DNA of 64,000 nt from Methanovulcanius yangii. GTDB lineage: Archaea > Halobacteriota > Methanomicrobia > Methanomicrobiales > Methanomicrobiaceae. Positions 1 through 64,000 of this stretch are shown here, one piece after another. Under the pieces are notes generated by a model, which made no database searches, was not told the DNA's origin, and saw only the letters and a program-made list of their open reading frames with translations. Made by a program: the position numbers and the translations under genes. The first letter of the stretch is position 1. The number at the start of each line of letters is the position of its first letter. The stretch is from assembly GCF_018687785.1 (NCBI RefSeq), contig NZ_LTBL01000001.1:124001-188000 (forward strand), in the 5' to 3' direction.

Positions 1-410
1 CTCCGATCTCTCATGTAAGAATTGCGTTTCATAGACTCACCTCATGAGGATCCTGTTGAGGGACCGTTCCGGCGTTGTTCCATCGTCCTGCAACTCCGGG
101 ACGGTTAGGATCCCTTCTTCCGCCCACGCAGTATCTGGTTAGTAGGGTGTCCCAATCGGCACGTCAGAGCTCTGATTCAATAGGGGCAGGTGTGGATACG
201 ATCCCAAGCATGCTATAAATACGTTACGTCAACTATGGCGGAGTTGTTCCGGAGGGATACAATATATTGTTCGTCCAGCAACTGCGCTGATTGTTGTTGC
301 CGGGTACACTTTCATCCGAAAGGCATGAGGTACTGCATGAGCCGCTCCGGTCTGCATGGTCTTTTTTTTGCAATTTAGGGAACCTTCCTTATTATCCGAT
401 CAGACATCCC
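1..410. other. No recognisable gene at window start
   Basis: I see no convincing coding sequence, RNA gene or repeat here. Short open frames exist but have no ribosome binding site or recognisable product. The last part is AT-richer and probably holds the promoter of the methyltransferase gene that follows. Confidence 0.5.
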
Positions 411-422
411 ATGATACCGGTA

Positions 423-1166
423 ATGGATATTTCATTTCTCTTAAAAATGCACGAGGGTCTTCCCCGCCAGGGGCCGGGAAGCAACGAGTGCACCCGAAAA
501 GCCTTCTCGATGCTGAAAAATCTCCCCGAACACCCGGAGATCCTCGATATCGGGTGCGGGTCGGGGATGCAGACGGTCGAGCTGGCCCGTATCTGCCCGG
601 AAGGGCATGTGACTGCGGTCGACATCCACCCGCCGTTCCTCGATGATCTCGCCCGAAGGGCGGAAGCGGCAGGCGTGGGGGAGCGGATTACGACGGTGCG
701 GGCGTCCATGGACGACCTGCCGTTCGGGGACGGCTCCTTCGACGTCCTCTGGGCGGAGAGCTCCATCTTCATTGTGGGGTTCGGGGAGGGCCTTTCCCTG
801 TGGAAGCGGCTGCTCCGGCCGGGCGGCTACGCCTGCATCACGGAGGCGGTCTGGTTCACCGACGAACCCTCGCCTGCGGCTGTCGGGTTCTGGAACGACT
901 GCTACCCTGCGATCACCTCGGTCGAGGAGACGTGTGCGAAGGCCGAAGATGCCGGGTACGAGGTGGTTGCGACCTTCCGCCTCCCCGGCTCCGTCTGGTG
1001 GGACTACTATACGCCGCTCGAAAAAAGGCTCCCCGAGCTGAAGAAGGCGGCCGTGGGCGACCCCGTCGCAGAATCGTTCGTCGCGTTCTCGGAGGGGGAG
1101 ATGGCAGTGTACCGGGAGCACGGGGATGAGTATGGGTACGCGTTCTTTGTTCTGAGGAGGAGGTGA
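423..1166 (+). CDS. Class I SAM-dependent methyltransferase
   Basis: The product is a Rossmann-fold methyltransferase of about 247 residues. Motif I is ILDIGCGSGMQTVELA, followed by the acidic loop TAVDIHPP and the post-motif VRASMDDLPFGDGSFDVLWAE, shared with the UbiE/Coq5-like group. The substrate is unknown. The frame stays open to 291, but the similarity to the paralogue at 35070-35822 begins only around the methionines at 411 and 423, so I take 423; 411 is also possible. The two copies share the GRITTVRASMDDLPF-type block and the SFRLPSRVW-type block near the C-terminus. It stands alone, with the next gene convergent on the other strand. Confidence 0.75.
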   Translation: MDISFLLKMHEGLPRQGPGSNECTRKAFSMLKNLPEHPEILDIGCGSGMQTVELARICPEGHVTAVDIHPPFLDDLARRAEAAGVGERITTVRASMDDLPFGDGSFDVLWAESSIFIVGFGEGLSLWKRLLRPGGYACITEAVWFTDEPSPAAVGFWNDCYPAITSVEETCAKAEDAGYEVVATFRLPGSVWWDYYTPLEKRLPELKKAAVGDPVAESFVAFSEGEMAVYREHGDEYGYAFFVLRRR

Positions 1167-1297
1167 ACCGTCCGGGGGAGGTCAGGAGGTGGATTTCAGC
1201 TGAATGATCCCTCTTCCCGAATCCTTCTCTGTACTCACGGGGGGCCCTCTTCATGATGAGCTCTTCGGTACGCTGTGGAAATCCGGGAAGGGGATCT

Positions 1298-2356
1298 CTA
1301 TTCATCCGTATTTGCCACCCACACCGAAAGAGCGCCCATCTGCCTGAACGCTTCCATCATGGGGAGTTTGATCCCGGAACGACGAGCGCTCAGGAAAAAC
1401 CTCCATCGATCCCGCAGCCTCGGCCCGCCCGTCCCTTCTGAGGAGAGAAGGTAATCGAGCGTTTCCCGCTCCCGTTTCATCCAGGCGAACCGGGAAAGCA
1501 CCGCCCCGGCATACCTCTCGGGACCCGGCCAGGTGTCTGCCAGTATTTTTGCACATTCGAGGGAATGCACGATCCCTTCTCCGGTGAAGGGGGAAACCGT
1601 CCCGATCGATTCACCAACTCCGACGACCAACTGGGATGTACCGTCACTGCGCTCCCGTCTGAGGTACAATGGCCTCGAATGGTACGGGGAAGCGACCCGT
1701 ATGGAACCCCGGCAACTGCATTTGACGGTGAACGAGAACTTTTCTGACGTCTCCCGGTAAAAGCGTTCCAATATACTCTCGTGCCGGATCGGGCCGACAC
1801 CGCCGACGCCGATGTGATACTGACTGTGACCGACGGGAAAGATCCACAGGTACCCGAGGCCCGGTATCCGGTTCCCGTACACCCCCGCTCCGAGGTGCCT
1901 GTCCCCTTCGGACGTCACGGCGACCCGGTGCTGCAGCGTCGGCATCGTCAGTTCCGACCGGCAGGGAGGAAGGAGGGCCCGCCGGATGCCGGTTGCATCC
2001 ACCACGATGTCGTAGTCCTCCAGCTCCTCCGGAGATGCATTCTGTCGCTTCAATGTACCGTTTTTTCTAAAATCCTGAAGCATCCGCGGTTTATTGATGG
2101 TGCAAAGCGGTGTCCCTGCCACGAGGGCATCGAAATGCATGGGGGACATGGATTCGATGATATAGTCCTGCAGGTCGAGGCCGACCGCATCGAGGTAGGT
2201 TTTGATACCCACCGGTACCCCCCATCCGCACGAGCGGCACCCGCAGGTGGTCGCATGGGCCATACCGTCATAGACATCCGGCACGATGCCCCTCTTTTCA
2301 AGGAGCCCCGCCAGATATCCTCCGGCGATTCCCGCACCAACAATCGCAACGTCCAT
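1298..2356 (-). CDS. FAD-dependent geranylgeranyl reductase family protein
   Basis: The N-terminus carries a dinucleotide-binding motif (VAIVGAGIAGGYLAGLL), and the C-terminal half has GVGESIGTVSPFTGEGI, the second FAD-contact motif typical of geranylgeranyl reductases. In archaea this family saturates the isoprenoid chains of membrane lipids or menaquinone-like compounds; the substrate here is inferred only. An unusual cysteine cluster, CGCRSCGWG, lies near residues 39-47. At about 352 residues it is slightly shorter than digeranylgeranylglycerophospholipid reductases. The ATG at 2356 has GGGTGAT just upstream, better than the in-frame TTG at 2368. The Rieske gene lies about 200 bases upstream on the same strand, so a shared transcript and electron supply are possible. 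Confidence 0.72.
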   Translation of the reverse strand: MDVAIVGAGIAGGYLAGLLEKRGIVPDVYDGMAHATTCGCRSCGWGVPVGIKTYLDAVGLDLQDYIIESMSPMHFDALVAGTPLCTINKPRMLQDFRKNGTLKRQNASPEELEDYDIVVDATGIRRALLPPCRSELTMPTLQHRVAVTSEGDRHLGAGVYGNRIPGLGYLWIFPVGHSQYHIGVGGVGPIRHESILERFYRETSEKFSFTVKCSCRGSIRVASPYHSRPLYLRRERSDGTSQLVVGVGESIGTVSPFTGEGIVHSLECAKILADTWPGPERYAGAVLSRFAWMKRERETLDYLLSSEGTGGPRLRDRWRFFLSARRSGIKLPMMEAFRQMGALSVWVANTDE

Positions 2357-2560
2357 GGAATCACCCAAGCGTCAGGAGAATCGTGATAATCGGCGCTGCA
2401 GGAATGCCTCCCTCACTCATAAGGATACACCCCATGGTCCGAAGCGTTTCGCCCTCTCCGGGGGAATTCGTCCCACCGGCGTCATGCCAATGAATCGCTG
2501 CCGTCATTTCCGGACCGTGGTGTACGATGCAATTCTCCCGCCATTCACACGAATGTCTCC

Positions 2561-2989
2561 TCATTCGCCGAGTTTCACAAGGATCTGTTCCCCTTCGACC
2601 TTCACCTCGTGCGTTTTCAGCGGCCGGGGAGATTTCACCAATGTTGCAACGGATAATTTGATGCCCGACCAGTCGGTCCACCGAATCGCCGTCCCATTTC
2701 CCAGATCAAACTGCGAGTGATGGAGCGGGCAGGTCACGACGGTGCCTTTGAGTGTACCGGAAGAGAGATCTCCACCCATATGGGGGCAGCGGTTATCAGC
2801 TGCATAATAGCGTTCCCCGACCTGAGCGATGAGAATCTCACGGTTCCCGACTGCAGCTTTTTTCATGGCACCGTCCCGGAGGTCAGCGGTGGTGCATACT
2901 TCGATAAATTCACTCACAGATTCTTCAATACTGAAAGGTGGTGATAAACCTTGTCCCTGTCCGGGAATCCCGGTCCCTTGCGCCGTCAT
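2561..2989 (-). CDS. Rieske [2Fe-2S] ferredoxin-like protein
   Basis: Two Rieske cluster motifs are plain: CPHMGG and CPLHHS, giving the Cys-His plus Cys-His ligands of a [2Fe-2S] centre. The protein resembles the small soluble ferredoxins related to NirD and dioxygenase ferredoxins. The first 25 residues are low in complexity and not family-like. The ATG at 2989 overlaps the stop of the upstream ligase gene as ATGA, favouring translational coupling, but a GTG at 2914 would give the usual start just before EFIEVC. It may pass electrons to the reductase encoded downstream; this is inference. Confidence 0.85.
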   Translation of the reverse strand: MTAQGTGIPGQGQGLSPPFSIEESVSEFIEVCTTADLRDGAMKKAAVGNREILIAQVGERYYAADNRCPHMGGDLSSGTLKGTVVTCPLHHSQFDLGNGTAIRWTDWSGIKLSVATLVKSPRPLKTHEVKVEGEQILVKLGE

Positions 2990-3990
2990 TTCCGCCCCTC
3001 CCGCACCACCTCACCGGCCGGTTTGTCATCCCGCAGCCCGAGGAACCTGGGGTGGCGGAGCTTTCCGTCCGGCGTCCATTCGGTGAATGCGACCTCGCAG
3101 ACGAGGTCCGGCGTGATGAAATGCTCCCCCGTCTCCTGCCGTGACTTTCCTGCAAAGGGCGAGGCCGTCTGCTCGCGGGCGGCGAGGCGCTCGTGGAGAT
3201 CGGCAAGCATCCGCTCGTCGAAGCCGGTGCCCACCTTGCCGGCGTAGACGAGGCGCTCTTTCTCGTAGTAACCGATGAGCAGGGCGCCGAACCCGCTCCT
3301 GCTTCCCTGCGGGTCGGTGTAGCCGCCAATGACGAACTCCTGCCGGACGATGCACTTGAACTTGAGCCAGTCGGTGGACCGCCTGTGCAGGTAGCGGCCC
3401 GCCGCCCGCTTGGCGATGATCCCCTCCCACCCCTGTTCGCAGGCCTCGCGGTAGCAGTCCGCCCCGTCGCCGCTCCGGTGCTCCGTGGAGCGCAGGGGAT
3501 CTTTGAAGGGGATGAGACGGCGGAGGAGCCGTTTGCGGGTGGAGAGGGGGAGGGCACAGAGGTCGTATCCGTCGAGGTACATCAGGTCGAAGAGATAGAG
3601 GAACACGGGGATGGTGCTTCGCCTGGCCCTGCGGCGGTCATGGATCTGCATCCGCTCCTGCAGGCGGGAGAAGCTGGTTACGTCATCCTCGAACGCGACG
3701 ATCTCGCCGTCGGCGATGAAATGGGCATCGTGCATCCCGGCAAACGCGTCCTCGAGGTCCGGGTAGGTGTTGTTGACCCGTTTCCTGTGGCGGGAGAGCA
3801 GCCGGACGGTGGTTCCGTCGCTCACGACGATGCAACGTTCGCCGTCGAATTTGCGCTCGTAGAACCATCCGTCGCCGGGGACGGGCCGGTCGGTGAGGGT
3901 GGCGAGCATCGGCGTCATGAAGTCGGGTTGCCGGCGGGGGACGAGGGCCTCCCGCTCGTCCTTGTCGAGGTCGTCGAGCAGGGGATGCAT
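2986..3990 (-). CDS. ligD: NHEJ ATP-dependent DNA ligase (LigD ligase domain)
   Basis: This is a 334-residue stand-alone version of the ligase domain of bacterial LigD, which seals double-strand breaks held by Ku. The adenylation motif I is FYERKFDGER with catalytic Lys47; LKFKC (motif V region) and the OB-fold entry GGYTDPQGSRSGFGALLIG follow. Bacterial LigD normally fuses ligase, polymerase and phosphoesterase; here each is a separate gene, the other two with Ku on the opposite strand at 4639-6894. It is distinct from the larger replicative archaeal Lig1. Its stop overlaps the Rieske start by four bases. Confidence 0.92.
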   Translation of the reverse strand: MHPLLDDLDKDEREALVPRRQPDFMTPMLATLTDRPVPGDGWFYERKFDGERCIVVSDGTTVRLLSRHRKRVNNTYPDLEDAFAGMHDAHFIADGEIVAFEDDVTSFSRLQERMQIHDRRRARRSTIPVFLYLFDLMYLDGYDLCALPLSTRKRLLRRLIPFKDPLRSTEHRSGDGADCYREACEQGWEGIIAKRAAGRYLHRRSTDWLKFKCIVRQEFVIGGYTDPQGSRSGFGALLIGYYEKERLVYAGKVGTGFDERMLADLHERLAAREQTASPFAGKSRQETGEHFITPDLVCEVAFTEWTPDGKLRHPRFLGLRDDKPAGEVVREGRK

Positions 3991-4131
3991 GGTTTGTTAC
4001 GTCCATGGGACACGGCAATGGGCAAAGGTGTTTCGGCCGTTGTCATCTCCCTTACATCGTAGTGTCCGATAACAAGCCATTCTCTGGCCCACCTCCACGC
4101 AGACGCACCGGCTGTGCCGTCCGATGAACAC

Positions 4132-4515
4132 TCAATAATAGGTATATTTGGAGGGTACCGGCACTGGTGTTACATCCGAATAAGAAATCCTTATCACCAG
4201 AATCAGGAGATAGGCAACCGCCAAAAACAGAAGAATCCCAAGTGTGGTGAGAATCTTATGTTCAATCGGTCTTCCGGCTTTTCGTGCCCGGTAGATCTCC
4301 ATCAACGAACACCCGAAGGGATACAGGATGATGGCCCAGACAGCCAGATAGACCTCATAGAAGAGAATGAACGGGATGAAATACAGGGAGTCATCGATAC
4401 CCATATCGTACTTGATATACGGTGCCCAATAGATGAGATTCATCAAAAACAGCCAGATCGCAAGCGGGATGGCAACCTTCCACCGATCTGGTCTGAAAAA
4501 ATCCCCCATGGTCAT
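4132..4515 (-). CDS. Small integral membrane protein, unknown function
   Basis: The product of about 127 residues has three or four hydrophobic helices (near residues 14-33, 45-68 and 88-109) and a conserved-looking loop with positively charged residues before the last helix. I do not recognise the family. An A/T-rich element (CCTTTATGG in minus-strand sense) about 30 bases before the start could be a TATA box giving an almost leaderless transcript. It sits between the NHEJ ligase and the divergent polymerase-Ku genes, but nothing ties it to repair. Confidence 0.6.
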   Translation of the reverse strand: MTMGDFFRPDRWKVAIPLAIWLFLMNLIYWAPYIKYDMGIDDSLYFIPFILFYEVYLAVWAIILYPFGCSLMEIYRARKAGRPIEHKILTTLGILLFLAVAYLLILVIRISYSDVTPVPVPSKYTYY

Positions 4516-4638
4516 TTACACAGAGATCCGATTTTGATGCCATAAAGGTTCTGCGGTGCATCACATCATCGTGACGTGATCGGCTCCGCCAAGATTTTTC
4601 ACCGATGACGTTACATCCTCACCCGGTTGGTGCATGCC

Positions 4639-5517
4639 ATGAAAGCTGCTCAAAGGGTCGGGAGGGTGACGGTCAATCACCTCGACCGTATTCTCTACCC
4701 CTCGCAGGGGATATCCAAGGAGGCGGTGATCCTCTATTACATCCGGGCCGCCCCCCGTCTCCTCCCGTTCCTTGCCGGGCGGGCGCTCGTCATGCAGCGG
4801 TTCCCGGACGGCGTCGGCTCGCCGGGGTTCTACGCAAAGGACGCCCCGGCGGGCACTCCGTCGTGGGTGACCCTCTTTGCTCATTATTCCACCTCGGCGG
4901 GACGGGAGATCCGCTCCGTCGTCTGTGACAGCCCGGACACCCTCGTCTGGCTCGCAAACCTCGCGGCGCTGGAACTGCATATGCCCCTTGCCCGCACCGA
5001 AGACCCGGCGTCACCCGACATGCTCTTCTTCGACCTCGACCCGGAACCCCCGGCGGGGTTTGCGGAGGCGGTGACGGTGGCCCTTACCGTTCGTGAAGTG
5101 CTCCGGGACCTCGGCCTGTCCCCGTTTGTGAAGACCTCCGGGAGAAAGGGCCTGCACGTCGCCCTTCCGCTGGAACGCCGGTACTCGTTCGAGCGGACGC
5201 GCACCTTCGTCCACGGCGTGGGGATCCTCCTCGCCCACCGGATGGCAGGGGTGGTATCCGAGCTCTCCGGCACCCATACGCCGGGGACCGTCTTCGTGGA
5301 TTATCTCCAGAACGCCGCCGGGAAGACGATGGTTGCGCCGTGGAGCCTGCGGGCCACGCCTCAGGCGACGGTCTCGATGCCGGTCTCGTGGGATGCCCTC
5401 GAGAGGGGGGTGTCGCCCGAAGATTTTACTATACATGAGGACATCTCCAGAACGAACGATCCCTGGGAGGGGTTCTTCGACCAGGCAGAACGACTGCCGG
5501 AGGTGCAACATGAGTGA
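4639..5517 (+). CDS. ligD: NHEJ polymerase/primase (LigD PolDom)
   Basis: The protein of about 292 residues matches the primase-polymerase domain of LigD, which fills gaps at broken ends, often with ribonucleotides. The catalytic acid pair is in FFDLDPEP (Asp132 and Asp134 from this start), and KTSGRKGLHVALP is the nucleotide-binding block with its conserved His. The ATG at 4639 has GGTG six bases upstream; a TTG at 4627 is in frame. Its last codons overlap the Ku start by eight bases, so the two are surely cotranscribed. As a free-standing gene it is the split-gene arrangement known from the archaeon Methanocella. Confidence 0.92.
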   Translation: MKAAQRVGRVTVNHLDRILYPSQGISKEAVILYYIRAAPRLLPFLAGRALVMQRFPDGVGSPGFYAKDAPAGTPSWVTLFAHYSTSAGREIRSVVCDSPDTLVWLANLAALELHMPLARTEDPASPDMLFFDLDPEPPAGFAEAVTVALTVREVLRDLGLSPFVKTSGRKGLHVALPLERRYSFERTRTFVHGVGILLAHRMAGVVSELSGTHTPGTVFVDYLQNAAGKTMVAPWSLRATPQATVSMPVSWDALERGVSPEDFTIHEDISRTNDPWEGFFDQAERLPEVQHE

Positions 5518-6319
5518 GGAAGAGCAGGAGACGGGGCCGGTCCCGCACAAGGCGTTCTGGACGGGGAGCATCAGCATCGGCCTCGTGAACGTGCCGGTCC
5601 GCCTCATGGTGATGGTCCATGAGCACAAGGTCGCCTTCAGGCAGCTGCATAGAAAGGACGGCCAGCCCATCCATTACAAGCGGGTCTGCGGCGCCGAGGA
5701 GACGGAGGTGGCGTGGGAGGAGATCGTCAAGGGGTACGAGGTGAGGAAAGGCGAATACCTGATGATCGAGAAAGGCGAGCTCGATGCCATCCGGCCGGAG
5801 TCCGACCGGCGCATCCGCATCGACCGCTTCATCAACCTCGCCGGGGTGGACCCCGTCTCCTTCGACCGCACCTATCTGCTCATTCCGGACGAACACCCCG
5901 ACGCCTATGCCCTCCTCAGGGAGGCGCTCCGCCGCAAGGGGCGGGCGGGTATCGGCCGGATCACCCTGCGGATGCGGGAGTACCCGGCGCTCGTGCAGGA
6001 GTACCGGGACGCCCTGATCCTCCGCACCCTCCATTATCCCGACGAGATCACGGACACCGCCCTCGTCGAAGAGCTCGCGTACATCCCCGCACCGGGGAAG
6101 AAGGAACTCGCTCTCGCGGAGCGTATCATCGACGACCTGACCGGCGAGCTTGATCTTACGGAGTACCATGACACCTACCATGAGCGGATCATGGATCTCA
6201 TCGAGAAGAAGATGAAGGGGGGGACGGTCCATGTCGAGGAGCCGGAGGCGGCGGAGGCGATGGAGCTTGTCTCCGCCCTCGAGGAGACCCTTGCCCGGAT
6301 CGGTGAAGCGAAGGGATGA
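5510..6319 (+). CDS. ku: Ku family DNA end-binding protein
   Basis: At 269 residues this is a bacterial-size Ku, which forms a homodimeric ring on DNA ends and recruits the LigD activities. Typical blocks are AFWTGSISIGLVNVPVRL at the N-terminus, IHYKRVCGAE, and DRTYLLIPDE in the core. The frame is open upstream to 5333, but that part is the polymerase gene in another frame; the ATG at 5510 begins the Ku homology. Archaea mostly lack Ku, so the gene points to acquisition from bacteria. Confidence 0.95.
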   Translation: MSEEEQETGPVPHKAFWTGSISIGLVNVPVRLMVMVHEHKVAFRQLHRKDGQPIHYKRVCGAEETEVAWEEIVKGYEVRKGEYLMIEKGELDAIRPESDRRIRIDRFINLAGVDPVSFDRTYLLIPDEHPDAYALLREALRRKGRAGIGRITLRMREYPALVQEYRDALILRTLHYPDEITDTALVEELAYIPAPGKKELALAERIIDDLTGELDLTEYHDTYHERIMDLIEKKMKGGTVHVEEPEAAEAMELVSALEETLARIGEAKG

Positions 6320-6432
6320 GCAGGGCTGGAGAGGAAGTGCAGGAGGAGAAGAGAGGATATGCGATCCGGCGCGGGAAGGATTTGTCTGCCGGTGGGGTAT
6401 GAGGGTGGGCCTTCTGCCGAACGGAGGCTGCC

Positions 6433-6894
6433 ATGAGCCTGAAAGAATACCATAAGAAGCGGGATTTCGATGCGACCGGCGAGCCAGAAGGAGAGGCGGC
6501 ACCGGACGGAGGGGAGGGGAGCCTCTTCGTGGTGCAGGAGCATGCGGCCCGGCGTCACCATTTCGACTTCCGGCTGGAACACGACGGCGTTTTGGTCTCC
6601 TTCGCTGTCCCGAAGAACGTCCCTCTGGAGCCCGGCGAAAAGCGGCTTGCCGTCCGGACCGATGATCATCCCCTCGCCTATGCGGAGTTCGAGGGGACCA
6701 TCCCGGAAGGGGAGTACGGGGCGGGGGAGGTGGTCCTCTGGGACCGCGGTTCCTACGAGCTTGTCGAGTGGAATGACGAAGAGAAGATCGAGGTGGTGCT
6801 GCACGGGAATCGCCTCGAGGGGAAATATGCGTTGGTCCGGTTCAGGAAGGCGGGGAAGAACGACTGGCTTTTACTGAAGGCGAAGGAGGGGTGA
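6433..6894 (+). CDS. ligD: NHEJ 3'-phosphoesterase (LigD PE domain)
   Basis: This 153-residue protein equals the LigD phosphoesterase domain, which removes 3' phosphates and terminal ribonucleotides at breaks. The hallmark motifs are RRHHFDFRLEHDG, holding the metal-binding His and Asp, and FEGTIPEGEYGAG, followed by WDRGSYE. GGAGG lies six bases before the ATG. It follows Ku after about 110 bases, probably on the same transcript, completing the end-joining set. Confidence 0.93.
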   Translation: MSLKEYHKKRDFDATGEPEGEAAPDGGEGSLFVVQEHAARRHHFDFRLEHDGVLVSFAVPKNVPLEPGEKRLAVRTDDHPLAYAEFEGTIPEGEYGAGEVVLWDRGSYELVEWNDEEKIEVVLHGNRLEGKYALVRFRKAGKNDWLLLKAKEG

Positions 6895-7022
6895 GGGCGT
6901 ACCCTTGTGGGTCTCCAGTGGTCAGGTTTTTAGAGTGAACATTCTCCGGGGAAATGCCTGTATATGGCCCTGGGCCACACCACTTCCATACTATTGTGGG
7001 GGCATGCCCTCTGTTCCCTCGT

Positions 7023-7517
7023 TCAGAGACTGTCTCTGCTCTCATCAATTAATTTGGTCAACCGGCTCCGTAATGTCTTCACCTGTTTTTCATCAAGCCT
7101 GGCGACAGTTGACCTGCATGTTACCAGAAACCGGGGCACCCGCTGTGAAAGGGTGACGGAAAAGGTCTCGGAAACAGTTCTGGTGACATAATACTGTGTT
7201 TCCACCCGTGCCTGGCGTGCTTTTTCGATCATCTCACACTCGTCGGGGATAAAATATTCGGTAAGAAGTTGTTGCATAATTTCAATGGTGCAGGTGTGGT
7301 TTTCCGACTTGATTCCAATCTTCATGAGAACGGAATACAGGGAAAAATACATGGAATAATATCCGGTCGAGATCTTCCAGTCGAATGATGAAACGGAATG
7401 CATGGCCTCCATCGCCTCTTCGGCCTTTTTCAGGTATGCAGATGAAAGATTGTCATTCGGTTCGACGAGCATGATACCGTTTTTAATTCCGGCGCACCAC
7501 GTTAATCGGTCTTTCAT
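7023..7517 (-). CDS. HEPN domain protein
   Basis: The helical 164-residue product has the layout of HEPN proteins: the YLKKAEEAMEAM start helix, then GYYSMYFSLYSVLMKIGIKSENH, the usual core. The catalytic RX4-6H RNase motif is not visible; at the expected place there is RVETQYYV. It may therefore be a non-catalytic HEPN. It overlaps the upstream nucleotidyltransferase by four bases (ATGA), the typical organisation of MNT/HEPN modules, where one partner restrains the other. Confidence 0.75.
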   Translation of the reverse strand: MKDRLTWCAGIKNGIMLVEPNDNLSSAYLKKAEEAMEAMHSVSSFDWKISTGYYSMYFSLYSVLMKIGIKSENHTCTIEIMQQLLTEYFIPDECEMIEKARQARVETQYYVTRTVSETFSVTLSQRVPRFLVTCRSTVARLDEKQVKTLRSRLTKLIDESRDSL

Positions 7518-8098
7518 GCCATGACCTCCCTGACAAACGATTCCGCGTTCTTCCAGACAATATGGTTCTTTTTCACTTCAGTAAGAAGAGGATCGAACTC
7601 TCCCCGTGAAGTGAATGCATCTTCCGGGTACACGATGGTATTAATCTCGACACCGTACATTTTCTCAATTTTTTTGACGGCCTGCTCATCCGTGGCCCCG
7701 GCGATGAAGATATCGATATCAGAATCCTCTGTAGCAGTTCCTTTCGCATAACTCCCAAAAAGAACGACAATCCCTTCTGAGACAGAGGAGATTTTGGTTA
7801 AAATCTCTGCAACAAAGAGATGATTTTGCATGAAGCGGATTTTTTTATAGATCTCGGCGAGGACGAAATACTGGGTGGAAATTTCACCCGGTTTAATCCG
7901 GAACAGCCGGATTTTCCCGCGTTGAGACGATTCAAGCACTTGTTTTTCCTCAAATCGTACGAGGAGGGTCTGCGCAGTCCCGTGACTGAGGGGGAGATAG
8001 GTACAGATCTCCCGGATGTAGTATTCGCGGTCATACCCGTTGGTGAAGAGGGTAAGGACCAAGAGCCCGTTTTCATTTATGTCTAATTTATTAGACAT
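7514..8098 (-). CDS. Nucleotidyltransferase (MNT) with N-terminal winged helix
   Basis: Residues 10-70 form a winged-helix DNA-binding domain, and the C-terminal part is a minimal nucleotidyltransferase with GSYAKGTATEDSDIDIFIAG; the GS pair and Asp127/Asp129 are intact. In MNT/HEPN pairs this enzyme modifies (AMPylates) the HEPN partner to neutralise it. The fused DNA-binding domain suggests it also represses its own operon, supported by the palindrome over its start codon. Toxin-antitoxin function is inferred. Confidence 0.82.
   Translation of the reverse strand: MSNKLDINENGLLVLTLFTNGYDREYYIREICTYLPLSHGTAQTLLVRFEEKQVLESSQRGKIRLFRIKPGEISTQYFVLAEIYKKIRFMQNHLFVAEILTKISSVSEGIVVLFGSYAKGTATEDSDIDIFIAGATDEQAVKKIEKMYGVEINTIVYPEDAFTSRGEFDPLLTEVKKNHIVWKNAESFVREVMA
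8079..8098. promoter_or_regulatory. Palindrome overlapping the MNT start codon
   Basis: ATGTCTAA and TTAGACAT form a perfect inverted repeat with four bases between. On the minus strand it covers the ATG and the first codons of the MNT gene, and a further half-site (ATGTCTTA) follows at about 8099. The position fits an autoregulatory operator for the winged-helix domain of the encoded protein. Confidence 0.5.
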
Positions 8099-8532
8099 AT
8101 GTCTTATTTACTATACGATGTGGCTTAATGGTTTGTATCGTTCGGACGGCATCGGGTGGCAGACCCTGCGGACGGGTTCCGGAGTACCTTCATATAAGAA
8201 ACGCTTAAATATGTCCCCTTTTGGCCAAAAAGGGCCATAAAGACGATCGACACAGACGCGAAATGCGGGCGGATCGTGAGGTCTCCCTACCATCTGCACC
8301 CTGGAAAAACGGCTGCCGGTAATGAGCGAATATAGTCCTTGGAAATGGTCCCGTTTGGCATGGGGAGCGAGGAGAGCGACTCTTTTTTGAAGGCCTGAAA
8401 ATTGCCGAAAATAAGGGTAAATCGGGGATATTTTAGGGGGGTATGGGGGGCTGTGGATCTCGCTTTGAGTCGGTTTCGGACTGAAAATGATGCCGACTGG
8501 AATTGAGAATTGGGCTGATAAACAGGGAAGAG
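8099..8532. other. Intergenic region with a 12-base palindrome
   Basis: I see no gene here. TTTTGGCCAAAA at 8219-8230 is a perfect palindrome inside a longer imperfect one (CCC...GGG arms), with the A/T-rich TTAAATAT just upstream at about 8205. This could be an operator or a hairpin, but no start codon and reading frame follow on either strand. Confidence 0.4.
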
Positions 8533-8886
8533 TTATTCTTCACATTTGAACTCGATATCGTCATCCATGTGCTCATATCCCCATTCACAGAGCAGGTCGA
8601 GGATTGGCATCAGGCTGAGTCCTTTTTCCGTGAGCGAATACTCCACCTTCGGCGGGACCTGAGGGTACACCTTTCTGGTGATGAGACCATCCTTCTCAAG
8701 TTCGCGAAGCTGTTTGGTAAGCATTCTCTGGGTGATCTTCGGCTGCACACCGCCCATTAGCTGACTAAACCGGAGTGTCCCGTCTCGTAACTCATAGAGG
8801 ATCAATGGTTTCCATTTGCCTCCAATCACATCGATTGCGGCATCGATTCCCCAGCTGTATTTGTATTTTTTCGGCGTATCGTCCAT
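8533..8886 (-). CDS. HxlR family transcriptional regulator
   Basis: A 117-residue winged-helix protein with the family signature: [18 protein letters not shown], then [22 protein letters not shown] (recognition helix) and the wing around [12 protein letters not shown]. HxlR relatives such as YodB, HypR and QsrR sense electrophiles through cysteines and control flavodoxin-like reductases. The N-terminal sensing Cys of those is absent; only Cys100 and Cys115 are present. It diverges from a flavodoxin-hydrolase pair and the shared promoter holds repeated TTAGTATAC-like sites, so autoregulation and control of those genes are likely. Confidence 0.9.
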
Positions 8887-8963
8887 TAGTATACATCCTG
8901 TAAGTATGCAACAAACATGTTAGTATATACTATATAATTTGTTTGTTCCAAATATATACTTAA
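8886..8963. promoter_or_regulatory. Divergent promoter with repeated HxlR-type sites
   Basis: Four related sites are visible: TTAGTATAC at 8886, TAAGTATGC at 8901, TTAGTATATAC at 8920 (within the perfect palindrome TAGTATATACTA, 8921-8932) and the inverted TATACTTAA at 8955. TATA-like elements for both directions lie at about 8930-8937 (minus) and 8950-8959 (plus), so a bound repressor would block both promoters. Confidence 0.5.
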
Positions 8964-9003
8964 CGAATTCGGGTGTCGAAAGACCCCCTGGAGAATGAGA
9001 TTA

Positions 9004-9549
9004 ATGACAGACAGATCGACACTTGTGGCATACTTCTCGCATTCCGGCAACACGCGTGTACTTGCACACCAGATACACGATATTGCCGACGGGGATGTCT
9101 TTGAGATTGATCCGGTCGATCAGTACCCCCGTGAGTATAATGCAGTCGTTGGGCAGGCACGCTTGGAGCTTGACCGGGAGTTCCTGCCTGAACTGAAGAC
9201 GAAAGTTGCAGACATGGACTCCTACGATGTAATGTTCATCGGGTATCCCAACTGGTGGGGTACGATTCCCCGCCCGGTTGCATCGTTTTTGTCTGCGTAT
9301 GATCTTTCGGGCAAAACCATTGTTCCGTTCTGTACGCACGAGGGAAGCGGTCTCGGGCGAAGTGAAGCGGATATACAGGGCCTTTGCCCGCGGTCCACCG
9401 TTCCGGAGGGCCTCGCCATCCGGGGCAGCAGGGTACATGATGCCGATGAACTGGTACGCCTCTGGCTCCGGGAGAGGGGATGGCACAGCAACCCGGTACC
9501 CCCCGGCACCCATGGTAGTGAAAATCATTCGAATGTAGTGGAGATATGA
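9004..9549 (+). CDS. Flavodoxin family protein
   Basis: STLVAYFSHSGNTRVLA is the phosphate loop for FMN, and MFIGYPNWWGTIPRPVASFL is the second FMN-contact region of the Flavodoxin_4 group. These proteins carry electrons or act as quinone/electrophile reductases. GGAG ends ten bases before the ATG at 9004, a better spacing than for the in-frame ATG at 8995. Its stop overlaps the next start (ATGA). The divergent HxlR gene suggests redox- or electrophile-induced expression. Confidence 0.85.
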   Translation: MTDRSTLVAYFSHSGNTRVLAHQIHDIADGDVFEIDPVDQYPREYNAVVGQARLELDREFLPELKTKVADMDSYDVMFIGYPNWWGTIPRPVASFLSAYDLSGKTIVPFCTHEGSGLGRSEADIQGLCPRSTVPEGLAIRGSRVHDADELVRLWLRERGWHSNPVPPGTHGSENHSNVVEI

Positions 9550-10526
9550 AAATGTCAGGAATTGAACATACAAGAGAAGCGGGTAAAAAAACCTTTGAGC
9601 TCAGTGAAAAGGTAACGGTTGAACAAGTATCCTATACGAACAGGTACGGAATTACCGTTGCGGCGGACATGTACCTGTCAAAGGATATCGACACGTCGAA
9701 GCAATATCCGGCACTTGTCATCGGAACACCATACGGTGGGGTAAAAGAGCAGGGCGCCGGTATTTACGCACAGAACATGGCAGAACGGGGATTCGTTGCC
9801 ATTGCGTTCGACGAATCGTATAACGGAGAAAGCGGTGGAGAACCACGGCACGTCTCCTCTCCGGATATATTCGTCGAAGACTTCAGCGCAGGAGTGGACT
9901 TTCTGGGTACGCGCCCGTTCGTAGACAGAGAAAAGATCGGAGCGATCGGTATCTGCGGAAGCGGAGCATTTTCCATCACTGCAGCTCAGGTCGACCCGCG
10001 TATCAAGGCCGTTGCCACTGCAAGCATGTATGATATGAGCAGGATGATACGAAAGGGATGGGAAGACTCGATGACTGATGAAGAGCGTGCCCAAACGTTG
10101 GTTCAGCTTGGCGAGCAGAGATGGAACGACGTTGAAAATGGCAGTCCGGCGCTGCCCGATGGATTCCCGAGTGAACCCGCGGGTTCCATTCCGGAAGGAC
10201 TGGACCCCATCACCAGTGAATTCTTTGAATACTATGGCATGAAACGCGGCCATCATCCGAATGCAGGAGCGGTATTCACCATGACGAGCAGCATGGCATT
10301 CATGAATTTCCCGCTGATGAACTACATCGAAACCATTTCGCCACGGCAGGTCCTGTTCATCATCGGTGAGAATGCCCACTCGAGGTATTTCAGTGAAGAT
10401 GCGTATGAAATGGCTGCAGAACCCAAGGAACTCTTCATTGTTCCGGGAGCACGACATATCGACCTGTACGACCGGACCGACATGATCCCGTTTGACAAAC
10501 TGGCATCATTCTTCGCAACGATGTAG
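9546..10526 (+). CDS. Alpha/beta hydrolase (dienelactone hydrolase-like)
   Basis: The 326-residue product resembles the YcjY/dienelactone hydrolase-like group: an oxyanion region near VIGTPYGGVKEQG, the nucleophile elbow in IGICGSGAFS, and the catalytic His in FIVPGARHIDLYD near the end. The nucleophile is the Cys or Ser of this elbow; I cannot decide which. It is coupled to the flavodoxin by a four-base overlap, so the pair probably works on the same stress or xenobiotic substrate. Confidence 0.82.
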   Translation: MKMSGIEHTREAGKKTFELSEKVTVEQVSYTNRYGITVAADMYLSKDIDTSKQYPALVIGTPYGGVKEQGAGIYAQNMAERGFVAIAFDESYNGESGGEPRHVSSPDIFVEDFSAGVDFLGTRPFVDREKIGAIGICGSGAFSITAAQVDPRIKAVATASMYDMSRMIRKGWEDSMTDEERAQTLVQLGEQRWNDVENGSPALPDGFPSEPAGSIPEGLDPITSEFFEYYGMKRGHHPNAGAVFTMTSSMAFMNFPLMNYIETISPRQVLFIIGENAHSRYFSEDAYEMAAEPKELFIVPGARHIDLYDRTDMIPFDKLASFFATM

Positions 10527-10812
10527 GGTGAATACTGGAATATCGGAGTTCCAACGAACCGAAATGTGAACACTTGCCCGTGGATGAAAGGCGGAAGACG
10601 TACTTTTTTTGTTTCCCTGTGAGTGATCGGTCGATCACAACGCGGCGAAACAAATCAAACACCGGGAATCCCCCATCATCCATGGATAAAAGATACCCTG
10701 GTATGGTGGGCGGATTATCCCGTTCCCATTGAAAGAATCGGGTAAATCCGGGGAACCGGTTTGAAAGGAAGAAAAAGTTGAACGTTTGATGATCGAAGGT
10801 AAGGCGATACCA

Positions 10813-11223
10813 ATGACAATTCCACAACAATTCGAAGAGCGTATCATATTCCCTGTTGGAGAGAAGATTGAGAATGAATATTTCAGGGGACCGGCATGGC
10901 TCGGCGTCCTCGTGGCCCCCGACAGCGCATGGAACTGCCCGATATTCAACGTAACATTTGAACCCGGTGTACGAAACAACTGGCACAGGCACCCCGGTGG
11001 CCAGATCCTGCTTGTCACAGCAGGCACTGGCTATTACCAGGAAGAAGGGAAGACGGCACGGCTGCTCAACAAAGGCGATGTCGTGCAGATCCCGCCGGAT
11101 GTCAGGCACTGGCACGGTGCAGCGGCTGACAGCTGGTTTTCTCATATTGCCATAAGCACGAACGTGCAACAAGGGGATGTCGAATGGATGGAACCCGTGA
11201 CAGATGAGGAATATCCGGAATAA
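10813..11223 (+). CDS. Cupin domain protein
   Basis: A single beta-barrel cupin of about 136 residues. Motif 1 is NNWHRHPGGQILLVTAGTG and motif 2 is DVVQIPPDVRHWHG, with the His residues that bind a metal. It resembles the cupins often found beside carboxymuconolactone decarboxylases and HxlR-regulated reductases. The ATG at 10813 begins the homology; the frame is open further upstream to 10786. About 285 bases separate it from the hydrolase, so it may have its own promoter. Confidence 0.85.
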   Translation: MTIPQQFEERIIFPVGEKIENEYFRGPAWLGVLVAPDSAWNCPIFNVTFEPGVRNNWHRHPGGQILLVTAGTGYYQEEGKTARLLNKGDVVQIPPDVRHWHGAAADSWFSHIAISTNVQQGDVEWMEPVTDEEYPE

Positions 11224-11323
11224 TGGTAATCCGGTGATGCTTCAACTATCACCCATCATTGGAAGTGTGAGTAAACTCCCCGTGTGATCAAAAATAAAAA
11301 AATAGCTGGAAATTCCCGTCAGC

Positions 11324-11461
11324 TCACTTGATCTTTTTGTTGAGCTTCTTGAGCTTCTTCTTGGCGGCGTCACTACCTCCGGCCGCCTGCTTCTCAAGCT
11401 CTTCTGCCTTGGCCTTCTTCGCTTTGTTCTGCTTCTCCATTTGTTTTTTACTCATTGCCAT
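11324..11461 (-). CDS. Small lysine-rich protein, 45 residues
   Basis: The reading frame starts MAMSKKQMEKQ, continues with Lys/Ala/Glu-rich helical sequence, contains AAGGSDAA in the middle and ends LKKLNKKIK before TGA. On the minus strand GAGGT lies six bases before the ATG, a good ribosome binding site that supports translation; a second ATG is at 11455. The strong positive charge suggests nucleic-acid or ribosome contact, but I recognise no family. Confidence 0.6.
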   Translation of the reverse strand: MAMSKKQMEKQNKAKKAKAEELEKQAAGGSDAAKKKLKKLNKKIK

Positions 11462-11572
11462 GCAGTTACCTCGCCAGGCCTAGGTCTGGTTGTATTTATA
11501 TTATTTTATTCATTTAAGGCAGTGTCGTTGTCGGCCTTGGCAAGTGCCTCTGTCACTTTGGTACCGGGACAG

Positions 11573-11899
11573 TCAGGTCCGTTTCTTTTGAACGGAGAGC
11601 GACTCATGCGCCCATTCGATCAATTCCTCCGGGTTTTCCAGGATGTCCGGGGGTATCTCGTAGTAGGACGACATTGGCGGTTTGTTTGGGTACGGTTTGA
11701 ATGGTGCGGACCCTGCCGCCACATATTTGTCCCGTGTTGTGTCATCAACCTTCAGATAGAGAACATCATCAGCTACAAGGCCAAACATCAAACCGTCACG
11801 ATAGAGCCCGGCACCGCCGAACATTTTTCGTACGGTGACGCCGCCCCACGCTGACACCTGATCAAGAATATAATCAAGAAATTCGTCCGATACCGCCAT
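11573..11899 (-). CDS. TfoX N-terminal domain protein
   Basis: About 108 residues with the TfoX-N signature: TVRKMFGGAGLYRDGLMFGLVADDVLYLKVDD, followed by FKPYPNKPPMSSYYEIPPDIL. This domain occurs alone in many prokaryotes with an undefined role and is not evidence of competence. The ATG at 11899 is preceded by AGGGA with seven bases between, so I prefer it over the longer frame from 11929. Confidence 0.85.
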   Translation of the reverse strand: MAVSDEFLDYILDQVSAWGGVTVRKMFGGAGLYRDGLMFGLVADDVLYLKVDDTTRDKYVAAGSAPFKPYPNKPPMSSYYEIPPDILENPEELIEWAHESLSVQKKRT

Positions 11900-12000
11900 A
11901 TGATAGTTCCCTGAGTTTCCAAAGAACAAGAGGATGCCGCCTAATGATCAGTCTGTATCGGCTTTTTTGACGGCGTCACCCAATAGAAACCCTCATCCCC

Positions 12001-12204
12001 ATGGCACACCACTCTTCTGGCATGAAAAACATCGAAATGAAGCTTGAGGGCACCATCCTCACGATGAAGATTGATATATCGAAGGATTTCGGCCCGTCGA
12101 AGTCCGGCAAGTCCATCACCATCGCCTCGACGGAGGGCAACATCGCCGTACCCGGTGCCGAGGAGGTCAAGGTCGGGCTGAACGTGTATAAGAGTAAGAA
12201 GTGA
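12001..12204 (+). CDS. Conserved small protein, unknown function
   Basis: A 67-residue frame; the core from KNIEMKLEGTILTMKIDISKDFGPS to GLNVYKSKK looks like a small beta-rich protein. I do not recognise its function. Starts at 12001, 12022 or 12037 are all possible, and none has a clear ribosome binding site. A truncated relative of its central part lies at 23576-23641, which shows that the family exists in more than one copy. It precedes the pentapeptide-repeat gene by 27 bases and may be cotranscribed. Confidence 0.65.
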   Translation: MAHHSSGMKNIEMKLEGTILTMKIDISKDFGPSKSGKSITIASTEGNIAVPGAEEVKVGLNVYKSKK

Positions 12205-12231
12205 CCACGGTTTCAACATAGGGGCACTGCC

Positions 12232-12813
12232 ATGAAACCGATGGACGAATCATCCTACGTTGACCGGACATTCGAATCACTGGACTATGCGGATGCGGAA
12301 TTTCGCGGCATGGAATTTGAGTCATGCACCTTCCGGGACTGTACGTTTTCGGGCAGTGATCTGTCGGGCACTGTCTTCACCGACTGCCGGTTCATCGACT
12401 GCAACCTGAGCACGGCCGTCCTGACTGGCACCGGCTTGAAGAATGTTGCATTCATCGGCTGCAAGATGACGGGCATCGACTTCGGCGTCTGCAATGATTT
12501 TCTGTTTTCCGTGACCTTCACCCGGTGCCGGCTGGAGTATGCGGTATTTTTCAAAAACGATCCCAGGAAGAGCAGGTTTGAAGAATGCAGCATACAGGAC
12601 GCGAGTGTTAGCGAGTCGGATATGAGCGGAGCAGTGTTCTCCGGCTGTGATCTGTCCCGTGCCGTTTTTGTCCGGAACAACCTCACCGGTGCTGATTTTG
12701 CCACCTCGGAAAATTACTCGATCGACCCCGAAGGAAACTCCGTCGGCGGGGCCGTCTTCACCTATCCCGGTGTGCTGGGACTTCTGGACAAATACCGTAT
12801 CATTTTGAAATGA
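12232..12813 (+). CDS. Pentapeptide repeat protein
   Basis: The 193-residue sequence is nearly all A(D/N)LXX-type five-residue repeats, for example FESCTFRDCTFSGSDLSGTVF, CRFIDCNL and CDLSRAVF. These fold as a right-handed quadrilateral beta-helix. The spacing with F or L at the centre of each repeat and a short non-repeat C-terminal helix (LGLLDKYRIILK) resembles Qnr/McbG proteins that mimic DNA and protect gyrase, but that role is only a possibility. Confidence 0.88.
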   Translation: MKPMDESSYVDRTFESLDYADAEFRGMEFESCTFRDCTFSGSDLSGTVFTDCRFIDCNLSTAVLTGTGLKNVAFIGCKMTGIDFGVCNDFLFSVTFTRCRLEYAVFFKNDPRKSRFEECSIQDASVSESDMSGAVFSGCDLSRAVFVRNNLTGADFATSENYSIDPEGNSVGGAVFTYPGVLGLLDKYRIILK

Positions 12814-12904
12814 CTGGGGCCGTTGTTTCTCCTGTGCGAGGGAAAAAAGGTTGGGATTCAGTGATCCCCGGGATATCGAAGCTGTTGTCAGGGGGGGTGG
12901 TCCC

Positions 12905-13504
12905 TCATTCCCATTGTCCCGTGGTATTCCACCATAGTGCCATCCCGGTCCTGTTCGGATTGAAATAATACAGGGAACAGAGCGCGGGCGGATATTTCCC
13001 GGCCCGGTATCCTTCCAGCAGGAATAGCGCTTCATTTCCTACCGTGGAGGTCTGGTTCTCCGGGCAGTACGAACTTATCGGCGATACGACGGGAGCGGCG
13101 GGCTCTTCGGAATCGATCTCATGCATCAGGAGCTCTGCATCCTCATGCGTTATCCAGCCCTCCGGTACATCAAGCACCATGACCGGTTCATTGGGGTGCA
13201 TGCGCAGGTCATTGAGAAATTCAACCGGAGTATGGGTCTCAAAATAGCACGAATCCCCCATGGAGAGGTGTGTGTCGGTTCTCCCGGTCAGGTGCTCGAA
13301 TGAGCATGCAGCCGCAGAGATATTCGCAGGCGTATCCACAGGCGTATTCGCAGAGGCATCCGTAGAGGTATCTGTTGGAGTGACCGAAGGGAGCGCCGTC
13401 CCGTTGTCGGTACCGGCGTCGGGGGAAGACGGACCGGTGCACCCGGCACTCAGGAGCAATGCAGCTAGTATGATACCAACCGGGAGGAACTGAATTATTT
13501 TCAT
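12905..13504 (-). CDS. Secreted lipoprotein, unknown function
   Basis: Starting at the ATG at 13504, a hydrophobic signal of about 20 residues ends in LSAGC, a lipobox, so the protein is probably lipid-anchored outside the cell. A Thr/Ser/Pro/Asp-rich linker of some 40 residues follows. The folded part, with four cysteines and WITHEDAELLMHEID, is unknown to me. The frame continues upstream to 13729, but that part has no family features and would bury the signal peptide. Confidence 0.7.
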   Translation of the reverse strand: MKIIQFLPVGIILAALLLSAGCTGPSSPDAGTDNGTALPSVTPTDTSTDASANTPVDTPANISAAACSFEHLTGRTDTHLSMGDSCYFETHTPVEFLNDLRMHPNEPVMVLDVPEGWITHEDAELLMHEIDSEEPAAPVVSPISSYCPENQTSTVGNEALFLLEGYRAGKYPPALCSLYYFNPNRTGMALWWNTTGQWE

Positions 13505-13731
13505 GTAATGTGATGATTGTGAAGTTTCGGATATAACTGTTGATGCTAAGATAATCCTGTAATGTACTTGGGAAAAGAAACAGAGGGGGTACGTTGTCGT
13601 CTCCGCTGCCTGCTGGAATTTCTGCTGCATGCGGAGATGACATCTCATGATCGCACGTCCTTCCGATATTAAGTTAGGAAAATGTGTACATTTCCCACAA
13701 AATAAGTTGTAAAAATGTGTACTGGGCACAC

Positions 13732-13743
13732 ATAATATATACT
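13732..13743 (+). promoter_or_regulatory. TATA box of the DUF4143 ATPase gene
   Basis: ATAATATATACT is a strong archaeal TATA element. Transcription would start about 25 bases on, at roughly 13762, just before the ATG at 13765, so the mRNA is probably leaderless. Two copies of AATGTGTAC lie upstream at about 13681 and 13714 and could be regulator sites. Confidence 0.5.
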
Positions 13744-13764
13744 TAAATGAGCAAATGTCATTTT

Positions 13765-15090
13765 ATGAAACGGTTCATGTACGATACTTTACTCAAATGG
13801 AAAGAGAGTGGAGATCGTAAACCGGTGATTATTGAAGGAATTCGCCAATGCGGGAAAACCTGGATATTAAAGCATTTTGGCGAGTCAGAATTCAAGGATA
13901 TCGCTTATTTCAACTTCGAATATGATGACCGATTGCAAAAGATATTTGAAGGCGACCTGAATGTATCAAGAATTATCAAAGACCTTGGCATTCTGAGGAA
14001 TACATCCATCCGGCCCGGAACAACCTTCCTCGTATTAGATGAAATTCAGATCTGCCCTCGTGCGATAACCTCTCTCAAATATTTCTGCGAAAACCTGCCC
14101 GAACTCCACGTTGCTGCCGCCGGTTCCCTGTTGGGAGTGGCTATTGCACAGATGGGAAAGAATGTCTCATTTCCGGTCGGCAAGGTGCAGATGCTAAAGA
14201 TGCATCCCCTAAATTTTCCGGAATTTCTCCTGGCAAAGGATGAAGAACTCCTGTACGAGTACCTGAATAATCTATCCCCGGATGAAGAGATATCCGCTGC
14301 ATTTACCGCCAAACTGGAAGAAGCATATCGTGAATACCTGATTACGGGAGGGATGCCGGAGGTTGTCAGCTCATGGATACAAAATCGCGACATCGGGCTT
14401 GTAGAAACAATACAAAGCGAGATTCTTGGCAATTATGAAAAGGATTTCGTGAAATATGCGTCTGTTTCCGAATTTCCAAAACTTACCCTTATTTGGAATG
14501 CAATCCCTGCACAGCTTGCAAAGGACAATCAGAAATTCATATTCTCCCATGTAAAGAAGGGAATGCGTGCCCGCGATTTGGAAGATTCCCTCCAATGGCT
14601 TATCTCGGCAGGGCTCATCTACAAGGTCGAAAAGATCGAGCGGCCCTATATTCCGGTGACGACCTATGCGGACATTACCTACTTCAAGATCTATTTCTCG
14701 GATGTAGGACTGTTACGCAGGATGAGCAAATTTCCGGCAGATGTCGTTTTTGACACCTCTTCACTGACCGCCGACATGCGGGGGATTCTAACGGAAAATT
14801 TCGTGTTGACAGAACTGATTGCAAACGATTTCCAAAGACCCTTTTTCTGGAAATCCGGCGGGACTGCCGAGGTTGATTATATCATACAGGAAGGTGTTGA
14901 TGTCGTTCCGATCGAAGTCAAATCAGCAAGAAGGACTCGTTCAAGAAGCCTTACGGAGTACAGAAAAAAATACCGCCCGCGTATTGCTGTCAGGTCCAGT
15001 CTCAATACTATTGCAAGACATTCGGATGGATACGGCGAGGTTCTGGAGATTCCGCTCTACCTTATCTGGAGACTGAAGGCCTATCTCTGA
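13765..15090 (+). CDS. AAA family ATPase with DUF4143 domain
   Basis: The N-terminal AAA domain has Walker A IEGIRQCGKTW and Walker B TFLVLDEIQ; the arginine/sensor block AAAGSLLGVAI follows. The C-terminal half is DUF4143, including a nuclease-like FFWKSGGTAEVDYIIQ and VVPIEVKSA, which has the residues of a PD-(D/E)XK-like core. Such proteins are common in archaea, often mobile, with no settled function. The TATA box places the transcript start at about 13762, so I choose the ATG at 13765 over 13747. Confidence 0.88.
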   Translation: MKRFMYDTLLKWKESGDRKPVIIEGIRQCGKTWILKHFGESEFKDIAYFNFEYDDRLQKIFEGDLNVSRIIKDLGILRNTSIRPGTTFLVLDEIQICPRAITSLKYFCENLPELHVAAAGSLLGVAIAQMGKNVSFPVGKVQMLKMHPLNFPEFLLAKDEELLYEYLNNLSPDEEISAAFTAKLEEAYREYLITGGMPEVVSSWIQNRDIGLVETIQSEILGNYEKDFVKYASVSEFPKLTLIWNAIPAQLAKDNQKFIFSHVKKGMRARDLEDSLQWLISAGLIYKVEKIERPYIPVTTYADITYFKIYFSDVGLLRRMSKFPADVVFDTSSLTADMRGILTENFVLTELIANDFQRPFFWKSGGTAEVDYIIQEGVDVVPIEVKSARRTRSRSLTEYRKKYRPRIAVRSSLNTIARHSDGYGEVLEIPLYLIWRLKAYL

Positions 15091-15165
15091 GGATTTTTCA
15101 AGAGATGTTTATTTATTGGATATCCTGGTCTGAAAAAGGGAAAGGAACGACGAAGACATCACCTT

Positions 15166-15948
15166 TTACAAATTCTTCCAGGCCTCATCTTCTTCTTTTG
15201 AATCCCAGTCTTTTTTAAGAGTCTTCTCCGCTGAATATGCACATGAAAGCGTTTCGTTTACAGAACTGAGAGGCCCATCGTTCAATTCTGTCCTAAGTGC
15301 GTCGGCAAACCGTTGCAGCAGGGCATGCCGTTCTTCGGCGATCTCTTTTGCGGTGTCTGTGTACATCAGTTCTCTGAGTTTGAGCAGTTTTTCATGGATA
15401 TGCGACGTGGCATCTTCAATACCGTCACCGTGTTCTCCGGCCTGCATAAAGGTCCGTGCAATCCCGACCGCCCCCATGGCATCGAGTTTGTCGGCGTCGG
15501 AGAGGACCTTTGCCTCCGTGGTTTGCGGTGTGGTGCCGGTGCTGTACCGGTGGGCGCGTATTGCATGGACGATTGCCCGGATGCGGCGTTCATCGCAGCC
15601 ATGTGACCTGAGATATTCTGCTGCAATCCGTGCGCCTTCCTGTTCGTGTGGAATGCCGGTTTCCTTTTCCAGCGGACGGGCAACATCGTGAAAGAGAGCG
15701 GCAGGAATGAGGATCTGCATATCTGCCCCTTCTGCTTTTCCAATCTCTGCGCAGAGGCGGGTGACACGGAGCGTGTGATCAAGACCATGTGATCCTGACT
15801 GTCTGAAGAAGGTTTCAACAAAGGCCAGCATCCTCTCAATCCCGGTGTTGTCCATGGTAAGAGAATTGCCGGGCAGAAATAAGGCGGTTGTCATATGCAG
15901 GTCCACGGTTTCTGCTATCTGAGAATGGTTGTGCCGGAATTCAGACAT
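15166..15948 (-). CDS. HD domain phosphohydrolase
   Basis: The metal-binding HD signature is complete: HGLDHTLRV, then ALFHDVARP (the HD pair) and a distal Asp in SDADKLDAMG. Relatives hydrolyse nucleotides or other phosphate esters; the substrate here is unknown. The first 30 residues are not family-like, and ATGs at 15894 and 15852 would also fit. It converges with the DUF4143 gene. Confidence 0.82.
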   Translation of the reverse strand: MSEFRHNHSQIAETVDLHMTTALFLPGNSLTMDNTGIERMLAFVETFFRQSGSHGLDHTLRVTRLCAEIGKAEGADMQILIPAALFHDVARPLEKETGIPHEQEGARIAAEYLRSHGCDERRIRAIVHAIRAHRYSTGTTPQTTEAKVLSDADKLDAMGAVGIARTFMQAGEHGDGIEDATSHIHEKLLKLRELMYTDTAKEIAEERHALLQRFADALRTELNDGPLSSVNETLSCAYSAEKTLKKDWDSKEEDEAWKNL

Positions 15949-16161
15949 CAGTGATGTTGGTTCCCCTGACCAGCAGGAATGCCATGATAAAATAATTCAA
16001 CCGCTATTGCCCCCATGCAGGTTGCCGTGGCATGAAATCCGGGCATGCCAGCAGCTATTGAATCAGGATTGGGATAGGTGTTCATGACGATCGACACAAC
16101 CGTCACCAGTACCCCGTCCTACGGCGCCTGCGGCCTGCCCCGGACTTCTCTTCTTATGGCC

Positions 16162-16488
16162 CTACAGCGTCTGCTGCAGCGTCATACTCATGTCCAGCGG
16201 GCCGTCCGCGAACTCTTCGAGATCGGCACTCTCCAGAAACGCGGTCGTCGTGGCAGCCATTCTCTCCTGCGCCCTGACCACCGCCGAGAGCGGACCCCCG
16301 ATGAGGTCCGCCATCGGAAGGCCGTTTAACTTGTCACTCTGTACGGTGGGTGGTGATGATGGTGATGATGATGCATCGGGGGCTGGTGCTGCTCCGGTTC
16401 CGGCTACGGCTCCGGCACACGGACATACGGCGCTCCCGATCACGGCACACAGAAATGCAACCGCCACCACACTGTTCCATATGTTCAT
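16162..16488 (-). CDS. Secreted small protein with DUF2589-like segment
   Basis: About 108 residues: a signal-peptide-like helix (VVAVAFLCAVIGSAVC) and an Ala/Pro/Ser-rich linker, then LPMADLIGGPLSAVVRAQERMAATTTAFLES, which resembles the start of DUF2589 proteins. The similarity ends with the protein, so the domain is shortened compared with that family. The combination of an export signal with this domain is odd. Function unknown. Confidence 0.5.
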   Translation of the reverse strand: MNIWNSVVAVAFLCAVIGSAVCPCAGAVAGTGAAPAPDASSSPSSPPTVQSDKLNGLPMADLIGGPLSAVVRAQERMAATTTAFLESADLEEFADGPLDMSMTLQQTL

Positions 16489-16912
16489 CTTTTGACACTC
16501 CCTGGGTCGATAGGAGGGGTGGGGTGCTGTGGTATATATTACCTTACTGTTTTTTCAGGTACTGATCTGGAAGATGGGGGTGACGACTGATGGTATGAGG
16601 TTCATGGATTCTTACCGACGGAATCTGCCATATAATGCCTTCGCGGACATTGAGGGATGAATCGATTTTCTTAAATACGAAGTCAATCAGGATCACTTAC
16701 ATTGCATTGATGGAGTTCATCCCAGTCAGTGTTAACCAAAAAGTCGGATAATATCCACCAAACGACAGCATCTACACTTATACGAGAGCTTTTCGAAGCG
16801 CAGGGTCAAGGGGGGCTTGCCCTACATAGTCTCGTCGTTTTTTGTGCGCAGGCATATCCGTAGGTGACCGGAGGGTGGTGAATTTTCAAGAGTGCAATTG
16901 AGGTTGATGGGT
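16489..16912. other. Intergenic region, probable promoter of the NHL gene
   Basis: No gene is evident. GGTATATATTACC at about 16540 is a TATA-like, partly palindromic element, and GGAGGGTGGTG (about 16870) lies near the start of the NHL-repeat gene. I see no tRNA-like or repeat structure. Confidence 0.4.
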
Positions 16913-19657
16913 ATGAAATTTAGAAGAAGGGGAAAAATAGTATGGGTAAGTCTAGGCTTATTTTTGTTAATACCGAGCATGCTTTGTGGACAAGCAATAG
17001 CTGTCGACTTCGGAACCTATCCCGGAAGTTCTTATGAATTTGTCACCAAGTGGGGCACAGAAGGGTACAATGACGGGCAGTTCAAGTTTCCGAATGCCAT
17101 TGCGGTAGACAGTTCTGGTTATGTCTATGTGCTTGACCATTCTGAGCAACGTGTCCAGAAATTTACTTCTGACGGGACATTCGTTAGTAAATTAAAGTAT
17201 GGTGATTTCTGGGGTGCCAAAGGCATCGCTGTTGACGATGATGGAAATATCTATATTTGCGATACCGAAAATAATCGCATACAGAAATTCGCCCCCAATG
17301 GGGCTTTATTGACCAGATGGGGCACAGAAGGGTACAATGACGGGCAGTTCAAGTTTCCGAATGCCATTGCGGTAGACAGTTCTGGTTATGTCTATGTGCT
17401 TGACCATTCTGAGCAACGTGTCCAGAAATTTACTTCTGACGGGACATTCGTTAGTAAATTAAAGTATGGTGATTTCTGGGGTGCCAAAGGCATCGCTGTT
17501 GACGATGATGGAAATATCTATATTTGCGATACCGAAAATAATCGCATACAGAAATTCGCCCCCAATGGGGCTTTATTGACCAGATGGGGCACAGAAGGGT
17601 ACAATGACGGGCAGTTCAAGTTTCCGAATGCCATTGCGGTAGACAGTTCTGGTTATGTCTATGTGCTTGACCATTCTGAGCAACGTGTCCAGAAATTTAC
17701 TTCTGACGGGACATTCGTTAGTAAATTAAAGTATGGTGATTTCTGGGGTGCCAAAGGCATCGCTGTTGATGATGGTGGTAATATCTATATTTGTGATACA
17801 GAAAATAATCGCATACAGGTCTTTAAACCCATAAATGGAGTGAATCCACAGCAATTGGACACCGGGTTCATTCTAGGAAAACATGGCTACCAATTCTATA
17901 ATTTCGATAAATCCCCTCTTTCATGGAATTTATTTGAAGCAGTCTACGGAAAGGATGAGGTCACCTATTCGAATGGCAATCCAACAATTACAGCAAATGC
18001 ATTCTATTCTTTAAATTTTAAAAATAGTGCAACCGGTGGGTCTTGTTTCGGTATATCGGCAAGTTCACTTGATTTGTTCCAGAATTCTCAAGATGGTGAG
18101 TATGCATGGAATACCGGGATAGCAGAAACCCTTAATCTTGATAGATCATGGTCATTTTTCGCAAATGAGAAAATTCCAACCTCGCTATCAACCGTGGAGG
18201 ATTTCATCGAATATTACCACCCTCAACAAATGGATCGCGCCTGCCAAAATGATAGGGATTACTATCAAGGGAGTATTACTGTCTATAATGAATTAAAATC
18301 AAGGATGGGGAATAAAAATGCCTGGATTGCTGATCCCGTTGTTCTTGATATTTGGTGGATTGATGGTCAAGATTTACATGGGCACACAATTGTTCCATAT
18401 AAAATAATTGAAGATAACAATGTTGCTAAAGTCTATGTTTATGACAGCAATTATCCTTTAAAAGACTATGCTGATTATGAATTTTGGGTAGAATTTGATC
18501 AAAATACGAATTCGTTACAAACTGGCTATGATTACTATTTTAACGGACAGAAATACGAATTTTCATTAATTAATATCGATGTTGTTACCTTGGTTCGTCT
18601 TTCTACTATCAAACAGGACTCGGATATTCCATTTTGGGATAGTGTATCATCGATGATAAGATTATTTTTTACAAGCAGTGACGGTGATCACCTTGGATAC
18701 TACAACGGCGAGTGGGTGAGCGAAATTCCGGGAGCGTACAAAGTCACCATTACAGGAGATAGTTCTCAATACCCTGAAACCTATTACATCGGTGATTTAG
18801 ACCTAAAAAGGGAAATTGTTGGAACAGATTATGGTGTCGGGAGTGTGTCGATAATTCGACCAAACACATTGGTCACGGCTAACATATCGGTTACACCTAT
18901 CTCTGTTGATGAACTTGTGGTTCCTCCGGACGGTTCATATGCTGAATTTATTTCAGGTCAGGGAACTGATTCGCTCGAACTAAATTTTGTGAAAGAAACT
19001 GATGAGTTTGGCAGAATGGCAGCAATAAATGGATTTTCCTTGAAAACTGGGGACGCTGCCGGGCTCGCCTTCGAAGAAGATCTCCAGAACATAACTCTCA
19101 CCAACACCGGGACTGAGAGGGAATACACCCTCATTCTCGAACAGGTCGGCTCCAATGCCGGAACCTTCGAAAACCCCTTCCTCACCACCCTTGGCCCCGA
19201 CTCATCGGCGAAGATTATTCCCGACAACTGGGACGACCTAGAAAACACCTATCTAAAAGTGGAGCATGACATCGGCAACGACGGCATCATCGACGAGACC
19301 GAGATCGCGACCGAACTCGTTGCGACCGTGGATCTTGACCCCGATGTGATCAAACTGGGAAGCAAGGGCAATGTTGTCACCGCCTATATAGAGCTGCCTC
19401 CCGAATATGGTGCGGATGACTTCGGCGAGGGGCCCGTCCGGCTCGTTACAGTAAATGGCCAGTATGTCGATCTCCCCGCCATCGAGCCGAACACGGTGGG
19501 CGATTACGATGAGGATGCCATCCCCGACCTGATGGTCAAGTTCGATCGGCAGATCCTCGAAGAGTTCCTGACAGAAGGAGAGAATGAAATCTCCGTCCTT
19601 GGAACGCTCAGCGACGGGATGTATTACAGCGGTGTGGACGCAATCCGCGCCAAATAA
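16913..19657 (+). CDS. Secreted NHL-repeat protein with papain-like central domain
   Basis: A signal peptide (VWVSLGLFLLIPSMLCGQAIA) is followed by about six NHL repeats (FPNAIAVDSSGYVYVLD and KGIAVDDDGNIYICDTENNRIQKF types) forming a beta-propeller. Next comes a region with GGSCFGISASS, GHTIVPYKI and VYVYDSNYP, placed like the Cys, His and Asp/Asn of papain-fold enzymes (Cys378, His491, Asp511 from this start). The C-terminal third is beta-sandwich-like. GAGGT sits eight bases before the ATG at 16913; the frame is open from 16892. It is probably a cell-surface binding protein or peptidase. The middle is AT-rich and the last 600 bases GC-rich, suggesting a mosaic. Confidence 0.75.
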   Translation: MKFRRRGKIVWVSLGLFLLIPSMLCGQAIAVDFGTYPGSSYEFVTKWGTEGYNDGQFKFPNAIAVDSSGYVYVLDHSEQRVQKFTSDGTFVSKLKYGDFWGAKGIAVDDDGNIYICDTENNRIQKFAPNGALLTRWGTEGYNDGQFKFPNAIAVDSSGYVYVLDHSEQRVQKFTSDGTFVSKLKYGDFWGAKGIAVDDDGNIYICDTENNRIQKFAPNGALLTRWGTEGYNDGQFKFPNAIAVDSSGYVYVLDHSEQRVQKFTSDGTFVSKLKYGDFWGAKGIAVDDGGNIYICDTENNRIQVFKPINGVNPQQLDTGFILGKHGYQFYNFDKSPLSWNLFEAVYGKDEVTYSNGNPTITANAFYSLNFKNSATGGSCFGISASSLDLFQNSQDGEYAWNTGIAETLNLDRSWSFFANEKIPTSLSTVEDFIEYYHPQQMDRACQNDRDYYQGSITVYNELKSRMGNKNAWIADPVVLDIWWIDGQDLHGHTIVPYKIIEDNNVAKVYVYDSNYPLKDYADYEFWVEFDQNTNSLQTGYDYYFNGQKYEFSLINIDVVTLVRLSTIKQDSDIPFWDSVSSMIRLFFTSSDGDHLGYYNGEWVSEIPGAYKVTITGDSSQYPETYYIGDLDLKREIVGTDYGVGSVSIIRPNTLVTANISVTPISVDELVVPPDGSYAEFISGQGTDSLELNFVKETDEFGRMAAINGFSLKTGDAAGLAFEEDLQNITLTNTGTEREYTLILEQVGSNAGTFENPFLTTLGPDSSAKIIPDNWDDLENTYLKVEHDIGNDGIIDETEIATELVATVDLDPDVIKLGSKGNVVTAYIELPPEYGADDFGEGPVRLVTVNGQYVDLPAIEPNTVGDYDEDAIPDLMVKFDRQILEEFLTEGENEISVLGTLSDGMYYSGVDAIRAK
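17051..17818 (+). repeat. Tandem 267-base DNA repeat encoding NHL pairs
   Basis: Units begin at 17051, 17318 and 17585, each starting TGGGGCACAGAAGGG. The first two full units read as identical; the third is identical until about 17769, then has silent and single changes (GATGATGGTGGT, TGTGATACA) and stops short. Each unit encodes 89 residues, two NHL blades. Confidence 0.95.
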
Positions 19658-19982
19658 TTATTCACTTTTTTCAAGTATTCCTACAGAGGCCCGCCGCCGG
19701 AGCGTGACTGCAGAGTAGTGACACGGAGGGGTCAACCCCCCGTTCGAGCTGCCGGACGCCGAATCCGCAGGATGAGGTGGTCGGGAGCGACAGAGATCCC
19801 GGACATGGAGTGCCACGGCAGGCCCCCTGTCCCGAAGCGAGCGGAAGCGAGGGAGGGAGCAGGGCCGTACTCCAGACAATGGAGATGTGAGCACCGGCCC
19901 CATATTTCATGGCCGCCTCTCCACCTGATTACTTGGAAAGCAGGCTCTTCGAACTCATCCTTCTTACGGATCCCCGTCCGAT
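19658..19982. other. Intergenic region without visible gene
   Basis: Between the NHL gene and the convergent protease gene. It starts with TTATTCACTTTTTTCAAG, a possible T-rich terminator. The rest is GC-rich and shows no convincing gene, RNA or repeat. Confidence 0.4.
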
Positions 19983-20642
19983 TCAGTCCTCTGACCGGGT
20001 CTGTTTCGGCCAGATGGAATCCCGGTTGTAGGCGATGAGCAGAAGCACAAAGAGGAGGAGCGGAAGGCCGATCGCAAATATCCTGCCGGACTCTGTATGC
20101 CCGACCATCAGGTTGTAGAGGGCGTGGATTATCACCGCGACCGTGTACAGCCCGAAGAGGATCGATGGCAGTGACCGTCTCGAGAAGCCATAGGTCAGGA
20201 AGATCCCGTACCCGATGATCGCCGTCATGCACCCGTGCATGACCGAGGTCGTGATCCCCCGGACCACCGCATATGCAACTGCCCCCACGCCGCCGAGCAT
20301 GAAGGTCGAGATATATACGTAGTTCTCCAGGATTGCGAATCCGAATCCTGACGCCATTGCGAGCACGAGCAGCTCCTTGGAGTACCGTTGCCCGAAGGCC
20401 AGCAGAAGGACGAATAGCGGCAGGGCTTTGACGAACTCCTCGACCACCGGAGCAATCGATACGTCGGTGAGAACCGTGCCTGCCGCAAGGGTAAGGGAGA
20501 GCGCATGAATGACGTAATAGGAGATCACCGCCGCCGACAGACCCCAGATCAGGAACGCGAGGATCCTCCGCTGCCCGCCCTCAAGGAAGATCAGGAGGAA
20601 GAACAGCGGCAGCGAGGCCGCCAGGTAGAACTCGAGGATCAT
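19983..20642 (-). CDS. PrsW-like intramembrane metalloprotease
   Basis: A 219-residue polytopic protein with PrsW-family motifs: VVEEFVKALP (Glu68, Glu69), FGFAILENYVY, and histidines at 136 (VMHGCMT) and 173 (IIHALYN), which together bind zinc within the membrane. PrsW enzymes cut membrane proteins, for example anti-sigma factors; the archaeal substrate is unknown. The ATG at 20642 overlaps the upstream gene's stop (ATGA). A longer frame to 21122 is only a shadow of that gene. Confidence 0.82.
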   Translation of the reverse strand: MILEFYLAASLPLFFLLIFLEGGQRRILAFLIWGLSAAVISYYVIHALSLTLAAGTVLTDVSIAPVVEEFVKALPLFVLLLAFGQRYSKELLVLAMASGFGFAILENYVYISTFMLGGVGAVAYAVVRGITTSVMHGCMTAIIGYGIFLTYGFSRRSLPSILFGLYTVAVIIHALYNLMVGHTESGRIFAIGLPLLLFVLLLIAYNRDSIWPKQTRSED

Positions 20643-21373
20643 GGCTCCTCCTCCTTTCCATACCCGAGGTACGCGAGGGCAAGGAGCGAGAACGCGATCG
20701 CGGCCATTGAGCCGGCCGCGTTCAGGGGCCACGGGGGGTCCGGCAGGGTGGAACGGAGTGCGTAGAGTATATGTGCGAGAGAGAAGACGATGGTGCCGCC
20801 GAACAGCACCGGGAACCGGTGAGCCGAACGGAGAATCGCCTCTGACAGGAGGATAACAGCGAGGACAAGGATGACGAGCGTAGTCAGGGTCTTCGCGTTC
20901 ACCCCGAGCAGATACACGAACCCAAGACCGAAAACGAAGAGGGGCACCGCGATCAGTGCTGCATGCCACCATGGGAGGGAACTGCGTGGCATCCCTTCCA
21001 GGTACCCGGCGATCAGGAAGAGAAAGGCCCCGACAAACCCGAGATCCGCGACGGTCGGGTAGTTCAGGCCTCCCCCGATCAGGATGAAATAGGCATACCA
21101 GAACGCATTGCCGAGGGTCCATGTCGCCCCGGCAAAAGCCCCGTGTGCGAGAAGCAGGTTCGGGGTACGGCGGAGGTAGGTCCAGGCGGCCACACCCGCC
21201 GCGGCCATACTGGCCACGAGCTGGGTCGCGTTGCTGATCTCGTTGAAGAATCCGGTCAGATCCCCGCCCACCACCGCCACGCCTCCGAGCAGGCCGAGCG
21301 AGACCACAAGCAGCACCACGAGAATGCCACGGAAGACTGTCTCAGGGTATCGCCGATCCACGGGGAGTTGCAT
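20639..21373 (-). CDS. Integral membrane protein, unknown function
   Basis: The 244 residues contain about seven hydrophobic helices and no recognised motif. It is translationally coupled to the PrsW-like protease by a four-base overlap and may be its partner or substrate; this is inference from gene order. The ATG at 21373 starts a basic segment before the first helix. Confidence 0.65.
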   Translation of the reverse strand: MQLPVDRRYPETVFRGILVVLLVVSLGLLGGVAVVGGDLTGFFNEISNATQLVASMAAAGVAAWTYLRRTPNLLLAHGAFAGATWTLGNAFWYAYFILIGGGLNYPTVADLGFVGAFLFLIAGYLEGMPRSSLPWWHAALIAVPLFVFGLGFVYLLGVNAKTLTTLVILVLAVILLSEAILRSAHRFPVLFGGTIVFSLAHILYALRSTLPDPPWPLNAAGSMAAIAFSLLALAYLGYGKEEEP

Positions 21374-21482
21374 GATAATCTGTAGAGCATAGCCGGATAA
21401 AAATAGTGCCCCATCATTTCAGGTCAGGGGATATGCTTATTTGAAGGACGCACTACCGTAATGCATTTAGTTTGGTGACACC

Positions 21483-21926
21483 ATGAACCAGAAGAATCTC
21501 TCTATTGCGATCGTTGTGGTGGCGGCCTTCGTCATCGTGATTGGTCTGTGGCTCTCCGGGGCCGGGCAGACGGGGTCCCTTTCGGGTGATGTGGCAATCC
21601 CCACGGCGGGGCCGACACCACCAACCCCTGTCAGGACCTTTGTCACGCTGGGGGTGACGGTGCTTCAGGAAAAAGAGGATGGTATGATGGAACGTGCCAT
21701 TCAGTTCTCCGGAACACTGACCGATTCGAGCGGGGCCCCTGTCCCGGGTCGAACCGTGACCATCATGAAAAATGCCAATCCCCCGTATAGCGTAAAAACG
21801 GTAACGACAGGGACCAATGGCGCATTCGATGTCATATATGGCGAGTATAGCCCAAGCGCATATTACGCGGTCTTTGCGGGTGACGAGAAGTATCAAGCCT
21901 CCCAATCAAGTATTATTTCTTCGTGA
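21483..21926 (+). CDS. Membrane-anchored ectodomain protein, MNQKNL family copy 1
   Basis: MNQKNLSIAIVVVAAFVIVIGLWLSG is a single anchor helix nearly identical to those of two neighbouring genes. The outer part holds a beta-sandwich-like domain (FSGTLTDSSGAPVPGRTVTI, GTNGAFDVIYG) similar to the regulatory-like domains of carboxypeptidases. It begins with ATG preceded by TTTGGTGACACC, where GGTGA is the ribosome binding site also seen in the paralogues. Probably a surface protein; ligand unknown. Confidence 0.72.
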   Translation: MNQKNLSIAIVVVAAFVIVIGLWLSGAGQTGSLSGDVAIPTAGPTPPTPVRTFVTLGVTVLQEKEDGMMERAIQFSGTLTDSSGAPVPGRTVTIMKNANPPYSVKTVTTGTNGAFDVIYGEYSPSAYYAVFAGDEKYQASQSSIISS

Positions 21927-22129
21927 GCCTGCTCTGATGGGCGGGGTGCTGGACAGAGGGCGGGGCCCGTACCAGCACCAATAACCTCTCGTTTCAGGTG
22001 GCAGGTTTGGAAAAGTGGAGGGGGAGGCTCTCTCCTATTGTCCCATGGTAGTCTACGATGGCGGCTACCGGAACGGAGTCTCGTAACTGTACTACATCGG
22101 TGGTATGCAACGGGGGAGCATCCATTCCA

Positions 22130-22561
22130 TCAGACGAATGGTTGCACCGGCGATGATACTGTGCCGGACTCTGATGGCAGGTACTGACTATCACCTGCGA
22201 AGGTCGCGACATAGGGATGGCTGCCGCCGGTTTCTGCATAACTGGCTTCGAATCTCCCCGCAAAAGTCGTGACCGTTGCTACGGTACTTCCTTCGGTGCT
22301 GATGGTCACCGTCCGATCAGAAACGGGAGAGTCACCCGCGAGAAGAGTTCCCCGAAAGATAATTTCGCGCTCAGGCCCACTGCTCACATACTCATTGTTC
22401 ACCCACACCTCCAGTGTCAGGGTGGTGTATTGTGGGCCGACGGCGCAGTCGGTACAGCCTGCGAGCGGCCCGGTTTGCCCGGCCCCGGAGAGCCACAGGC
22501 CGATCACAACGGCGATCGCCGCCACCATAATGATCACAATGTAGAGATTCTTCTGGTTCAA
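22130..22561 (-). CDS. Membrane-anchored ectodomain protein, MNQKNL family copy 2
   Basis: The same anchor as copy 1 (MNQKNLYIVIIMVAAIAVVIG) is followed by a different ectodomain (EREIIFRGTLLAGDSPVSDRTVTI, FAGRFEASYAETGG) that keeps the same general beta-sandwich pattern. The start codon is TTG at the place where copy 1 has ATG. GGTGTGGTGACAAC upstream contains the family ribosome binding site. Confidence 0.72.
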   Translation of the reverse strand: MNQKNLYIVIIMVAAIAVVIGLWLSGAGQTGPLAGCTDCAVGPQYTTLTLEVWVNNEYVSSGPEREIIFRGTLLAGDSPVSDRTVTISTEGSTVATVTTFAGRFEASYAETGGSHPYVATFAGDSQYLPSESGTVSSPVQPFV

Positions 22562-22625
22562 GTTGTCACCACACCAATTGATATGATTTCCTTATCATCC
22601 AACGATAATAAAGCCGCACCCGGGG
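22559..22625 (-). repeat. Conserved leader/promoter repeat, copy A
   Basis: This stretch upstream of the MNQKNL copy 2 gene matches 23247-23313 almost base for base, differing only at a few positions. Read on the minus strand it contains TTTATTATCGTTGG, a TATA-like element, then GATGATAAGG and GGTGTGGTGACAAC just before the start codon. Confidence 0.75.
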
Positions 22626-22811
22626 AGAAGGGAACCGACTCATTTCCCATCGAAAAAGAATCGGGGGATATCGGATGGGATATGGTGCAAAGGGATGTGC
22701 TGGTTTCATACATGGAGTGCATCGCGGCATATGTGCAACGAAAAAGAAGGGAAAAAGGAAGCGTGAGCGCTTTCCTCTATGCCCATCCCTGAGGAGATTA
22801 TGCAATTATTG

Positions 22812-23249
22812 TCACAACTTAGTCCCTGATTGGTGGGTGCAGATGACCGATTTGTCACAATACGGGATTCCATTATATTCACATCCTTTATAGACTACCA
22901 TGGGGTCATAGAAGGAAACGGTGGCCTTATTTGCCTTAAATGAGCCATCGGCACCAGTTGTCGTGGAAAACCAGTAATGCCACGTCTCACTCGACTTCTC
23001 ATAGTACCAGACCTCTAAGACCTGGTTTGGGAGTGGTGCTCCGCTGGACGTCTTGAGAGTGCCCCAGATATCCGTCGGAATCACCCCGATGTAGCAATAT
23101 GCCTTCAGTTCCGGAAACTCGCTGCAGCAATAATAACTTACATCTCCGGATAGCGGCCCGGTTTGTCCGGCCCCGGAGAGCCACAGACCAATAACAACGG
23201 CGATCGCCACCACCACGACGATCGCAATATAGAGATTCTTCTGGTTTAT
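22812..23249 (-). CDS. Membrane-anchored ectodomain protein, MNQKNL family copy 3
   Basis: The sequence NQKNLYIAIVVVVAIAVVIGL repeats the family anchor, and the ectodomain is Cys-rich and different again (VSYYCCSEFPELKAYC, GTLKTSSGAPLPNQVLEV, TTGADGSFKANKATV). At the homologous start position the codon is ATA (23247-23249), so either ATA is used or translation begins at a GTG such as 23216 inside the anchor, giving a shortened helix. It is otherwise intact. Confidence 0.62.
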   Translation of the reverse strand: MNQKNLYIAIVVVVAIAVVIGLWLSGAGQTGPLSGDVSYYCCSEFPELKAYCYIGVIPTDIWGTLKTSSGAPLPNQVLEVWYYEKSSETWHYWFSTTTGADGSFKANKATVSFYDPMVVYKGCEYNGIPYCDKSVICTHQSGTKL

Positions 23250-23313
23250 GTTGTCACCACACCTATTGATATGATTTCCTTATCATCCAATGATAATTAA
23301 GCCGCACCTGGGG
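23247..23313 (-). repeat. Conserved leader/promoter repeat, copy B
   Basis: The second copy of the leader in front of the MNQKNL genes, here upstream of copy 3. On the minus strand it has TTAATTATCATTGGATGATAAGG and GGTGTGGTGACAAC. Conservation of the untranslated part means that the duplication carried the promoter with the anchor. Confidence 0.75.
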
Positions 23314-23817
23314 TGCAATACATAAGGAACGCCCCTCATTCTTTTCTTCGGGCTTTTTCCGGGAGTACCATGCCCGGGACGGGGCTGCCTGCCATAAACG
23401 GGGAAGAAGAAATTCCGGAGTTCTGCCCACCGCCGTCCGGGTCTCCGGGAACTCTAGGGCAGCGAGAACCACGTCGCGGGCGAACGCTGTAAGCGGGGTG
23501 ATGAGTGTGGCTGGAAATTGACCTTCATGTACACCGTTGCAGCACATGTGCTGTTCATGGGTGACCAGTACGCGAATGAAGCTCGAGGGCACCCTCTTCA
23601 GGATTAAGGTTGACAGATCAAAGGACTCGGGCCTCGGCTGAAAACGGATTAATTATTTTCTACTTATTATTTTATTTCCTAATTAATTTATTATACACCT
23701 TCAATTTAAAATTCGAGCTGTTTTTTTAGTATTTAGATATAATTAGTTAATTTTTTGCGCGTTTTAAAAAGGCATAAATACTCATGTTAATTATTTTACT
23801 TTGATGGGTGGGTTCAT
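23314..23817. other. Boundary from GC-rich to AT-rich DNA
   Basis: The left part is GC-rich and holds only a gene remnant at 23576. From about 23640 the sequence becomes strongly AT-rich and stays so through the next gene. GGCATAAATACT at about 23771 is a TATA-like element, and GGGTGGG just before 23818 a ribosome binding site, for that gene. Confidence 0.5.
23576..23641 (+). pseudogene. Remnant of the small gene found at 12001
   Basis: ATGAAGCTCGAGGGCACC, then CTCTTCAGGATTAAGGTTGAC, matches the stretch of the 12001-12204 gene from its MKLEGTILTMKIDISKDFG segment, with several substitutions, and ends at TGA after 21 codons. Only the middle third of the family is present. Confidence 0.6.
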
Positions 23818-26103
23818 ATGACAACTTCAATTAATAATTCATCTTCTGGAGAAAAGGATATTTCGAAAGAAATTTCCTCGGATCCAGAAAGAAATAAAAG
23901 GAATTTTTGTAAAGAGATAGATCTCCAAAACAATTATTCCATAATATTATTAATGATGATAATATTATTTCCAACATCACTTGTCATCTCATATCTCTTA
24001 CTTCCTTTGACACCTCTAACTCTTGAGATACTGAAAAGTATATTCGGCTTTCAATTATGTATTGTAACAATATTTTTATCCCTTACTGTCCTTGTCGTAA
24101 AATTAACTGCATCGAACTATTCTTTGAGAAAGATTGGCTTTTTTTTCAAATCACCATTTTTAATGGGCCCAATTGTTATACTACTGATTTCTTCCGTATG
24201 CAATGCTATAGCTATAGGTACCTTATTTCCCGGAGATAGTAGTATTGCATTATATAATGAAACAATTTCCAGTGCAATATTAGACAAAAATCATTTTTAT
24301 GAATCTTTGTATTCTATTTTTACCGGGACACTCTTGATTTATTTTTTGATAATAATGGCGATATTTTCTATTGGAATGGTGGCATTATCAATATATTATA
24401 TTTTCAACGAATCAAAACCTGAAAATATTATTTGTTCGATAAAAAAAGCGAATAATCTAATATCTAATAAAAAGAGGATTTTTGAAGAATTAGGTTCTTT
24501 GTTGCAACAGTTTGCCGATGTAATTCACCCGTCGATCCAAAAATCAGATTTTCATGCAGTAAACACTGGATTACAATGCATTTCTCAAACAATTGATGAA
24601 TTAAAAGAAAATCAGAATATAAATCCCTGTGATTGGGAACAAATTTCTAAATTGTATACAACTCGCCTCTCCAGGTTTGGACGTGATGCAATTGGACAGA
24701 AAGACGAAGATATTGCTATTAGGATAATTAATCAGCATTTGAATTTTTTAAAATTACATATTAACCAACCTCGGTCCGAACGGTCATTAATTCAGTCTTA
24801 CCAAATAGATCCAGTTATTAATTCAATATCTGATATCGGGATAGCTTCTGTTGAAGCCGGGCTGGGCAGAGCTACACTCGAAGCCTTAAAAGGCCTCTAT
24901 TTCTGTGGATGTATAGCCGTTGGAAATTTATCAGAATCTGATACAAGTACAGCTCGTTTGGATCATACGGAATATGGTGAATACAAATTTACACTCTTGA
25001 AAAAAGAAATCGATGTGGCAATTGAGGAAAACATTTGCATTTCACAGAAGGTTGACACCGCTGAGATGGACTCGGAAGAGGTAAGAAAAAATTTCTTGAA
25101 TGCCTCAATAAACGCCACTCAGTCAATAAGTGCAATTAGTCAAATTGCCTCACACCGAAATTATGAACAAATTGCGATTAATTCTGTTGACTGTATCGGA
25201 AAAATTGGTTGGTCATCATGTAAAATGAAACTTGATTCCAAGAAAGGATACACAAAAGATTTACCTGGAAGAATTATTTGGAAAATGAAGGATGCCGGGA
25301 TAACTGCGGCTAGTTGCCAATTAGAAGGTGCCACAATTTACTTTGAAAAAATCCTAAATAAAATTGCATTATGTGCTATAGAAGAGTCTAATACAAAGAA
25401 GAGAGATGCATATCGACCTGATCAATATCCGATTGATATCATCCATGCGGATGAAAACAAACTATCCCACTATCCTGTTGACATTGCTAAAGCTCTCCGG
25501 GAAATCGGTCAGATTGCAGGTGAAAATAAACTTGAAAGCGCAATAATTCGTAATTCACTGTATTTGTCACATGTTGGGATTGAATGTGTAAAGAAAAATA
25601 TCCACTATTTTTCAAGAGGCGACGCATTCTCTAAAGTTGAACGAGAATATCCATCGGTTAGAGTAGTTTGGTGCCTGAAAGATTTAGGCAAGTCAGCGGC
25701 AAAAAATGGTATAGAGAAAGGTACAGTCCAAGTTATTGAGGACATTATTAAAATTCTAAGTTTTGCAACGGATAGATGGCATGATAAATCCATTGATAAA
25801 AAGGAATTTGATAAAATCTCAACTAAATCCGTTAATGGTCTGAAAGAGATTTGGGAGAACTCTTCCTCGAATAATTTGAGCGAAGCTCGGAATAAGATTA
25901 TGATATTTATCAATAGGGAAGTAGATCGTACAAAAGATAAGTATGATTTTAATATTATTGAATATGTTGATAATATTTCCCGGAAAGAATTGGAAATAGT
26001 TGCTGATGATAAATTCGTAAAATTGGTGGATCAATATCGTAAGGGGCCATGGAAAGCTAGCAAATATATGCAAATGCAATTATTCGATGTTCATGAATCC
26101 TAA
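23818..26103 (+). CDS. Large AT-rich membrane protein, DUF2254-like N-terminus
   Basis: The 761-residue product has four hydrophobic helices in the first 200 residues (near 41-65, 73-96, 112-132 and 168-195), then a long helical cytoplasmic part of 550 residues. FQLCIVTIFLSLTVLVVKLTA followed by NYSLRKIGFF resembles the DUF2254 membrane family; the large C-terminal part is unfamiliar. It has GGGTGGG before its ATG. Base composition is far more AT-rich than the neighbours and it sits beside a type I restriction system, so recent transfer and a defence role are reasonable guesses, not shown. Confidence 0.6.
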   Translation: MTTSINNSSSGEKDISKEISSDPERNKRNFCKEIDLQNNYSIILLMMIILFPTSLVISYLLLPLTPLTLEILKSIFGFQLCIVTIFLSLTVLVVKLTASNYSLRKIGFFFKSPFLMGPIVILLISSVCNAIAIGTLFPGDSSIALYNETISSAILDKNHFYESLYSIFTGTLLIYFLIIMAIFSIGMVALSIYYIFNESKPENIICSIKKANNLISNKKRIFEELGSLLQQFADVIHPSIQKSDFHAVNTGLQCISQTIDELKENQNINPCDWEQISKLYTTRLSRFGRDAIGQKDEDIAIRIINQHLNFLKLHINQPRSERSLIQSYQIDPVINSISDIGIASVEAGLGRATLEALKGLYFCGCIAVGNLSESDTSTARLDHTEYGEYKFTLLKKEIDVAIEENICISQKVDTAEMDSEEVRKNFLNASINATQSISAISQIASHRNYEQIAINSVDCIGKIGWSSCKMKLDSKKGYTKDLPGRIIWKMKDAGITAASCQLEGATIYFEKILNKIALCAIEESNTKKRDAYRPDQYPIDIIHADENKLSHYPVDIAKALREIGQIAGENKLESAIIRNSLYLSHVGIECVKKNIHYFSRGDAFSKVEREYPSVRVVWCLKDLGKSAAKNGIEKGTVQVIEDIIKILSFATDRWHDKSIDKKEFDKISTKSVNGLKEIWENSSSNNLSEARNKIMIFINREVDRTKDKYDFNIIEYVDNISRKELEIVADDKFVKLVDQYRKGPWKASKYMQMQLFDVHES

Positions 26104-26161
26104 CCTTCTCCTTATCTCTCTAATTTCGATGTCATTTTCCGGCAATGAATTTTCAGATTAA

Positions 26162-29100
26162 TCATATCGCAACAGCACCACAGATCTTTTCGGCCTGTTC
26201 CAGAACGGTCTTGGTGGCCTGTTCCTGCATGTCGGGTGGATAGCCATATTTTCTCAGAATCCTCTTGACCATCACCCGCATCTTTGCCCGGACGCTCTCC
26301 TTGGCAGCCCAATCGATAGTGACGTTGTTTCGTATGGTCACGACAAGTTCTGAGGCAATCATTCTCAGGATTTCGTCCTCCATGACCTGGCGTGCACTTT
26401 CGTTCTCTGCAAGTGCGTCATAGAAGGCGATCTCTGCATCGGAGAGGCCGAGATCTTCTCCCCGCTTGACGGTGTCGCGAACATCCTGTGCCGTCTTGAT
26501 CAGCTCTTCAATGATGATGGCTGTTTCAACCGAACGGTTCTGGTATTTTCTCACCGATTCCTCAAGCATCTCAGAAAACTTTCTGGACTGGACTACATTG
26601 CGTCTCAGGCGGTTTTTGATCTCGTCATCGATCAGCTTACGCAGGAGTTCGACGGCGAGATTCTTCTGCGGAAGCTCTCGCACTTCCGCGAGGAAGTCAT
26701 CCGAAAGAACGGAGATGTCCGGTTTTTTCAGTCCCGCCGCCTGGAAGATATCAACGATCCCTTCGGGCGTGATGGCTTCCGAGACGAGCTGCTGGACAGC
26801 ATGGTCGAGTTCTCCCTGTGACTTTCTCGTCTTAGATGTGGTCTTTGCAATCGATGCCTTGACCGTCTGCAAAAAAGCCACATCGGTCCGTATTCGTTCG
26901 GTCTCTTCATGGGGGACGCAGAGCGAGAATGCGGTGGAGAGTTGCGTTACCGCATCGAGGTACCGCGACTTTCCATCCTTTTGGGAGAGGACGTGCTCCA
27001 TTGCGGCGGGGATGAGCGACAGGCGTCTGCCGGGATCGCCGGTGTGCCATGCCGACCAGTCGAAGCCGTGCAGCATGTCGCAGCAAATCTCGTATTTTTC
27101 CAGCATGAGCGAGACGGCCTCTTCCTGCTCCTCGACACTCAGTCCCTTGTGCTTCTTGTTCTCGTCGGTGTATTCTGCGATGGCTTCCTTGAGTTTTGGC
27201 GCAATGCCGAGGTAATCGACGATGAGGCCACCTGGCTTGTCACGGAAGACCCGGTTGACCCGTGCAATGGTCTGCATGAGGGTGTGGCCCTGCATCGGTT
27301 TGTCGACGTACATCGTGTGCATGCAGGGAGCGTCGAACCCGGTGATCCACATGTCGCGGACGATGACGATCTTCAACGGGTCCGCAACATCGACATATCG
27401 AGCTCGTACTTTGTCCCGTTGACGTTTCGACCGGAAGTGCCTCTGCCACTCCTCCTTGTCGGAGGCCGAACCGGACATGACGACCTTGATGGCCCCTGTC
27501 ATGTCGTCGTCGCTGTCCCAGTCGGGCCGGAGGCGGGTGATGGCATCATACATCTCGACGCAGATGCGCCTGCTCATGCAGACGATCATCGCCTTGCCGT
27601 CGAGAGTTTCGAGGCGCTTTTCAAAGTGGTTGACGATGTCCTCCGCGATGATGTCGATCCGGTGTTCTGCCCCGACCACCGCTTCGAGCTGGCCCCATTT
27701 TGTCTTGAGTTTGTTTCTGACGTCCTCCTCTTCGTTCTCCGTCACCTCTTCGAAGGTGCTGTCGAGGAGGGGCTTTTCCTCATCGGGGAGTTCGAGTTTG
27801 GCATGGCGGCCTTCGTAGTAGATGGGAACCGTCACGCCGTCCTCGTTTGCCTGGATAACATCGTAGATGCTGATATAGTCCCCGAAGACCGCCTTGGTGT
27901 CGCGGTCCTTGAGGGAGATAGGTGTGCCCGTAAACCCGATTGAGGAGGCATTCGGAAGTGCCTGCCGGATGTATTCGGCAAACCCGTAGCGGATGAATCC
28001 GGTCGTCTCGCTGACGTGCGGGGTGAAGCCGTAGTGGCTCCGGTGTGCCTCGTCGGCGATGAAGACGATGTTGTGCCGGTCGGAGAGGAGGGGATGATCT
28101 TCTTCCTCCTTTTCGGGGAAGAATTTCTGGATGGTGGAGAAGATCACGCCGCCGGATTCACGCGTGAGGAGTTCGCGGAGGTCCGCCCGGCTCTCTGCCT
28201 GAATGGGCGTCTGGCGGATATGTTCGTGGCAGCGGCCGAACGTCTCGAAGAGCTGGCCGTCGAGGTCGTTCTGGTCGGTGAGGAAGACGAGGGTGGGGTT
28301 CTCCATCTCCCGGCGCAGGATGATCTGGCGGGCGTAGAAGACCATCGAGAGGCTCTTGCCGGAACCCTGCGTGTGCCAGATGACGCCGCCCTTCTTGTCG
28401 CCTTCGGGTGCGGAGGCCGTGATGGTGCTCTCGACCGCCGCCTTGACGGCGTGGAACTGGTGGTACGCGGCGATCTTCTTGATGAGCGTCGACCCGGTGT
28501 TCTCGAAGAGGATGAAGTCGCTCATGTACTCGAGGAACCGGTCTTTGGCAAAGAGGCCCTTGAGGAGAACTTCGAGCTGGGGGATGACGGAGGATGCGGT
28601 CTCGTCGCCGTCGATGGTCCGCCAGACCATGAACCGGTCTTCGTCGGCGGTCAGGGAACCGGCCCGTGCCTGGACGCCGTCGGAGATGACGAGCACTTCG
28701 TTGGTGTTGAAGAGCGATGATATCTGCTGCTTGTAGGTCTGCAACTGGGTATAGGCCGACCATATGGTGGCGTTCTCGTCGGCCGGGTTTTTGAGTTCGA
28801 GGACGGCGACGGGGATGCCGTTTACGAAGACGACGATATCGGGCCGCCGGTTGTGGTCCCCCTCGACCATCGTATACTGGTTGACGACGAGCCAGTCGTT
28901 TCTCTCCGGCTCGGAAGTATCGATCACCCTGACGAGCCCATGGCGGACGTCCCCGTTCTCCCGGTACTCCACGGGGATGCCGTCGGTCAGGTATTGGTGA
29001 AAGACATGGTTGTTCTCGATGAGCGCCGGAGACGGAGGAATGGTGAGCTTTCGAACCGCCTCATCGATGGCATCGTCTGTAAGCATGGGATTGATGGCAT

Positions 29101-29272
29101 AGAGCGAGTCCCGGACCCGCCGGAGAAGAAATGGCTGATGATAATCGTCCCGCTCCGCCGCAGGCTCCCCCGGAGCAATCTCAGGCCCGGAGACGACATC
29201 GTACCCGAGGTCCGAGAACCACTGGAGGGCCGCGTCTTCGACTTCGGATTCGGTGAATTTGTAGGGGGTCAT
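26162..29272 (-). CDS. hsdR: Type I restriction endonuclease subunit R
   Basis: A 1036-residue translocase-nuclease. The N-terminus carries the PD-(D/E)XK-like nuclease ([20 protein letters not shown]), followed by the helicase motor: Walker [16 protein letters not shown] box [20 protein letters not shown] and a late motif [10 protein letters not shown]. The C-terminal helices bind the methylase complex. It cuts DNA that lacks the methylation made by HsdM/HsdS. It is separated from hsdS by a foreign-looking gene, with only three bases between that gene's stop and the hsdR start. Confidence 0.95.
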
Positions 29273-29275
29273 AAG

Positions 29276-30367
29276 TCAACATGTAATGCCGTGTTGTTTC
29301 ATCTGATAGAGATAGGAATAAGGAGAATCTCTTAGTTTCTCATTTCGTTGAATATCCCTTTTTGACAAATAATTGCCAACTTTGACAGTAGCACTAATTA
29401 AAAGGCCTATACCAGCTAAAAGGGCATATTCTTCTGAACCTGTAGCAAATGCCCCAGACCCCGCAATTATCCCCAACCATTCAGTTTGTTTGACATCTAA
29501 AATCGCTTGGGCTGATCCGTATATGGTCTCTATTTTTAATTCTTTCATTGATTCTTCAAGATAATTTACTTCCTCAGCAATTTTTTCTTCCTGTCTGATT
29601 GAAAAGTCAATTACCTCTTTTGGAGTGCTGAATGATGTTGCTTCTATGGCAATAGTGTCAAGGTATTGACGGAATTTAATTAGGTCAGATTGATATCCTT
29701 TTTTAAAATCAAGGATTTGATGGATGTCTACCTCATCTTTTGGAATGGGCAGAATATTTTCATAAATAATTTTTGCTCGGGTCTGTTTATCTGATTCATC
29801 AATTTTCGCATAAGCATGATTCAGACTGGTTTCATTATCAGTAAGAGGTATGGTGATTTTCGAATCATTAGTTGCTAAATATTCCGCAAGCAATGACATG
29901 TAGATATCTGCGGTATTCTCTTCAATGAAAATCACTGGTTTCCCACTCTCAGATACCGAAATATTTCCCCCTAATTTTTTTTGCAAAAGGTTTCTCTTTT
30001 CTAATTCGGGGAATATCTTTCCATGCATCTCCTTTGATTCATATACTGGGACATATGAGCCATTTGCTGAGAGATCAAAGAGCTCGTTGTAGCAATCCAA
30101 CCTATCAAAGAATTCCGAATAAAATTTATCTTGGAGAACAGAGCCACCTCTTGATCGCAATTTTTCTGGATGAAATGGACGGAATGCTTTCTCTTCATGT
30201 AATATATTAATGTCCTCATTTTCAAGTTCAAAATAGATATGTTCCTCCCAGACGTTTTCAGGAATAATTGAACCAATCTCATCCCAAAATAGTATTGATT
30301 GTCTGATCCAACTTTTATTTGTAATAATTGAATTTGGATAATAAAGTGCAGTCCGCCTCCCTGTCAT
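29276..30367 (-). CDS. DUF6236-like protein inside the hsd operon
   Basis: A 363-residue product starting MTGRRTALYYPNSIITNKSWIRQSILFWDEIGSIIP, the opening that is typical of DUF6236 proteins. A glycine-rich hydrophobic stretch (IIAGSGAFATGSEEYALLAGIGLLISATV) near the C-terminus may enter a membrane. The gene is AT-rich compared with hsdR and hsdM, and lies between hsdS and hsdR with short spacing on both sides, so it is expressed with the restriction system. Function unknown; perhaps an accessory defence component. Confidence 0.6.
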   Translation of the reverse strand: MTGRRTALYYPNSIITNKSWIRQSILFWDEIGSIIPENVWEEHIYFELENEDINILHEEKAFRPFHPEKLRSRGGSVLQDKFYSEFFDRLDCYNELFDLSANGSYVPVYESKEMHGKIFPELEKRNLLQKKLGGNISVSESGKPVIFIEENTADIYMSLLAEYLATNDSKITIPLTDNETSLNHAYAKIDESDKQTRAKIIYENILPIPKDEVDIHQILDFKKGYQSDLIKFRQYLDTIAIEATSFSTPKEVIDFSIRQEEKIAEEVNYLEESMKELKIETIYGSAQAILDVKQTEWLGIIAGSGAFATGSEEYALLAGIGLLISATVKVGNYLSKRDIQRNEKLRDSPYSYLYQMKQHGITC

Positions 30368-30393
30368 GTTGCCATCACCGAATAATCCTCATC

Positions 30394-31671
30394 TTACGCT
30401 ACTTTCACTCTGATTTCTCCAGAGATAAGCTTTGGGAGGATTTGATCGCGAATTTCGGCGAGGGTGCGGGAATGGATAGCATTGTTAATTTGCATTTCGA
30501 TTAATGGCGATAATATTTGGTCAATTTCACTGAAGAGCTCCATTGGTGGAACGATGATTTTTGCGTCTCTAAGATTGTGTCTTTTTATATGGCCCATAGT
30601 CGTAGCTTTATCTGCAGCAATGGATCTGAAATCTTCCAAAAAATGATGAGTCCAGAGATAGCAGAACCATTTTGGATATAGTTCTGATGAAACTTTGAAC
30701 AAATGTTGATTGAGTATACCTTCACCATAGGACCAAATGCATATTTGAAGACTCCCAGACCATGAAAATAGAATGTCACCATTTTTGATCAAATATTTTA
30801 ATGGCACCGATTTTGATGCTTTATCCGTATTTGAGGTAATTCCGTTATTAAGCTCACGAATTTTTATCACCGGCAATGAATCCAGTTCATCTATAGGGGG
30901 ATACTTTTGACAGGCCAAACCATTCATAAATTCAATATTACAATCCAAAGATTCTACTGTCCACCCCTTTGGCACCTCTCTCCCATCAACTACCTCAAAC
31001 CCATCCGGAAACAGCGCCGCCGTCTCCTCGTCCATGCCCTCCGGCTGCCGTCCTTCAGCCTTCGCCCGCACCGGATCGAAGTCCACGAACCATGATGTGA
31101 AGATGGCCTGCGCTATTGCTTCGAGGGTCTCGTTCATCCGACAGTTTAGCTCTATCTTGTCATCGAGGGCTTTTAGAATATGAACAATAGATTTTTGCTG
31201 AGGGAGTGGCGGGAGACAAACATGGAAGGCTTTTGCTTCAGGATAGTAGATCGTTTGATGGGTTGTGCCACTTGCAAAGCGCAAGAGTGCATCATTTTCT
31301 GCTAACAAGACATATTTTAAAAAGTGTGGATTAATTTTCTTGCCACAAACCCAATTCACAAAATCTTGGCTTGTAGCCATCGATCGCCCCATGACGACAA
31401 CATAACCGACAGAAGCCGTTCTTGATAAACAAACCGTATCTGGGGGGAGAAGACGTGCGGAGGAATTGGCTAAACCAAGATCACTAACGTGTTGATATGT
31501 ATCGAATATTACTTTTCCATGATGTTCAATTGCATCCTTGAGACCTATCCAAGGAATGTCACCATCCCAGTATTCAGGATGCTTCCGGCTAGGAGTATGC
31601 CCACTTTCTAGTTGAGCAATATCACTTAATGCCGTCCATTCCCAACCTTGTGGGGTTGGAAGATCGGGCAA
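30394..31671 (-). CDS. hsdS: Type I restriction specificity subunit
   Basis: Two target-recognition domains joined by conserved helices: TRD1 starts at LPTPQGWEWTALSDIAQLESGHTPSRKHPEYW, the spacer has LPPLPQQKSIVHILKALDDKIELN, and TRD2 begins at VPKGWTVESL. TRD2 is much more AT-rich than TRD1, as expected if recognition domains are exchanged. The same frame stays open upstream and encodes GTGRTGGRIATKGVIAGKYALSVG, a block normally present in this HsdS group, back to 31770 inside hsdM. No ATG, GTG or TTG opens that extension, only ATT (31770) or ACG; TTG at 31671 is the first ordinary start. Confidence 0.9.
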   Translation of the reverse strand: MPDLPTPQGWEWTALSDIAQLESGHTPSRKHPEYWDGDIPWIGLKDAIEHHGKVIFDTYQHVSDLGLANSSARLLPPDTVCLSRTASVGYVVVMGRSMATSQDFVNWVCGKKINPHFLKYVLLAENDALLRFASGTTHQTIYYPEAKAFHVCLPPLPQQKSIVHILKALDDKIELNCRMNETLEAIAQAIFTSWFVDFDPVRAKAEGRQPEGMDEETAALFPDGFEVVDGREVPKGWTVESLDCNIEFMNGLACQKYPPIDELDSLPVIKIRELNNGITSNTDKASKSVPLKYLIKNGDILFSWSGSLQICIWSYGEGILNQHLFKVSSELYPKWFCYLWTHHFLEDFRSIAADKATTMGHIKRHNLRDAKIIVPPMELFSEIDQILSPLIEMQINNAIHSRTLAEIRDQILPKLISGEIRVKVA

Positions 31672-31756
31672 TCCAACAGATAAAGCATACTTTCCTGCTA
31701 TTACACCCTTTGTCGCAATTCTGCCCCCAGTTCGGCCAGTTCCAAGAATATTAGAA

Positions 31757-33367
31757 TTATTTGTCGTAATTTAAATCCCCCAAATTTGATTCAATAATTG
31801 TTTCCAACTCATGACTCTTGAGAATTTGATTGCGTAACTCCGCCGTCAAGCGTTCCATCTTCTCCGCAAACGGCTCGGCATCATCATCCTCGACGATCTC
31901 CGCTCCGACATACCGACCCGGCGTGAGTACGTACCCGTGCTTTGCCACTTCTTCGAGCGTCTCGCTCTTGCAGAAGCCGGGTACGTCCTCATACTCGCCG
32001 GCGCCATCATCGCCCCGCCAGGCATGGTAGGTCCCGGCGATGCGGTCGATGTCCTCATCGGTCAGTTCCCGGTGGGTGCGGTCCACCATTACGCCCATCG
32101 TCCGGGCATCGATGAAGAGAATTTCGCGTCGTCTGTTGCGGAACCGGTTGTTCTTCTTGTCGCGGGAGAGGAACCAGAGGCAGGCGGGGATCTGGGTCGA
32201 GTAGAAGAGCTGGCCCGGCAGTGCCACCATGCAGTCCACCAGATCATCCTCGACGATGTTCCTGCGGATGTCGCCTTCGCCGGAAGTGTTTGAGGACATG
32301 CTGCCGTTTGCGAGGACCACCCCTGCCTGCCCGGTGGGGGCGAGATGGTGGATGAAGTGCTGCATCCAGGCGAAGTTGGCGTTGTTCTTGGGGGGAATGC
32401 CGTATTTCCACCGGACGTCCTGCCGGAGCTTCTCGCTCCCCCAGTCCTTCATGTTGAAGGGGGGATTGACGAGGATATAGTCCGCTTTCAGATCCTTGTG
32501 GAGATCATTTGCGAAACTGTCTGCTGCATGGTCGCCGAGGTTGCCTTCGATGCCCCGGATGGCGAGGTTCATCTTCGCAAGCCGCCAGGTCGTCGAATTG
32601 GACTCCTGCCCGTAGACGCTGATATCGTTTTTGCGTCCGCCATGGGCCTCCACGAACTCCTCGCTCTGGACAAACATACCGCCGGACCCACAGGCGGGAT
32701 CATAGACCCGGCCGTGGTAAGGGGCAAGCATCGCAACAAGAATCCTGACAACACATCGCGGGGTGTAGAACTGACCGCCCTTCTTGCCTTCCGCACTGGC
32801 AAACTGGGAGAGGAAATATTCGTATACACGGCCGAGGACATCCTTGGAACGGCTTTCCTTATCCCCGACGGTGATGCCCCCGACGAGGTCCACCAGCTCG
32901 CCGAGCCGCTGTTTATCGAGGCTCGCCCGCCCGAAGTCCTTTGGGAGCACACCTTTCAGGATAGGGTTGCACTTTTCGATCTCGACCATCGCATCGTCGA
33001 TGAGGACACCGATCTTGGGGGACTTTGCATGTGCCTGAAGGTAGGACCATCGTGAGACCCTGGGAACCCAGAAGACATTTTCGGCAAGGTATTCATCGGG
33101 GTCTTCGAGGACTGCATACTGCTGGTCGGGTTCTGCGACGTACCACTCGCTCTTCGGGTTGGATACTTCCCGCTTGATGTGTGTATAGCGTTCCTCGAAC
33201 GAATCGGAGATGTATTTTAGGAAGATCAGGCCAAGGACGACGTGCTTGTACTCCGCTGCATCCATGTTGGACCGGAGTTTGTCCGCAGCTTCCCAGAGTT
33301 TCGCCTCGAATCCGATTATTGCGCCGCTATTCGATTTTTTATCACCGTTCGATTTTTTTCGTGCCAT
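31757..33367 (-). CDS. hsdM: Type I restriction-modification methyltransferase
   Basis: A 536-residue adenine-N6 methyltransferase. The N-terminal helical domain ([36 protein letters not shown]) is the standard HsdM start, then the SAM site [14 protein letters not shown] and the catalytic NPPF motif ([12 protein letters not shown]). It methylates the target read by HsdS and protects host DNA. It is the first gene of the operon; its stop overlaps the extended start of hsdS. Confidence 0.96.
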
Positions 33368-33582
33368 GCGGTCCCCTGCGTGCTGAATAATAGTATGATG
33401 GGAAAGACCGTGAAAGGTTTTGTGGATTTGATCTGGCGCTGGTTACTGAGCAGTTGCTGCTGGAATTGATTTTTTGTAAATCCCTGGAGATTGGTATCAG
33501 AAATGTAAATCTATTAAATTGCCAATATTTGTATTAAAAATAATTAAATACAATAAATGGAAATGGTAAATTTGGTGGTAAA

Positions 33583-34785
33583 TTGTCTGACCCAAATATT
33601 GCAATATATCTCGATTTTGAAAATCTATCAATATCTGCTGAAAATTCCTATCCTGATCTAGAAAAACCTCTCAAAATTGAGCCTTTATTAGATTACGCGG
33701 CAGGAAGAGGAAATATAACAGTAAAAAGGGCCTATGCCGACTGGTCACAGCAAATTGTTCGTAAATACGAACGGATGCTTGTAACTCATGGATTTGAAAT
33801 GCGGCATCTCCCTCAAACTAGTATGATTGGAAAAAATGGCTCGGATCTCCAAATGACAATAGATGTTCTAAGTGACTTACAAAATTTGCCTGTTGATACA
33901 TTCATTTTGGGATCTGGTGATACTGATTTCATCCCTTTAGTACGGAGTATTATTGAAAAAGGAAAAAAGGTGCATATTGTTGGGTTTGAAAGTTCGGTTG
34001 GTAATGCTATCAAAAGGAATTGTACGAAGTATAAATCTATGGAGGATTTGCTTGGATTAAATGAGGAAGAAAATATTGATTTGGATGATATTGAAAACTC
34101 AGAAGATTTGAGCAAATTCATTGGTCGGAATTTATTGGTCCGATTCAGTAAAACCCATCCTGGAGGAGAACCAATTTTATTATCTCAATTAAAGGAACGT
34201 TTGAGAAGGATGGACCCGTCCTTTACAGAAAAAAATCTCGGATTTTCGTCTTTTAAATCATTCATTGATTCCTACGTTGGTGATGTCATCGAAAAACTAT
34301 ATGATGATGATAAAACAGGACATCCTCTCGCGGTTTTTAAGGATATCTCAAAAATTGAAGAGAATGAGAAGATATCGGAGGATGATGTGAATGAATTAGA
34401 AATAAAAGATTATATCATCCGACATTTGCGTTATCCACAGAATAATGAGATCCGACTTGATTTTTCGCAAAAAATTATTGATATTTATAAGAAGGAAAAT
34501 TCTGCCTCTATGAAAGAGATAATTGATTATATTGCAGACAATATCGAATTTGATTATCCAAAAATTGGAATTAAAAAATTTGTATATGCATTAGGACAGG
34601 GAAGGGCAATTCATTATGAAAATCAAGATGGCGATTTTTCACTATTCAATCGGCCTCAAAAACTAAACGAAGACGTCCCCGATAAATTTGAAATTGAAAG
34701 AATCTATCAAAAAAGAATATTTGAATTAGTATCCAAGAGGTTTCCAGAGACAGACGCCTCAGTAATCAATGAATTTTTAAAATAA
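33583..34785 (+). CDS. NYN domain protein with LOTUS/OST-HTH region
   Basis: Residues 1-155 form a NYN/PIN-like nuclease domain of the LabA/DUF88 type: IYLDFENL (Asp11), GSDLQMTID (Asp88) and FILGSGDTDFIPLV (Asp113, Asp115) supply the metal ligands. Residues 170-240 (LLSQLKERLRRMDPSFTEKNLGFSSFKSFI) match the LOTUS/OST-HTH domain that binds RNA. The start is TTG with GGTGGT just upstream; no ATG fits the frame. The gene is AT-rich and adjoins the restriction operon on one side and a tRNA on the other, so a defence or RNA-decay role is plausible. Confidence 0.85.
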   Translation: MSDPNIAIYLDFENLSISAENSYPDLEKPLKIEPLLDYAAGRGNITVKRAYADWSQQIVRKYERMLVTHGFEMRHLPQTSMIGKNGSDLQMTIDVLSDLQNLPVDTFILGSGDTDFIPLVRSIIEKGKKVHIVGFESSVGNAIKRNCTKYKSMEDLLGLNEEENIDLDDIENSEDLSKFIGRNLLVRFSKTHPGGEPILLSQLKERLRRMDPSFTEKNLGFSSFKSFIDSYVGDVIEKLYDDDKTGHPLAVFKDISKIEENEKISEDDVNELEIKDYIIRHLRYPQNNEIRLDFSQKIIDIYKKENSASMKEIIDYIADNIEFDYPKIGIKKFVYALGQGRAIHYENQDGDFSLFNRPQKLNEDVPDKFEIERIYQKRIFELVSKRFPETDASVINEFLK

Positions 34786-34875
34786 TTTTATAACTTTATA
34801 ATATTACCAATCACAATTTGGATTTATTTACTCATTTATGTAGTCCCCGTCTGCCTGATAATAAAAAACGAATAT

Positions 34876-34957
34876 GCGAGGGGAGGGAGTCGAACCCGCG
34901 AACACCTGCGTGAGTGGATCTTGAGTCCACCGCCGTTGACCACTTGGCTACCCTCGC
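34876..34957 (-). tRNA. tRNA-Leu (anticodon CAA)
   Basis: On the minus strand GCGAGGG and CCCTCGC form the acceptor stem, GTGGA-CTCAAGA-TCCAC the anticodon arm with CAA, a long variable arm follows as expected for leucine, and GGGTTCGACTCCC gives the T loop. No intron is apparent. The 3' end points toward the restriction island, the usual orientation for an integration target. Confidence 0.93.
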
Positions 34958-35069
34958 TCGTCTTTAGTATAGGGTGTTTAGGTATTTTAATTCCTTGAGT
35001 CACTCCCTGCGGGACACGGGGACGACGCAAAAATAAAAAAAAATGAGAAGTTCCCTGATCTGACAGTCT

Positions 35070-35822
35070 TCACTCCGGTTTTCTCATGATGCAGTAGGTA
35101 TTTCCGAACTCGTCGTGGTATTTGTCAAAGATTTCGGTCTGCCTCTTCAGCCCATTGATGACCATCAGGGCGCCCTCATCATCTGCATATTCCTCTTCGA
35201 GTGCCCCGAACCTCTTCCTCAGTTCCCCGTAGAAACTCTCTTCCCATACGCGTGACGGGAGCCGGAAGGATCCGACCAGCTCCAGCCCGGCATCCCGGAT
35301 GACCTCAAATACTTCATCTTCGGTCATCATGCCGGGGTGGAATTCGGCGAAGAATTCGCGGGCCTCATCCGAGGGAGTCCGGGTAAACCAGAGTATATCC
35401 GAGATCATTATGTGTCCGCCCTGCTTCAGGAGCGTCTTCCAGTACCTGACGGCGTTTTCGATGCCGATGATGGATGCACATCCTTCAGCCCATATAATGT
35501 CGAACGAGTCCTCTTCAAAGGGAAGATCGTCCATGGATGCACGGACCGTTGTGACTCTCCCGGAACACCCTTCGGCTCCTATTTTTTCCTCCACCACATC
35601 GAGATACGGCTGGTGAATATCTGTTGCGAGTATCCTGCAGGACGGGCACAGGCGGGCAAGGGCCATCGTCTGGACGCCCTTCCCGCACCCGACATCAAGG
35701 ATCTCACCACCTCCTTTCGGCAGTTCTGCGATGAATGAAAATGCCTTTGCCGTGTGCTCATCATCCCCCGCCCCCAGCCTGGGAAGCGATTCAAAAATCG
35801 TAAAAACTGGATTGTTTTCCAT
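35070..35822 (-). CDS. Class I SAM-dependent methyltransferase
   Basis: A 250-residue paralogue of the protein at 423-1166. The SAM-binding motif is ILDVGCGKGVQTMALA, followed by ILATDIHQPYLD and TTVRASMDDLPFEEDSFDIIWAEG. The first 20 residues (VFTIFESLPRLGAGDDEHTAKAF) have a counterpart in the other copy. Substrate unknown; UbiE-like fold suggests a small molecule. It is a single gene downstream of the tRNA, on the same strand. Confidence 0.82.
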   Translation of the reverse strand: MENNPVFTIFESLPRLGAGDDEHTAKAFSFIAELPKGGGEILDVGCGKGVQTMALARLCPSCRILATDIHQPYLDVVEEKIGAEGCSGRVTTVRASMDDLPFEEDSFDIIWAEGCASIIGIENAVRYWKTLLKQGGHIMISDILWFTRTPSDEAREFFAEFHPGMMTEDEVFEVIRDAGLELVGSFRLPSRVWEESFYGELRKRFGALEEEYADDEGALMVINGLKRQTEIFDKYHDEFGNTYCIMRKPE

Positions 35823-35977
35823 ATATCATTTCAATTTCAGGATTGGATGTAGTTTGTGGTCGTCCCCGGTTGCGCGGTGTACCGGTCTGGTTTGAGGTAT
35901 TCTGATCGGAGTTGAGGACCCGCGAAAAATGAGGGAACTATCGCCTCCCATCCCCGCCTCCCCCTGTCATCCGATCC

Positions 35978-37267
35978 TCACGCTGGCCCCAAATGCCGCT
36001 CCCTTGTTACCCACCCGATGACGAGCGCCACGACCACGAGCCCCGCCCCGATGAGGAGGATCGTCGTCCCGATCTGGAAGAGGAAGAAAAGGCACGTCAC
36101 GATGCCGAGGACGGCGGGGACGGGGACTTTGCCCACATTGATGGGGACGCGGTAGAGCCTTCTCGCGTCGGGCCGCGTGAACCGGAGCACGATCACCGCT
36201 GCGTTGATGACGGTAAACGTGATGAAGAGGGTGAAGTTGGCGATGAGGGCGACGTCTCTGATGTTCCCCGGGAGGAGGAAGAGCATTGCGGCGGCGCAGG
36301 AGAGGATGATTGCGGCCCACGGGGTCCGGCGGCCGGGGTGGACCCAGCCGATGCGGGCGGGGATGCGGCCCTTCGCGGCCATGCCGTAGAGGATGCGGGA
36401 GGAGGCAAGGAGCATGAGGAGTGCCGTGTTCGCGGTCGCAAAGAGCGCGATTACCGTGAAGAGGGCGTACCCGCCGGGGAAGACGCCTGCCGCGACCTCC
36501 GCGAAGGGGTTGGGGGAGCCGGCGATCGCCTCCCAGCCGCCGATGGAGACGATGCAGACGGAGACGAGGATGTAGAGGGTGATCGTGATGATGAGCGCAA
36601 GGATGAGGGCCTTCGGTATCGTATGCTCCGGCTCGACCGTCTCGTCCGAGAGCTTGACGATCTCCTCGAAGCCCTGGTACGCAAAGAAGATGAGCGCCGC
36701 CGCGACGAATATCCCCGAGAGGCCGCCCGGCGCCTCGAAATAATCGACCGAGCCTACGTACGGCAGGCCGATCGCGATGATCCCCACGAGACCGCCCGCC
36801 TCGATGAGGGTGAAGATGATCGTAACGGCCGCCGACTGTTTGATCCCTGCAAGGAGCACCGCCATGATGCCCACGATCAGCAGCAGCGCCCCTGCGAGGA
36901 GGTGCACCCCCGTCGCCCCGTTCAGGTACCCGGCAAAGCCGAGCGCCACCGTCGAGGCCCCCACGATCCCCGACAGAATGACCATCACACCTATCACAAA
37001 CGCGGGCAGGTCCCCGAACGAGCTGCGAGTGTACTCGAACTCCGCACTCGCTTCCGGAAAGAGCGACGAGAGCTCCATGTACGAAAGGCCTGTAAAGGAC
37101 GCAATCAGGGCCGACATGATAAACGACGCCCAGAGCGCATTGCCCGCCGTCACCGCCGCCTCGCCGATCAACGCATATATCCCCGCCCCGAGGATCACGC
37201 CGACTCCCGAGATCGTAACGGCCGGAAGACTCAGCGTGCGCCGAAGCGATGGAGAACCGGATGCCAT
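35978..37267 (-). CDS. APC family amino-acid permease
   Basis: A 429-residue membrane carrier with twelve predicted helices. TISGVGVILGAGIYALIG is the first-helix substrate-binding motif of amino acid-polyamine-organocation transporters, and FFAYQGFEEIVKLSDET in the middle is the conserved helix-6/loop region. Import of an amino acid or amine in exchange or with protons is expected; the substrate cannot be read from sequence. A long open frame on the plus strand over this gene is a GC-rich shadow. Confidence 0.88.
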   Translation of the reverse strand: MASGSPSLRRTLSLPAVTISGVGVILGAGIYALIGEAAVTAGNALWASFIMSALIASFTGLSYMELSSLFPEASAEFEYTRSSFGDLPAFVIGVMVILSGIVGASTVALGFAGYLNGATGVHLLAGALLLIVGIMAVLLAGIKQSAAVTIIFTLIEAGGLVGIIAIGLPYVGSVDYFEAPGGLSGIFVAAALIFFAYQGFEEIVKLSDETVEPEHTIPKALILALIITITLYILVSVCIVSIGGWEAIAGSPNPFAEVAAGVFPGGYALFTVIALFATANTALLMLLASSRILYGMAAKGRIPARIGWVHPGRRTPWAAIILSCAAAMLFLLPGNIRDVALIANFTLFITFTVINAAVIVLRFTRPDARRLYRVPINVGKVPVPAVLGIVTCLFFLFQIGTTILLIGAGLVVVALVIGWVTRERHLGPA

Positions 37268-37363
37268 ACTGATCTGCTATTGGGCATCCCGCCTAATAAG
37301 CCTGCCACCGCCCCGTGGGCACCCGTTTCATTTTTGATCTCCTGCGACAACCTTCTATTTGGT

Positions 37364-38266
37364 ATGCCACACATCTCCTACGTCTGCCCGGCCGCAACCG
37401 TCCCCGGGAACTCCCCCCCGCGGGGCTCCCTCTCGCGCCGGTGGGAAGAGGCGCAGGCATGCGGCTGTTCCTATGCCTCCGTCCCGGCGGGCTTCATCTC
37501 AACCCCGGACGAGGAGGAGGCGACGGGCCTTCCCATGCACGCGATGCTCACCCCGTCGGCGGTCCGGATGCTCTACGAAGAAGAATCGTCCCTCCCCGAC
37601 GACTGCCGCTACGTCCTCGAAACCGACCGCTCCTTCCCCCACACCGACCGCAACGGCCGTCGCCACGCCGCCGCCCAGCTCCGGTGGGACGACCGGGTCT
37701 GGGTCACCGAGTTCGTCCAGATGCTCGTCTACATCTCCGACCAGCTCGGCCGCCCGGCCGACATCATCCGCATCCACCCCGGCAAGGCCCACGGCGTCAC
37801 GTATTCGGCCATCGCCCGCTCCATGCGGTTCATCCGGGACTATTACGCCGATGCCTGCGGCGTCCTCCCCTCGGTCGTCATCGAAAACGCCGTTCCCTCC
37901 CTGTTGGAGACCGGCACCGACATCCGCCAGTTCTGGCAGACGATGCAGGAGCAGGCCCCCGGGATCTGCGACACCTGCGGCGTCCTCCTCAACATGGGCG
38001 CCCTTGCGACGGCCGCAAAGCGCCGGTCCGACCCCGTCGAGTCCCACCTCGCCCAGCTCCCGGCACACGCCCTGCAGGGATTTGCGGTCGCCCCCTCCGC
38101 CTCCACGCCGGACGATCCCATCCCGTGGGGCCTCCTCTTCGGCGGCATCGCCATCCTCCCGCATGACGCCTGCATCTATCCCGACACGGGCGCAGGCGAC
38201 GGCGTCGCTGACATCATCGCCTTCTGCCGCGAACGGCTCGCACCTCCCTCCTCCGCATTTCCGTAA
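37364..38266 (+). CDS. Possible xylose-isomerase-like TIM-barrel protein
   Basis: The 300-residue product contains alternating strand/helix patterns and blocks such as ADIIRIHPGK, PSVVIENAVP and ICDTCGVLLNMGAL, in the order seen in sugar phosphate isomerase/endonuclease IV-type barrels, where Glu and His/Asp ligands bind metals. This is pattern-based; I do not recognise a specific family. The frame is open far upstream, but the ATG at 37364, in the leader after the divergent permease, is the sensible start. Confidence 0.5.
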   Translation: MPHISYVCPAATVPGNSPPRGSLSRRWEEAQACGCSYASVPAGFISTPDEEEATGLPMHAMLTPSAVRMLYEEESSLPDDCRYVLETDRSFPHTDRNGRRHAAAQLRWDDRVWVTEFVQMLVYISDQLGRPADIIRIHPGKAHGVTYSAIARSMRFIRDYYADACGVLPSVVIENAVPSLLETGTDIRQFWQTMQEQAPGICDTCGVLLNMGALATAAKRRSDPVESHLAQLPAHALQGFAVAPSASTPDDPIPWGLLFGGIAILPHDACIYPDTGAGDGVADIIAFCRERLAPPSSAFP

Positions 38267-38328
38267 ATAACTGCGAAATAGTTCGAATTTATCGCTTCCT
38301 TTAAAGGAGGCTACGGCGATACTTCACC

Positions 38329-39552
38329 ATGCAGGTCACCATACCCAAAATATCCCGTAGAAGCGGATGGCTCATCCTCGCCGTCTGCCTTCTCCTCTGC
38401 GCCCCTGCGGCGGCAGCGGGGAACTGGACCGTCGAAACCATCTCCGGCACCACGCCGGAACCCATCGCGGCGGACGTCTCCGAGAGGACCATCGTCTATT
38501 CCGTCGCATGGGGCGACGCAATCAACTCCTCCACGCCGCGGGGCATCCTCCTCTGCGATGCCTATACCGGAAAGACCACCGTCATCGCGAATTCGACCGA
38601 GAAGATGACCCTCACCGGCGCAAACCTCGACGGCGACCACGTCGTCTGGTTCGACGAACCGCAGCTCCTCCTCGATGAGAACGAGACAGCAAACCTCCTC
38701 AACACCATCTACCTCTCCTCCGTGAGCGAAGGCACCACGAAAGAGGTCTACTCGTCACCCACCGCCGAGTGGCCCAAGGTCTCCGGGGACACCATCGTCT
38801 GGGGCGAATACCCGGAAGACTCCTGGACCGCTTCCCTCGTCCTCTATGACATCAGCGAAGGGGCCGCAAAGGACCTCCTCCATCTCCGCGTCCTCGACGC
38901 CGCCGCGGTCGTCCTCGACGGCGACACCATCGCCTACCAGGACGCGGACACCGGCGACCTCACCCTCTACGACATCATCGCAAACGTAACGACGGTCATC
39001 GCACCGGCTGTCCAGACGAACACCGCCCACGCGATGGTCGACGACTTCGCGATGGGCGGCGACTATGTCCTCTATACCACCCGCACCCTGACCGAAGACG
39101 GAAAGAAGAGAGATGAAACCACCACCCTCTCCCTCTACACCATATCGACGAACACCACCGAACTTCTCAGCCCGACGAAGGGCCTCGTCGAAGAGACAGA
39201 AACAAAAACCGAGCTTGCCGCGACCTTCGACTCCCCCTTCACCGACGGCACCACCATCGGCTGGGTGCTCGCAACCGGCATCTCCACCTCGGATGTCATC
39301 ATCACGACGCCCGGAGGTGACGACCCGACCCTTCTTGCCATCGACGGCGATGTCGCCTTCCCGGCAGTTGACGGAAACCGCGTCGTCTGGGTCGAATCCA
39401 AACTCTTCCAAAACTCCCACGTCGTCCTCGCAACAGAGGAGAATACCGTCACCATGACCGACACCCCCGAACCGACCCCCACGCCCGGCTTTGGGATCGC
39501 GGCACTCGGTGCCCTTGCGGCACTCGCCCTTCGAAGAGGAAAAACAGAATAA
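38329..39552 (+). CDS. PGF-CTERM surface protein with beta-propeller-like repeats
   Basis: A signal peptide (GWLILAVCLLLCAPAAAAG) starts a 407-residue secreted protein. Repeats of the form GDTIVWGEYPEDSWTASLVLYDISEG and GDTIAYQDADTGDLTLYDI look like TolB/propeller blades. The C-terminus, EPTPTPGFGIAALGALAALALRRGK, is a PGF-CTERM signal: Pro-Gly-Phe, a transmembrane helix and basic residues, cut and lipid-linked by archaeosortase A. Several N-x-S/T sites suggest glycosylation. It is probably part of the cell envelope. Confidence 0.85.
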   Translation: MQVTIPKISRRSGWLILAVCLLLCAPAAAAGNWTVETISGTTPEPIAADVSERTIVYSVAWGDAINSSTPRGILLCDAYTGKTTVIANSTEKMTLTGANLDGDHVVWFDEPQLLLDENETANLLNTIYLSSVSEGTTKEVYSSPTAEWPKVSGDTIVWGEYPEDSWTASLVLYDISEGAAKDLLHLRVLDAAAVVLDGDTIAYQDADTGDLTLYDIIANVTTVIAPAVQTNTAHAMVDDFAMGGDYVLYTTRTLTEDGKKRDETTTLSLYTISTNTTELLSPTKGLVEETETKTELAATFDSPFTDGTTIGWVLATGISTSDVIITTPGGDDPTLLAIDGDVAFPAVDGNRVVWVESKLFQNSHVVLATEENTVTMTDTPEPTPTPGFGIAALGALAALALRRGKTE

Positions 39553-39553
39553 A

Positions 39554-39560
39554 TTTTTTT
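39554..39560 (+). terminator. T-run terminator
   Basis: Seven consecutive T bases directly follow the stop codon of the PGF-CTERM gene, as in archaeal intrinsic termination. The next gene converges from the other strand. Confidence 0.45.
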
Positions 39561-39589
39561 GGTGAACGGGTGGGGAAACCCGGCACCAT

Positions 39590-42500
39590 TCACATAAAGT
39601 CCGCGAGCCCCAGCTGGGTTTCCTTCTCCTTGCCGAAGGTCGAGAGGATGTACATGTCGAGCATCTCCACCCGCTGCCGGGTATACTCGGAGATGTCGTA
39701 CTCCTCGCAGATATTCAGCGACATCTCGAGATACTTCTTCACCGACCCCTCGTGGACGGTCTGGATGATGTTGCCGCCGCACTTGTTGCACTTGCCCGAC
39801 ATCGTCATGCGGCGGTACTTCGTGTTGCACTTCGTGCACCGCATCTTCTGTTTGGAAAACGCGTTCAGGTTGCCCTGCAGGTCGCGGATGAAGTGCGTAT
39901 TGAGCACCCGCTCGGCCACGTCCGACTCGTCGACCGCCCGGATGGACTTTGCGAGGTCGAGCTCCGCGTCGAGCTTCTCGAGCATCGTGGTGAGTTTCGT
40001 GTAGGTCGACTCCAGCGGCCCCGCCGAGATGTCGGAGGTGTCGTGCGTGAACATGATCCCCTCGTACTGCGCCGGCGTCCCGAGGCGGTTTTCCACGTGG
40101 TCGATGAGCTTGTCGAGATCTTTGGGGTGGGTGTAGGTGAGCGTTGCGAGGTAGAACTCCAGCGGGTACGAGGGGCAGGCATCCACGTTGTGCGACTCCT
40201 TGTCGACCTCCGACGGGTCGAGGGTGGAGGTCAAGACCAGCGGGGCGTCCATCGACCCGCCGCGGGTCTCCGGCAGGAAGGACTTCGAGAAGTTCAGAAG
40301 GCCGTCCATCAGGAGCATCACGCAGTCCTCGTCCCCGTCGCACTGGCCGGTGAAGATCCCGTTCGCCGCAAGCGTATGGTCCTCGTCCACCGTCAGGCAG
40401 TAGACATACTCCCCGAGGTTCTCTACCACCTCACGCTTCGCTATCGTATCGTTGATCACCATCCGGCCGTCGAAGGTCGGGACGCAGTCGCCCTCCTTCA
40501 CCTCCATCGCCGTGATCTTTCTCAGGTACGCAAGCTCGGTCACCACCATCGCGTGGTCCGCCGTCACCGTCAACGACTTCCCCCGCGTCGTCTCGAACCG
40601 GATGAGGGTCGCGGGCGCCCGGTGAACCGAGACCGACGTCACCCGGCGCAGCCGCACCCGCCCCGTCGTGTCGATCGCGTGCACCCAGAAGGGCGCCTTC
40701 GGGTCCGAGTAGTAGGTCCCCACCCGGTCGAGTTCCGGCCGGTCGAGGTCGAAGTTCTCGACGACGAAGTGGCCGATGGGAAGCTCCCGCCACTCCGAGC
40801 CGTCGTAGACCTGAATCATCGTGTCGGCCGCAAAGCAGTTGCGCCGTTTTGCTGCGTGGAAGAAGGGATGGGCGTAGCCCACATGGGCCTTCGAATACCC
40901 GATCAGCCGGGCCAAGACCCCCGCCGAGGTGTGCGGGGCAAGGCCCATCAACAATTGCCCCACGAGGTCAGACGGGCGCTCCACCTGATAATATGGCGGA
41001 AGGCCGTAGATCTTCTCCAATGACTCGTCGACGAACTTCGCCACCCGGACGAGCCAGTTGCCGCAGTCTTCCGAGACGAGGATGTCCTGTGCCTTCAGTT
41101 CGAGTACCTGATCCGCGGACTCCAGCGGCGCCCCGTAGACGTCGCGGAGATACCCGAGCTCGAGGAGCCGTTCGACCGGGGTGCCCACCTCACGGGGGCG
41201 GAAGTGGGTGAGCGGGAGATCGATCATGTCGTACCGGATGGTCCCGTCCTTGAAGACGTAGAGTTCGTTTTTCGCCCGGAGGAGGCCCTTCTCCAGCGGC
41301 TCTATCGTCCGCTCCTTCGAGATGAGGCCCTTGACGCCCTTCACCAGCTTGAGCTCGTTCTCCCGCATCCCGATGGAGGCGCAGGCGGCCGCATACTCCT
41401 CCTTGACCGGGATTGTGATCGTCTGGAGGCAGACCCCCTCCGCCCCGCAGGCCGGGCAGGTGTCGGTCTCAAGCGTCCGGTTGCACCGCGGGCAGGTAAA
41501 GACGGCCGTCGTGTGCGTCCCGCAGGCCGGACAGGCGTTCTTGTAGGTCTCCTCGCCGCATGAGGGGCACCGGCGGCGCCCGATATCCGCCGTGATCGTG
41601 CCTCCCGCGGAATTCCCCTTCGCCTTGGCGACCTCCTGGAACGACCGCCGGGAGCCCCCCTCATCACCGACCGGAAAGAGGGCGTGGGGCGGGGGCCGCA
41701 TCTCCCGTGCCTTCGACTTGCCCGGCCGACCCATCCGCCCGCCGATGCGGATGCCGCCCTTCGAGCGCATCTTCATCCCGGCGAGGTACTGGACAAGGGC
41801 GAACGCATCATCCTTCGGCGCATCCTCCCACCGGCTCGAGAAGGACAAATCCTGCGTGAGTCCGAGACAGGCGAGGACGACGCGGGGTGTTGCCACCGCC
41901 ACCCTGCCATCCCTGACCGTATGCGGGACGAGGAGGGTCTCGAGGATCTCCTTGCCCCGTCCCTCGGCAGGTATGGTGAGGGCCCCGTCCGCAAAGGTCC
42001 CGTGCTTGGCCACGAACTTGGCGAGCTCCTTTATGTCCGCCACCGGCAGGTCGTCCCACATGTACATGTACTGCGGGTGGAGGTAGGCGCCGTCAAGCGC
42101 CATCGCGATCGCCTCCATCTCGTCCGCGGGCGTATGGGTGCCCCCTTCGAGGAGCCACCACTCTTCGCAGTAGGAGCCGGGCATCAGCACGTGGTTGTTC
42201 TCGAGAAATTCGCCGTACGAAACGAGCATCTCGCCGACGTCGAGGATCTCGTCCACCTTCCCCATGAGAGGCAGGGCCTCTTCGATCGTGTCCGCCCGGA
42301 GGACGTCGCCATTCAGGAGCTTCACCGTCGGCCCCTCGATCGTGTCGACCGGCACGACGCCTGCGGCCTTTCCGGGCCGCTCCACCTTCATCTGGGTTCC
42401 GACGGCGAGAAAGTCCCCCAGCAGGTGCAGCGTCGCGGGGTTGAACCCTGCGGATGCAAATCCTGTGTTCCGGGAGCGGCCGTAGCGGAGCCGAAAGCCC

Positions 42501-43465
42501 CCCGGCCGCATCGGGTACGAGAAGACCGGACGCCCGCCGATGAGGTCACGGATGTACTTGTCCTTCGGCTTGACGCCGGGCTTCTTCTCCTTCTCCTCCT
42601 CCTCGTCGTCGTCGGAGGACTTGGATGAGACCCCTGCGATGAGGTCATCGAGCCAGTCCCAGCCCTCGATGCCCACCTTGCGCACGTTCTTCTGGATCTT
42701 CGGGGCCTTGAGGGCGAGACCCTCCGCGACGACGAGGGCCATGCCGCCCCGGACCGTGTTCGTCTCGATCCGCTCGAGGTTCCGGTAGGCCGACACCTCC
42801 ACCTGCTCGGTCGGCTCCCCCTCGATACAGACCGGGCACTCCCGGATGATCGTCCGGAGTTCGGCATCGCTCGGGAGGTACTGGAGGCTCATGATATTGT
42901 TGTATTTCTTGACCTCCTCCACGTAGCGTTCGACCTCGTCGTCGCGGGGGATGTACCGGTTCATCCCCAGTCCCTTTCTCACGTAGTCGCCCACGAGAAC
43001 GGAGAGCGCCTGCGCCGTTCCGCCCGCACTCCGGATGGGCCCTGCATAGTAGATCTTCAGGTACTCCGTGCCGTCGTCGTTTCTCCCGACGCCGACGCGC
43101 CCGATGCCCTCGGTCGGCGCCGCCACCACCCCTTCGGTCAGGAGCGCCATCGAGGTGCGGATGGCATGATCGAGGATCTCCTCCCGCGTCTCCTCCCCGA
43201 ACATCTTCGCGATAAAGTCGTCACCGATGCGCAGTGCCACCTCTTCCCGGGACATCTGCTCCCCCAGCTCACGCAGCCGGGCGGCCACCCCCTCGTAACC
43301 GAGGAGCGCCTCCACGCGGTCGGCAAGGTCGGATGCGACCGGGATCTCCACCTCGCACCGCGGGTCGACCCCCTTCGTGCGGGCGGCCCCGGCGACCCTG
43401 ATGGCGCGTTCCAGCTCCTCATTCAGTGAGGCAAAATAGGCCTCCATCTCCGGTGACGCCTGCAT
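39590..43465 (-). CDS. polC: DNA polymerase II (family D) large subunit DP2, intein-bearing
   Basis: DP2 is the catalytic subunit of the archaeal replicative polymerase D. The 1291-residue precursor holds [24 protein letters not shown] near residue 125, zinc-binding clusters ([38 protein letters not shown] near the end), and the catalytic region with [19 protein letters not shown], where the Asp residues bind metal. An intein of 165 residues interrupts this motif exactly before CDGDEDC. Removing it leaves 1126 residues, normal for DP2. The small subunit DP1 is not in this window. Confidence 0.97.
40343..40837 (-). other. Mini-intein in DP2 (165 residues)
   Basis: The insert runs from Cys877 ([13 protein letters not shown], block A) to Gln1041 ([10 protein letters not shown], block G), followed by Cys1042 of the host protein. 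Block B is [10 protein letters not shown] and block F is [17 protein letters not shown]. There is no homing-endonuclease domain. The last residue is Gln instead of the usual Asn, and Gly replaces the penultimate His, features known for polymerase D inteins. Splicing joins the active-site motif of DP2. Confidence 0.93.
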
Positions 43466-43630
43466 GGTTCAATAATCTCGCGTACGAGGCATTAACCCTT
43501 GTCAGGAGTGCACCCACATCACATCATTAATCATTCTTCAGGGTGAGAACTTTGGTATGACGCCCGGGGATGCGACCGCCAGCAATGGCCGGATGCACTG
43601 CCCGGGAAGCGACCGGAGAGGTGAAAAGCG

Positions 43631-44359
43631 ATGTTGAATGTCCGTGCATACTGCCTGGGTAAGGCGCATGAGGAAGTGATTAAGGCAATTCTCAGATATG
43701 GTGTCGAAGTGGTGACCGAGGACGGGGAGAAGACGCTCGAACTCCCCGAACCCTTCTCCATCCAGGTGAACGAGCCCTTTGCCGACTACATGATCAGCCC
43801 CTGCAACATGTTCGGGGAGAAGATGATGGGGCAGTATGTCCACGACCTCCTTTTCGGCACGGAGAATGAGTTCGTCTACACCTACCACGACCGCCTCTTC
43901 GACTATCCCGTACGGGGCGACGACGGGGTCCTGCGGGGGAACGGCGACGGGAAGGGCCTCGATCAGATCGCATGGATCGTGGAAAAGCTCCGGGACGAAC
44001 CCTCCTCAAGGCGTGCCCTTGCGATCACCTGGCACCCTGAACTCGACGAGCCCTCGGCAAATCCCCCCTGCCTCCAGCGCCTGCAGTGCTTCGTCCGCGA
44101 CGGCGGCCTCAACATGCACGTCGAGTTCCGCTCCAACGACATGCTCTCCGCACTGGGGGCGAACATGTATGCCCTCGTGCACCTCCAGAAACACATCGCA
44201 GACGCCCTCGGCCTTCCCGTCGGGTGGTATTCGCACACCTCCGTCTCGGCGCACATGTACTACGAACGCGATCACGAGGAGCTGATGAAGTATGTGGGGG
44301 GCCTCGGGATTGCGGATGTGGTGAAAAAATATCCGGCCGGAGCCCTCATCGGCCTCTAA
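43631..44359 (+). CDS. thyA: Thymidylate synthase (archaeal ThyA type)
   Basis: At 242 residues it matches the short archaeal thymidylate synthases. The catalytic Cys147 is in SANPPCLQRLQ and the nucleotide-binding block is FRSNDMLSALGANMYA. The enzyme makes dTMP from dUMP; methanogens use a methanopterin cofactor rather than folate, which is family knowledge. GGAGAGGTGA lies seven bases before the ATG. It diverges from the DP2 gene, so precursor supply and polymerase share a promoter region (43466-43630). Confidence 0.93.
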   Translation: MLNVRAYCLGKAHEEVIKAILRYGVEVVTEDGEKTLELPEPFSIQVNEPFADYMISPCNMFGEKMMGQYVHDLLFGTENEFVYTYHDRLFDYPVRGDDGVLRGNGDGKGLDQIAWIVEKLRDEPSSRRALAITWHPELDEPSANPPCLQRLQCFVRDGGLNMHVEFRSNDMLSALGANMYALVHLQKHIADALGLPVGWYSHTSVSAHMYYERDHEELMKYVGGLGIADVVKKYPAGALIGL

Positions 44360-44365
44360 AAAAAA
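44358..44365 (-). terminator. T-run terminator of the HEAT-repeat gene
   Basis: Read on the minus strand, eight T bases directly follow the TAA of the HEAT-repeat gene. They overlap the stop codon of the convergent thyA gene. Confidence 0.4.
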
Positions 44366-44872
44366 TTATTCGTTCAGGTATTCGGCGAGGGCCTCGGGGC
44401 CGACTTCGCCCATTTTGTAGAGGGTCATTACCGCACAGCGGTTGACGATCCCCTCCGAGTTTTTGATCAGCTCAAGGAGTTTCGGGATTGCCGGTTCGCC
44501 GATGCGCCCGATGGCAAGGGCCGCATATCCCCGCAATTCCGGGTCGTCATCGGCGAGAAGACCAATCAGCGGATCCATTGCCGGCTCCCCGATGGCGCCG
44601 AGGGCCGCCGCCACGTATCGCCTGGTGTCGCGATCATCCTCTGCAGTCAGGACCGCGACGAGGTCGTCGACCGCCGGTTCGCCGATTTTCGCGAGTGCCC
44701 GGGAGAGGTACCAGCGGATATCGTTGTTCGTCTCCCGCAGGAGCGCACGGACGATCGGTTCGACGGCATCCTTCCCCATTGCCGCAAGTGCGTCCGAGGC
44801 ACTGCGGCGTTCGTGGACATTGCCGGTTTGTATGACCTGTAACAGACGGTCTGTCTCCTCACGTTCAGCCAT
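44366..44872 (-). CDS. HEAT repeat protein (PBS lyase-like)
   Basis: About 168 residues in five helical repeats of about 31 residues (RRSASDALAAMGKDAVEPIVRAL, RWYLSRALAKIGEPAVDDLVAVL, RRYVAAALGAIGEPAMDPLIGLL and so on). The repeats form a curved scaffold for protein contact; catalytic lyase activity is not implied. The ATG at 44872 starts the acidic first helix; a frame open to 44974 adds no repeat-like sequence. Confidence 0.85.
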   Translation of the reverse strand: MAEREETDRLLQVIQTGNVHERRSASDALAAMGKDAVEPIVRALLRETNNDIRWYLSRALAKIGEPAVDDLVAVLTAEDDRDTRRYVAAALGAIGEPAMDPLIGLLADDDPELRGYAALAIGRIGEPAIPKLLELIKNSEGIVNRCAVMTLYKMGEVGPEALAEYLNE

Positions 44873-45054
44873 GGTACTATCAGGAGGTAGGGTACCCAAC
44901 GTGATTAGTTGTTCGTTTGGGGTTCGGGGAGGGAAGAGGCCGCCCGGCGGCTTTTCCTGCCGATCATCAGGCAACCGGTTTTCCTCCTCCCCGATGGTCC
45001 GGGGCGATTACCATTAAATATCCCTGTTTCCAATAGGGCGCTGAAGGTGACGAA

Positions 45055-45240
45055 ATGACGGAGATAGCACATCTGACGGATACCCAGCTTCGGCAGGTAA
45101 AGGACTGCGAGCAGAATCTTGGCGTGATCATGGTGGCCTATGCAAAGGATCACCCCATTGCAGAGCTGACGGATGCATCGATTGCAAAGATCCAGGCCCT
45201 TGAAAAGGAACTCGGCGTAATTCTCATTGCCTACCGGTAA
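45055..45240 (+). CDS. Small conserved protein with two-fold internal repeat
   Basis: A 61-residue protein whose halves resemble each other: LRQVKDCEQNLGVIMVAY and IAKIQALEKELGVILIAY, each an amphipathic helix ending in a hydrophobic strand. AGGTGA lies six bases before the ATG and a TATA-like ATTAAATA about 40 bases upstream. Function unknown; the helical repeats suggest an oligomer or a regulator subunit. Confidence 0.75.
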   Translation: MTEIAHLTDTQLRQVKDCEQNLGVIMVAYAKDHPIAELTDASIAKIQALEKELGVILIAYR

Positions 45241-45247
45241 GGGCCAC

Positions 45248-45254
45248 TTTTTTT
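45248..45254 (+). terminator. T-run terminator
   Basis: Seven T bases follow the stop codon of the 61-residue gene by about seven bases, before the promoter of the acylphosphatase gene. Confidence 0.4.
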
Positions 45255-45308
45255 CCGCCATGAAAATCATGGCATATTTATAGAAGCGATCACACAACGT
45301 TTGGTTAT

Positions 45309-45626
45309 ATGGAGGCGCCTGCACCCGACAAGTCACCCGAAGAGCCCGTCATGAAGACCGTCGAAGTCATTGTATCCGGACAGGTGCAGAGAGTCGGGTT
45401 TCGGGCATGCGTCAGGAAACTTGCCGTCTCGCTGACGGTCGGAGGGGAGGTGATGAACCTTCCGGACGGCAGGGTCCGGATCGTGGCCTCCGGCGAAGAC
45501 ATTATTCTGGAAAAATTCATCTCGTCCCTGTACGGCTGTCCACGCGCCGTCGTCCGCGATGTGGTGGTCACTCCCCGGGAGTATGTCGAGTATGCCACAT
45601 TCTCCGTCGAGCGGGGCGGAATATAA
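45309..45626 (+). CDS. Acylphosphatase
   Basis: VSGQVQRVGFRACVRKLA is the phosphate-binding loop with catalytic Arg32, and GEVMNLPDG supplies Asn50; both catalytic residues of the family are present. It hydrolyses acyl phosphates. CATATTTATAG about 30 bases upstream is a TATA box that puts the transcript start at about 45302, so translation begins near the 5' end at 45309; the core domain starts at Met15. It converges with the cas1 gene with one base between the stops. Confidence 0.88.
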   Translation: MEAPAPDKSPEEPVMKTVEVIVSGQVQRVGFRACVRKLAVSLTVGGEVMNLPDGRVRIVASGEDIILEKFISSLYGCPRAVVRDVVVTPREYVEYATFSVERGGI

Positions 45627-45627
45627 A

Positions 45628-46596
45628 TTAATAGAGAATTCTGAGGTTCTGTTCTCCCCGGATGGCACGGCAGAGGGCAAGCACGTTCTGGTCGATGAGT
45701 TCCTGTTCGATGGACTCCTTGATTGCACTGCCCAATGCACGGATCACCTCATCGTTCAGGTGGCAGCGACGGGTGCTCACCTCGAACCGCCCGTCGATGA
45801 GCCCCTCCCGGGCAATCGAGAAGACGACTTCATCGATCATCCCGGCCTTCAGGGGGTCGATCATGTCAATGACAAGCGACCGCTCCCCCTCGCGGAGGAA
45901 CCCGTGGTCCGGGTCGAGCCGGGCGCCGATGAGCGGAATGATCGTGTTGCCGAAGAGCATCGCATACCCCAGCGAGAGCATCGCATTGACCGGGTCCTGG
46001 TGGGGCCGGGATGTCCGACGACGGAATCCAAGTTCCGGCCGCAGACTCCGGGACATGATCTCGTAGTACATGTCACCCGCGAGCCGGTGGATACGGCGCA
46101 GTTCGTCCATCTTGATCAGGTAGTCGAGGTCCTCAAGGATGCCGATGAGAAGCGCCTGTTCGCCCTCGTAAAAGAGGTCTGTCCCCAGTGCTTCGCTCGT
46201 CCGCTCGATCATGAGGAGCCGTGAACGCAGCGTGGCAACCGCAATGTCACGGGCGAAGCCGTGCGGCGGCCGTTCATGCTGCAGTTTTCTCACGTGGGAA
46301 ATGGGGTCCTCCCCGAAGGGATTCAGGATGCCCACCGGGGTCCCGTCCATGTCGAAGAACGATATGGACGAGCCCTGCCGGAGCAGGCGGGTGATGGCGG
46401 CGGTATGGATATTGTGCCCCCCTACGAGGAGGAGGTGCCGTACACTCTCGAGAGGATACTCCTGGTATTCACCCTTCAGGAGCACCGAGAGCGTCGTTCC
46501 CGTTGCCTTGATGTGGCCGCCGAATCCGGCGACCATATGCCATGAAACCTCCTCCTGCACGCTTAAAAAACTCTCCTGATTAAGTTCTCCCTTCAT
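45628..46596 (-). CDS. cas1: Solo Cas1-family protein with altered active site
   Basis: The 322-residue protein has the Cas1 fold markers: VRHLLLVGGHNIHTAAITRLLRQGSSISFFD (N-terminal beta domain) and QDPVNAMLSLGYAMLF with LDPDHGFLREGERSLVIDMIDP (C-terminal domain). Canonical Cas1 integrases use Glu, His and two acidic residues. Here the Glu of the usual GIEG motif is His170 (RRIHRLAGDMYYE), the His of GFLH is Arg235, while Asp244 and Asp247 remain. No cas2, effector gene or repeat array lies in the window. It may be a non-catalytic or repurposed DNA-binding protein. Confidence 0.9.
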   Translation of the reverse strand: MKGELNQESFLSVQEEVSWHMVAGFGGHIKATGTTLSVLLKGEYQEYPLESVRHLLLVGGHNIHTAAITRLLRQGSSISFFDMDGTPVGILNPFGEDPISHVRKLQHERPPHGFARDIAVATLRSRLLMIERTSEALGTDLFYEGEQALLIGILEDLDYLIKMDELRRIHRLAGDMYYEIMSRSLRPELGFRRRTSRPHQDPVNAMLSLGYAMLFGNTIIPLIGARLDPDHGFLREGERSLVIDMIDPLKAGMIDEVVFSIAREGLIDGRFEVSTRRCHLNDEVIRALGSAIKESIEQELIDQNVLALCRAIRGEQNLRILY

Positions 46597-46735
46597 GAGT
46601 ACATTAATTCATCGTTTGCCGCCCGGAATACTTCATTTCCCTGATATGTCGTTGGAAAACTCATAGGGGCAAAAATATGGAATAATAGGGAATATCGGGC
46701 AGTATCATCCAGTAATTCAGAAAATTGTAGGGGGA

Positions 46736-46744
46736 TTTATATAT
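46736..46744 (+). promoter_or_regulatory. TATA box of the DUF308 gene
   Basis: TTTATATAT lies about 27 bases before the ATG at 46767, so the transcript starts almost at that codon and is nearly leaderless. This rules out the upstream ATG at 46749, which would precede the transcript start. Confidence 0.65.
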
Positions 46745-46766
46745 CTTGATGTCTATAATTGGCGCC

Positions 46767-47357
46767 ATGGAATCTATTGATGACGATTTAATCGTGGTCA
46801 CGGAAGATGAGCTGATTCATGCCGCCTGGTGGGTCTTCGTCCTGCAGGGGCTGTTGGGCATCATCTTCGGGCTGATTGCGGTTTTCTTCCCGGGGTTCGT
46901 CCTCGGGTTTCTGGCATTCTTCCTTGGAGGCATCATTATCCTCTACAGTCTGTCGGTGGTAATCCAGGGATTTGTCGGCAACGACAAGGGGTCGACGAAG
47001 GCACTGATGGTGATTCTCGGTAGTATCGGGATCATCATCGGGATTCTCGCCCTGATGAACATCGAGGTGTTGGGGCTGACCATCGCCATTCTCCTTGCAC
47101 TCTGGGCCTTTGTCACGGGGTTCAGTCACCTCTGGCTGGCGCTGACGGCAACGGAGTTCAAGTGGTACCGGATCCTCCTCTTCCTCTCGGGCATCATCTT
47201 CATCATCCTTGGGTTCTTCCTCGTGATGACGCCCCTGATGGCAACCGCGGCCCTCATCTGGACGCTCGGTATCTTCGGCGTGGCCTTTGGGGTCGTGCTG
47301 ATCATCCTCGGGCTGATAATGCAGGCCCAGATCAAAAAACTGGCAGACGACAAATAA
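46767..47357 (+). CDS. HdeD/DUF308 family membrane protein
   Basis: About 196 residues with six hydrophobic helices in pairs, each pair showing the DUF308 pattern GLLGIIFGLIAVFFPGFVLGFL, repeated as SIGIIIGILALMNIEVLGLTIAILLALW and SGIIFIILGFFLVMTPLMATAALIWTLGIF. The family is named after an acid-resistance protein of E. coli, but the role in archaea is unknown. Start chosen from the TATA position. Confidence 0.88.
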   Translation: MESIDDDLIVVTEDELIHAAWWVFVLQGLLGIIFGLIAVFFPGFVLGFLAFFLGGIIILYSLSVVIQGFVGNDKGSTKALMVILGSIGIIIGILALMNIEVLGLTIAILLALWAFVTGFSHLWLALTATEFKWYRILLFLSGIIFIILGFFLVMTPLMATAALIWTLGIFGVAFGVVLIILGLIMQAQIKKLADDK

Positions 47358-47363
47358 CCCCTC

Positions 47364-47372
47364 TTTTTTTTT
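47364..47372 (+). terminator. T-run terminator
   Basis: Nine T bases, six bases after the DUF308 stop codon, an archaeal-type termination signal. Confidence 0.5.
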
Positions 47373-47458
47373 ACTCTCCATCCTCCGTTTGTCCCCGAAA
47401 GAGGAGTTCACGGCTGTGCCATGCTAACACATAGCAATGTTTTTTCCGGTCTCCGGTG

Positions 47459-47559
47459 CATAAATAGTGCTACGATTGTACGGAGGGTGCCGTCCCTGCA
47501 GATGACAGCAGTGCTGTCAGGCCGCGGCGCTCTATCGGACAGGACGGGTCGGAGACAAT
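47459..47559 (+). promoter_or_regulatory. Promoter and structured leader of the ligase operon
   Basis: CATAAATAG (47459-47467) is a TATA box with a predicted transcript start near 47489. The leader can fold: CCGTCC (47490-47495) pairs with GGACGG (47542-47547), enclosing a hairpin TGACAGC-AGT-GCTGTCA (47503-47519). GGAG at 47551 is the ribosome binding site of the first gene, directly after the outer stem. Confidence 0.45.
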
Positions 47560-48861
47560 ATGGAGACGGCATACTGGGACAGGGAGAAGGAGACCCTTAC
47601 GGGCGACGCACTGGAGACGCTCCAGAGCAAACGACTGAAATGGACGGTACGGCAGGCGGCGGAGGTGCCGTTCTACCGTGATCTCTTTAAAAAAGCGGGT
47701 ATTGCCCCCGGCGACATTCAGTCGGTGCGGGACATCGAAAAAATCCCGTTTACGACCAAAAAAGACCTCCAGCAGGGCTATCCGTTCGGGTTTCTCGCGG
47801 TCCCTCTCAAAAAGGTGGTCCGCATCCACACCACCTCCGGGACCACGGGAAAGCCGACCGTCGTCGGGTACACCCGCCGCGACCTCGACAACTGGTCGGA
47901 GCTCATCGCCCGCAACCTGACGATGGTGGGCCTCACCGACGAGGACATCTTCCAGAACGCCGTCAACTACGGGCTCTTCACCGGGGGCCTCGGTTTCCAT
48001 TACGGGGCGGAGAAGTGCGGCATGACGGTCATCCCGTCGGCGACCGGCAACACGAAACGCCAGATCGAGATGATCGACGACTTCGGCGTCACCGCCCTGC
48101 ACTGCACCCCGTCCTACGCGATGCACATTGCAGAAGTTGCCGAGAAGGAGGGGACCACCCTCCCGAGCCTGAAGACCGGGATGTTCGGTGCCGAGCCGTG
48201 GTCGGACAATATGCGGGCCATCCTCGAGGAGAAACTGGGTGTCACCGCCTACGACTCGTACGGGATGAGCGAGATGTACGGCCCCGGTGCGGCCTTCGAG
48301 TGCCCGGAGCGAAACGGACTGCACATCTGGCACGACATGTATTATGTCGAGATCATCGACCCCGAGACCGGCGAAGTGCTGGGGCCGGGGGAGCGCGGCG
48401 AACTCGTCGTCACCCCGCTTGTGAAAGAGGCGATGCCGCTTCTCCGGTACCGGACCGGCGATATCACGATGATCATGGAGGACGAGTGCCCCTGCGGTCG
48501 CGGCCCGAAGCTCGCCCGGCTCACCGGGAGAAGCGACGACATGCTCGTCATCCGCGGCATCAACGTCTTCCCGTCCCAGATCGAACACGTGCTGCGCTCC
48601 ATCCCCGAGGTGGGCGACGAGTTTCTGGTCTATGTCGACCGGGTCAACCACCTCGACGAGATGACGATCGATGTCGAGATGAACCGCGAGTTCTTCACGG
48701 GCGAGCTCGGCGACCTTGCCCGTGTCCAGAACAAGGTCGTGGCAGCGCTCAGGGAAGCACTTAATCTGCGTACACGGGTAAAACTAGTTGAACCGGAGTC
48801 GCTCCCCCGCTACGAAGGAAAGGCAAAACGGGTGGTCGACCGACGGGGTGATACCATATGA
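47560..48861 (+). CDS. paaK: Phenylacetate-CoA ligase family protein, copy 1
   Basis: A 433-residue AMP-forming ligase that activates an aryl acid with ATP and joins it to CoA. The ATP-binding loop is HTTSGTTGKPTVVGYT (residues 90-105), the adenylate motif is AYDSYGMSEMYGPG, and the C-terminal hinge is RSDDMLVIRGINVFPSQIE. In methanogens it is thought to recover aryl acids for aromatic amino-acid synthesis. It overlaps the next gene by four bases, and the two proteins are closely related. Substrate inferred. Confidence 0.92.
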   Translation: METAYWDREKETLTGDALETLQSKRLKWTVRQAAEVPFYRDLFKKAGIAPGDIQSVRDIEKIPFTTKKDLQQGYPFGFLAVPLKKVVRIHTTSGTTGKPTVVGYTRRDLDNWSELIARNLTMVGLTDEDIFQNAVNYGLFTGGLGFHYGAEKCGMTVIPSATGNTKRQIEMIDDFGVTALHCTPSYAMHIAEVAEKEGTTLPSLKTGMFGAEPWSDNMRAILEEKLGVTAYDSYGMSEMYGPGAAFECPERNGLHIWHDMYYVEIIDPETGEVLGPGERGELVVTPLVKEAMPLLRYRTGDITMIMEDECPCGRGPKLARLTGRSDDMLVIRGINVFPSQIEHVLRSIPEVGDEFLVYVDRVNHLDEMTIDVEMNREFFTGELGDLARVQNKVVAALREALNLRTRVKLVEPESLPRYEGKAKRVVDRRGDTI

Positions 48862-50159
48862 TTGCATGGGACCCGAACATGGAGATGATGCCCGAAGAAG
48901 GGCTGAAGAAGTTGCAGTTCAAACTCCTGAAGACGCTCGTCTACCGGCTGTACTCCTTCTCGAACTTTTATCATGAGCGCATGGATGCGCACGGAGTGCA
49001 CCCGGACGACATCGCCTCACTTGGGGATCTGGGGAAACTCCCCTTCATGTACAAGACCGATCTTCGGGACAGCTACCCGGACAAGATCTTCACCGCCGAG
49101 CAGGAGGAGCTCGTCCGCTACCACGTCTCCTCGGGCACGACAGGCAAGCCGACGGTCGTCGGATACACGAAGCACGACCTCGACATGTGGACGGAGTCGC
49201 TCGCCCGGGCGCTCACCTCCTGCGGCCTCGGCCGTGGCGACGTGATCCAGGTGAGCTACGGCTACGGCCTCTTCACGGGGGGGCTGGGCCTTCATTACGG
49301 CGCCGAGCGCATCGGTGCCTCCGTCGTCCCGACCTCGGTGGGCAACACCGAGCGTCAGATCGAGCTGATGCAGGATCTCCGGGTCACGGGCATCTGCTGC
49401 ACACCCTCGTACCTGATGCATATCGGGGAGGCGGCAAAGAAGATGGGCGTCTCTATCAGGGACGATACGCACCTCCGTACCGCCATCCTCGGCGCCGAGC
49501 CGTGGTCCGAGCAGATGCGCATGCGCATTGAAGAAGAGATGGGCATCAAGGCCTACAACATCTACGGCACCTCCGAGCTCTCCGGCCCGATGTTCTCTGA
49601 ATGCACCGAACAAAACGGCATCCACATGTGGAGCGACATCTGCCTCGTCGAGATCCTCGACCCCGAGACGGACGAACCGGTGGCACCGGGCGAACAGGGG
49701 GAGATGGTCGTCACCATCCTCCAGAAGGAGGCCCTGCCCATCATCCGGTACCGCACCGGCGATATCACCTCCATCGACACCACCACCTGCGCCTGCGGCC
49801 GTACCCACCCGCGTATCGCCCGCCTCTCCGGCAGGGTCGATGACATGCTCATCATCCGCGGTATCAATGTCTTCCCATCGCAGATCGAACACGCCCTCCT
49901 CGGCATCCCCGCCGTATCGGGGCACTTCATGATCGAGGTGGACCGGGTCGGTGCCCTCGATACGATGCTCGTCCGTGTCGAGCTCAATCCCGAGGCGTTC
50001 TCGGACAAGATCAACGACCTGATGGCGATTCGCAGCATGGTGGCACACACATTAAAGAATGCGCTGAACGTAAGTGTGGATGTAGAGATTGCAGAACCCG
50101 GCTCCCTGCCGCGGTTCGAAGGAAAAGCCAAACGTGTTATTGACAGGAGGGAGTACTAA
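48858..50159 (+). CDS. paaK: Phenylacetate-CoA ligase family protein, copy 2
   Basis: The same length and architecture as copy 1: HVSSGTTGKPTVVGYTKHD, AYNIYGTSELSGPMFSE and RVDDMLIIRGINVFPSQIE. Both copies keep the catalytic motifs, so the pair may act on different acids (for example phenylacetate and indoleacetate) or form a heteromer; this is inference. It is coupled on both sides by overlapping start and stop codons. Confidence 0.92.
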   Translation: MIAWDPNMEMMPEEGLKKLQFKLLKTLVYRLYSFSNFYHERMDAHGVHPDDIASLGDLGKLPFMYKTDLRDSYPDKIFTAEQEELVRYHVSSGTTGKPTVVGYTKHDLDMWTESLARALTSCGLGRGDVIQVSYGYGLFTGGLGLHYGAERIGASVVPTSVGNTERQIELMQDLRVTGICCTPSYLMHIGEAAKKMGVSIRDDTHLRTAILGAEPWSEQMRMRIEEEMGIKAYNIYGTSELSGPMFSECTEQNGIHMWSDICLVEILDPETDEPVAPGEQGEMVVTILQKEALPIIRYRTGDITSIDTTTCACGRTHPRIARLSGRVDDMLIIRGINVFPSQIEHALLGIPAVSGHFMIEVDRVGALDTMLVRVELNPEAFSDKINDLMAIRSMVAHTLKNALNVSVDVEIAEPGSLPRFEGKAKRVIDRREY

Positions 50160-50602
50160 TGGACCCGCGAGCATATACCATCAAACAGATCTCGGTCTTT
50201 TCCGAGAACAAACCCGGCCGCCTGATGGCGATCGCCGGTGCACTCGAAGAGGAATCAATCAACATCCTGGCATTCTCGATTGCCGAGGCAAACGGTTTCG
50301 GCGTCGTCCGGGCGCTCGTCGACAAACCCGATGCGGCATTTAAAAAGCTCAATGCGATGGGGTTCATGGTCTCCTTCACCGACGTGATTGCGGTGAAGAT
50401 GCGCGACGTTCCCGGGGGCCTCTTCGAGATGGCAAAGCTCCTTGCCGATGCCGGCATCAATATCGAATACTCCTATGCCTACTCCGGCCGTGACGCCGCC
50501 GTCCTCATCCTGAGGGTCGACCAGGTGGAAAGCGCGGTGAAGGCCATCATCTTCCGCGGCGGCAACCTCCTGAAATCCGAGGATTTCCAGGAAAAACCCT
50601 GA
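50159..50602 (+). CDS. Double ACT-domain protein
   Basis: Two ACT domains of about 65 residues: IKQISVFSENKPGRLMAIAGALEEESINILAFSI and VIAVKMRDVPGGLFEMAKLLADAGINIEYSYAY. ACT domains bind amino acids and regulate enzymes. The gene follows the two ligases with a one-base overlap (TAATG), so it probably senses an amino acid and modulates them. A very similar ligase-ACT gene order occurs in other methanogens. Confidence 0.9.
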   Translation: MDPRAYTIKQISVFSENKPGRLMAIAGALEEESINILAFSIAEANGFGVVRALVDKPDAAFKKLNAMGFMVSFTDVIAVKMRDVPGGLFEMAKLLADAGINIEYSYAYSGRDAAVLILRVDQVESAVKAIIFRGGNLLKSEDFQEKP

Positions 50603-50769
50603 ATATATTTTTAACCCCCCCACGAACGGGCGGATCAATGCGAAGGAAGAGCATCAGCCATCCCGTTCGCGCCTAACGGCGTTCCGGCTGGATTTCACAT
50701 TGAATTCAACGCCACCGATAGCAGACGACAATGACGGGTGGGGGCGGTCCCTCCCCCGTCCTCCCTCTT
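50602..50769 (+). other. Possible small transcript between ACT and MntP genes
   Basis: AATATATTTTTAA at 50602-50613 looks like a TATA box although no gene follows on this strand. CGAACGGG (50623) and CCCGTTCG (50662) are perfect complements, and GGCGTT (about 50678) pairs with AACGCC (about 50708). A 12-codon frame from 50638 is probably chance. A small RNA is possible; evidence is weak. Confidence 0.25.
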
Positions 50770-51318
50770 TTAGGAGAAGAAGAGAATCCTGAGGCCGATG
50801 AGGATCAGGATTGCACCCCCGACCACCTCGGCCCTTCTTCCAATGACCTCGGCCACCTTCTCGCCCAAAAAGATGCCTGCAATCGAGAAGAGGAGGGCTA
50901 CCACCCCGATGACCGCCGCAGGGCCGAGGGCGGGAATGCCGATCACGGCAAAACTCAGACCCACGGCGAGCGCGTCGATGCTCGTTGCAATGCCCAGCAG
51001 CATGAGGGCCGGCACGGACTTGATGAGCACCCCGTCGTCGTCGCCAAAGATTCCTTCGAAGATCATCTTGGCACCGATGCCGAGGAGGAGGACGAAGGCG
51101 AGGAGGGGTGCGATGGAGATGACCAGCTCGCGTATGCCTTCCCCTGCGGCCCAGCCGATGAGCGTCATTCCCGCCTGAAACGTTCCGAAGGTCGCGGCAA
51201 TGGCGAGACCCTTTTTCAGCCGCTCCTCTCTGAGCATGGTGGTGCCGGCCGATATCGAGACGGCAAATGCGTCCATCGCAAGGGCGACGGCGATAAGAAT
51301 CAGTTCTGCTGCGTTCAT
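50770..51318 (-). CDS. mntP: Manganese efflux pump MntP
   Basis: The 182-residue protein has six helices in two homologous halves, each with the MntP acid motif: ALAMDAFAVSISAG in helix 1 and GIATSIDALAVGLSFA in helix 4. It exports Mn(II). The ATG at 51318 begins the family sequence (MNAAELILIAVALAMD); the open frame upstream to 51387 is not homologous. I see no Mn-sensing riboswitch in the leader. Confidence 0.92.
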   Translation of the reverse strand: MNAAELILIAVALAMDAFAVSISAGTTMLREERLKKGLAIAATFGTFQAGMTLIGWAAGEGIRELVISIAPLLAFVLLLGIGAKMIFEGIFGDDDGVLIKSVPALMLLGIATSIDALAVGLSFAVIGIPALGPAAVIGVVALLFSIAGIFLGEKVAEVIGRRAEVVGGAILILIGLRILFFS

Positions 51319-51522
51319 TGTCCTGTGATGTCCCGCCCCCCCGGAGCGTGGGAAGAGTGCGGGATCCGGTTCCTCTAGTTTTCGCATTACTGGATGAAAA
51401 AATCGCGGGTGTGGCCCGGAACTCCCCCCATGGGGATGGGCGGGGGTACCCCGGTGTTCGTCACTTTCGCCGGATTCAGGTTCCCTATACTATTAAGAAC
51501 ATCAATCACCTTTTGGCCACGT

Positions 51523-52089
51523 ATGGAATCTTCACTCCTAGGAAAACTGAAAGGGGTGCTCTTCGCCCCATCGGAGACATTCGACCAGGTGATCCGGCAT
51601 GACGAGGCAAAGGACGTCGCCGTCTATCTGCTGGTCCTCGTCGTCATATTCAGCATCATGTTCGCCATCCTCCTCACGCTCGGCGTCGGCATGTATGCCG
51701 GGGCCCTCACAGGGATTGTTGCCGGGGGATTCTCTCTTATCGCCGTCATACCCGTCCTGTTCTTCGTCCTTCTCATCGGTATCGTGATCTGGACGATTTG
51801 GGTACATATATGGGTCTATCTCCTCGGCGGCCGGCAGGGCATCACCGAGACGGCAAAGACCGTCGTCTATGCCGCAACGCCGTCGCTCCTCCTCGGATGG
51901 GTGCCGGTCATAGGCGTACTGATGGGGATATGGACACTCATTCTTGCCGTCATCGGCATCCATGAGCTCCATGGGATCAGCACCGCACGGGCGGCCCTTG
52001 CCGTCGTTCTCGCATGGTTCATCCCGGTTCTCCTCGGCGCGGCTGCATTCGGATCATTTCTCGCGATGGTGCTGGTCGGAGGGGGATAA
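51523..52089 (+). CDS. Yip1-like family membrane protein
   Basis: About 188 residues: a short soluble start (LLGKLKGVLFAPSETFDQVI), characteristic of archaeal and bacterial Yip1-domain proteins, then five hydrophobic helices with VYAATPSLLLGWVPVIG. Function unknown, perhaps membrane organisation. The ATG at 51523 begins the homology, while the frame from 51394 does not. Confidence 0.8.
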   Translation: MESSLLGKLKGVLFAPSETFDQVIRHDEAKDVAVYLLVLVVIFSIMFAILLTLGVGMYAGALTGIVAGGFSLIAVIPVLFFVLLIGIVIWTIWVHIWVYLLGGRQGITETAKTVVYAATPSLLLGWVPVIGVLMGIWTLILAVIGIHELHGISTARAALAVVLAWFIPVLLGAAAFGSFLAMVLVGGG

Positions 52090-52148
52090 GCCCCCTCTTC
52101 TCCCTTGTCGTGATGAAGCAGCCGGAAAAAAATGTTGATACAGAGAGG

Positions 52149-53435
52149 TTACCGTTTCTCCCACTTCAGGAGCTCGGTGAGGGAGGCGAGCGTATCCCCG
52201 CGGCGGATCTCCTCGCGGATACGTTTCTCGGTCTTTGCCACCTCGACGGCACGCCGGGCGACCTCGTAGGCGCGGGCCTTCGGGACGACGACGACGCCTG
52301 ACTCATCGCCTACAATCCAGTCGCCGGCATGGACTTCCTGCCCGCAGCACTGTATCCGTGCCCCGATCTCGCCGAAGCCCTTCGGCTCTCCCGCATTCGG
52401 ACAGGTGGCGGTCGCGTAGACCGGAAACCCCGTTTTTTTGATATCGTCCACATCGCGGGCCGCTCCGTCGATGACGACGCCTGCAAGGCCGCGGTTGATG
52501 CAGGAGAGGGTGGCAAGCTCGCCCCACGGGGCAACGTCGACGGCCGAGGAGTTGTCGATGACGATCACCTCGCCGGGCTGTGCAACGTCGATCGCCTCGA
52601 CCGGTTTTGCCCAGTCGCCGCCGAAGGTCTGGACGGTCACCGCGGGCCCTGCCATCTTCACGCGGCCGCAGAGGGAGACGAGGCCTGTCATCGCCCCGGT
52701 GCGGTGCATCGCATCGGTGACGTTCGGCGCCGAAACCGAGAGGAAGAGGTGTCGTATCTCCTCGGTCGGGTCGGGCTTTTCCTTTGGCCTCACCGAGGGA
52801 TGTTCGATTGCCTCGACGATTCCACGGGCGGCCCCGGTCACGTCATCGGAGCGGATGATGGTGCCGCCGACGATCACGATGTCCGCCCCGGCCGCGACCG
52901 CCTGTGCCGCGGTCACGGCATCAAGTCCGCCCGCCACCGCAAGGGGGATGGTGACGGCATCGGCGATCGCGGCAAGGAGGGAGACCGAGTCGAGGCCTAT
53001 CATCTGCTGGTCGATGCCGACATGGGCGTTGATGATATCGACGCCCATTGCCTCGAGTTCCTTTGACCGCCCCACCGGGTCGGCCACGTTCAGGAGATCG
53101 GCCATCGTCCGCACCCCGTAGAGGCGAGCCGCCCGCACCGCCTCACGAATGACCGCGTCATCCGCATCGGCGAGGATGCAGACGACCGTTGCCCCGGACT
53201 TGGCCGCCATCTCGACCTCTATCGTGCCGGTATCTGCCACCTTCATGTCGGCGACGATCTCGTGGCCGGGGAACTCATCGTGCAGCCTGCGGACCGCTTC
53301 CATCCCGACGCTCTTGATGAGTGGTGTTCCCGCCTCGATCCATTCGGCCCCTCCCTCGACCGCCTCGTGGGCTATCCGGACGGCCCGGTCAAGCTCCTGC
53401 AGGTCAAGAGCCACATGCAGCACCGGCGCATTCAT
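52149..53435 (-). CDS. Bifunctional hexulose-6-phosphate synthase / RraA-like protein
   Basis: Residues 1-210 are the hexulose-6-phosphate synthase barrel (VALDLQELDRAVRIAHEAV, IVADMKVADTG, AVAGGLDAVTAAQAVAAGADIVIVGG). In archaea this enzyme runs in reverse and makes ribulose 5-phosphate for nucleotides. Residues 225-410 are an RraA/dimethylmenaquinone-methyltransferase-like domain with GLAGVVIDGAARDVDDI. The fusion is known in archaea; the partner's role is not settled. Confidence 0.92.
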   Translation of the reverse strand: MNAPVLHVALDLQELDRAVRIAHEAVEGGAEWIEAGTPLIKSVGMEAVRRLHDEFPGHEIVADMKVADTGTIEVEMAAKSGATVVCILADADDAVIREAVRAARLYGVRTMADLLNVADPVGRSKELEAMGVDIINAHVGIDQQMIGLDSVSLLAAIADAVTIPLAVAGGLDAVTAAQAVAAGADIVIVGGTIIRSDDVTGAARGIVEAIEHPSVRPKEKPDPTEEIRHLFLSVSAPNVTDAMHRTGAMTGLVSLCGRVKMAGPAVTVQTFGGDWAKPVEAIDVAQPGEVIVIDNSSAVDVAPWGELATLSCINRGLAGVVIDGAARDVDDIKKTGFPVYATATCPNAGEPKGFGEIGARIQCCGQEVHAGDWIVGDESGVVVVPKARAYEVARRAVEVAKTEKRIREEIRRGDTLASLTELLKWEKR

Positions 53436-53558
53436 GTACTCTCCTTGCCGACAGACCGTATAAGGCTTGGGGAACGCCAGTTCCGCACACGGCCGAATGC
53501 AGGAGAATGCCGGGGATAATGGCCCTGGAAGTGGCGAAACGCGCTGGAAAAAAGGGGA

Positions 53559-54062
53559 TTATTTATTGAATTCTTCCGCGAAGGTGATGTCTTCCAGCTC
53601 TTTTTTTGCGGGAATGGTCATCTCTTCCGGGTAGCCGGCGGGAATCAGGGAGACGAGGGTGTACTCCTCCGGCACCTTGAGAAGTGCGCGGACATCCTCG
53701 GCATAGGGCATATTATTGCCGGCGACCCAGCAGCTGCCGATCCCGTATGCCCAGAGGGCAAGAATCAGGTTCTCGGTCGCAGCACAGCAGTCTTCGACGA
53801 AGAACTTCTCGTCTTTCAGGCCGAAGACGGCAAAACAGGCGGCGGCGTCTTTGATGAATTTCCCGTGCGTCGCAAGGTCGGCGAGCTTTGCGAGTGTCTC
53901 CTTGTTCTGAACGACGCCGAAGACCCACGGCTGGCCGTTTCGTGCCGTCGGTGCAAACTTTGCACAGTCAAAGGCGTGGTGAATTGCCTCCTCGGGGAGC
54001 GGCATATCCTTGTACTTGCGTACACTGCGCCGTCCCTTGATGATGGTAACTCCAAGATTCAT
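53559..54062 (-). CDS. Nitroreductase family protein
   Basis: About 167 residues with FMN-binding motifs RRSVRKYKD near the start, CAKFAPTARNGQPWVFGVV and the loop GIGSCWVAG. It reduces nitro or quinone compounds, or another FMN-linked substrate. On the minus strand CTTATATCTA lies about 30 bases upstream, predicting a nearly leaderless mRNA starting at the ATG at 54062 rather than the TTG at 54077. Confidence 0.9.
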   Translation of the reverse strand: MNLGVTIIKGRRSVRKYKDMPLPEEAIHHAFDCAKFAPTARNGQPWVFGVVQNKETLAKLADLATHGKFIKDAAACFAVFGLKDEKFFVEDCCAATENLILALWAYGIGSCWVAGNNMPYAEDVRALLKVPEEYTLVSLIPAGYPEEMTIPAKKELEDITFAEEFNK

Positions 54063-54118
54063 AATGGGTAGTGGCAATCATCTTAGATATAAGCTTCCAA
54101 AAGATGCCCTAAAATGGG

Positions 54119-55324
54119 TCAGAAGGGGAGGATGCCCGCAAAGAACGCCATAAGGTTTGCAAACCCGTCTGCAAGGATGACCCGGGGGTCGATGCCGAGG
54201 ATGGGCATGATGAAGATGATATAGGCAAACGTCCCGATCATGCTCCCGATATTTGCAAGTGCCGCCACGAGCACCACCTTGAAGAGCGGGATTTTGCGCA
54301 TCTCGGTGATCGATTCGGCCGCCATGACCGCAGCAAAGTCGCTGCTCTTCGGCCGGCGGATCTTCGCCTCCGTCGCAGCCGCGAACCATCCGGCGGCCAT
54401 GAACGGGTTGAGGGAGGTCATCCATGCCACGGCAAATGCGGTGACGGCGGAGACGGGGTGGCCGCCCGCGATGAGGGTGCCTGCCGCCGCGAGGATGCCG
54501 TTGATCACCACCCAGTAGAGCATCGCCGATATCAGGACATCGATGCCTGCCCCCGAGAAGGCGATGAGCACCAGGAAGAAGACGAAGACGGCGGCGATGA
54601 ATATGCCGAATGCCTTCCCCCAGGGAAACCGCTTCGGCTGTGCGGTCAGGCTCTCGCGGGGCGGGAGGGTGGCCGGGGCCCGGATGAACCGGTTGATGCC
54701 CTCCACGTGGCCGGCGCCGACGACCGAGAGCACCCGCTCGTGGGTTCCGGCGAGGGCGAGGATATTGTAGGCGAGGTAGGCGTCGCGTTCATCGATGAGA
54801 GCGCCTGCGCCCTTCGGGGCGAACCGGTGGAACTCCTCCATCGCCGCGGAGATCATGTCCTGTTCGGTCAGCTGGTCGATGTCGATCTCGTCCTCGGTGC
54901 CGATACCCGCAAGGGAGGAGATCATGGCCCACCCGATCTTGATCTTCTCGAGGAGGGGCATCAGCGTCCAGAACCGGGAGAAGGTGATGTTGATGTCGCG
55001 GTCGGCAAGGGCGTAGGGGATGCCTCGCTCCTCGGCGACCTCGACTGCCGCCATCATCTCCGAGCCGGGGGGAACCCCTGTCTCGTCGCCTATTTTGCGC
55101 TGGATGTAGGAGAGGAGCCACTGGGCGAGGATGAGCGAGAAGTTGCCGCTTTTGAGGACGTCCTCCACCGACGGCGGGGGGGCGTTCCCCTTGAGGGCGG
55201 CAAGGCGGCCACGGTCGAGTTCGATTGCAATGATGTCCGGTTCGAACTCATCGATCGCCCGGCGCACCTCATCGACGCTCTTCTGCGAGACATGGGCAGT
55301 CCCGACGATCCGTATGTCACCCAT
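54119..55324 (-). CDS. TraB/PrgY-family protein
   Basis: A 401-residue protein starting MGDIRIVGTAHVSQKSVDEV, with EPDIIAIELD and SVVGAGHVEGI, the family's conserved His/Glu positions that resemble a metal-dependent protease (GumN/TIKI-like). The C-terminal 180 residues contain four or five helices and membrane-anchor it. In enterococci PrgY lowers pheromone activity; the archaeal function is unknown. It overlaps the YkgJ-like gene by eight bases. Confidence 0.88.
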   Translation of the reverse strand: MGDIRIVGTAHVSQKSVDEVRRAIDEFEPDIIAIELDRGRLAALKGNAPPPSVEDVLKSGNFSLILAQWLLSYIQRKIGDETGVPPGSEMMAAVEVAEERGIPYALADRDINITFSRFWTLMPLLEKIKIGWAMISSLAGIGTEDEIDIDQLTEQDMISAAMEEFHRFAPKGAGALIDERDAYLAYNILALAGTHERVLSVVGAGHVEGINRFIRAPATLPPRESLTAQPKRFPWGKAFGIFIAAVFVFFLVLIAFSGAGIDVLISAMLYWVVINGILAAAGTLIAGGHPVSAVTAFAVAWMTSLNPFMAAGWFAAATEAKIRRPKSSDFAAVMAAESITEMRKIPLFKVVLVAALANIGSMIGTFAYIIFIMPILGIDPRVILADGFANLMAFFAGILPF

Positions 55325-55865
55325 TGAGGAAGGTCACCCCTTCGCTGTCGATGACGCACCGGTCCCCTCTGGCGAGGTGTACATCGTTGAAGACTTCAGA
55401 CGTCTTTTCAAACTCCTTCTCCTCCATGGCGGAGCGTTGCACGAGGTCTTCTGCGATGGTTGCCGCCTCCTCCCCGTTGGTCTTCCCGTCCCCGAGGCCG
55501 GGGCACTCCGAGATGCAGAGCCTTCCGTCCATGAGCATGAACGGGTAGGTCCTGCAGAGGGAGGGGCGGTGGGCATAGATGGTGCACCGGCGGTCCTCCC
55601 CGAAAAATATGCAGCCTCGTTCGGTGCGTTTCAGGCACCAGGCGAGTGAATATTTGGCCCCCGATGGGTCGTCGATGAACTCGGGGTACGGTTCTGCAAC
55701 CGCGTCCCACCCGAGGCCGGTCGCCGCCATGATGGCACGGATCTCATCCGGGGAGACCATGACCTCATTGCCGTCCTCGGGGCCCCCGGCACAGCACCGC
55801 CCACAGCGGCGGCACACAAATCCGGTCCGTTTAATTTCATCCCCGAGGTGCGTCGTGGTGTCCAT
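55317..55865 (-). CDS. YkgJ family cysteine cluster protein
   Basis: The 182-residue protein holds CRRCGRCC near residues 18-25, then CLKRTERGCIFF, CTIYAHRPSLCRTYPF and CISECPG, the Cys ligands of the zinc/iron-chelating YkgJ family. The exact role is unknown; some relatives may bind an Fe-S cluster or zinc. It lies in an operon with guaAA upstream (six-base gap) and TraB downstream. Confidence 0.88.
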   Translation of the reverse strand: MDTTTHLGDEIKRTGFVCRRCGRCCAGGPEDGNEVMVSPDEIRAIMAATGLGWDAVAEPYPEFIDDPSGAKYSLAWCLKRTERGCIFFGEDRRCTIYAHRPSLCRTYPFMLMDGRLCISECPGLGDGKTNGEEAATIAEDLVQRSAMEEKEFEKTSEVFNDVHLARGDRCVIDSEGVTFLNG

Positions 55866-55871
55866 GCGGTA

Positions 55872-56432
55872 TTAGTCCCTGTCCAGCGTGATGCTGTTGA
55901 AGTTGTCGTACAGACGGAACCCTTCGAACGTGTGGCTCACTTCGGGGTGCCACTGGATCCCGAATATCTGTTCATCAGGTTTTGCCATCGCCTCCACCCC
56001 GCAGATCTTCGATTGTGCAAGAAGGGTGAACCCTTCGGGCATGGTCTTTACCTCATCGGCATGCGATGCCCAGACACTGATGCGGTCGGGGTAGCCGTCG
56101 AGAATAGCGTCATGTTCGAGAATCGTGACATCAACCCCACCGAACCCGCCCGAGGTTCCCGGATTGACCGTACCTCCCCGGCGGGTGGCGATGATATGCA
56201 GGCCGAGACAGATCCCAAGGACGGGAAGGCCGAGATCCACGTATTCGGGGGCCCTGTTTGCCCGTTCGAGCGACGGCCCTCCCCCGAGGATGATGCCACG
56301 GCACCCTTCCAGCACGTCTGCCGGAGGAGTATCGTTTTTGATCATCTTTGCATCGATGTCGTTGTCCCTGAGCATGCGCAGTATCAGGTGATTGAACTGG
56401 CCGAAATTATTGACCACATATATTGGACGCAT
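55872..56432 (-). CDS. guaAA: GMP synthase, glutamine amidotransferase subunit
   Basis: At 186 residues it is the separate archaeal GuaA glutaminase. GICLGLHIIA holds the nucleophilic Cys and FGIQWHPEVSH the catalytic His and Glu. It releases ammonia from glutamine for the synthetase subunit (guaAB, not in this window) that converts XMP to GMP. The first gene of the guaAA-ykgJ-traB series on the minus strand; CTTTTAAATG upstream is a probable TATA box. Confidence 0.93.
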   Translation of the reverse strand: MRPIYVVNNFGQFNHLILRMLRDNDIDAKMIKNDTPPADVLEGCRGIILGGGPSLERANRAPEYVDLGLPVLGICLGLHIIATRRGGTVNPGTSGGFGGVDVTILEHDAILDGYPDRISVWASHADEVKTMPEGFTLLAQSKICGVEAMAKPDEQIFGIQWHPEVSHTFEGFRLYDNFNSITLDRD

Positions 56433-56482
56433 CTTCAGATCATATGGTCATTTAAAAGGTATAGTCTTTTAGAAGGTGCGGG

Positions 56483-57451
56483 TTATGGCTCCGTCCCCGC
56501 CCGAATGGCACCGGCGATGGCGGTGGCGGCAAATCCTTCTTCCCCGGCAAGGACGATGGCGCCGCCCGCCCCCATCCCCTCCTTCACCGAGCCGATGCAC
56601 TGCCGCCGCGTCCCCGGATCGATGGGAGGTTCGGCATAGTATACCGTCGTCCCAAGGGCCGCGGCGATGGTGGGAAAGGAGGTGTCCGGATCGTCCCTGA
56701 GCCAGCCGGTCGTCGCAATCGCCGGCAGCGCATCCGCCCCTCCCGACTTCATCAGCGCCGCCACGGCGCACATCTGCACCCCCCCCGCAAGGACGACCCG
56801 CCCGGAAAACCCTGCGGCAAGCCCGACCGCGGCTGCCATCATCGGATCGCCGGTCTCACGGATGACGGCAAGCGGTGCTGCAGGGGTGTCCGCGCCGAGA
56901 CGGCTCTGCACCTCCATCCATATTTTCTCCTTGAGGAGGGCGGGGCTTGTGGGGAAGGCCGAGCCGGTCCGGGCGGGATACCCGAGCGTCCGGAGGACGC
57001 AAAGGGCGGTGGTGGTGCCGCCGGGGACGCACTCGCCGATATAGAGGGTGTTCGTATACCGTGAGAGGAACCTGCCGAGGGTGCACCCACGGCGGTAGAG
57101 GGCACTTGCCTCCGGGACGGCGGAGTCCGTACGGGGGTCGCGGCCCGGGAGGGTGCCGAGGGTGACGCAGGGGAAATCGGGAATGGAGCCGAGCCCGGCA
57201 TTGACAAAGAGCGGCGTCACCTCAGAGAGCCGCAGGCAGCTTCTCGTGATGGATGCCGGCGTCGGGCACCGCGGGAGCGGGCCTCCGTCGAGGATGTAGG
57301 CGGCATCCCGAAGCGGCGTCTTCCATGTGTCCTGCGGGTCGCTGCCCGCACCCGAAAGTCCGGGAATGAGCGAGAGGCCGGTATGCGCAAGGATGAGAAC
57401 GAAGGCGGGAGGAGAGATGCCCAACTCCCTGCGGGCCTGCCTGAGTGTCAT
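56483..57451 (-). CDS. CobT-like protein, second copy
   Basis: A 322-residue member of the archaeal family related to nicotinate-nucleotide-dimethylbenzimidazole phosphoribosyltransferase. Shared blocks are GECVPGGTTTALCVLRTLGYPA, GDPMMAAAVGLAAGFSGRVVLAGGVQM and GSVKEGMGAGGAIVLAG. It is the more diverged of two tandem copies, with an altered N-terminus. Participation in the activation of the lower ligand base of cobamides is family-based inference, backed by the neighbouring cobS. Confidence 0.82.
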   Translation of the reverse strand: MTLRQARRELGISPPAFVLILAHTGLSLIPGLSGAGSDPQDTWKTPLRDAAYILDGGPLPRCPTPASITRSCLRLSEVTPLFVNAGLGSIPDFPCVTLGTLPGRDPRTDSAVPEASALYRRGCTLGRFLSRYTNTLYIGECVPGGTTTALCVLRTLGYPARTGSAFPTSPALLKEKIWMEVQSRLGADTPAAPLAVIRETGDPMMAAAVGLAAGFSGRVVLAGGVQMCAVAALMKSGGADALPAIATTGWLRDDPDTSFPTIAAALGTTVYYAEPPIDPGTRRQCIGSVKEGMGAGGAIVLAGEEGFAATAIAGAIRAGTEP

Positions 57452-57505
57452 AGGTACCTCCCTTGTGGCAAGGAAGGAAGAAGAATGTTCTGATGCCGGG
57501 GAGCA

Positions 57506-58516
57506 TCAGCGGTAGTCTTTCACGAAGTCCAGGATCTTCTCCCAGATGGCTTCCTTGGAGTGCCCCATCATCGCCCCGAGCCAGAGGGCGCCGCCGGCAC
57601 CCGCCCCTTCCTTGACTTCCCCTGCACAGTAGCGGGCAAGCCCGTCATGGCCGATGTTGCCGAAGTCGGGGTCGACGATCCAGGTGGTCACCCCGATCTC
57701 CTCTGCCGTCCGGGAGAAGGTGGCATTCGCGTCATTCTGGACATAGGTGGTCGTAACGACGGGGGGCAGGGGAAGGTCCAGCCCCTTCATCACCGCAGCG
57801 ACCGCAAGCATCTGCGTCCCGCCGGCAAGGACGATGGTTCCCGCGTACGTGGCGGCGATGCCTGCGACGACCGGCATCATGGGGTCTCCGCAGACCCGCA
57901 CCACGTCGAGGGCGCCGGGGGCCTCGTCCTGCCGGGTCCTCGCGAGGGCCGCTGCGACGATCTCCTCCTTGAGGGTCGCCGGGTGGTCGATGTGGCTGGA
58001 ACTGACAAACGCGTCATAGCCGAGCGAGCGGAGCACGCACAGTGCGGTCGTCGTGCCGCCGGGGACGCTCTCCCCGAGAACGAGGAGATCGGAGTACTGG
58101 CTCAGATAGGTTCCGATGCGTCGGCCCCGTTCATAGAGCGCATGGGCGTCCGGGACGGCATCCCCTGTCCGCGGGTCCTGGCCGGGGGTGCCGTAGACAT
58201 CGAAGGAGGCATACGAAGGGGGCATCGCGAGGCCGGCGTTCACGACGAAGGGCTGAAGGCCGCAGAGTTCCGCCATCGCCCGTGTCAGGGTCGCCGGGGT
58301 TGCGCAGCCGGTCGGACTGACCGGGATGACCGGGGCGCTGGTGATCTTTCCGTTGACGATGATCTCGCCGTCGAGAACGGAGGTGGCAAGTGTCAGTTCC
58401 GGCGTGGGGCCCGCGGCAGAGATGCCGGGGATGGTGGAGACGATGGTATTGCCGATGACAACGCCGATCATCGGGCGGGTAAAGGTTATGTCCGGATATT
58501 CAGAGAGGTAGTCCAT
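57506..58516 (-). CDS. CobT-like nicotinate-nucleotide phosphoribosyltransferase family protein
   Basis: At 336 residues it is the better conserved copy: GESVPGGTTTALCVLRSLGYDAFVSSS, GDPMMPVVAGIAATYAGTIVLAGGTQM and AGEVKEGAGAGGALWLGAMM. It probably transfers phosphoribose to the lower base, supplying the substrate used by CobS. The ATG at 58516 is preceded by CTTTAATACG (minus strand) at TATA distance, so the mRNA is nearly leaderless. It is divergent from cobS across 68 bases of promoter. Confidence 0.85.
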   Translation of the reverse strand: MDYLSEYPDITFTRPMIGVVIGNTIVSTIPGISAAGPTPELTLATSVLDGEIIVNGKITSAPVIPVSPTGCATPATLTRAMAELCGLQPFVVNAGLAMPPSYASFDVYGTPGQDPRTGDAVPDAHALYERGRRIGTYLSQYSDLLVLGESVPGGTTTALCVLRSLGYDAFVSSSHIDHPATLKEEIVAAALARTRQDEAPGALDVVRVCGDPMMPVVAGIAATYAGTIVLAGGTQMLAVAAVMKGLDLPLPPVVTTTYVQNDANATFSRTAEEIGVTTWIVDPDFGNIGHDGLARYCAGEVKEGAGAGGALWLGAMMGHSKEAIWEKILDFVKDYR

Positions 58517-58584
58517 CAGGCAACAGGTTGCAGGGGCGGCGTATTAAAGATTACAATATTTATGCCTTAACTCAACTTTGCTTG
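58517..58584. promoter_or_regulatory. Bidirectional promoter, cobT-like / cobS
   Basis: Two TATA-like elements face opposite ways: CTTTAATACG (minus sense, about 58538-58547) for the CobT-like gene and AATATTTATG (about 58555-58564) for cobS. The plus-strand transcript should begin near 58584, at the first base of the cobS leader stem. Confidence 0.5.
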
Positions 58585-58660
58585 TGTTCATGGCAAGTGG
58601 TGCTTCGTTGGCGAAGCGAAGAGGAAAAGACTAACCGCCAGACGAAGAAATCCGTGAACA
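58585..58660 (+). ncRNA. Structured leader RNA of cobS (candidate cis-regulator)
   Basis: Three nested helices are visible: P1 TGTTCATGG (58585-58593) with CCGTGAACA (58652-58660), P2 GTGGT (58597-58601) with ACCGC (58634-58638), and P3 GCTTCG-TTGG-CGAAGC (58602-58617). The purine-rich strand GAAGAGGAAAAGACTA stays unpaired on the 3' side. The structure spans from the predicted transcript start to 11 bases before the cobS ATG, with GGA next to P1. It does not match the cobalamin riboswitch pattern I know. Confidence 0.45.
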
Positions 58661-58671
58661 GGATATTTGTT

Positions 58672-59394
58672 ATGGCATTCTCTGCAGTACGGGCGCTTCT
58701 TCAGTTCACCACCATCCTTCCGCTGGGGAGGCATGCAGATTATGATGCCTTTGCCCGGGCATCGTGGATTCTTCCGCTTGCCGGATACATCACCGGCGCC
58801 GCAGGGGCGCTGGTCGCCCTTCTCATGCCGACTCCCGTGCTTGCGGCGGCGGGCGCCCTTGCGGCCGTCCTCGTGATGAGCGGGCTCAACCATTTTGACG
58901 GACTCCTCGACTTCGGCGACGGACTGATGGCCCATGGGGGGCGGGAGAAACGGGTGACCGCCCTGACGGACCGCCAGATCGGAGCAGGGGGCGTCGGTGC
59001 GGGGATCATCGTAACACTCCTTGCCGTTGCGGGACTCCTCTCCGTCACCGCCGTGGCATGCGCGGTGATCACCGGGGAGGTGCTTGCCAAATGGGTGCAG
59101 GCGGCACTTATCGCACACGGCCGCCCGTTCAGGGACGGCATGTTCTCCTATATCAACGCGTTTTCGCGTCCGTGGTTCTCTGCGGCAGCCCTTCTCCTCT
59201 GCCTGCCGCTCCTCCTCCTTCCCCTCTCTCCGGCAGGGTTCGGCGCGGCAGGCCTCGCGGCGGCCGGGACCTTCCTTCTCGTCATGGGGGTCGCAAATCA
59301 TCTCTTCGGCGGCATCAACGGGGACATAACAGGGGCGGCGAATGAACTGACCCGTGCCCTCGTCGTCATCGCACTGGCTATTAGCGGGGTCTAG
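58672..59394 (+). CDS. cobS: Adenosylcobinamide-GDP ribazoletransferase
   Basis: A 240-residue membrane enzyme with about six helices and the family motifs SGLNHFDGLLDFGDGLMA and TDRQIGAGGVGAG. It joins the activated corrinoid to the alpha-ribazole lower ligand, the last step in cobamide assembly. Starting at the ATG at 58672 gives the usual length; the upstream part of the frame is the structured leader. Methanogens need cobamides for methyl transfer. Confidence 0.92.
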   Translation: MAFSAVRALLQFTTILPLGRHADYDAFARASWILPLAGYITGAAGALVALLMPTPVLAAAGALAAVLVMSGLNHFDGLLDFGDGLMAHGGREKRVTALTDRQIGAGGVGAGIIVTLLAVAGLLSVTAVACAVITGEVLAKWVQAALIAHGRPFRDGMFSYINAFSRPWFSAAALLLCLPLLLLPLSPAGFGAAGLAAAGTFLLVMGVANHLFGGINGDITGAANELTRALVVIALAISGV

Positions 59395-59443
59395 CCCTGG
59401 AAAGCAAGAATTGAAAGATGTATTTAGGGTTGTTGGGAAAGGA

Positions 59444-59746
59444 TCAGATGGAATAGAGGTCCCTGAAGCCCTTGTTTGCATCGTCCTTGCAGGCGATGGC
59501 GGACCCGTCCCGGATGAGGGTGTTGAACATCATCTGGGCATTCAGGAGATCATCGTCGGCAGCCATGCCATATCGCATCTTTTCGGCCTTCTGCTTCTGG
59601 GGCATGGGTATCAGGCGCTTGCCGACTATGACGCCTTCGCAGTTGGCACAATATGCACATCTGCTGTAGACAGAGACCTCCCCGTCTGCACAATCGACTT
59701 TTACCATGTCATTTGGACCGGTTCTTTTGAGCGGAAGTGTCTTCAT
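59444..59746 (-). CDS. Conserved protein with CxxC motif, unknown function
   Basis: A 100-residue protein with VDCADGEVSVYSRCAYCANCEGVIVG, four cysteines that could bind a metal, then a helical basic part. I do not know the family. GAAC-rich sequence upstream shows no clear TATA. It lies between cobS and the divergent EF-1alpha gene, on the opposite strand to both. Confidence 0.65.
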   Translation of the reverse strand: MKTLPLKRTGPNDMVKVDCADGEVSVYSRCAYCANCEGVIVGKRLIPMPQKQKAEKMRYGMAADDDLLNAQMMFNTLIRDGSAIACKDDANKGFRDLYSI

Positions 59747-59836
59747 ACAAAGAACTAGGTAATGCGCGAATCAGATATGATGGTGTCGATACCTGATTTT
59801 CAGGGGATTTCGCTTGAATCCCGCGCCAAAGAAATC

Positions 59837-59846
59837 TTTTATATAG
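59837..59846 (+). promoter_or_regulatory. EF-1alpha promoter TATA box
   Basis: TTTTATATAG with an A-rich element before it (CCAAAGAAA) matches strong archaeal TATA/BRE. The transcript should start near 59867, giving a 60-base leader with a small hairpin (CGTTTCAAAACG) and the ribosome binding site GGAGG (59916-59920) ten bases before the ATG. Confidence 0.65.
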
Positions 59847-59930
59847 CTAGGTTTCCTATTAATAATACTCGTTTCAAAACGACCGGGCTCTCTCCAAAGG
59901 GCCTATTATCACAATGGAGGTTATAGGATT

Positions 59931-61208
59931 ATGGCAGCAGATAAGCCACACATGAACCTTGCTGTGGTCGGGCACATTGACCACGGAAAGTCTACTACTG
60001 TCGGTCGTCTTCTCTTTGAGACTGGTGCAGTCCCTGCACACATCATCGAGAACTACCGCAAAGAGGCAGAGTCGAAAGGAAAAGGCTCTTTTGAGTTTGC
60101 ATGGGTTATGGACAACCTGAAGGAAGAGCGTGAGCGCGGTATCACCATCGACATCGCCCACAAGCGTTTCGACACCGACAAGTTCTACTTCACCATCGTC
60201 GACTGTCCGGGCCACCGCGACTTCGTCAAGAACATGATCACCGGTGCATCCCAGGCCGACGCGGCACTGCTCGTCGTTGCAGCACCCGACGGCCCCATGG
60301 AACAGACCAAGGAGCACGTCTTCCTGTCCAGGACCCTCGGTATCAACCAGCTCATCATCGGCATCAACAAGATGGATGCAGCAAAGTACTCCGAAGAGCG
60401 CTACAACGAAGTCAAAAAGCAGCTCTCCGACCTCATCAAGATGGTCGGGTACAAGCCCGATGACATTGCGTTCATCCCGATGTCCGCATTCGCAGGTGAC
60501 AACATCTCGTCCCACTCGGAAAACACCCCGTGGTACAAGGGCCCGACACTCCTCGAGACCCTCGACACGCTGGTCGCACCCGAGCTTCCGGTGACCCTTC
60601 CGTTCCGTCTCCCCATTCAGGATGTCTACTCCATCTCCGGTATCGGCACCGTCCCCGTCGGACGTATCGAGACCGGTGTCATGAAGAAGGGAATGAAGGT
60701 CTCCTTCATGCCGGCAAACAAAGAGGGTGAAGTCAAGTCCATCGAGATGCACCACGAGGAAATCCCCGAGGCACGCCCCGGTGACAACGTCGGATTCAAC
60801 GTCCGCGGTATCGGCAAGAACGATATCCGCCGTGGTGACGTCTGTGGTCCTGCAGATCAGCCCCCCACAGTCGCAGAGGAATTCACTGCACAGATCGTGG
60901 TTCTCCACCACCCCAGTGCACTGACCGTCGGCTACACGCCGGTCTTCCACTGCCACACCGCACAGGTGGCATGCACCTTTGTTGAACTCCAGAAGAAGCT
61001 CGACCCCCGCACCGGCCAGGTAAAGGAGGAGAACCCCACCTTCCTGAAGACCGGCGACGCTGCAATCGTCAAGCTCCGCCCGGTCCAGCCGATGGTCATC
61101 GAGAAGATCAAAGAGATTCCGCAGCTCGGTCGTTTTGCCATCCGTGATATGGGTTCAACCATTGCAGCAGGCATGTGCATTGATATCGATGCCAAACAGA
61201 TGAGATAA
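59931..61208 (+). CDS. tuf: Translation elongation factor EF-1alpha
   Basis: A complete 425-residue GTPase that delivers aminoacyl-tRNA to the ribosome. G1 is GHIDHGKST, switch II is DCPGHRDF, and the base-specificity motif is NKMD; domains II and III follow ([28 protein letters not shown]). The length is normal for archaeal EF-1alpha. It precedes rpsJ by 30 bases, the conserved archaeal order. Confidence 0.98.
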
Positions 61209-61238
61209 TCTCCTCTCAATATTTTTTGGTGACATATC

Positions 61239-61547
61239 ATGCAAAAAGCCAGAATCCGCCTTTCAGGGACTGATTTCAATAAAGTAGAGATGGTATGCGA
61301 TCGGATCAAAGAGATTGCAGAGCGTACCGGAGTAAATCTTGCAGGCCCGATTCCCCTTCCGACAAAGAAGATGGTCGTACCTGTCCGCAAGAGCCCCGAC
61401 GGTGAGGGTACTGCGACATGGGACCGCTGGCAGATGCGGGTTCACAAAAGGCTCATTGATCTTGACGCCGATGAACGTGCACTGAGACAGCTCATGCGCA
61501 TTCAGGTGCCGAAAGATATCGGCATCGAAATTGTCCTGGAGAACTGA
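61239..61547 (+). CDS. rpsJ: 30S ribosomal protein S10
   Basis: The 102 residues match archaeal S10 (eukaryotic uS10 type): [29 protein letters not shown] and [18 protein letters not shown], with [13 protein letters not shown] in the C-terminal half. GGTGA stands seven bases before the ATG. It is cotranscribed with tuf. Confidence 0.97.
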
Positions 61548-61556
61548 GGGTGCGGC

Positions 61557-63287
61557 GTGAAAGCCGCAGATTTCTCTCCTAAATTTCGGGGCATTTTTAC
61601 TTTTGAGCGTATTTTTTTCATCATCATCATCGCTGCACTTCTCGTGCGGTTTCTCTTTCTGGACCTGAAGCTCTTCCACCATGACGAAGCGATTCATGCG
61701 TGGTTTTCCTACCGCCTGCTGACCGAGGGCACCTATACCTATGATCCCGTCTATCACGGACCGTTTCTCTATTATGCCACCGCAGGGATGTTCGCCCTCT
61801 TCGGCGATTCGGATCTTATCGGACGGGTGCTTCCGGCCGTCCTCGGGACCGCGACCGTCGCCCTCGTCTATCCGGTGTACCGCCTCGGGTACCTGAGCAG
61901 AAACGGCACCCTCATTGCGGCGCTGTTCCTCGCGATATCGCCGAACATGGTCTACTTCTCACGGTTCCTGAGAAATGACATATTCGTCGTCTTCTTCACC
62001 ATGCTCCTTTTGGTGGCGGTGCTGTACTACCTTGAGTGCCGGCAGCGCCGGTATGTCCTCCTTGCGGCCGCCGCCGCGGGGCTGGGGATGTGCTGCAAGG
62101 AGAATATGCCGATTATCATCGGCACGTTCGGCCTCTGGCTGATGGCGCTCGTCTTCTGGAAGAAAAAGATCTCCCTGCATACAGGGTGGTGGAAGGACGT
62201 CCTCCTCTGGGTGGGAGGAACCGTCTGTATCATGGCGGTGCTCTACTCCTCGTTCGGGACGCAGCCGGAGGTGGTGATGACGGGATGGCTGGATGCCATC
62301 GACCACTGGACGGCGATGCACAGTCAGCAGCGCCTTGGCGGACCCCCGTACTTCTACATGATGCTCTTCCTTCTCTACGAGGTGCCGATCGTCCTCTTTG
62401 CCGCCATCGGTATCGGTCAGTTTGCTCTCCCCGGACGGGGTGCGGCGAAAGAGAAGGGCGGACATTCCGCGGGTACGGATACGGGGATGGAAGAGACGGG
62501 CTCCTCGCGGGACTTCGGGGCCGTCTGCGCCCGGGCACTCGCCCAGCTCAGGGGTGAGGCGGGGGCCGCGGCCCCTCCGGCGGAGATGTCCTCCGGGGGG
62601 GTTACGGGAGAAGGGGGACCGTCGTCCCGTCTCTCCTGCACCCCGGAGCGTCGGCAGTACGAGTTCATGGCATTTGCCATCTTCTGGATGGGTATCTCGC
62701 TTCTCGCCTATGCCTACATCGGGGAAAAGGTCCCGTGGCTGATCCTGCATCAGCTTCTCCCGATGATCTTCGTTGCGGCCTACATGATGTCCTCGAAAAA
62801 GGCGGTCATTGCGGTGATCACCTCGCTCTTCCTGGTGGTGATGATGGCCCACGTCGCCTTTACGCCGGCCGACATCAACGAGCCGATCGTCCAGGTGCAG
62901 AACTCCGAAGACCTGCGGACCGTGATGGCATGGATCGACGCATCGGACAGGAAGGCGGCGATCACCGGGGAGCATTACTGGCCCATGCCATGGTACTATC
63001 GTGGCGGGGGGTCGGAGAAGATCTCCTATCTCGGTTCGGTCACCAATCCGGAGTATTTTGCAGATGGCGAGTACGGCGTGGTGATCAGCGACTATCCGGC
63101 AGGGTTTGACGAGGTGCCGGGGTATGAGCATGTGCTCCTTCACCATTCCTACTGGTTCTCCATCTATGACAACGAGGACCGCCTTGCCGAGTATTATTTC
63201 AGACGGGACGGAGAAGTCGGCAGCGTCAAATTGAATGTCTTCGTCCTGTCGGAGGGGGCATCCGGCCCCCCCGCTTCTTCATTCTGA
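61557..63287 (+). CDS. Membrane glycosyltransferase-like protein (TIGR03663 type)
   Basis: A 576-residue protein with about ten helices and an N-terminal half like dolichyl-phosphate-mannose-protein mannosyltransferases: LKLFHHDEAIHAWFSYRLL, with the acidic residues that bind the lipid-linked sugar, then YDPVYHGPFLYYA and SRFLRNDIFVVFF. A soluble insert rich in Gly and Ser interrupts the helices near residue 300. It starts with GTG nine bases after rpsJ, so it may share the transcript. The acceptor is unknown. Confidence 0.82.
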   Translation: MKAADFSPKFRGIFTFERIFFIIIIAALLVRFLFLDLKLFHHDEAIHAWFSYRLLTEGTYTYDPVYHGPFLYYATAGMFALFGDSDLIGRVLPAVLGTATVALVYPVYRLGYLSRNGTLIAALFLAISPNMVYFSRFLRNDIFVVFFTMLLLVAVLYYLECRQRRYVLLAAAAAGLGMCCKENMPIIIGTFGLWLMALVFWKKKISLHTGWWKDVLLWVGGTVCIMAVLYSSFGTQPEVVMTGWLDAIDHWTAMHSQQRLGGPPYFYMMLFLLYEVPIVLFAAIGIGQFALPGRGAAKEKGGHSAGTDTGMEETGSSRDFGAVCARALAQLRGEAGAAAPPAEMSSGGVTGEGGPSSRLSCTPERRQYEFMAFAIFWMGISLLAYAYIGEKVPWLILHQLLPMIFVAAYMMSSKKAVIAVITSLFLVVMMAHVAFTPADINEPIVQVQNSEDLRTVMAWIDASDRKAAITGEHYWPMPWYYRGGGSEKISYLGSVTNPEYFADGEYGVVISDYPAGFDEVPGYEHVLLHHSYWFSIYDNEDRLAEYYFRRDGEVGSVKLNVFVLSEGASGPPASSF

Positions 63288-63406
63288 AATTTTGAGAGCC
63301 TCTCCGGACTTCATTCCCCGGCATCGTGCTTCCATTGAAATGTCCGGGGGGTAATCGCATCGCTTTTTCCGGCCGTAATGGGATACAAAAAAAAGTGTGA
63401 TGGCGA

Positions 63407-63895
63407 TTATGTCCTGACGAGTTCGATGGCTTCTTTTCCCGTCATATGCTCAATCGTTATTTGCACCACGCAGACCCTGTTCCATGTTCTCCGTATCTCC
63501 CCGGCGCCCTCTTCCTCATAATCGCCGGAGTATTTGCGGACAAGGAGTTCGAGTGCATCTCGTTTCATTGCATCATCGGTGAGGATGCGGGCTTGTCCAA
63601 AGGCGATGGCACTTCTGAAATACGTCGTGAAGTTCTCAGGTATGATCTCGTCTTTGTCAATTACGCAGAAGGATACCTTGCTGTTTCTGCTGATGGCGTC
63701 CAGTTTGTGGCCGCTCGTAGCGCAATGGAAATAGATGCTACCTGAATCATAGGCGTAGTTCAGGGGGACCGCATAGGGATAGTCATCATCGCCGCTGACG
63801 GCAAGGACCCCGGACTGTCCACGGCAGAAGATATCCTCTGTTGCCTCTTTTGGCAGTGACTGTTGTATTCTCCGCATATCCCGAAAGGATGCCAT
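63407..63895 (-). CDS. Nim-like pyridoxamine-phosphate-oxidase family flavoprotein
   Basis: About 162 residues with the split-barrel FMN fold. GVLAVSGDDDYPYAVPLNYAYDSGSIYFHCATSGHKLDAI is the signature of the NimA-like 5-nitroimidazole reductase group, where the His-Lys region contacts FMN. It probably reduces a small molecule. The ATG at 63895 begins the family sequence (MASFRDMRRIQQ), though the frame is open to 63955. Confidence 0.88.
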   Translation of the reverse strand: MASFRDMRRIQQSLPKEATEDIFCRGQSGVLAVSGDDDYPYAVPLNYAYDSGSIYFHCATSGHKLDAISRNSKVSFCVIDKDEIIPENFTTYFRSAIAFGQARILTDDAMKRDALELLVRKYSGDYEEEGAGEIRRTWNRVCVVQITIEHMTGKEAIELVRT

Positions 63896-64000
63896 GAGTA
63901 CTGATACACGGCGATTGATGAACTGTATTTCGAAATTGAACCCCACGCATTCCATGCCGGGGGAAAAAATGATGAGTTTGGGGGGGTGGAAGATACCGGG

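Follow-up and report, generated by a model that had tools for sequence, protein, structure and literature searches.

Our analysis suggests that the methanogen Methanovulcanius yangii carries a complete archaeo-prokaryotic NHEJ set of mixed ancestry, and we consider it likely that this set is a composite that arose in or near the Methanoregulaceae genus g40 and was transferred horizontally between methanogen families. The stretch of DNA that we analysed (64,000 nucleotides, hereafter the window) corresponds to positions 124001-188000 of a 2.28 Mb contig, in a genome of 2.29 Mb made up of two contigs. The host belongs to the Methanomicrobiales, and the two mcrA loci detected confirm its status as a methanogen. 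In the genome codes used here f stands for family and g for genus, the window genome being f1/g1; its same-genus sisters are G122 and G123, drafts that are 82 and 91% complete. What we read from the sequences themselves is the gene content, the motifs, the two ancestries, the presence in g40 and the absence from the sisters.

All four NHEJ genes lie within 3.9 kb of the window. Lig (2986-3990, minus strand; 334 aa, type B) is a LigD-type ATP-dependent DNA ligase according to TIGR02779, its motifs, and a tree with an AU test. It is located directly upstream of a Rieske-type ferredoxin gene (2561-2989, minus strand), the left border of the NHEJ set. Upstream of Lig, and on the same strand, is a gene for a small putative membrane protein of 127 aa with no family assigned (4132-4515), so that the divergent intergenic gap, of 111 nt, is the one between this gene and Pol (4516-4626). 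The plus strand then carries the NHEJ primase-polymerase Pol (LigD-Pol; 4627-5517, starting at TTG 4627 or ATG 4639; TIGR02778, PF21686), Ku (5510-6319, 269 aa; TIGR02772) and the LigD-PE 3'-phosphoesterase PE (6433-6894, 153 aa with an N-terminal extension; TIGR02777). Thus, the first-pass annotation was right to place Lig on the opposite strand with another gene in between, with the refinements that the intervening gene shares the strand of Lig and that the Ku start is corrected to ATG 5510. Because the first 8 nt of Ku still belong to Pol, and PE begins 113 nt after Ku, Pol-Ku-PE look like a single operon. The divergent gap could be a bidirectional promoter. Upstream of Pol, TTTATATGA is common to the g40 relatives and corresponds in the alignment to CCATAAAGG in the window, a comparison (three g40 relatives aligned) that is too weak to call a promoter. 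The 127-aa protein gave no tblastn match across 30 related loci, and neither a partner nor a relative was found there.

The first reading of this locus as a complete bacterial-type NHEJ set, split into four separate genes, is borne out: the frames are intact and every protein exceeds the cut-off of its curated TIGR profile (Lig, 304.1 bits against 227.75; Pol, 239.1 against 214.7; Ku, 256.8 against 150; PE, 198.8 against 144), with consistent Pfam assignments. Moreover, the catalytic motifs prove complete in an alignment with Methanocella paludicola and with bacterial and archaeal relatives. Lig has K47-FDG, ADGE, EGIIAKR, WLKFKC and RHPRFLGLRDDK, while Pol has FFDLDPEP, SGRKGLHV, FVDY and the arginine of QRFPDG, with both the DxD and the third Asp in place. 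The active-site residues of PE are H37, H43, D45, R47, H79 and Y83, whose spacing (6-2-2-32-4) is that of the six residues named for the M. paludicola PE (PMC4797286); the second residue before H79 is D77, where five aligned relatives have E. Among solved structures, Lig is best matched by mycobacterial LigD (1vs0) and by the ATP-dependent ligase chains 6nhz and 6nhx, and Pol by the M. paludicola NHEJ polymerase (5dmu); Ku matches bacterial Ku structures (9vnq, 9i91, 8v53), and PE matches the M. barkeri PE (3p43). At the sequence level, the window therefore holds a bacterial-type Ku, a LigD-type ligase, a primase-polymerase and a six-residue PE, the components by which archaeo-prokaryotic NHEJ is recognized.

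Finding the complete set in a methanogen outside Methanocella extends the split arrangement beyond that lineage, as had been anticipated. It had also been stated that archaea rarely have Ku. This holds overall, but 40 of 232 Methanomicrobiales genomes, from 16 of 40 genera, have the gene, as do 64 of the 393 genomes sampled across the phylum. Pol was found in 35 and PE in 140 of the 232, and both occur together with Ku and a LigD-type ligase in about 29 of them when the searches are combined by hand. According to a 2021 review, no archaeon other than M. paludicola has a complete NHEJ complex (PMC8708640), and a 2020 survey of 243 archaea counted 10 with both Ku and a LigD ligase domain (PMC7719229). 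Ku had already been listed in a single member of the order, Methanolinea mesophila (PMC11936186), so its presence there is not new. Judged by gene content, complete NHEJ is commoner in Methanomicrobiales than the recent literature states.

These genomes differ in how the ligase is arranged around the other genes. The type A architecture, common in the order (G101, G001, G156 and others), is Pol-Ku followed by a Lig::PE fusion, with a four-gene variant, Pol-Ku-Lig-PE, in G152. Type B ligases occur in Lig-Pol cassettes in G156, G230, G210, G211, G007 and G008, and in M. paludicola (G248) PE-Lig-Pol lie together with Ku about 1.5 Mb away. A third ligase type, C, accompanies Pol-Ku-PE in G225 and G146. 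Genomes of g40 have Pol-Ku-PE but no type A ligase; their type B Lig is encoded away from these genes, in most cases with its Pol missing, and in three of them it follows a metallo-beta-lactamase-fold gene. In g40, tblastn gave no convincing remnant of a type B Pol near Lig or of a type A ligase near PE (best E about 0.03 to 0.3). Of the genomes examined, that of the window is the only one in which a type B Lig adjoins Pol-Ku-PE.

The Pol-Ku-PE operon would derive from the type A system of the Methanomicrobiales, in which the original ligase is usually a fusion partner of PE. In single-gene trees the window Pol, Ku and PE each fall in type A clades, with PE loosely placed in its own tree. In the concatenation of the three proteins, the window lies within a g40 clade of 11 rows (support 100/100), where it groups with G221, G223 and G227 (100/99). 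A union with the same-family genome G101 is rejected by AU tests (Pol, p = 0.0005; concatenation, p = 0.003). Throughout the AU tests, the groups, save the Methanocella ones, were mostly picked after the trees had been viewed. As a single control gene for host relatedness we used the housekeeping gene DP2 (39590-43465), whose identity is 89-91% within the genus, 70-76% within the family and 62-65% to g40 (about 65% in full-length matches). The NHEJ proteins have best identities to g40 of 77% (Ku), 74% (Pol), 70% (Lig) and 69% (PE). In addition, no Ku, Pol, PE or window-type Lig was found in the sisters G122 and G123. Both keep the Rieske-UbiA-GGR cluster, but different genes lie upstream of it on the Rieske side and no NHEJ genes adjoin it, and the NHEJ genes are thus an insertion relative to the sisters. 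Together, identities to g40 above the level of DP2 and the absence from the sisters point to horizontal transfer, and most simply the set would have reached the host from a g40-like donor, from one methanogen family to another.

One could instead propose vertical descent from a Methanomicrobiales ancestor with loss in the sisters, the two ligase types being ancient paralogues that were differently sorted. Both systems are indeed scattered over several families of the order, and G156 has both. However, we regard this explanation as unlikely, since Pol, Ku and PE of the window branch inside a single genus that belongs to a different family, the union with G101 is rejected, the NHEJ proteins are closer to g40 than DP2 is, and the set is missing from both sisters. 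As for when a transfer from a g40-like donor took place, the GC3 of the four genes (0.78-0.88) is close to that of the host DP2 (0.89), so that either the transfer is old or the donor had a similar composition, and composition gives no sign of a recent event. Ku genes in phages are mainly from mycobacteriophages, and with identities of 31-33% among the matches listed nothing points to phages as the source. Lig is unlinked to Pol-Ku-PE in the g40 genomes examined; the linkage of the four genes may reflect a donor form that is as yet unseen, or may have arisen later.

The ligase has another ancestry. The window Lig and 14 other type B ligases, including that of M. paludicola, form a 15-row clade with a support of 100, which sits inside a larger group with bacterial LigD ligases. 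The AU test rejects a placement of Lig among ligases of type A (p = 2e-6), and its identity to the Methanocella-family ligases is 48-50%. Since this ancestry differs from that of Pol, Ku and PE, the set is a hybrid. The first-pass annotation had taken trees with each protein in an unrelated clade as evidence against its proposal; two clades resulted, one for Lig and one for Pol, Ku and PE, an outcome that favours a hybrid rather than counting against a working set. Lig would have come from another source, a Methanocella-type Lig-Pol cassette, and displaced the type A ligase, of which none was found in the window genome.

The relatives show the ligase to be the part that appears to have been swapped around the Ku core. 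A type A Ku/Pol core is present in 31 genomes of the order: it is accompanied by a type A ligase in 16 (G156 has type B as well), by type B only in 11 and by the third type in two, while no ligase was found in the remaining two, both incomplete drafts. A plausible series would start with both systems, as in G156, and pass through genomes in which the type A ligase is gone and the type B Lig-Pol is kept (G230, G210, G211) and then through the loss of the type B Pol in most of g40, ending with the window, where all is linked; this order of events is our inference. The composite was most likely born in or near g40 before its horizontal transfer to the host, and its four parts appear to have been taken up together from a different family of methanogens. 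It is somewhat more tentative, although still favoured, that this is a naturally chimeric NHEJ system in which the Ku-Pol-PE core has been co-selected with a ligase of other ancestry, the whole set travelling from one methanogen family to another.

It is also conceivable that Lig is an independent repair ligase that lies beside Ku, Pol and PE by chance. Its opposite strand, the adjoining gene for an unrelated membrane protein, and its position after the metallo-beta-lactamase-fold gene in three g40 genomes would fit this idea. We find it slightly less probable still than vertical descent. Lig matches the LigD-Lig equivalog domain, and type B Lig co-occurs closely with Ku, which is present in 14 of 15 genomes with this ligase and in 26 of the 217 genomes without it (p = 3e-11, uncorrected for kinship). 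Moreover, type B Lig adjoins Pol in M. paludicola and in six Methanomicrobiales, and the window genome has no second LigD-type ligase, merely a 587-aa frame with a 34% match.

That the locus is an assembly artefact, a contamination or a decaying, functionless island is very improbable. The GC content to the right of the NHEJ set (6895-34870) is 48%, below that of the flanks, so the locus borders variable DNA; a large frame for a type I HsdR lies at 26162-29272. However, a contig of 2.28 Mb makes mis-binning unlikely, the left neighbours match same-genus genomes at 66-76%, and the four frames are intact with their motifs, unlike in G169 and G010, both of which have broken genes. A search for integration repeats of the tRNA-Leu (34875-34957) gave on the plus strand only a trivial self-overlap at the fragment edge, which ended the search for shorter ones, and none on the other strand. 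Least credible of all is the earlier proposal of one common Methanocella-like archaeal branch for the four proteins, which stands for Lig, grouped with the Methanocella ligases, but is ruled out for the set by the trees and AU tests (Pol with the Methanocella-type, type B Pols, p about 3e-145; more weakly, Ku and PE with those of M. paludicola, p = 0.019 and 0.017) and by identities to M. paludicola of only 26% for Ku, whose M. paludicola counterpart is on a long branch and thus unsure in its place, and 37% for Pol.

How would such a composite system work? By homology with characterised enzymes (PMC4797286), a Ku homodimer would bind and pair the broken ends, and PE would resect 3' ribonucleotides and remove 3'-phosphates. 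Pol, in which the wedge arginine is conserved, would then fill or extend with strand displacement, probably using ribonucleotides as its characterised relatives do, and Lig would carry out the sealing step. This enzymatic function is predicted, as are the direction and order of the swaps and losses, the single transfer and the co-expression of the genes. If the chimera is real, it would be one case of a recurrent exchange of ligases, with three ligase lineages around the same core, and the recruitment of the ligase by Ku would be loose enough to allow swaps. As natural swaps around one and the same Pol-Ku-PE core, the ligases of types A, B and C would permit a direct test of what Ku needs from its ligase. 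Moreover, intact NHEJ in cultivable methanogens would matter for genome editing.

Several known systems resemble the one described here. The archaeo-prokaryotic NHEJ of M. paludicola (PMC4797286) likewise consists of four separate proteins of the same families, with a Lig of the same branch; however, it has a PE-Lig-Pol operon and a distant Ku, whereas the window has a Pol-Ku-PE of the other branch with Lig divergent beside it. The Pol-Ku-[Lig::PE] systems of the Methanomicrobiales (G156, G101, G001) share with the window the branch and order of Pol, Ku and PE, but their ligase is fused N-terminally to PE and belongs to another clade, neither of which applies to the window Lig. In the bacterial LigD/Ku systems of Mycobacterium and Pseudomonas the domains and motifs are those of the window, with the three enzyme domains of LigD in one polypeptide instead of three separate frames. 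The closest sequences, and the same hybrid composition, are found in genus g40 (including G230, Methanoregulaceae archaeon OWC_0044, JAJRBS010000152.1), in which Lig is elsewhere in the genome, while the window unites the four genes in a single short locus.

Family f10, which belongs to the same phylum as the window genome, has a Ku::ligase fusion: individual proteins of 656-667 aa combine a complete Ku domain with a complete LigD-type ligase domain, each domain scoring above its NCBIfam cut-off. They are encoded at L137:8027-9997 (+ strand) and L136:1337-3340 (- strand), and genome G388 (contig C172) has an open frame of 663 aa of this kind. A text search for earlier descriptions of this fusion turned up none. 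In other relatives the NHEJ genes are broken: Pol is split in G169 (locus L091), and Ku and the ligase are both interrupted in G010 (locus L120), which suggests that loss of NHEJ is ongoing in some lineages.

Just 5' of the Pol start, at 4600-4626, the window carries a sequence, GATGA(G/C)GT..CATCCTCACC, that it shares in part with three genomes of g40, the Methanoregulaceae genus with the closest Pol, Ku and PE; this conserved sequence is possibly a regulatory site or leader. In three g40 genomes (loci L185, L186 and L188), the ligase is immediately preceded by a metallo-beta-lactamase-fold gene (L185:8964-9704, - strand), 81-85% identical among the three, and locus L190 holds a fragment of this gene. 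Its product might be an accessory nuclease, or it might be unrelated.

To the left, same-genus genomes G122 and G123 have a UbiA-like prenyltransferase gene between the Rieske and GGR-family reductase genes; the window lacks it, and only some 190 nt (2369-2560) separate the other two genes there. To the right, positions 6895-34957, bounded by the NHEJ genes and a tRNA-Leu, have a GC content of 48% versus about 60% outside. This stretch looks like a genomic island, although a limited search found no attachment repeats for it. Among its genes are an MNT/HEPN-like pair at 7023-8098 and those for HsdR (26162-29272), HsdS (30394-31671) and HsdM (31757-33367), which make up a type I restriction system.

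Finally, the DNA polymerase II large subunit DP2 (39590-43465, - strand) appears to contain an intein, with Hint/intein-splicing matches around residues 927-1015. Methanocella paludicola DP2 aligns to it only in parts flanking residues 878-1041, on each side.
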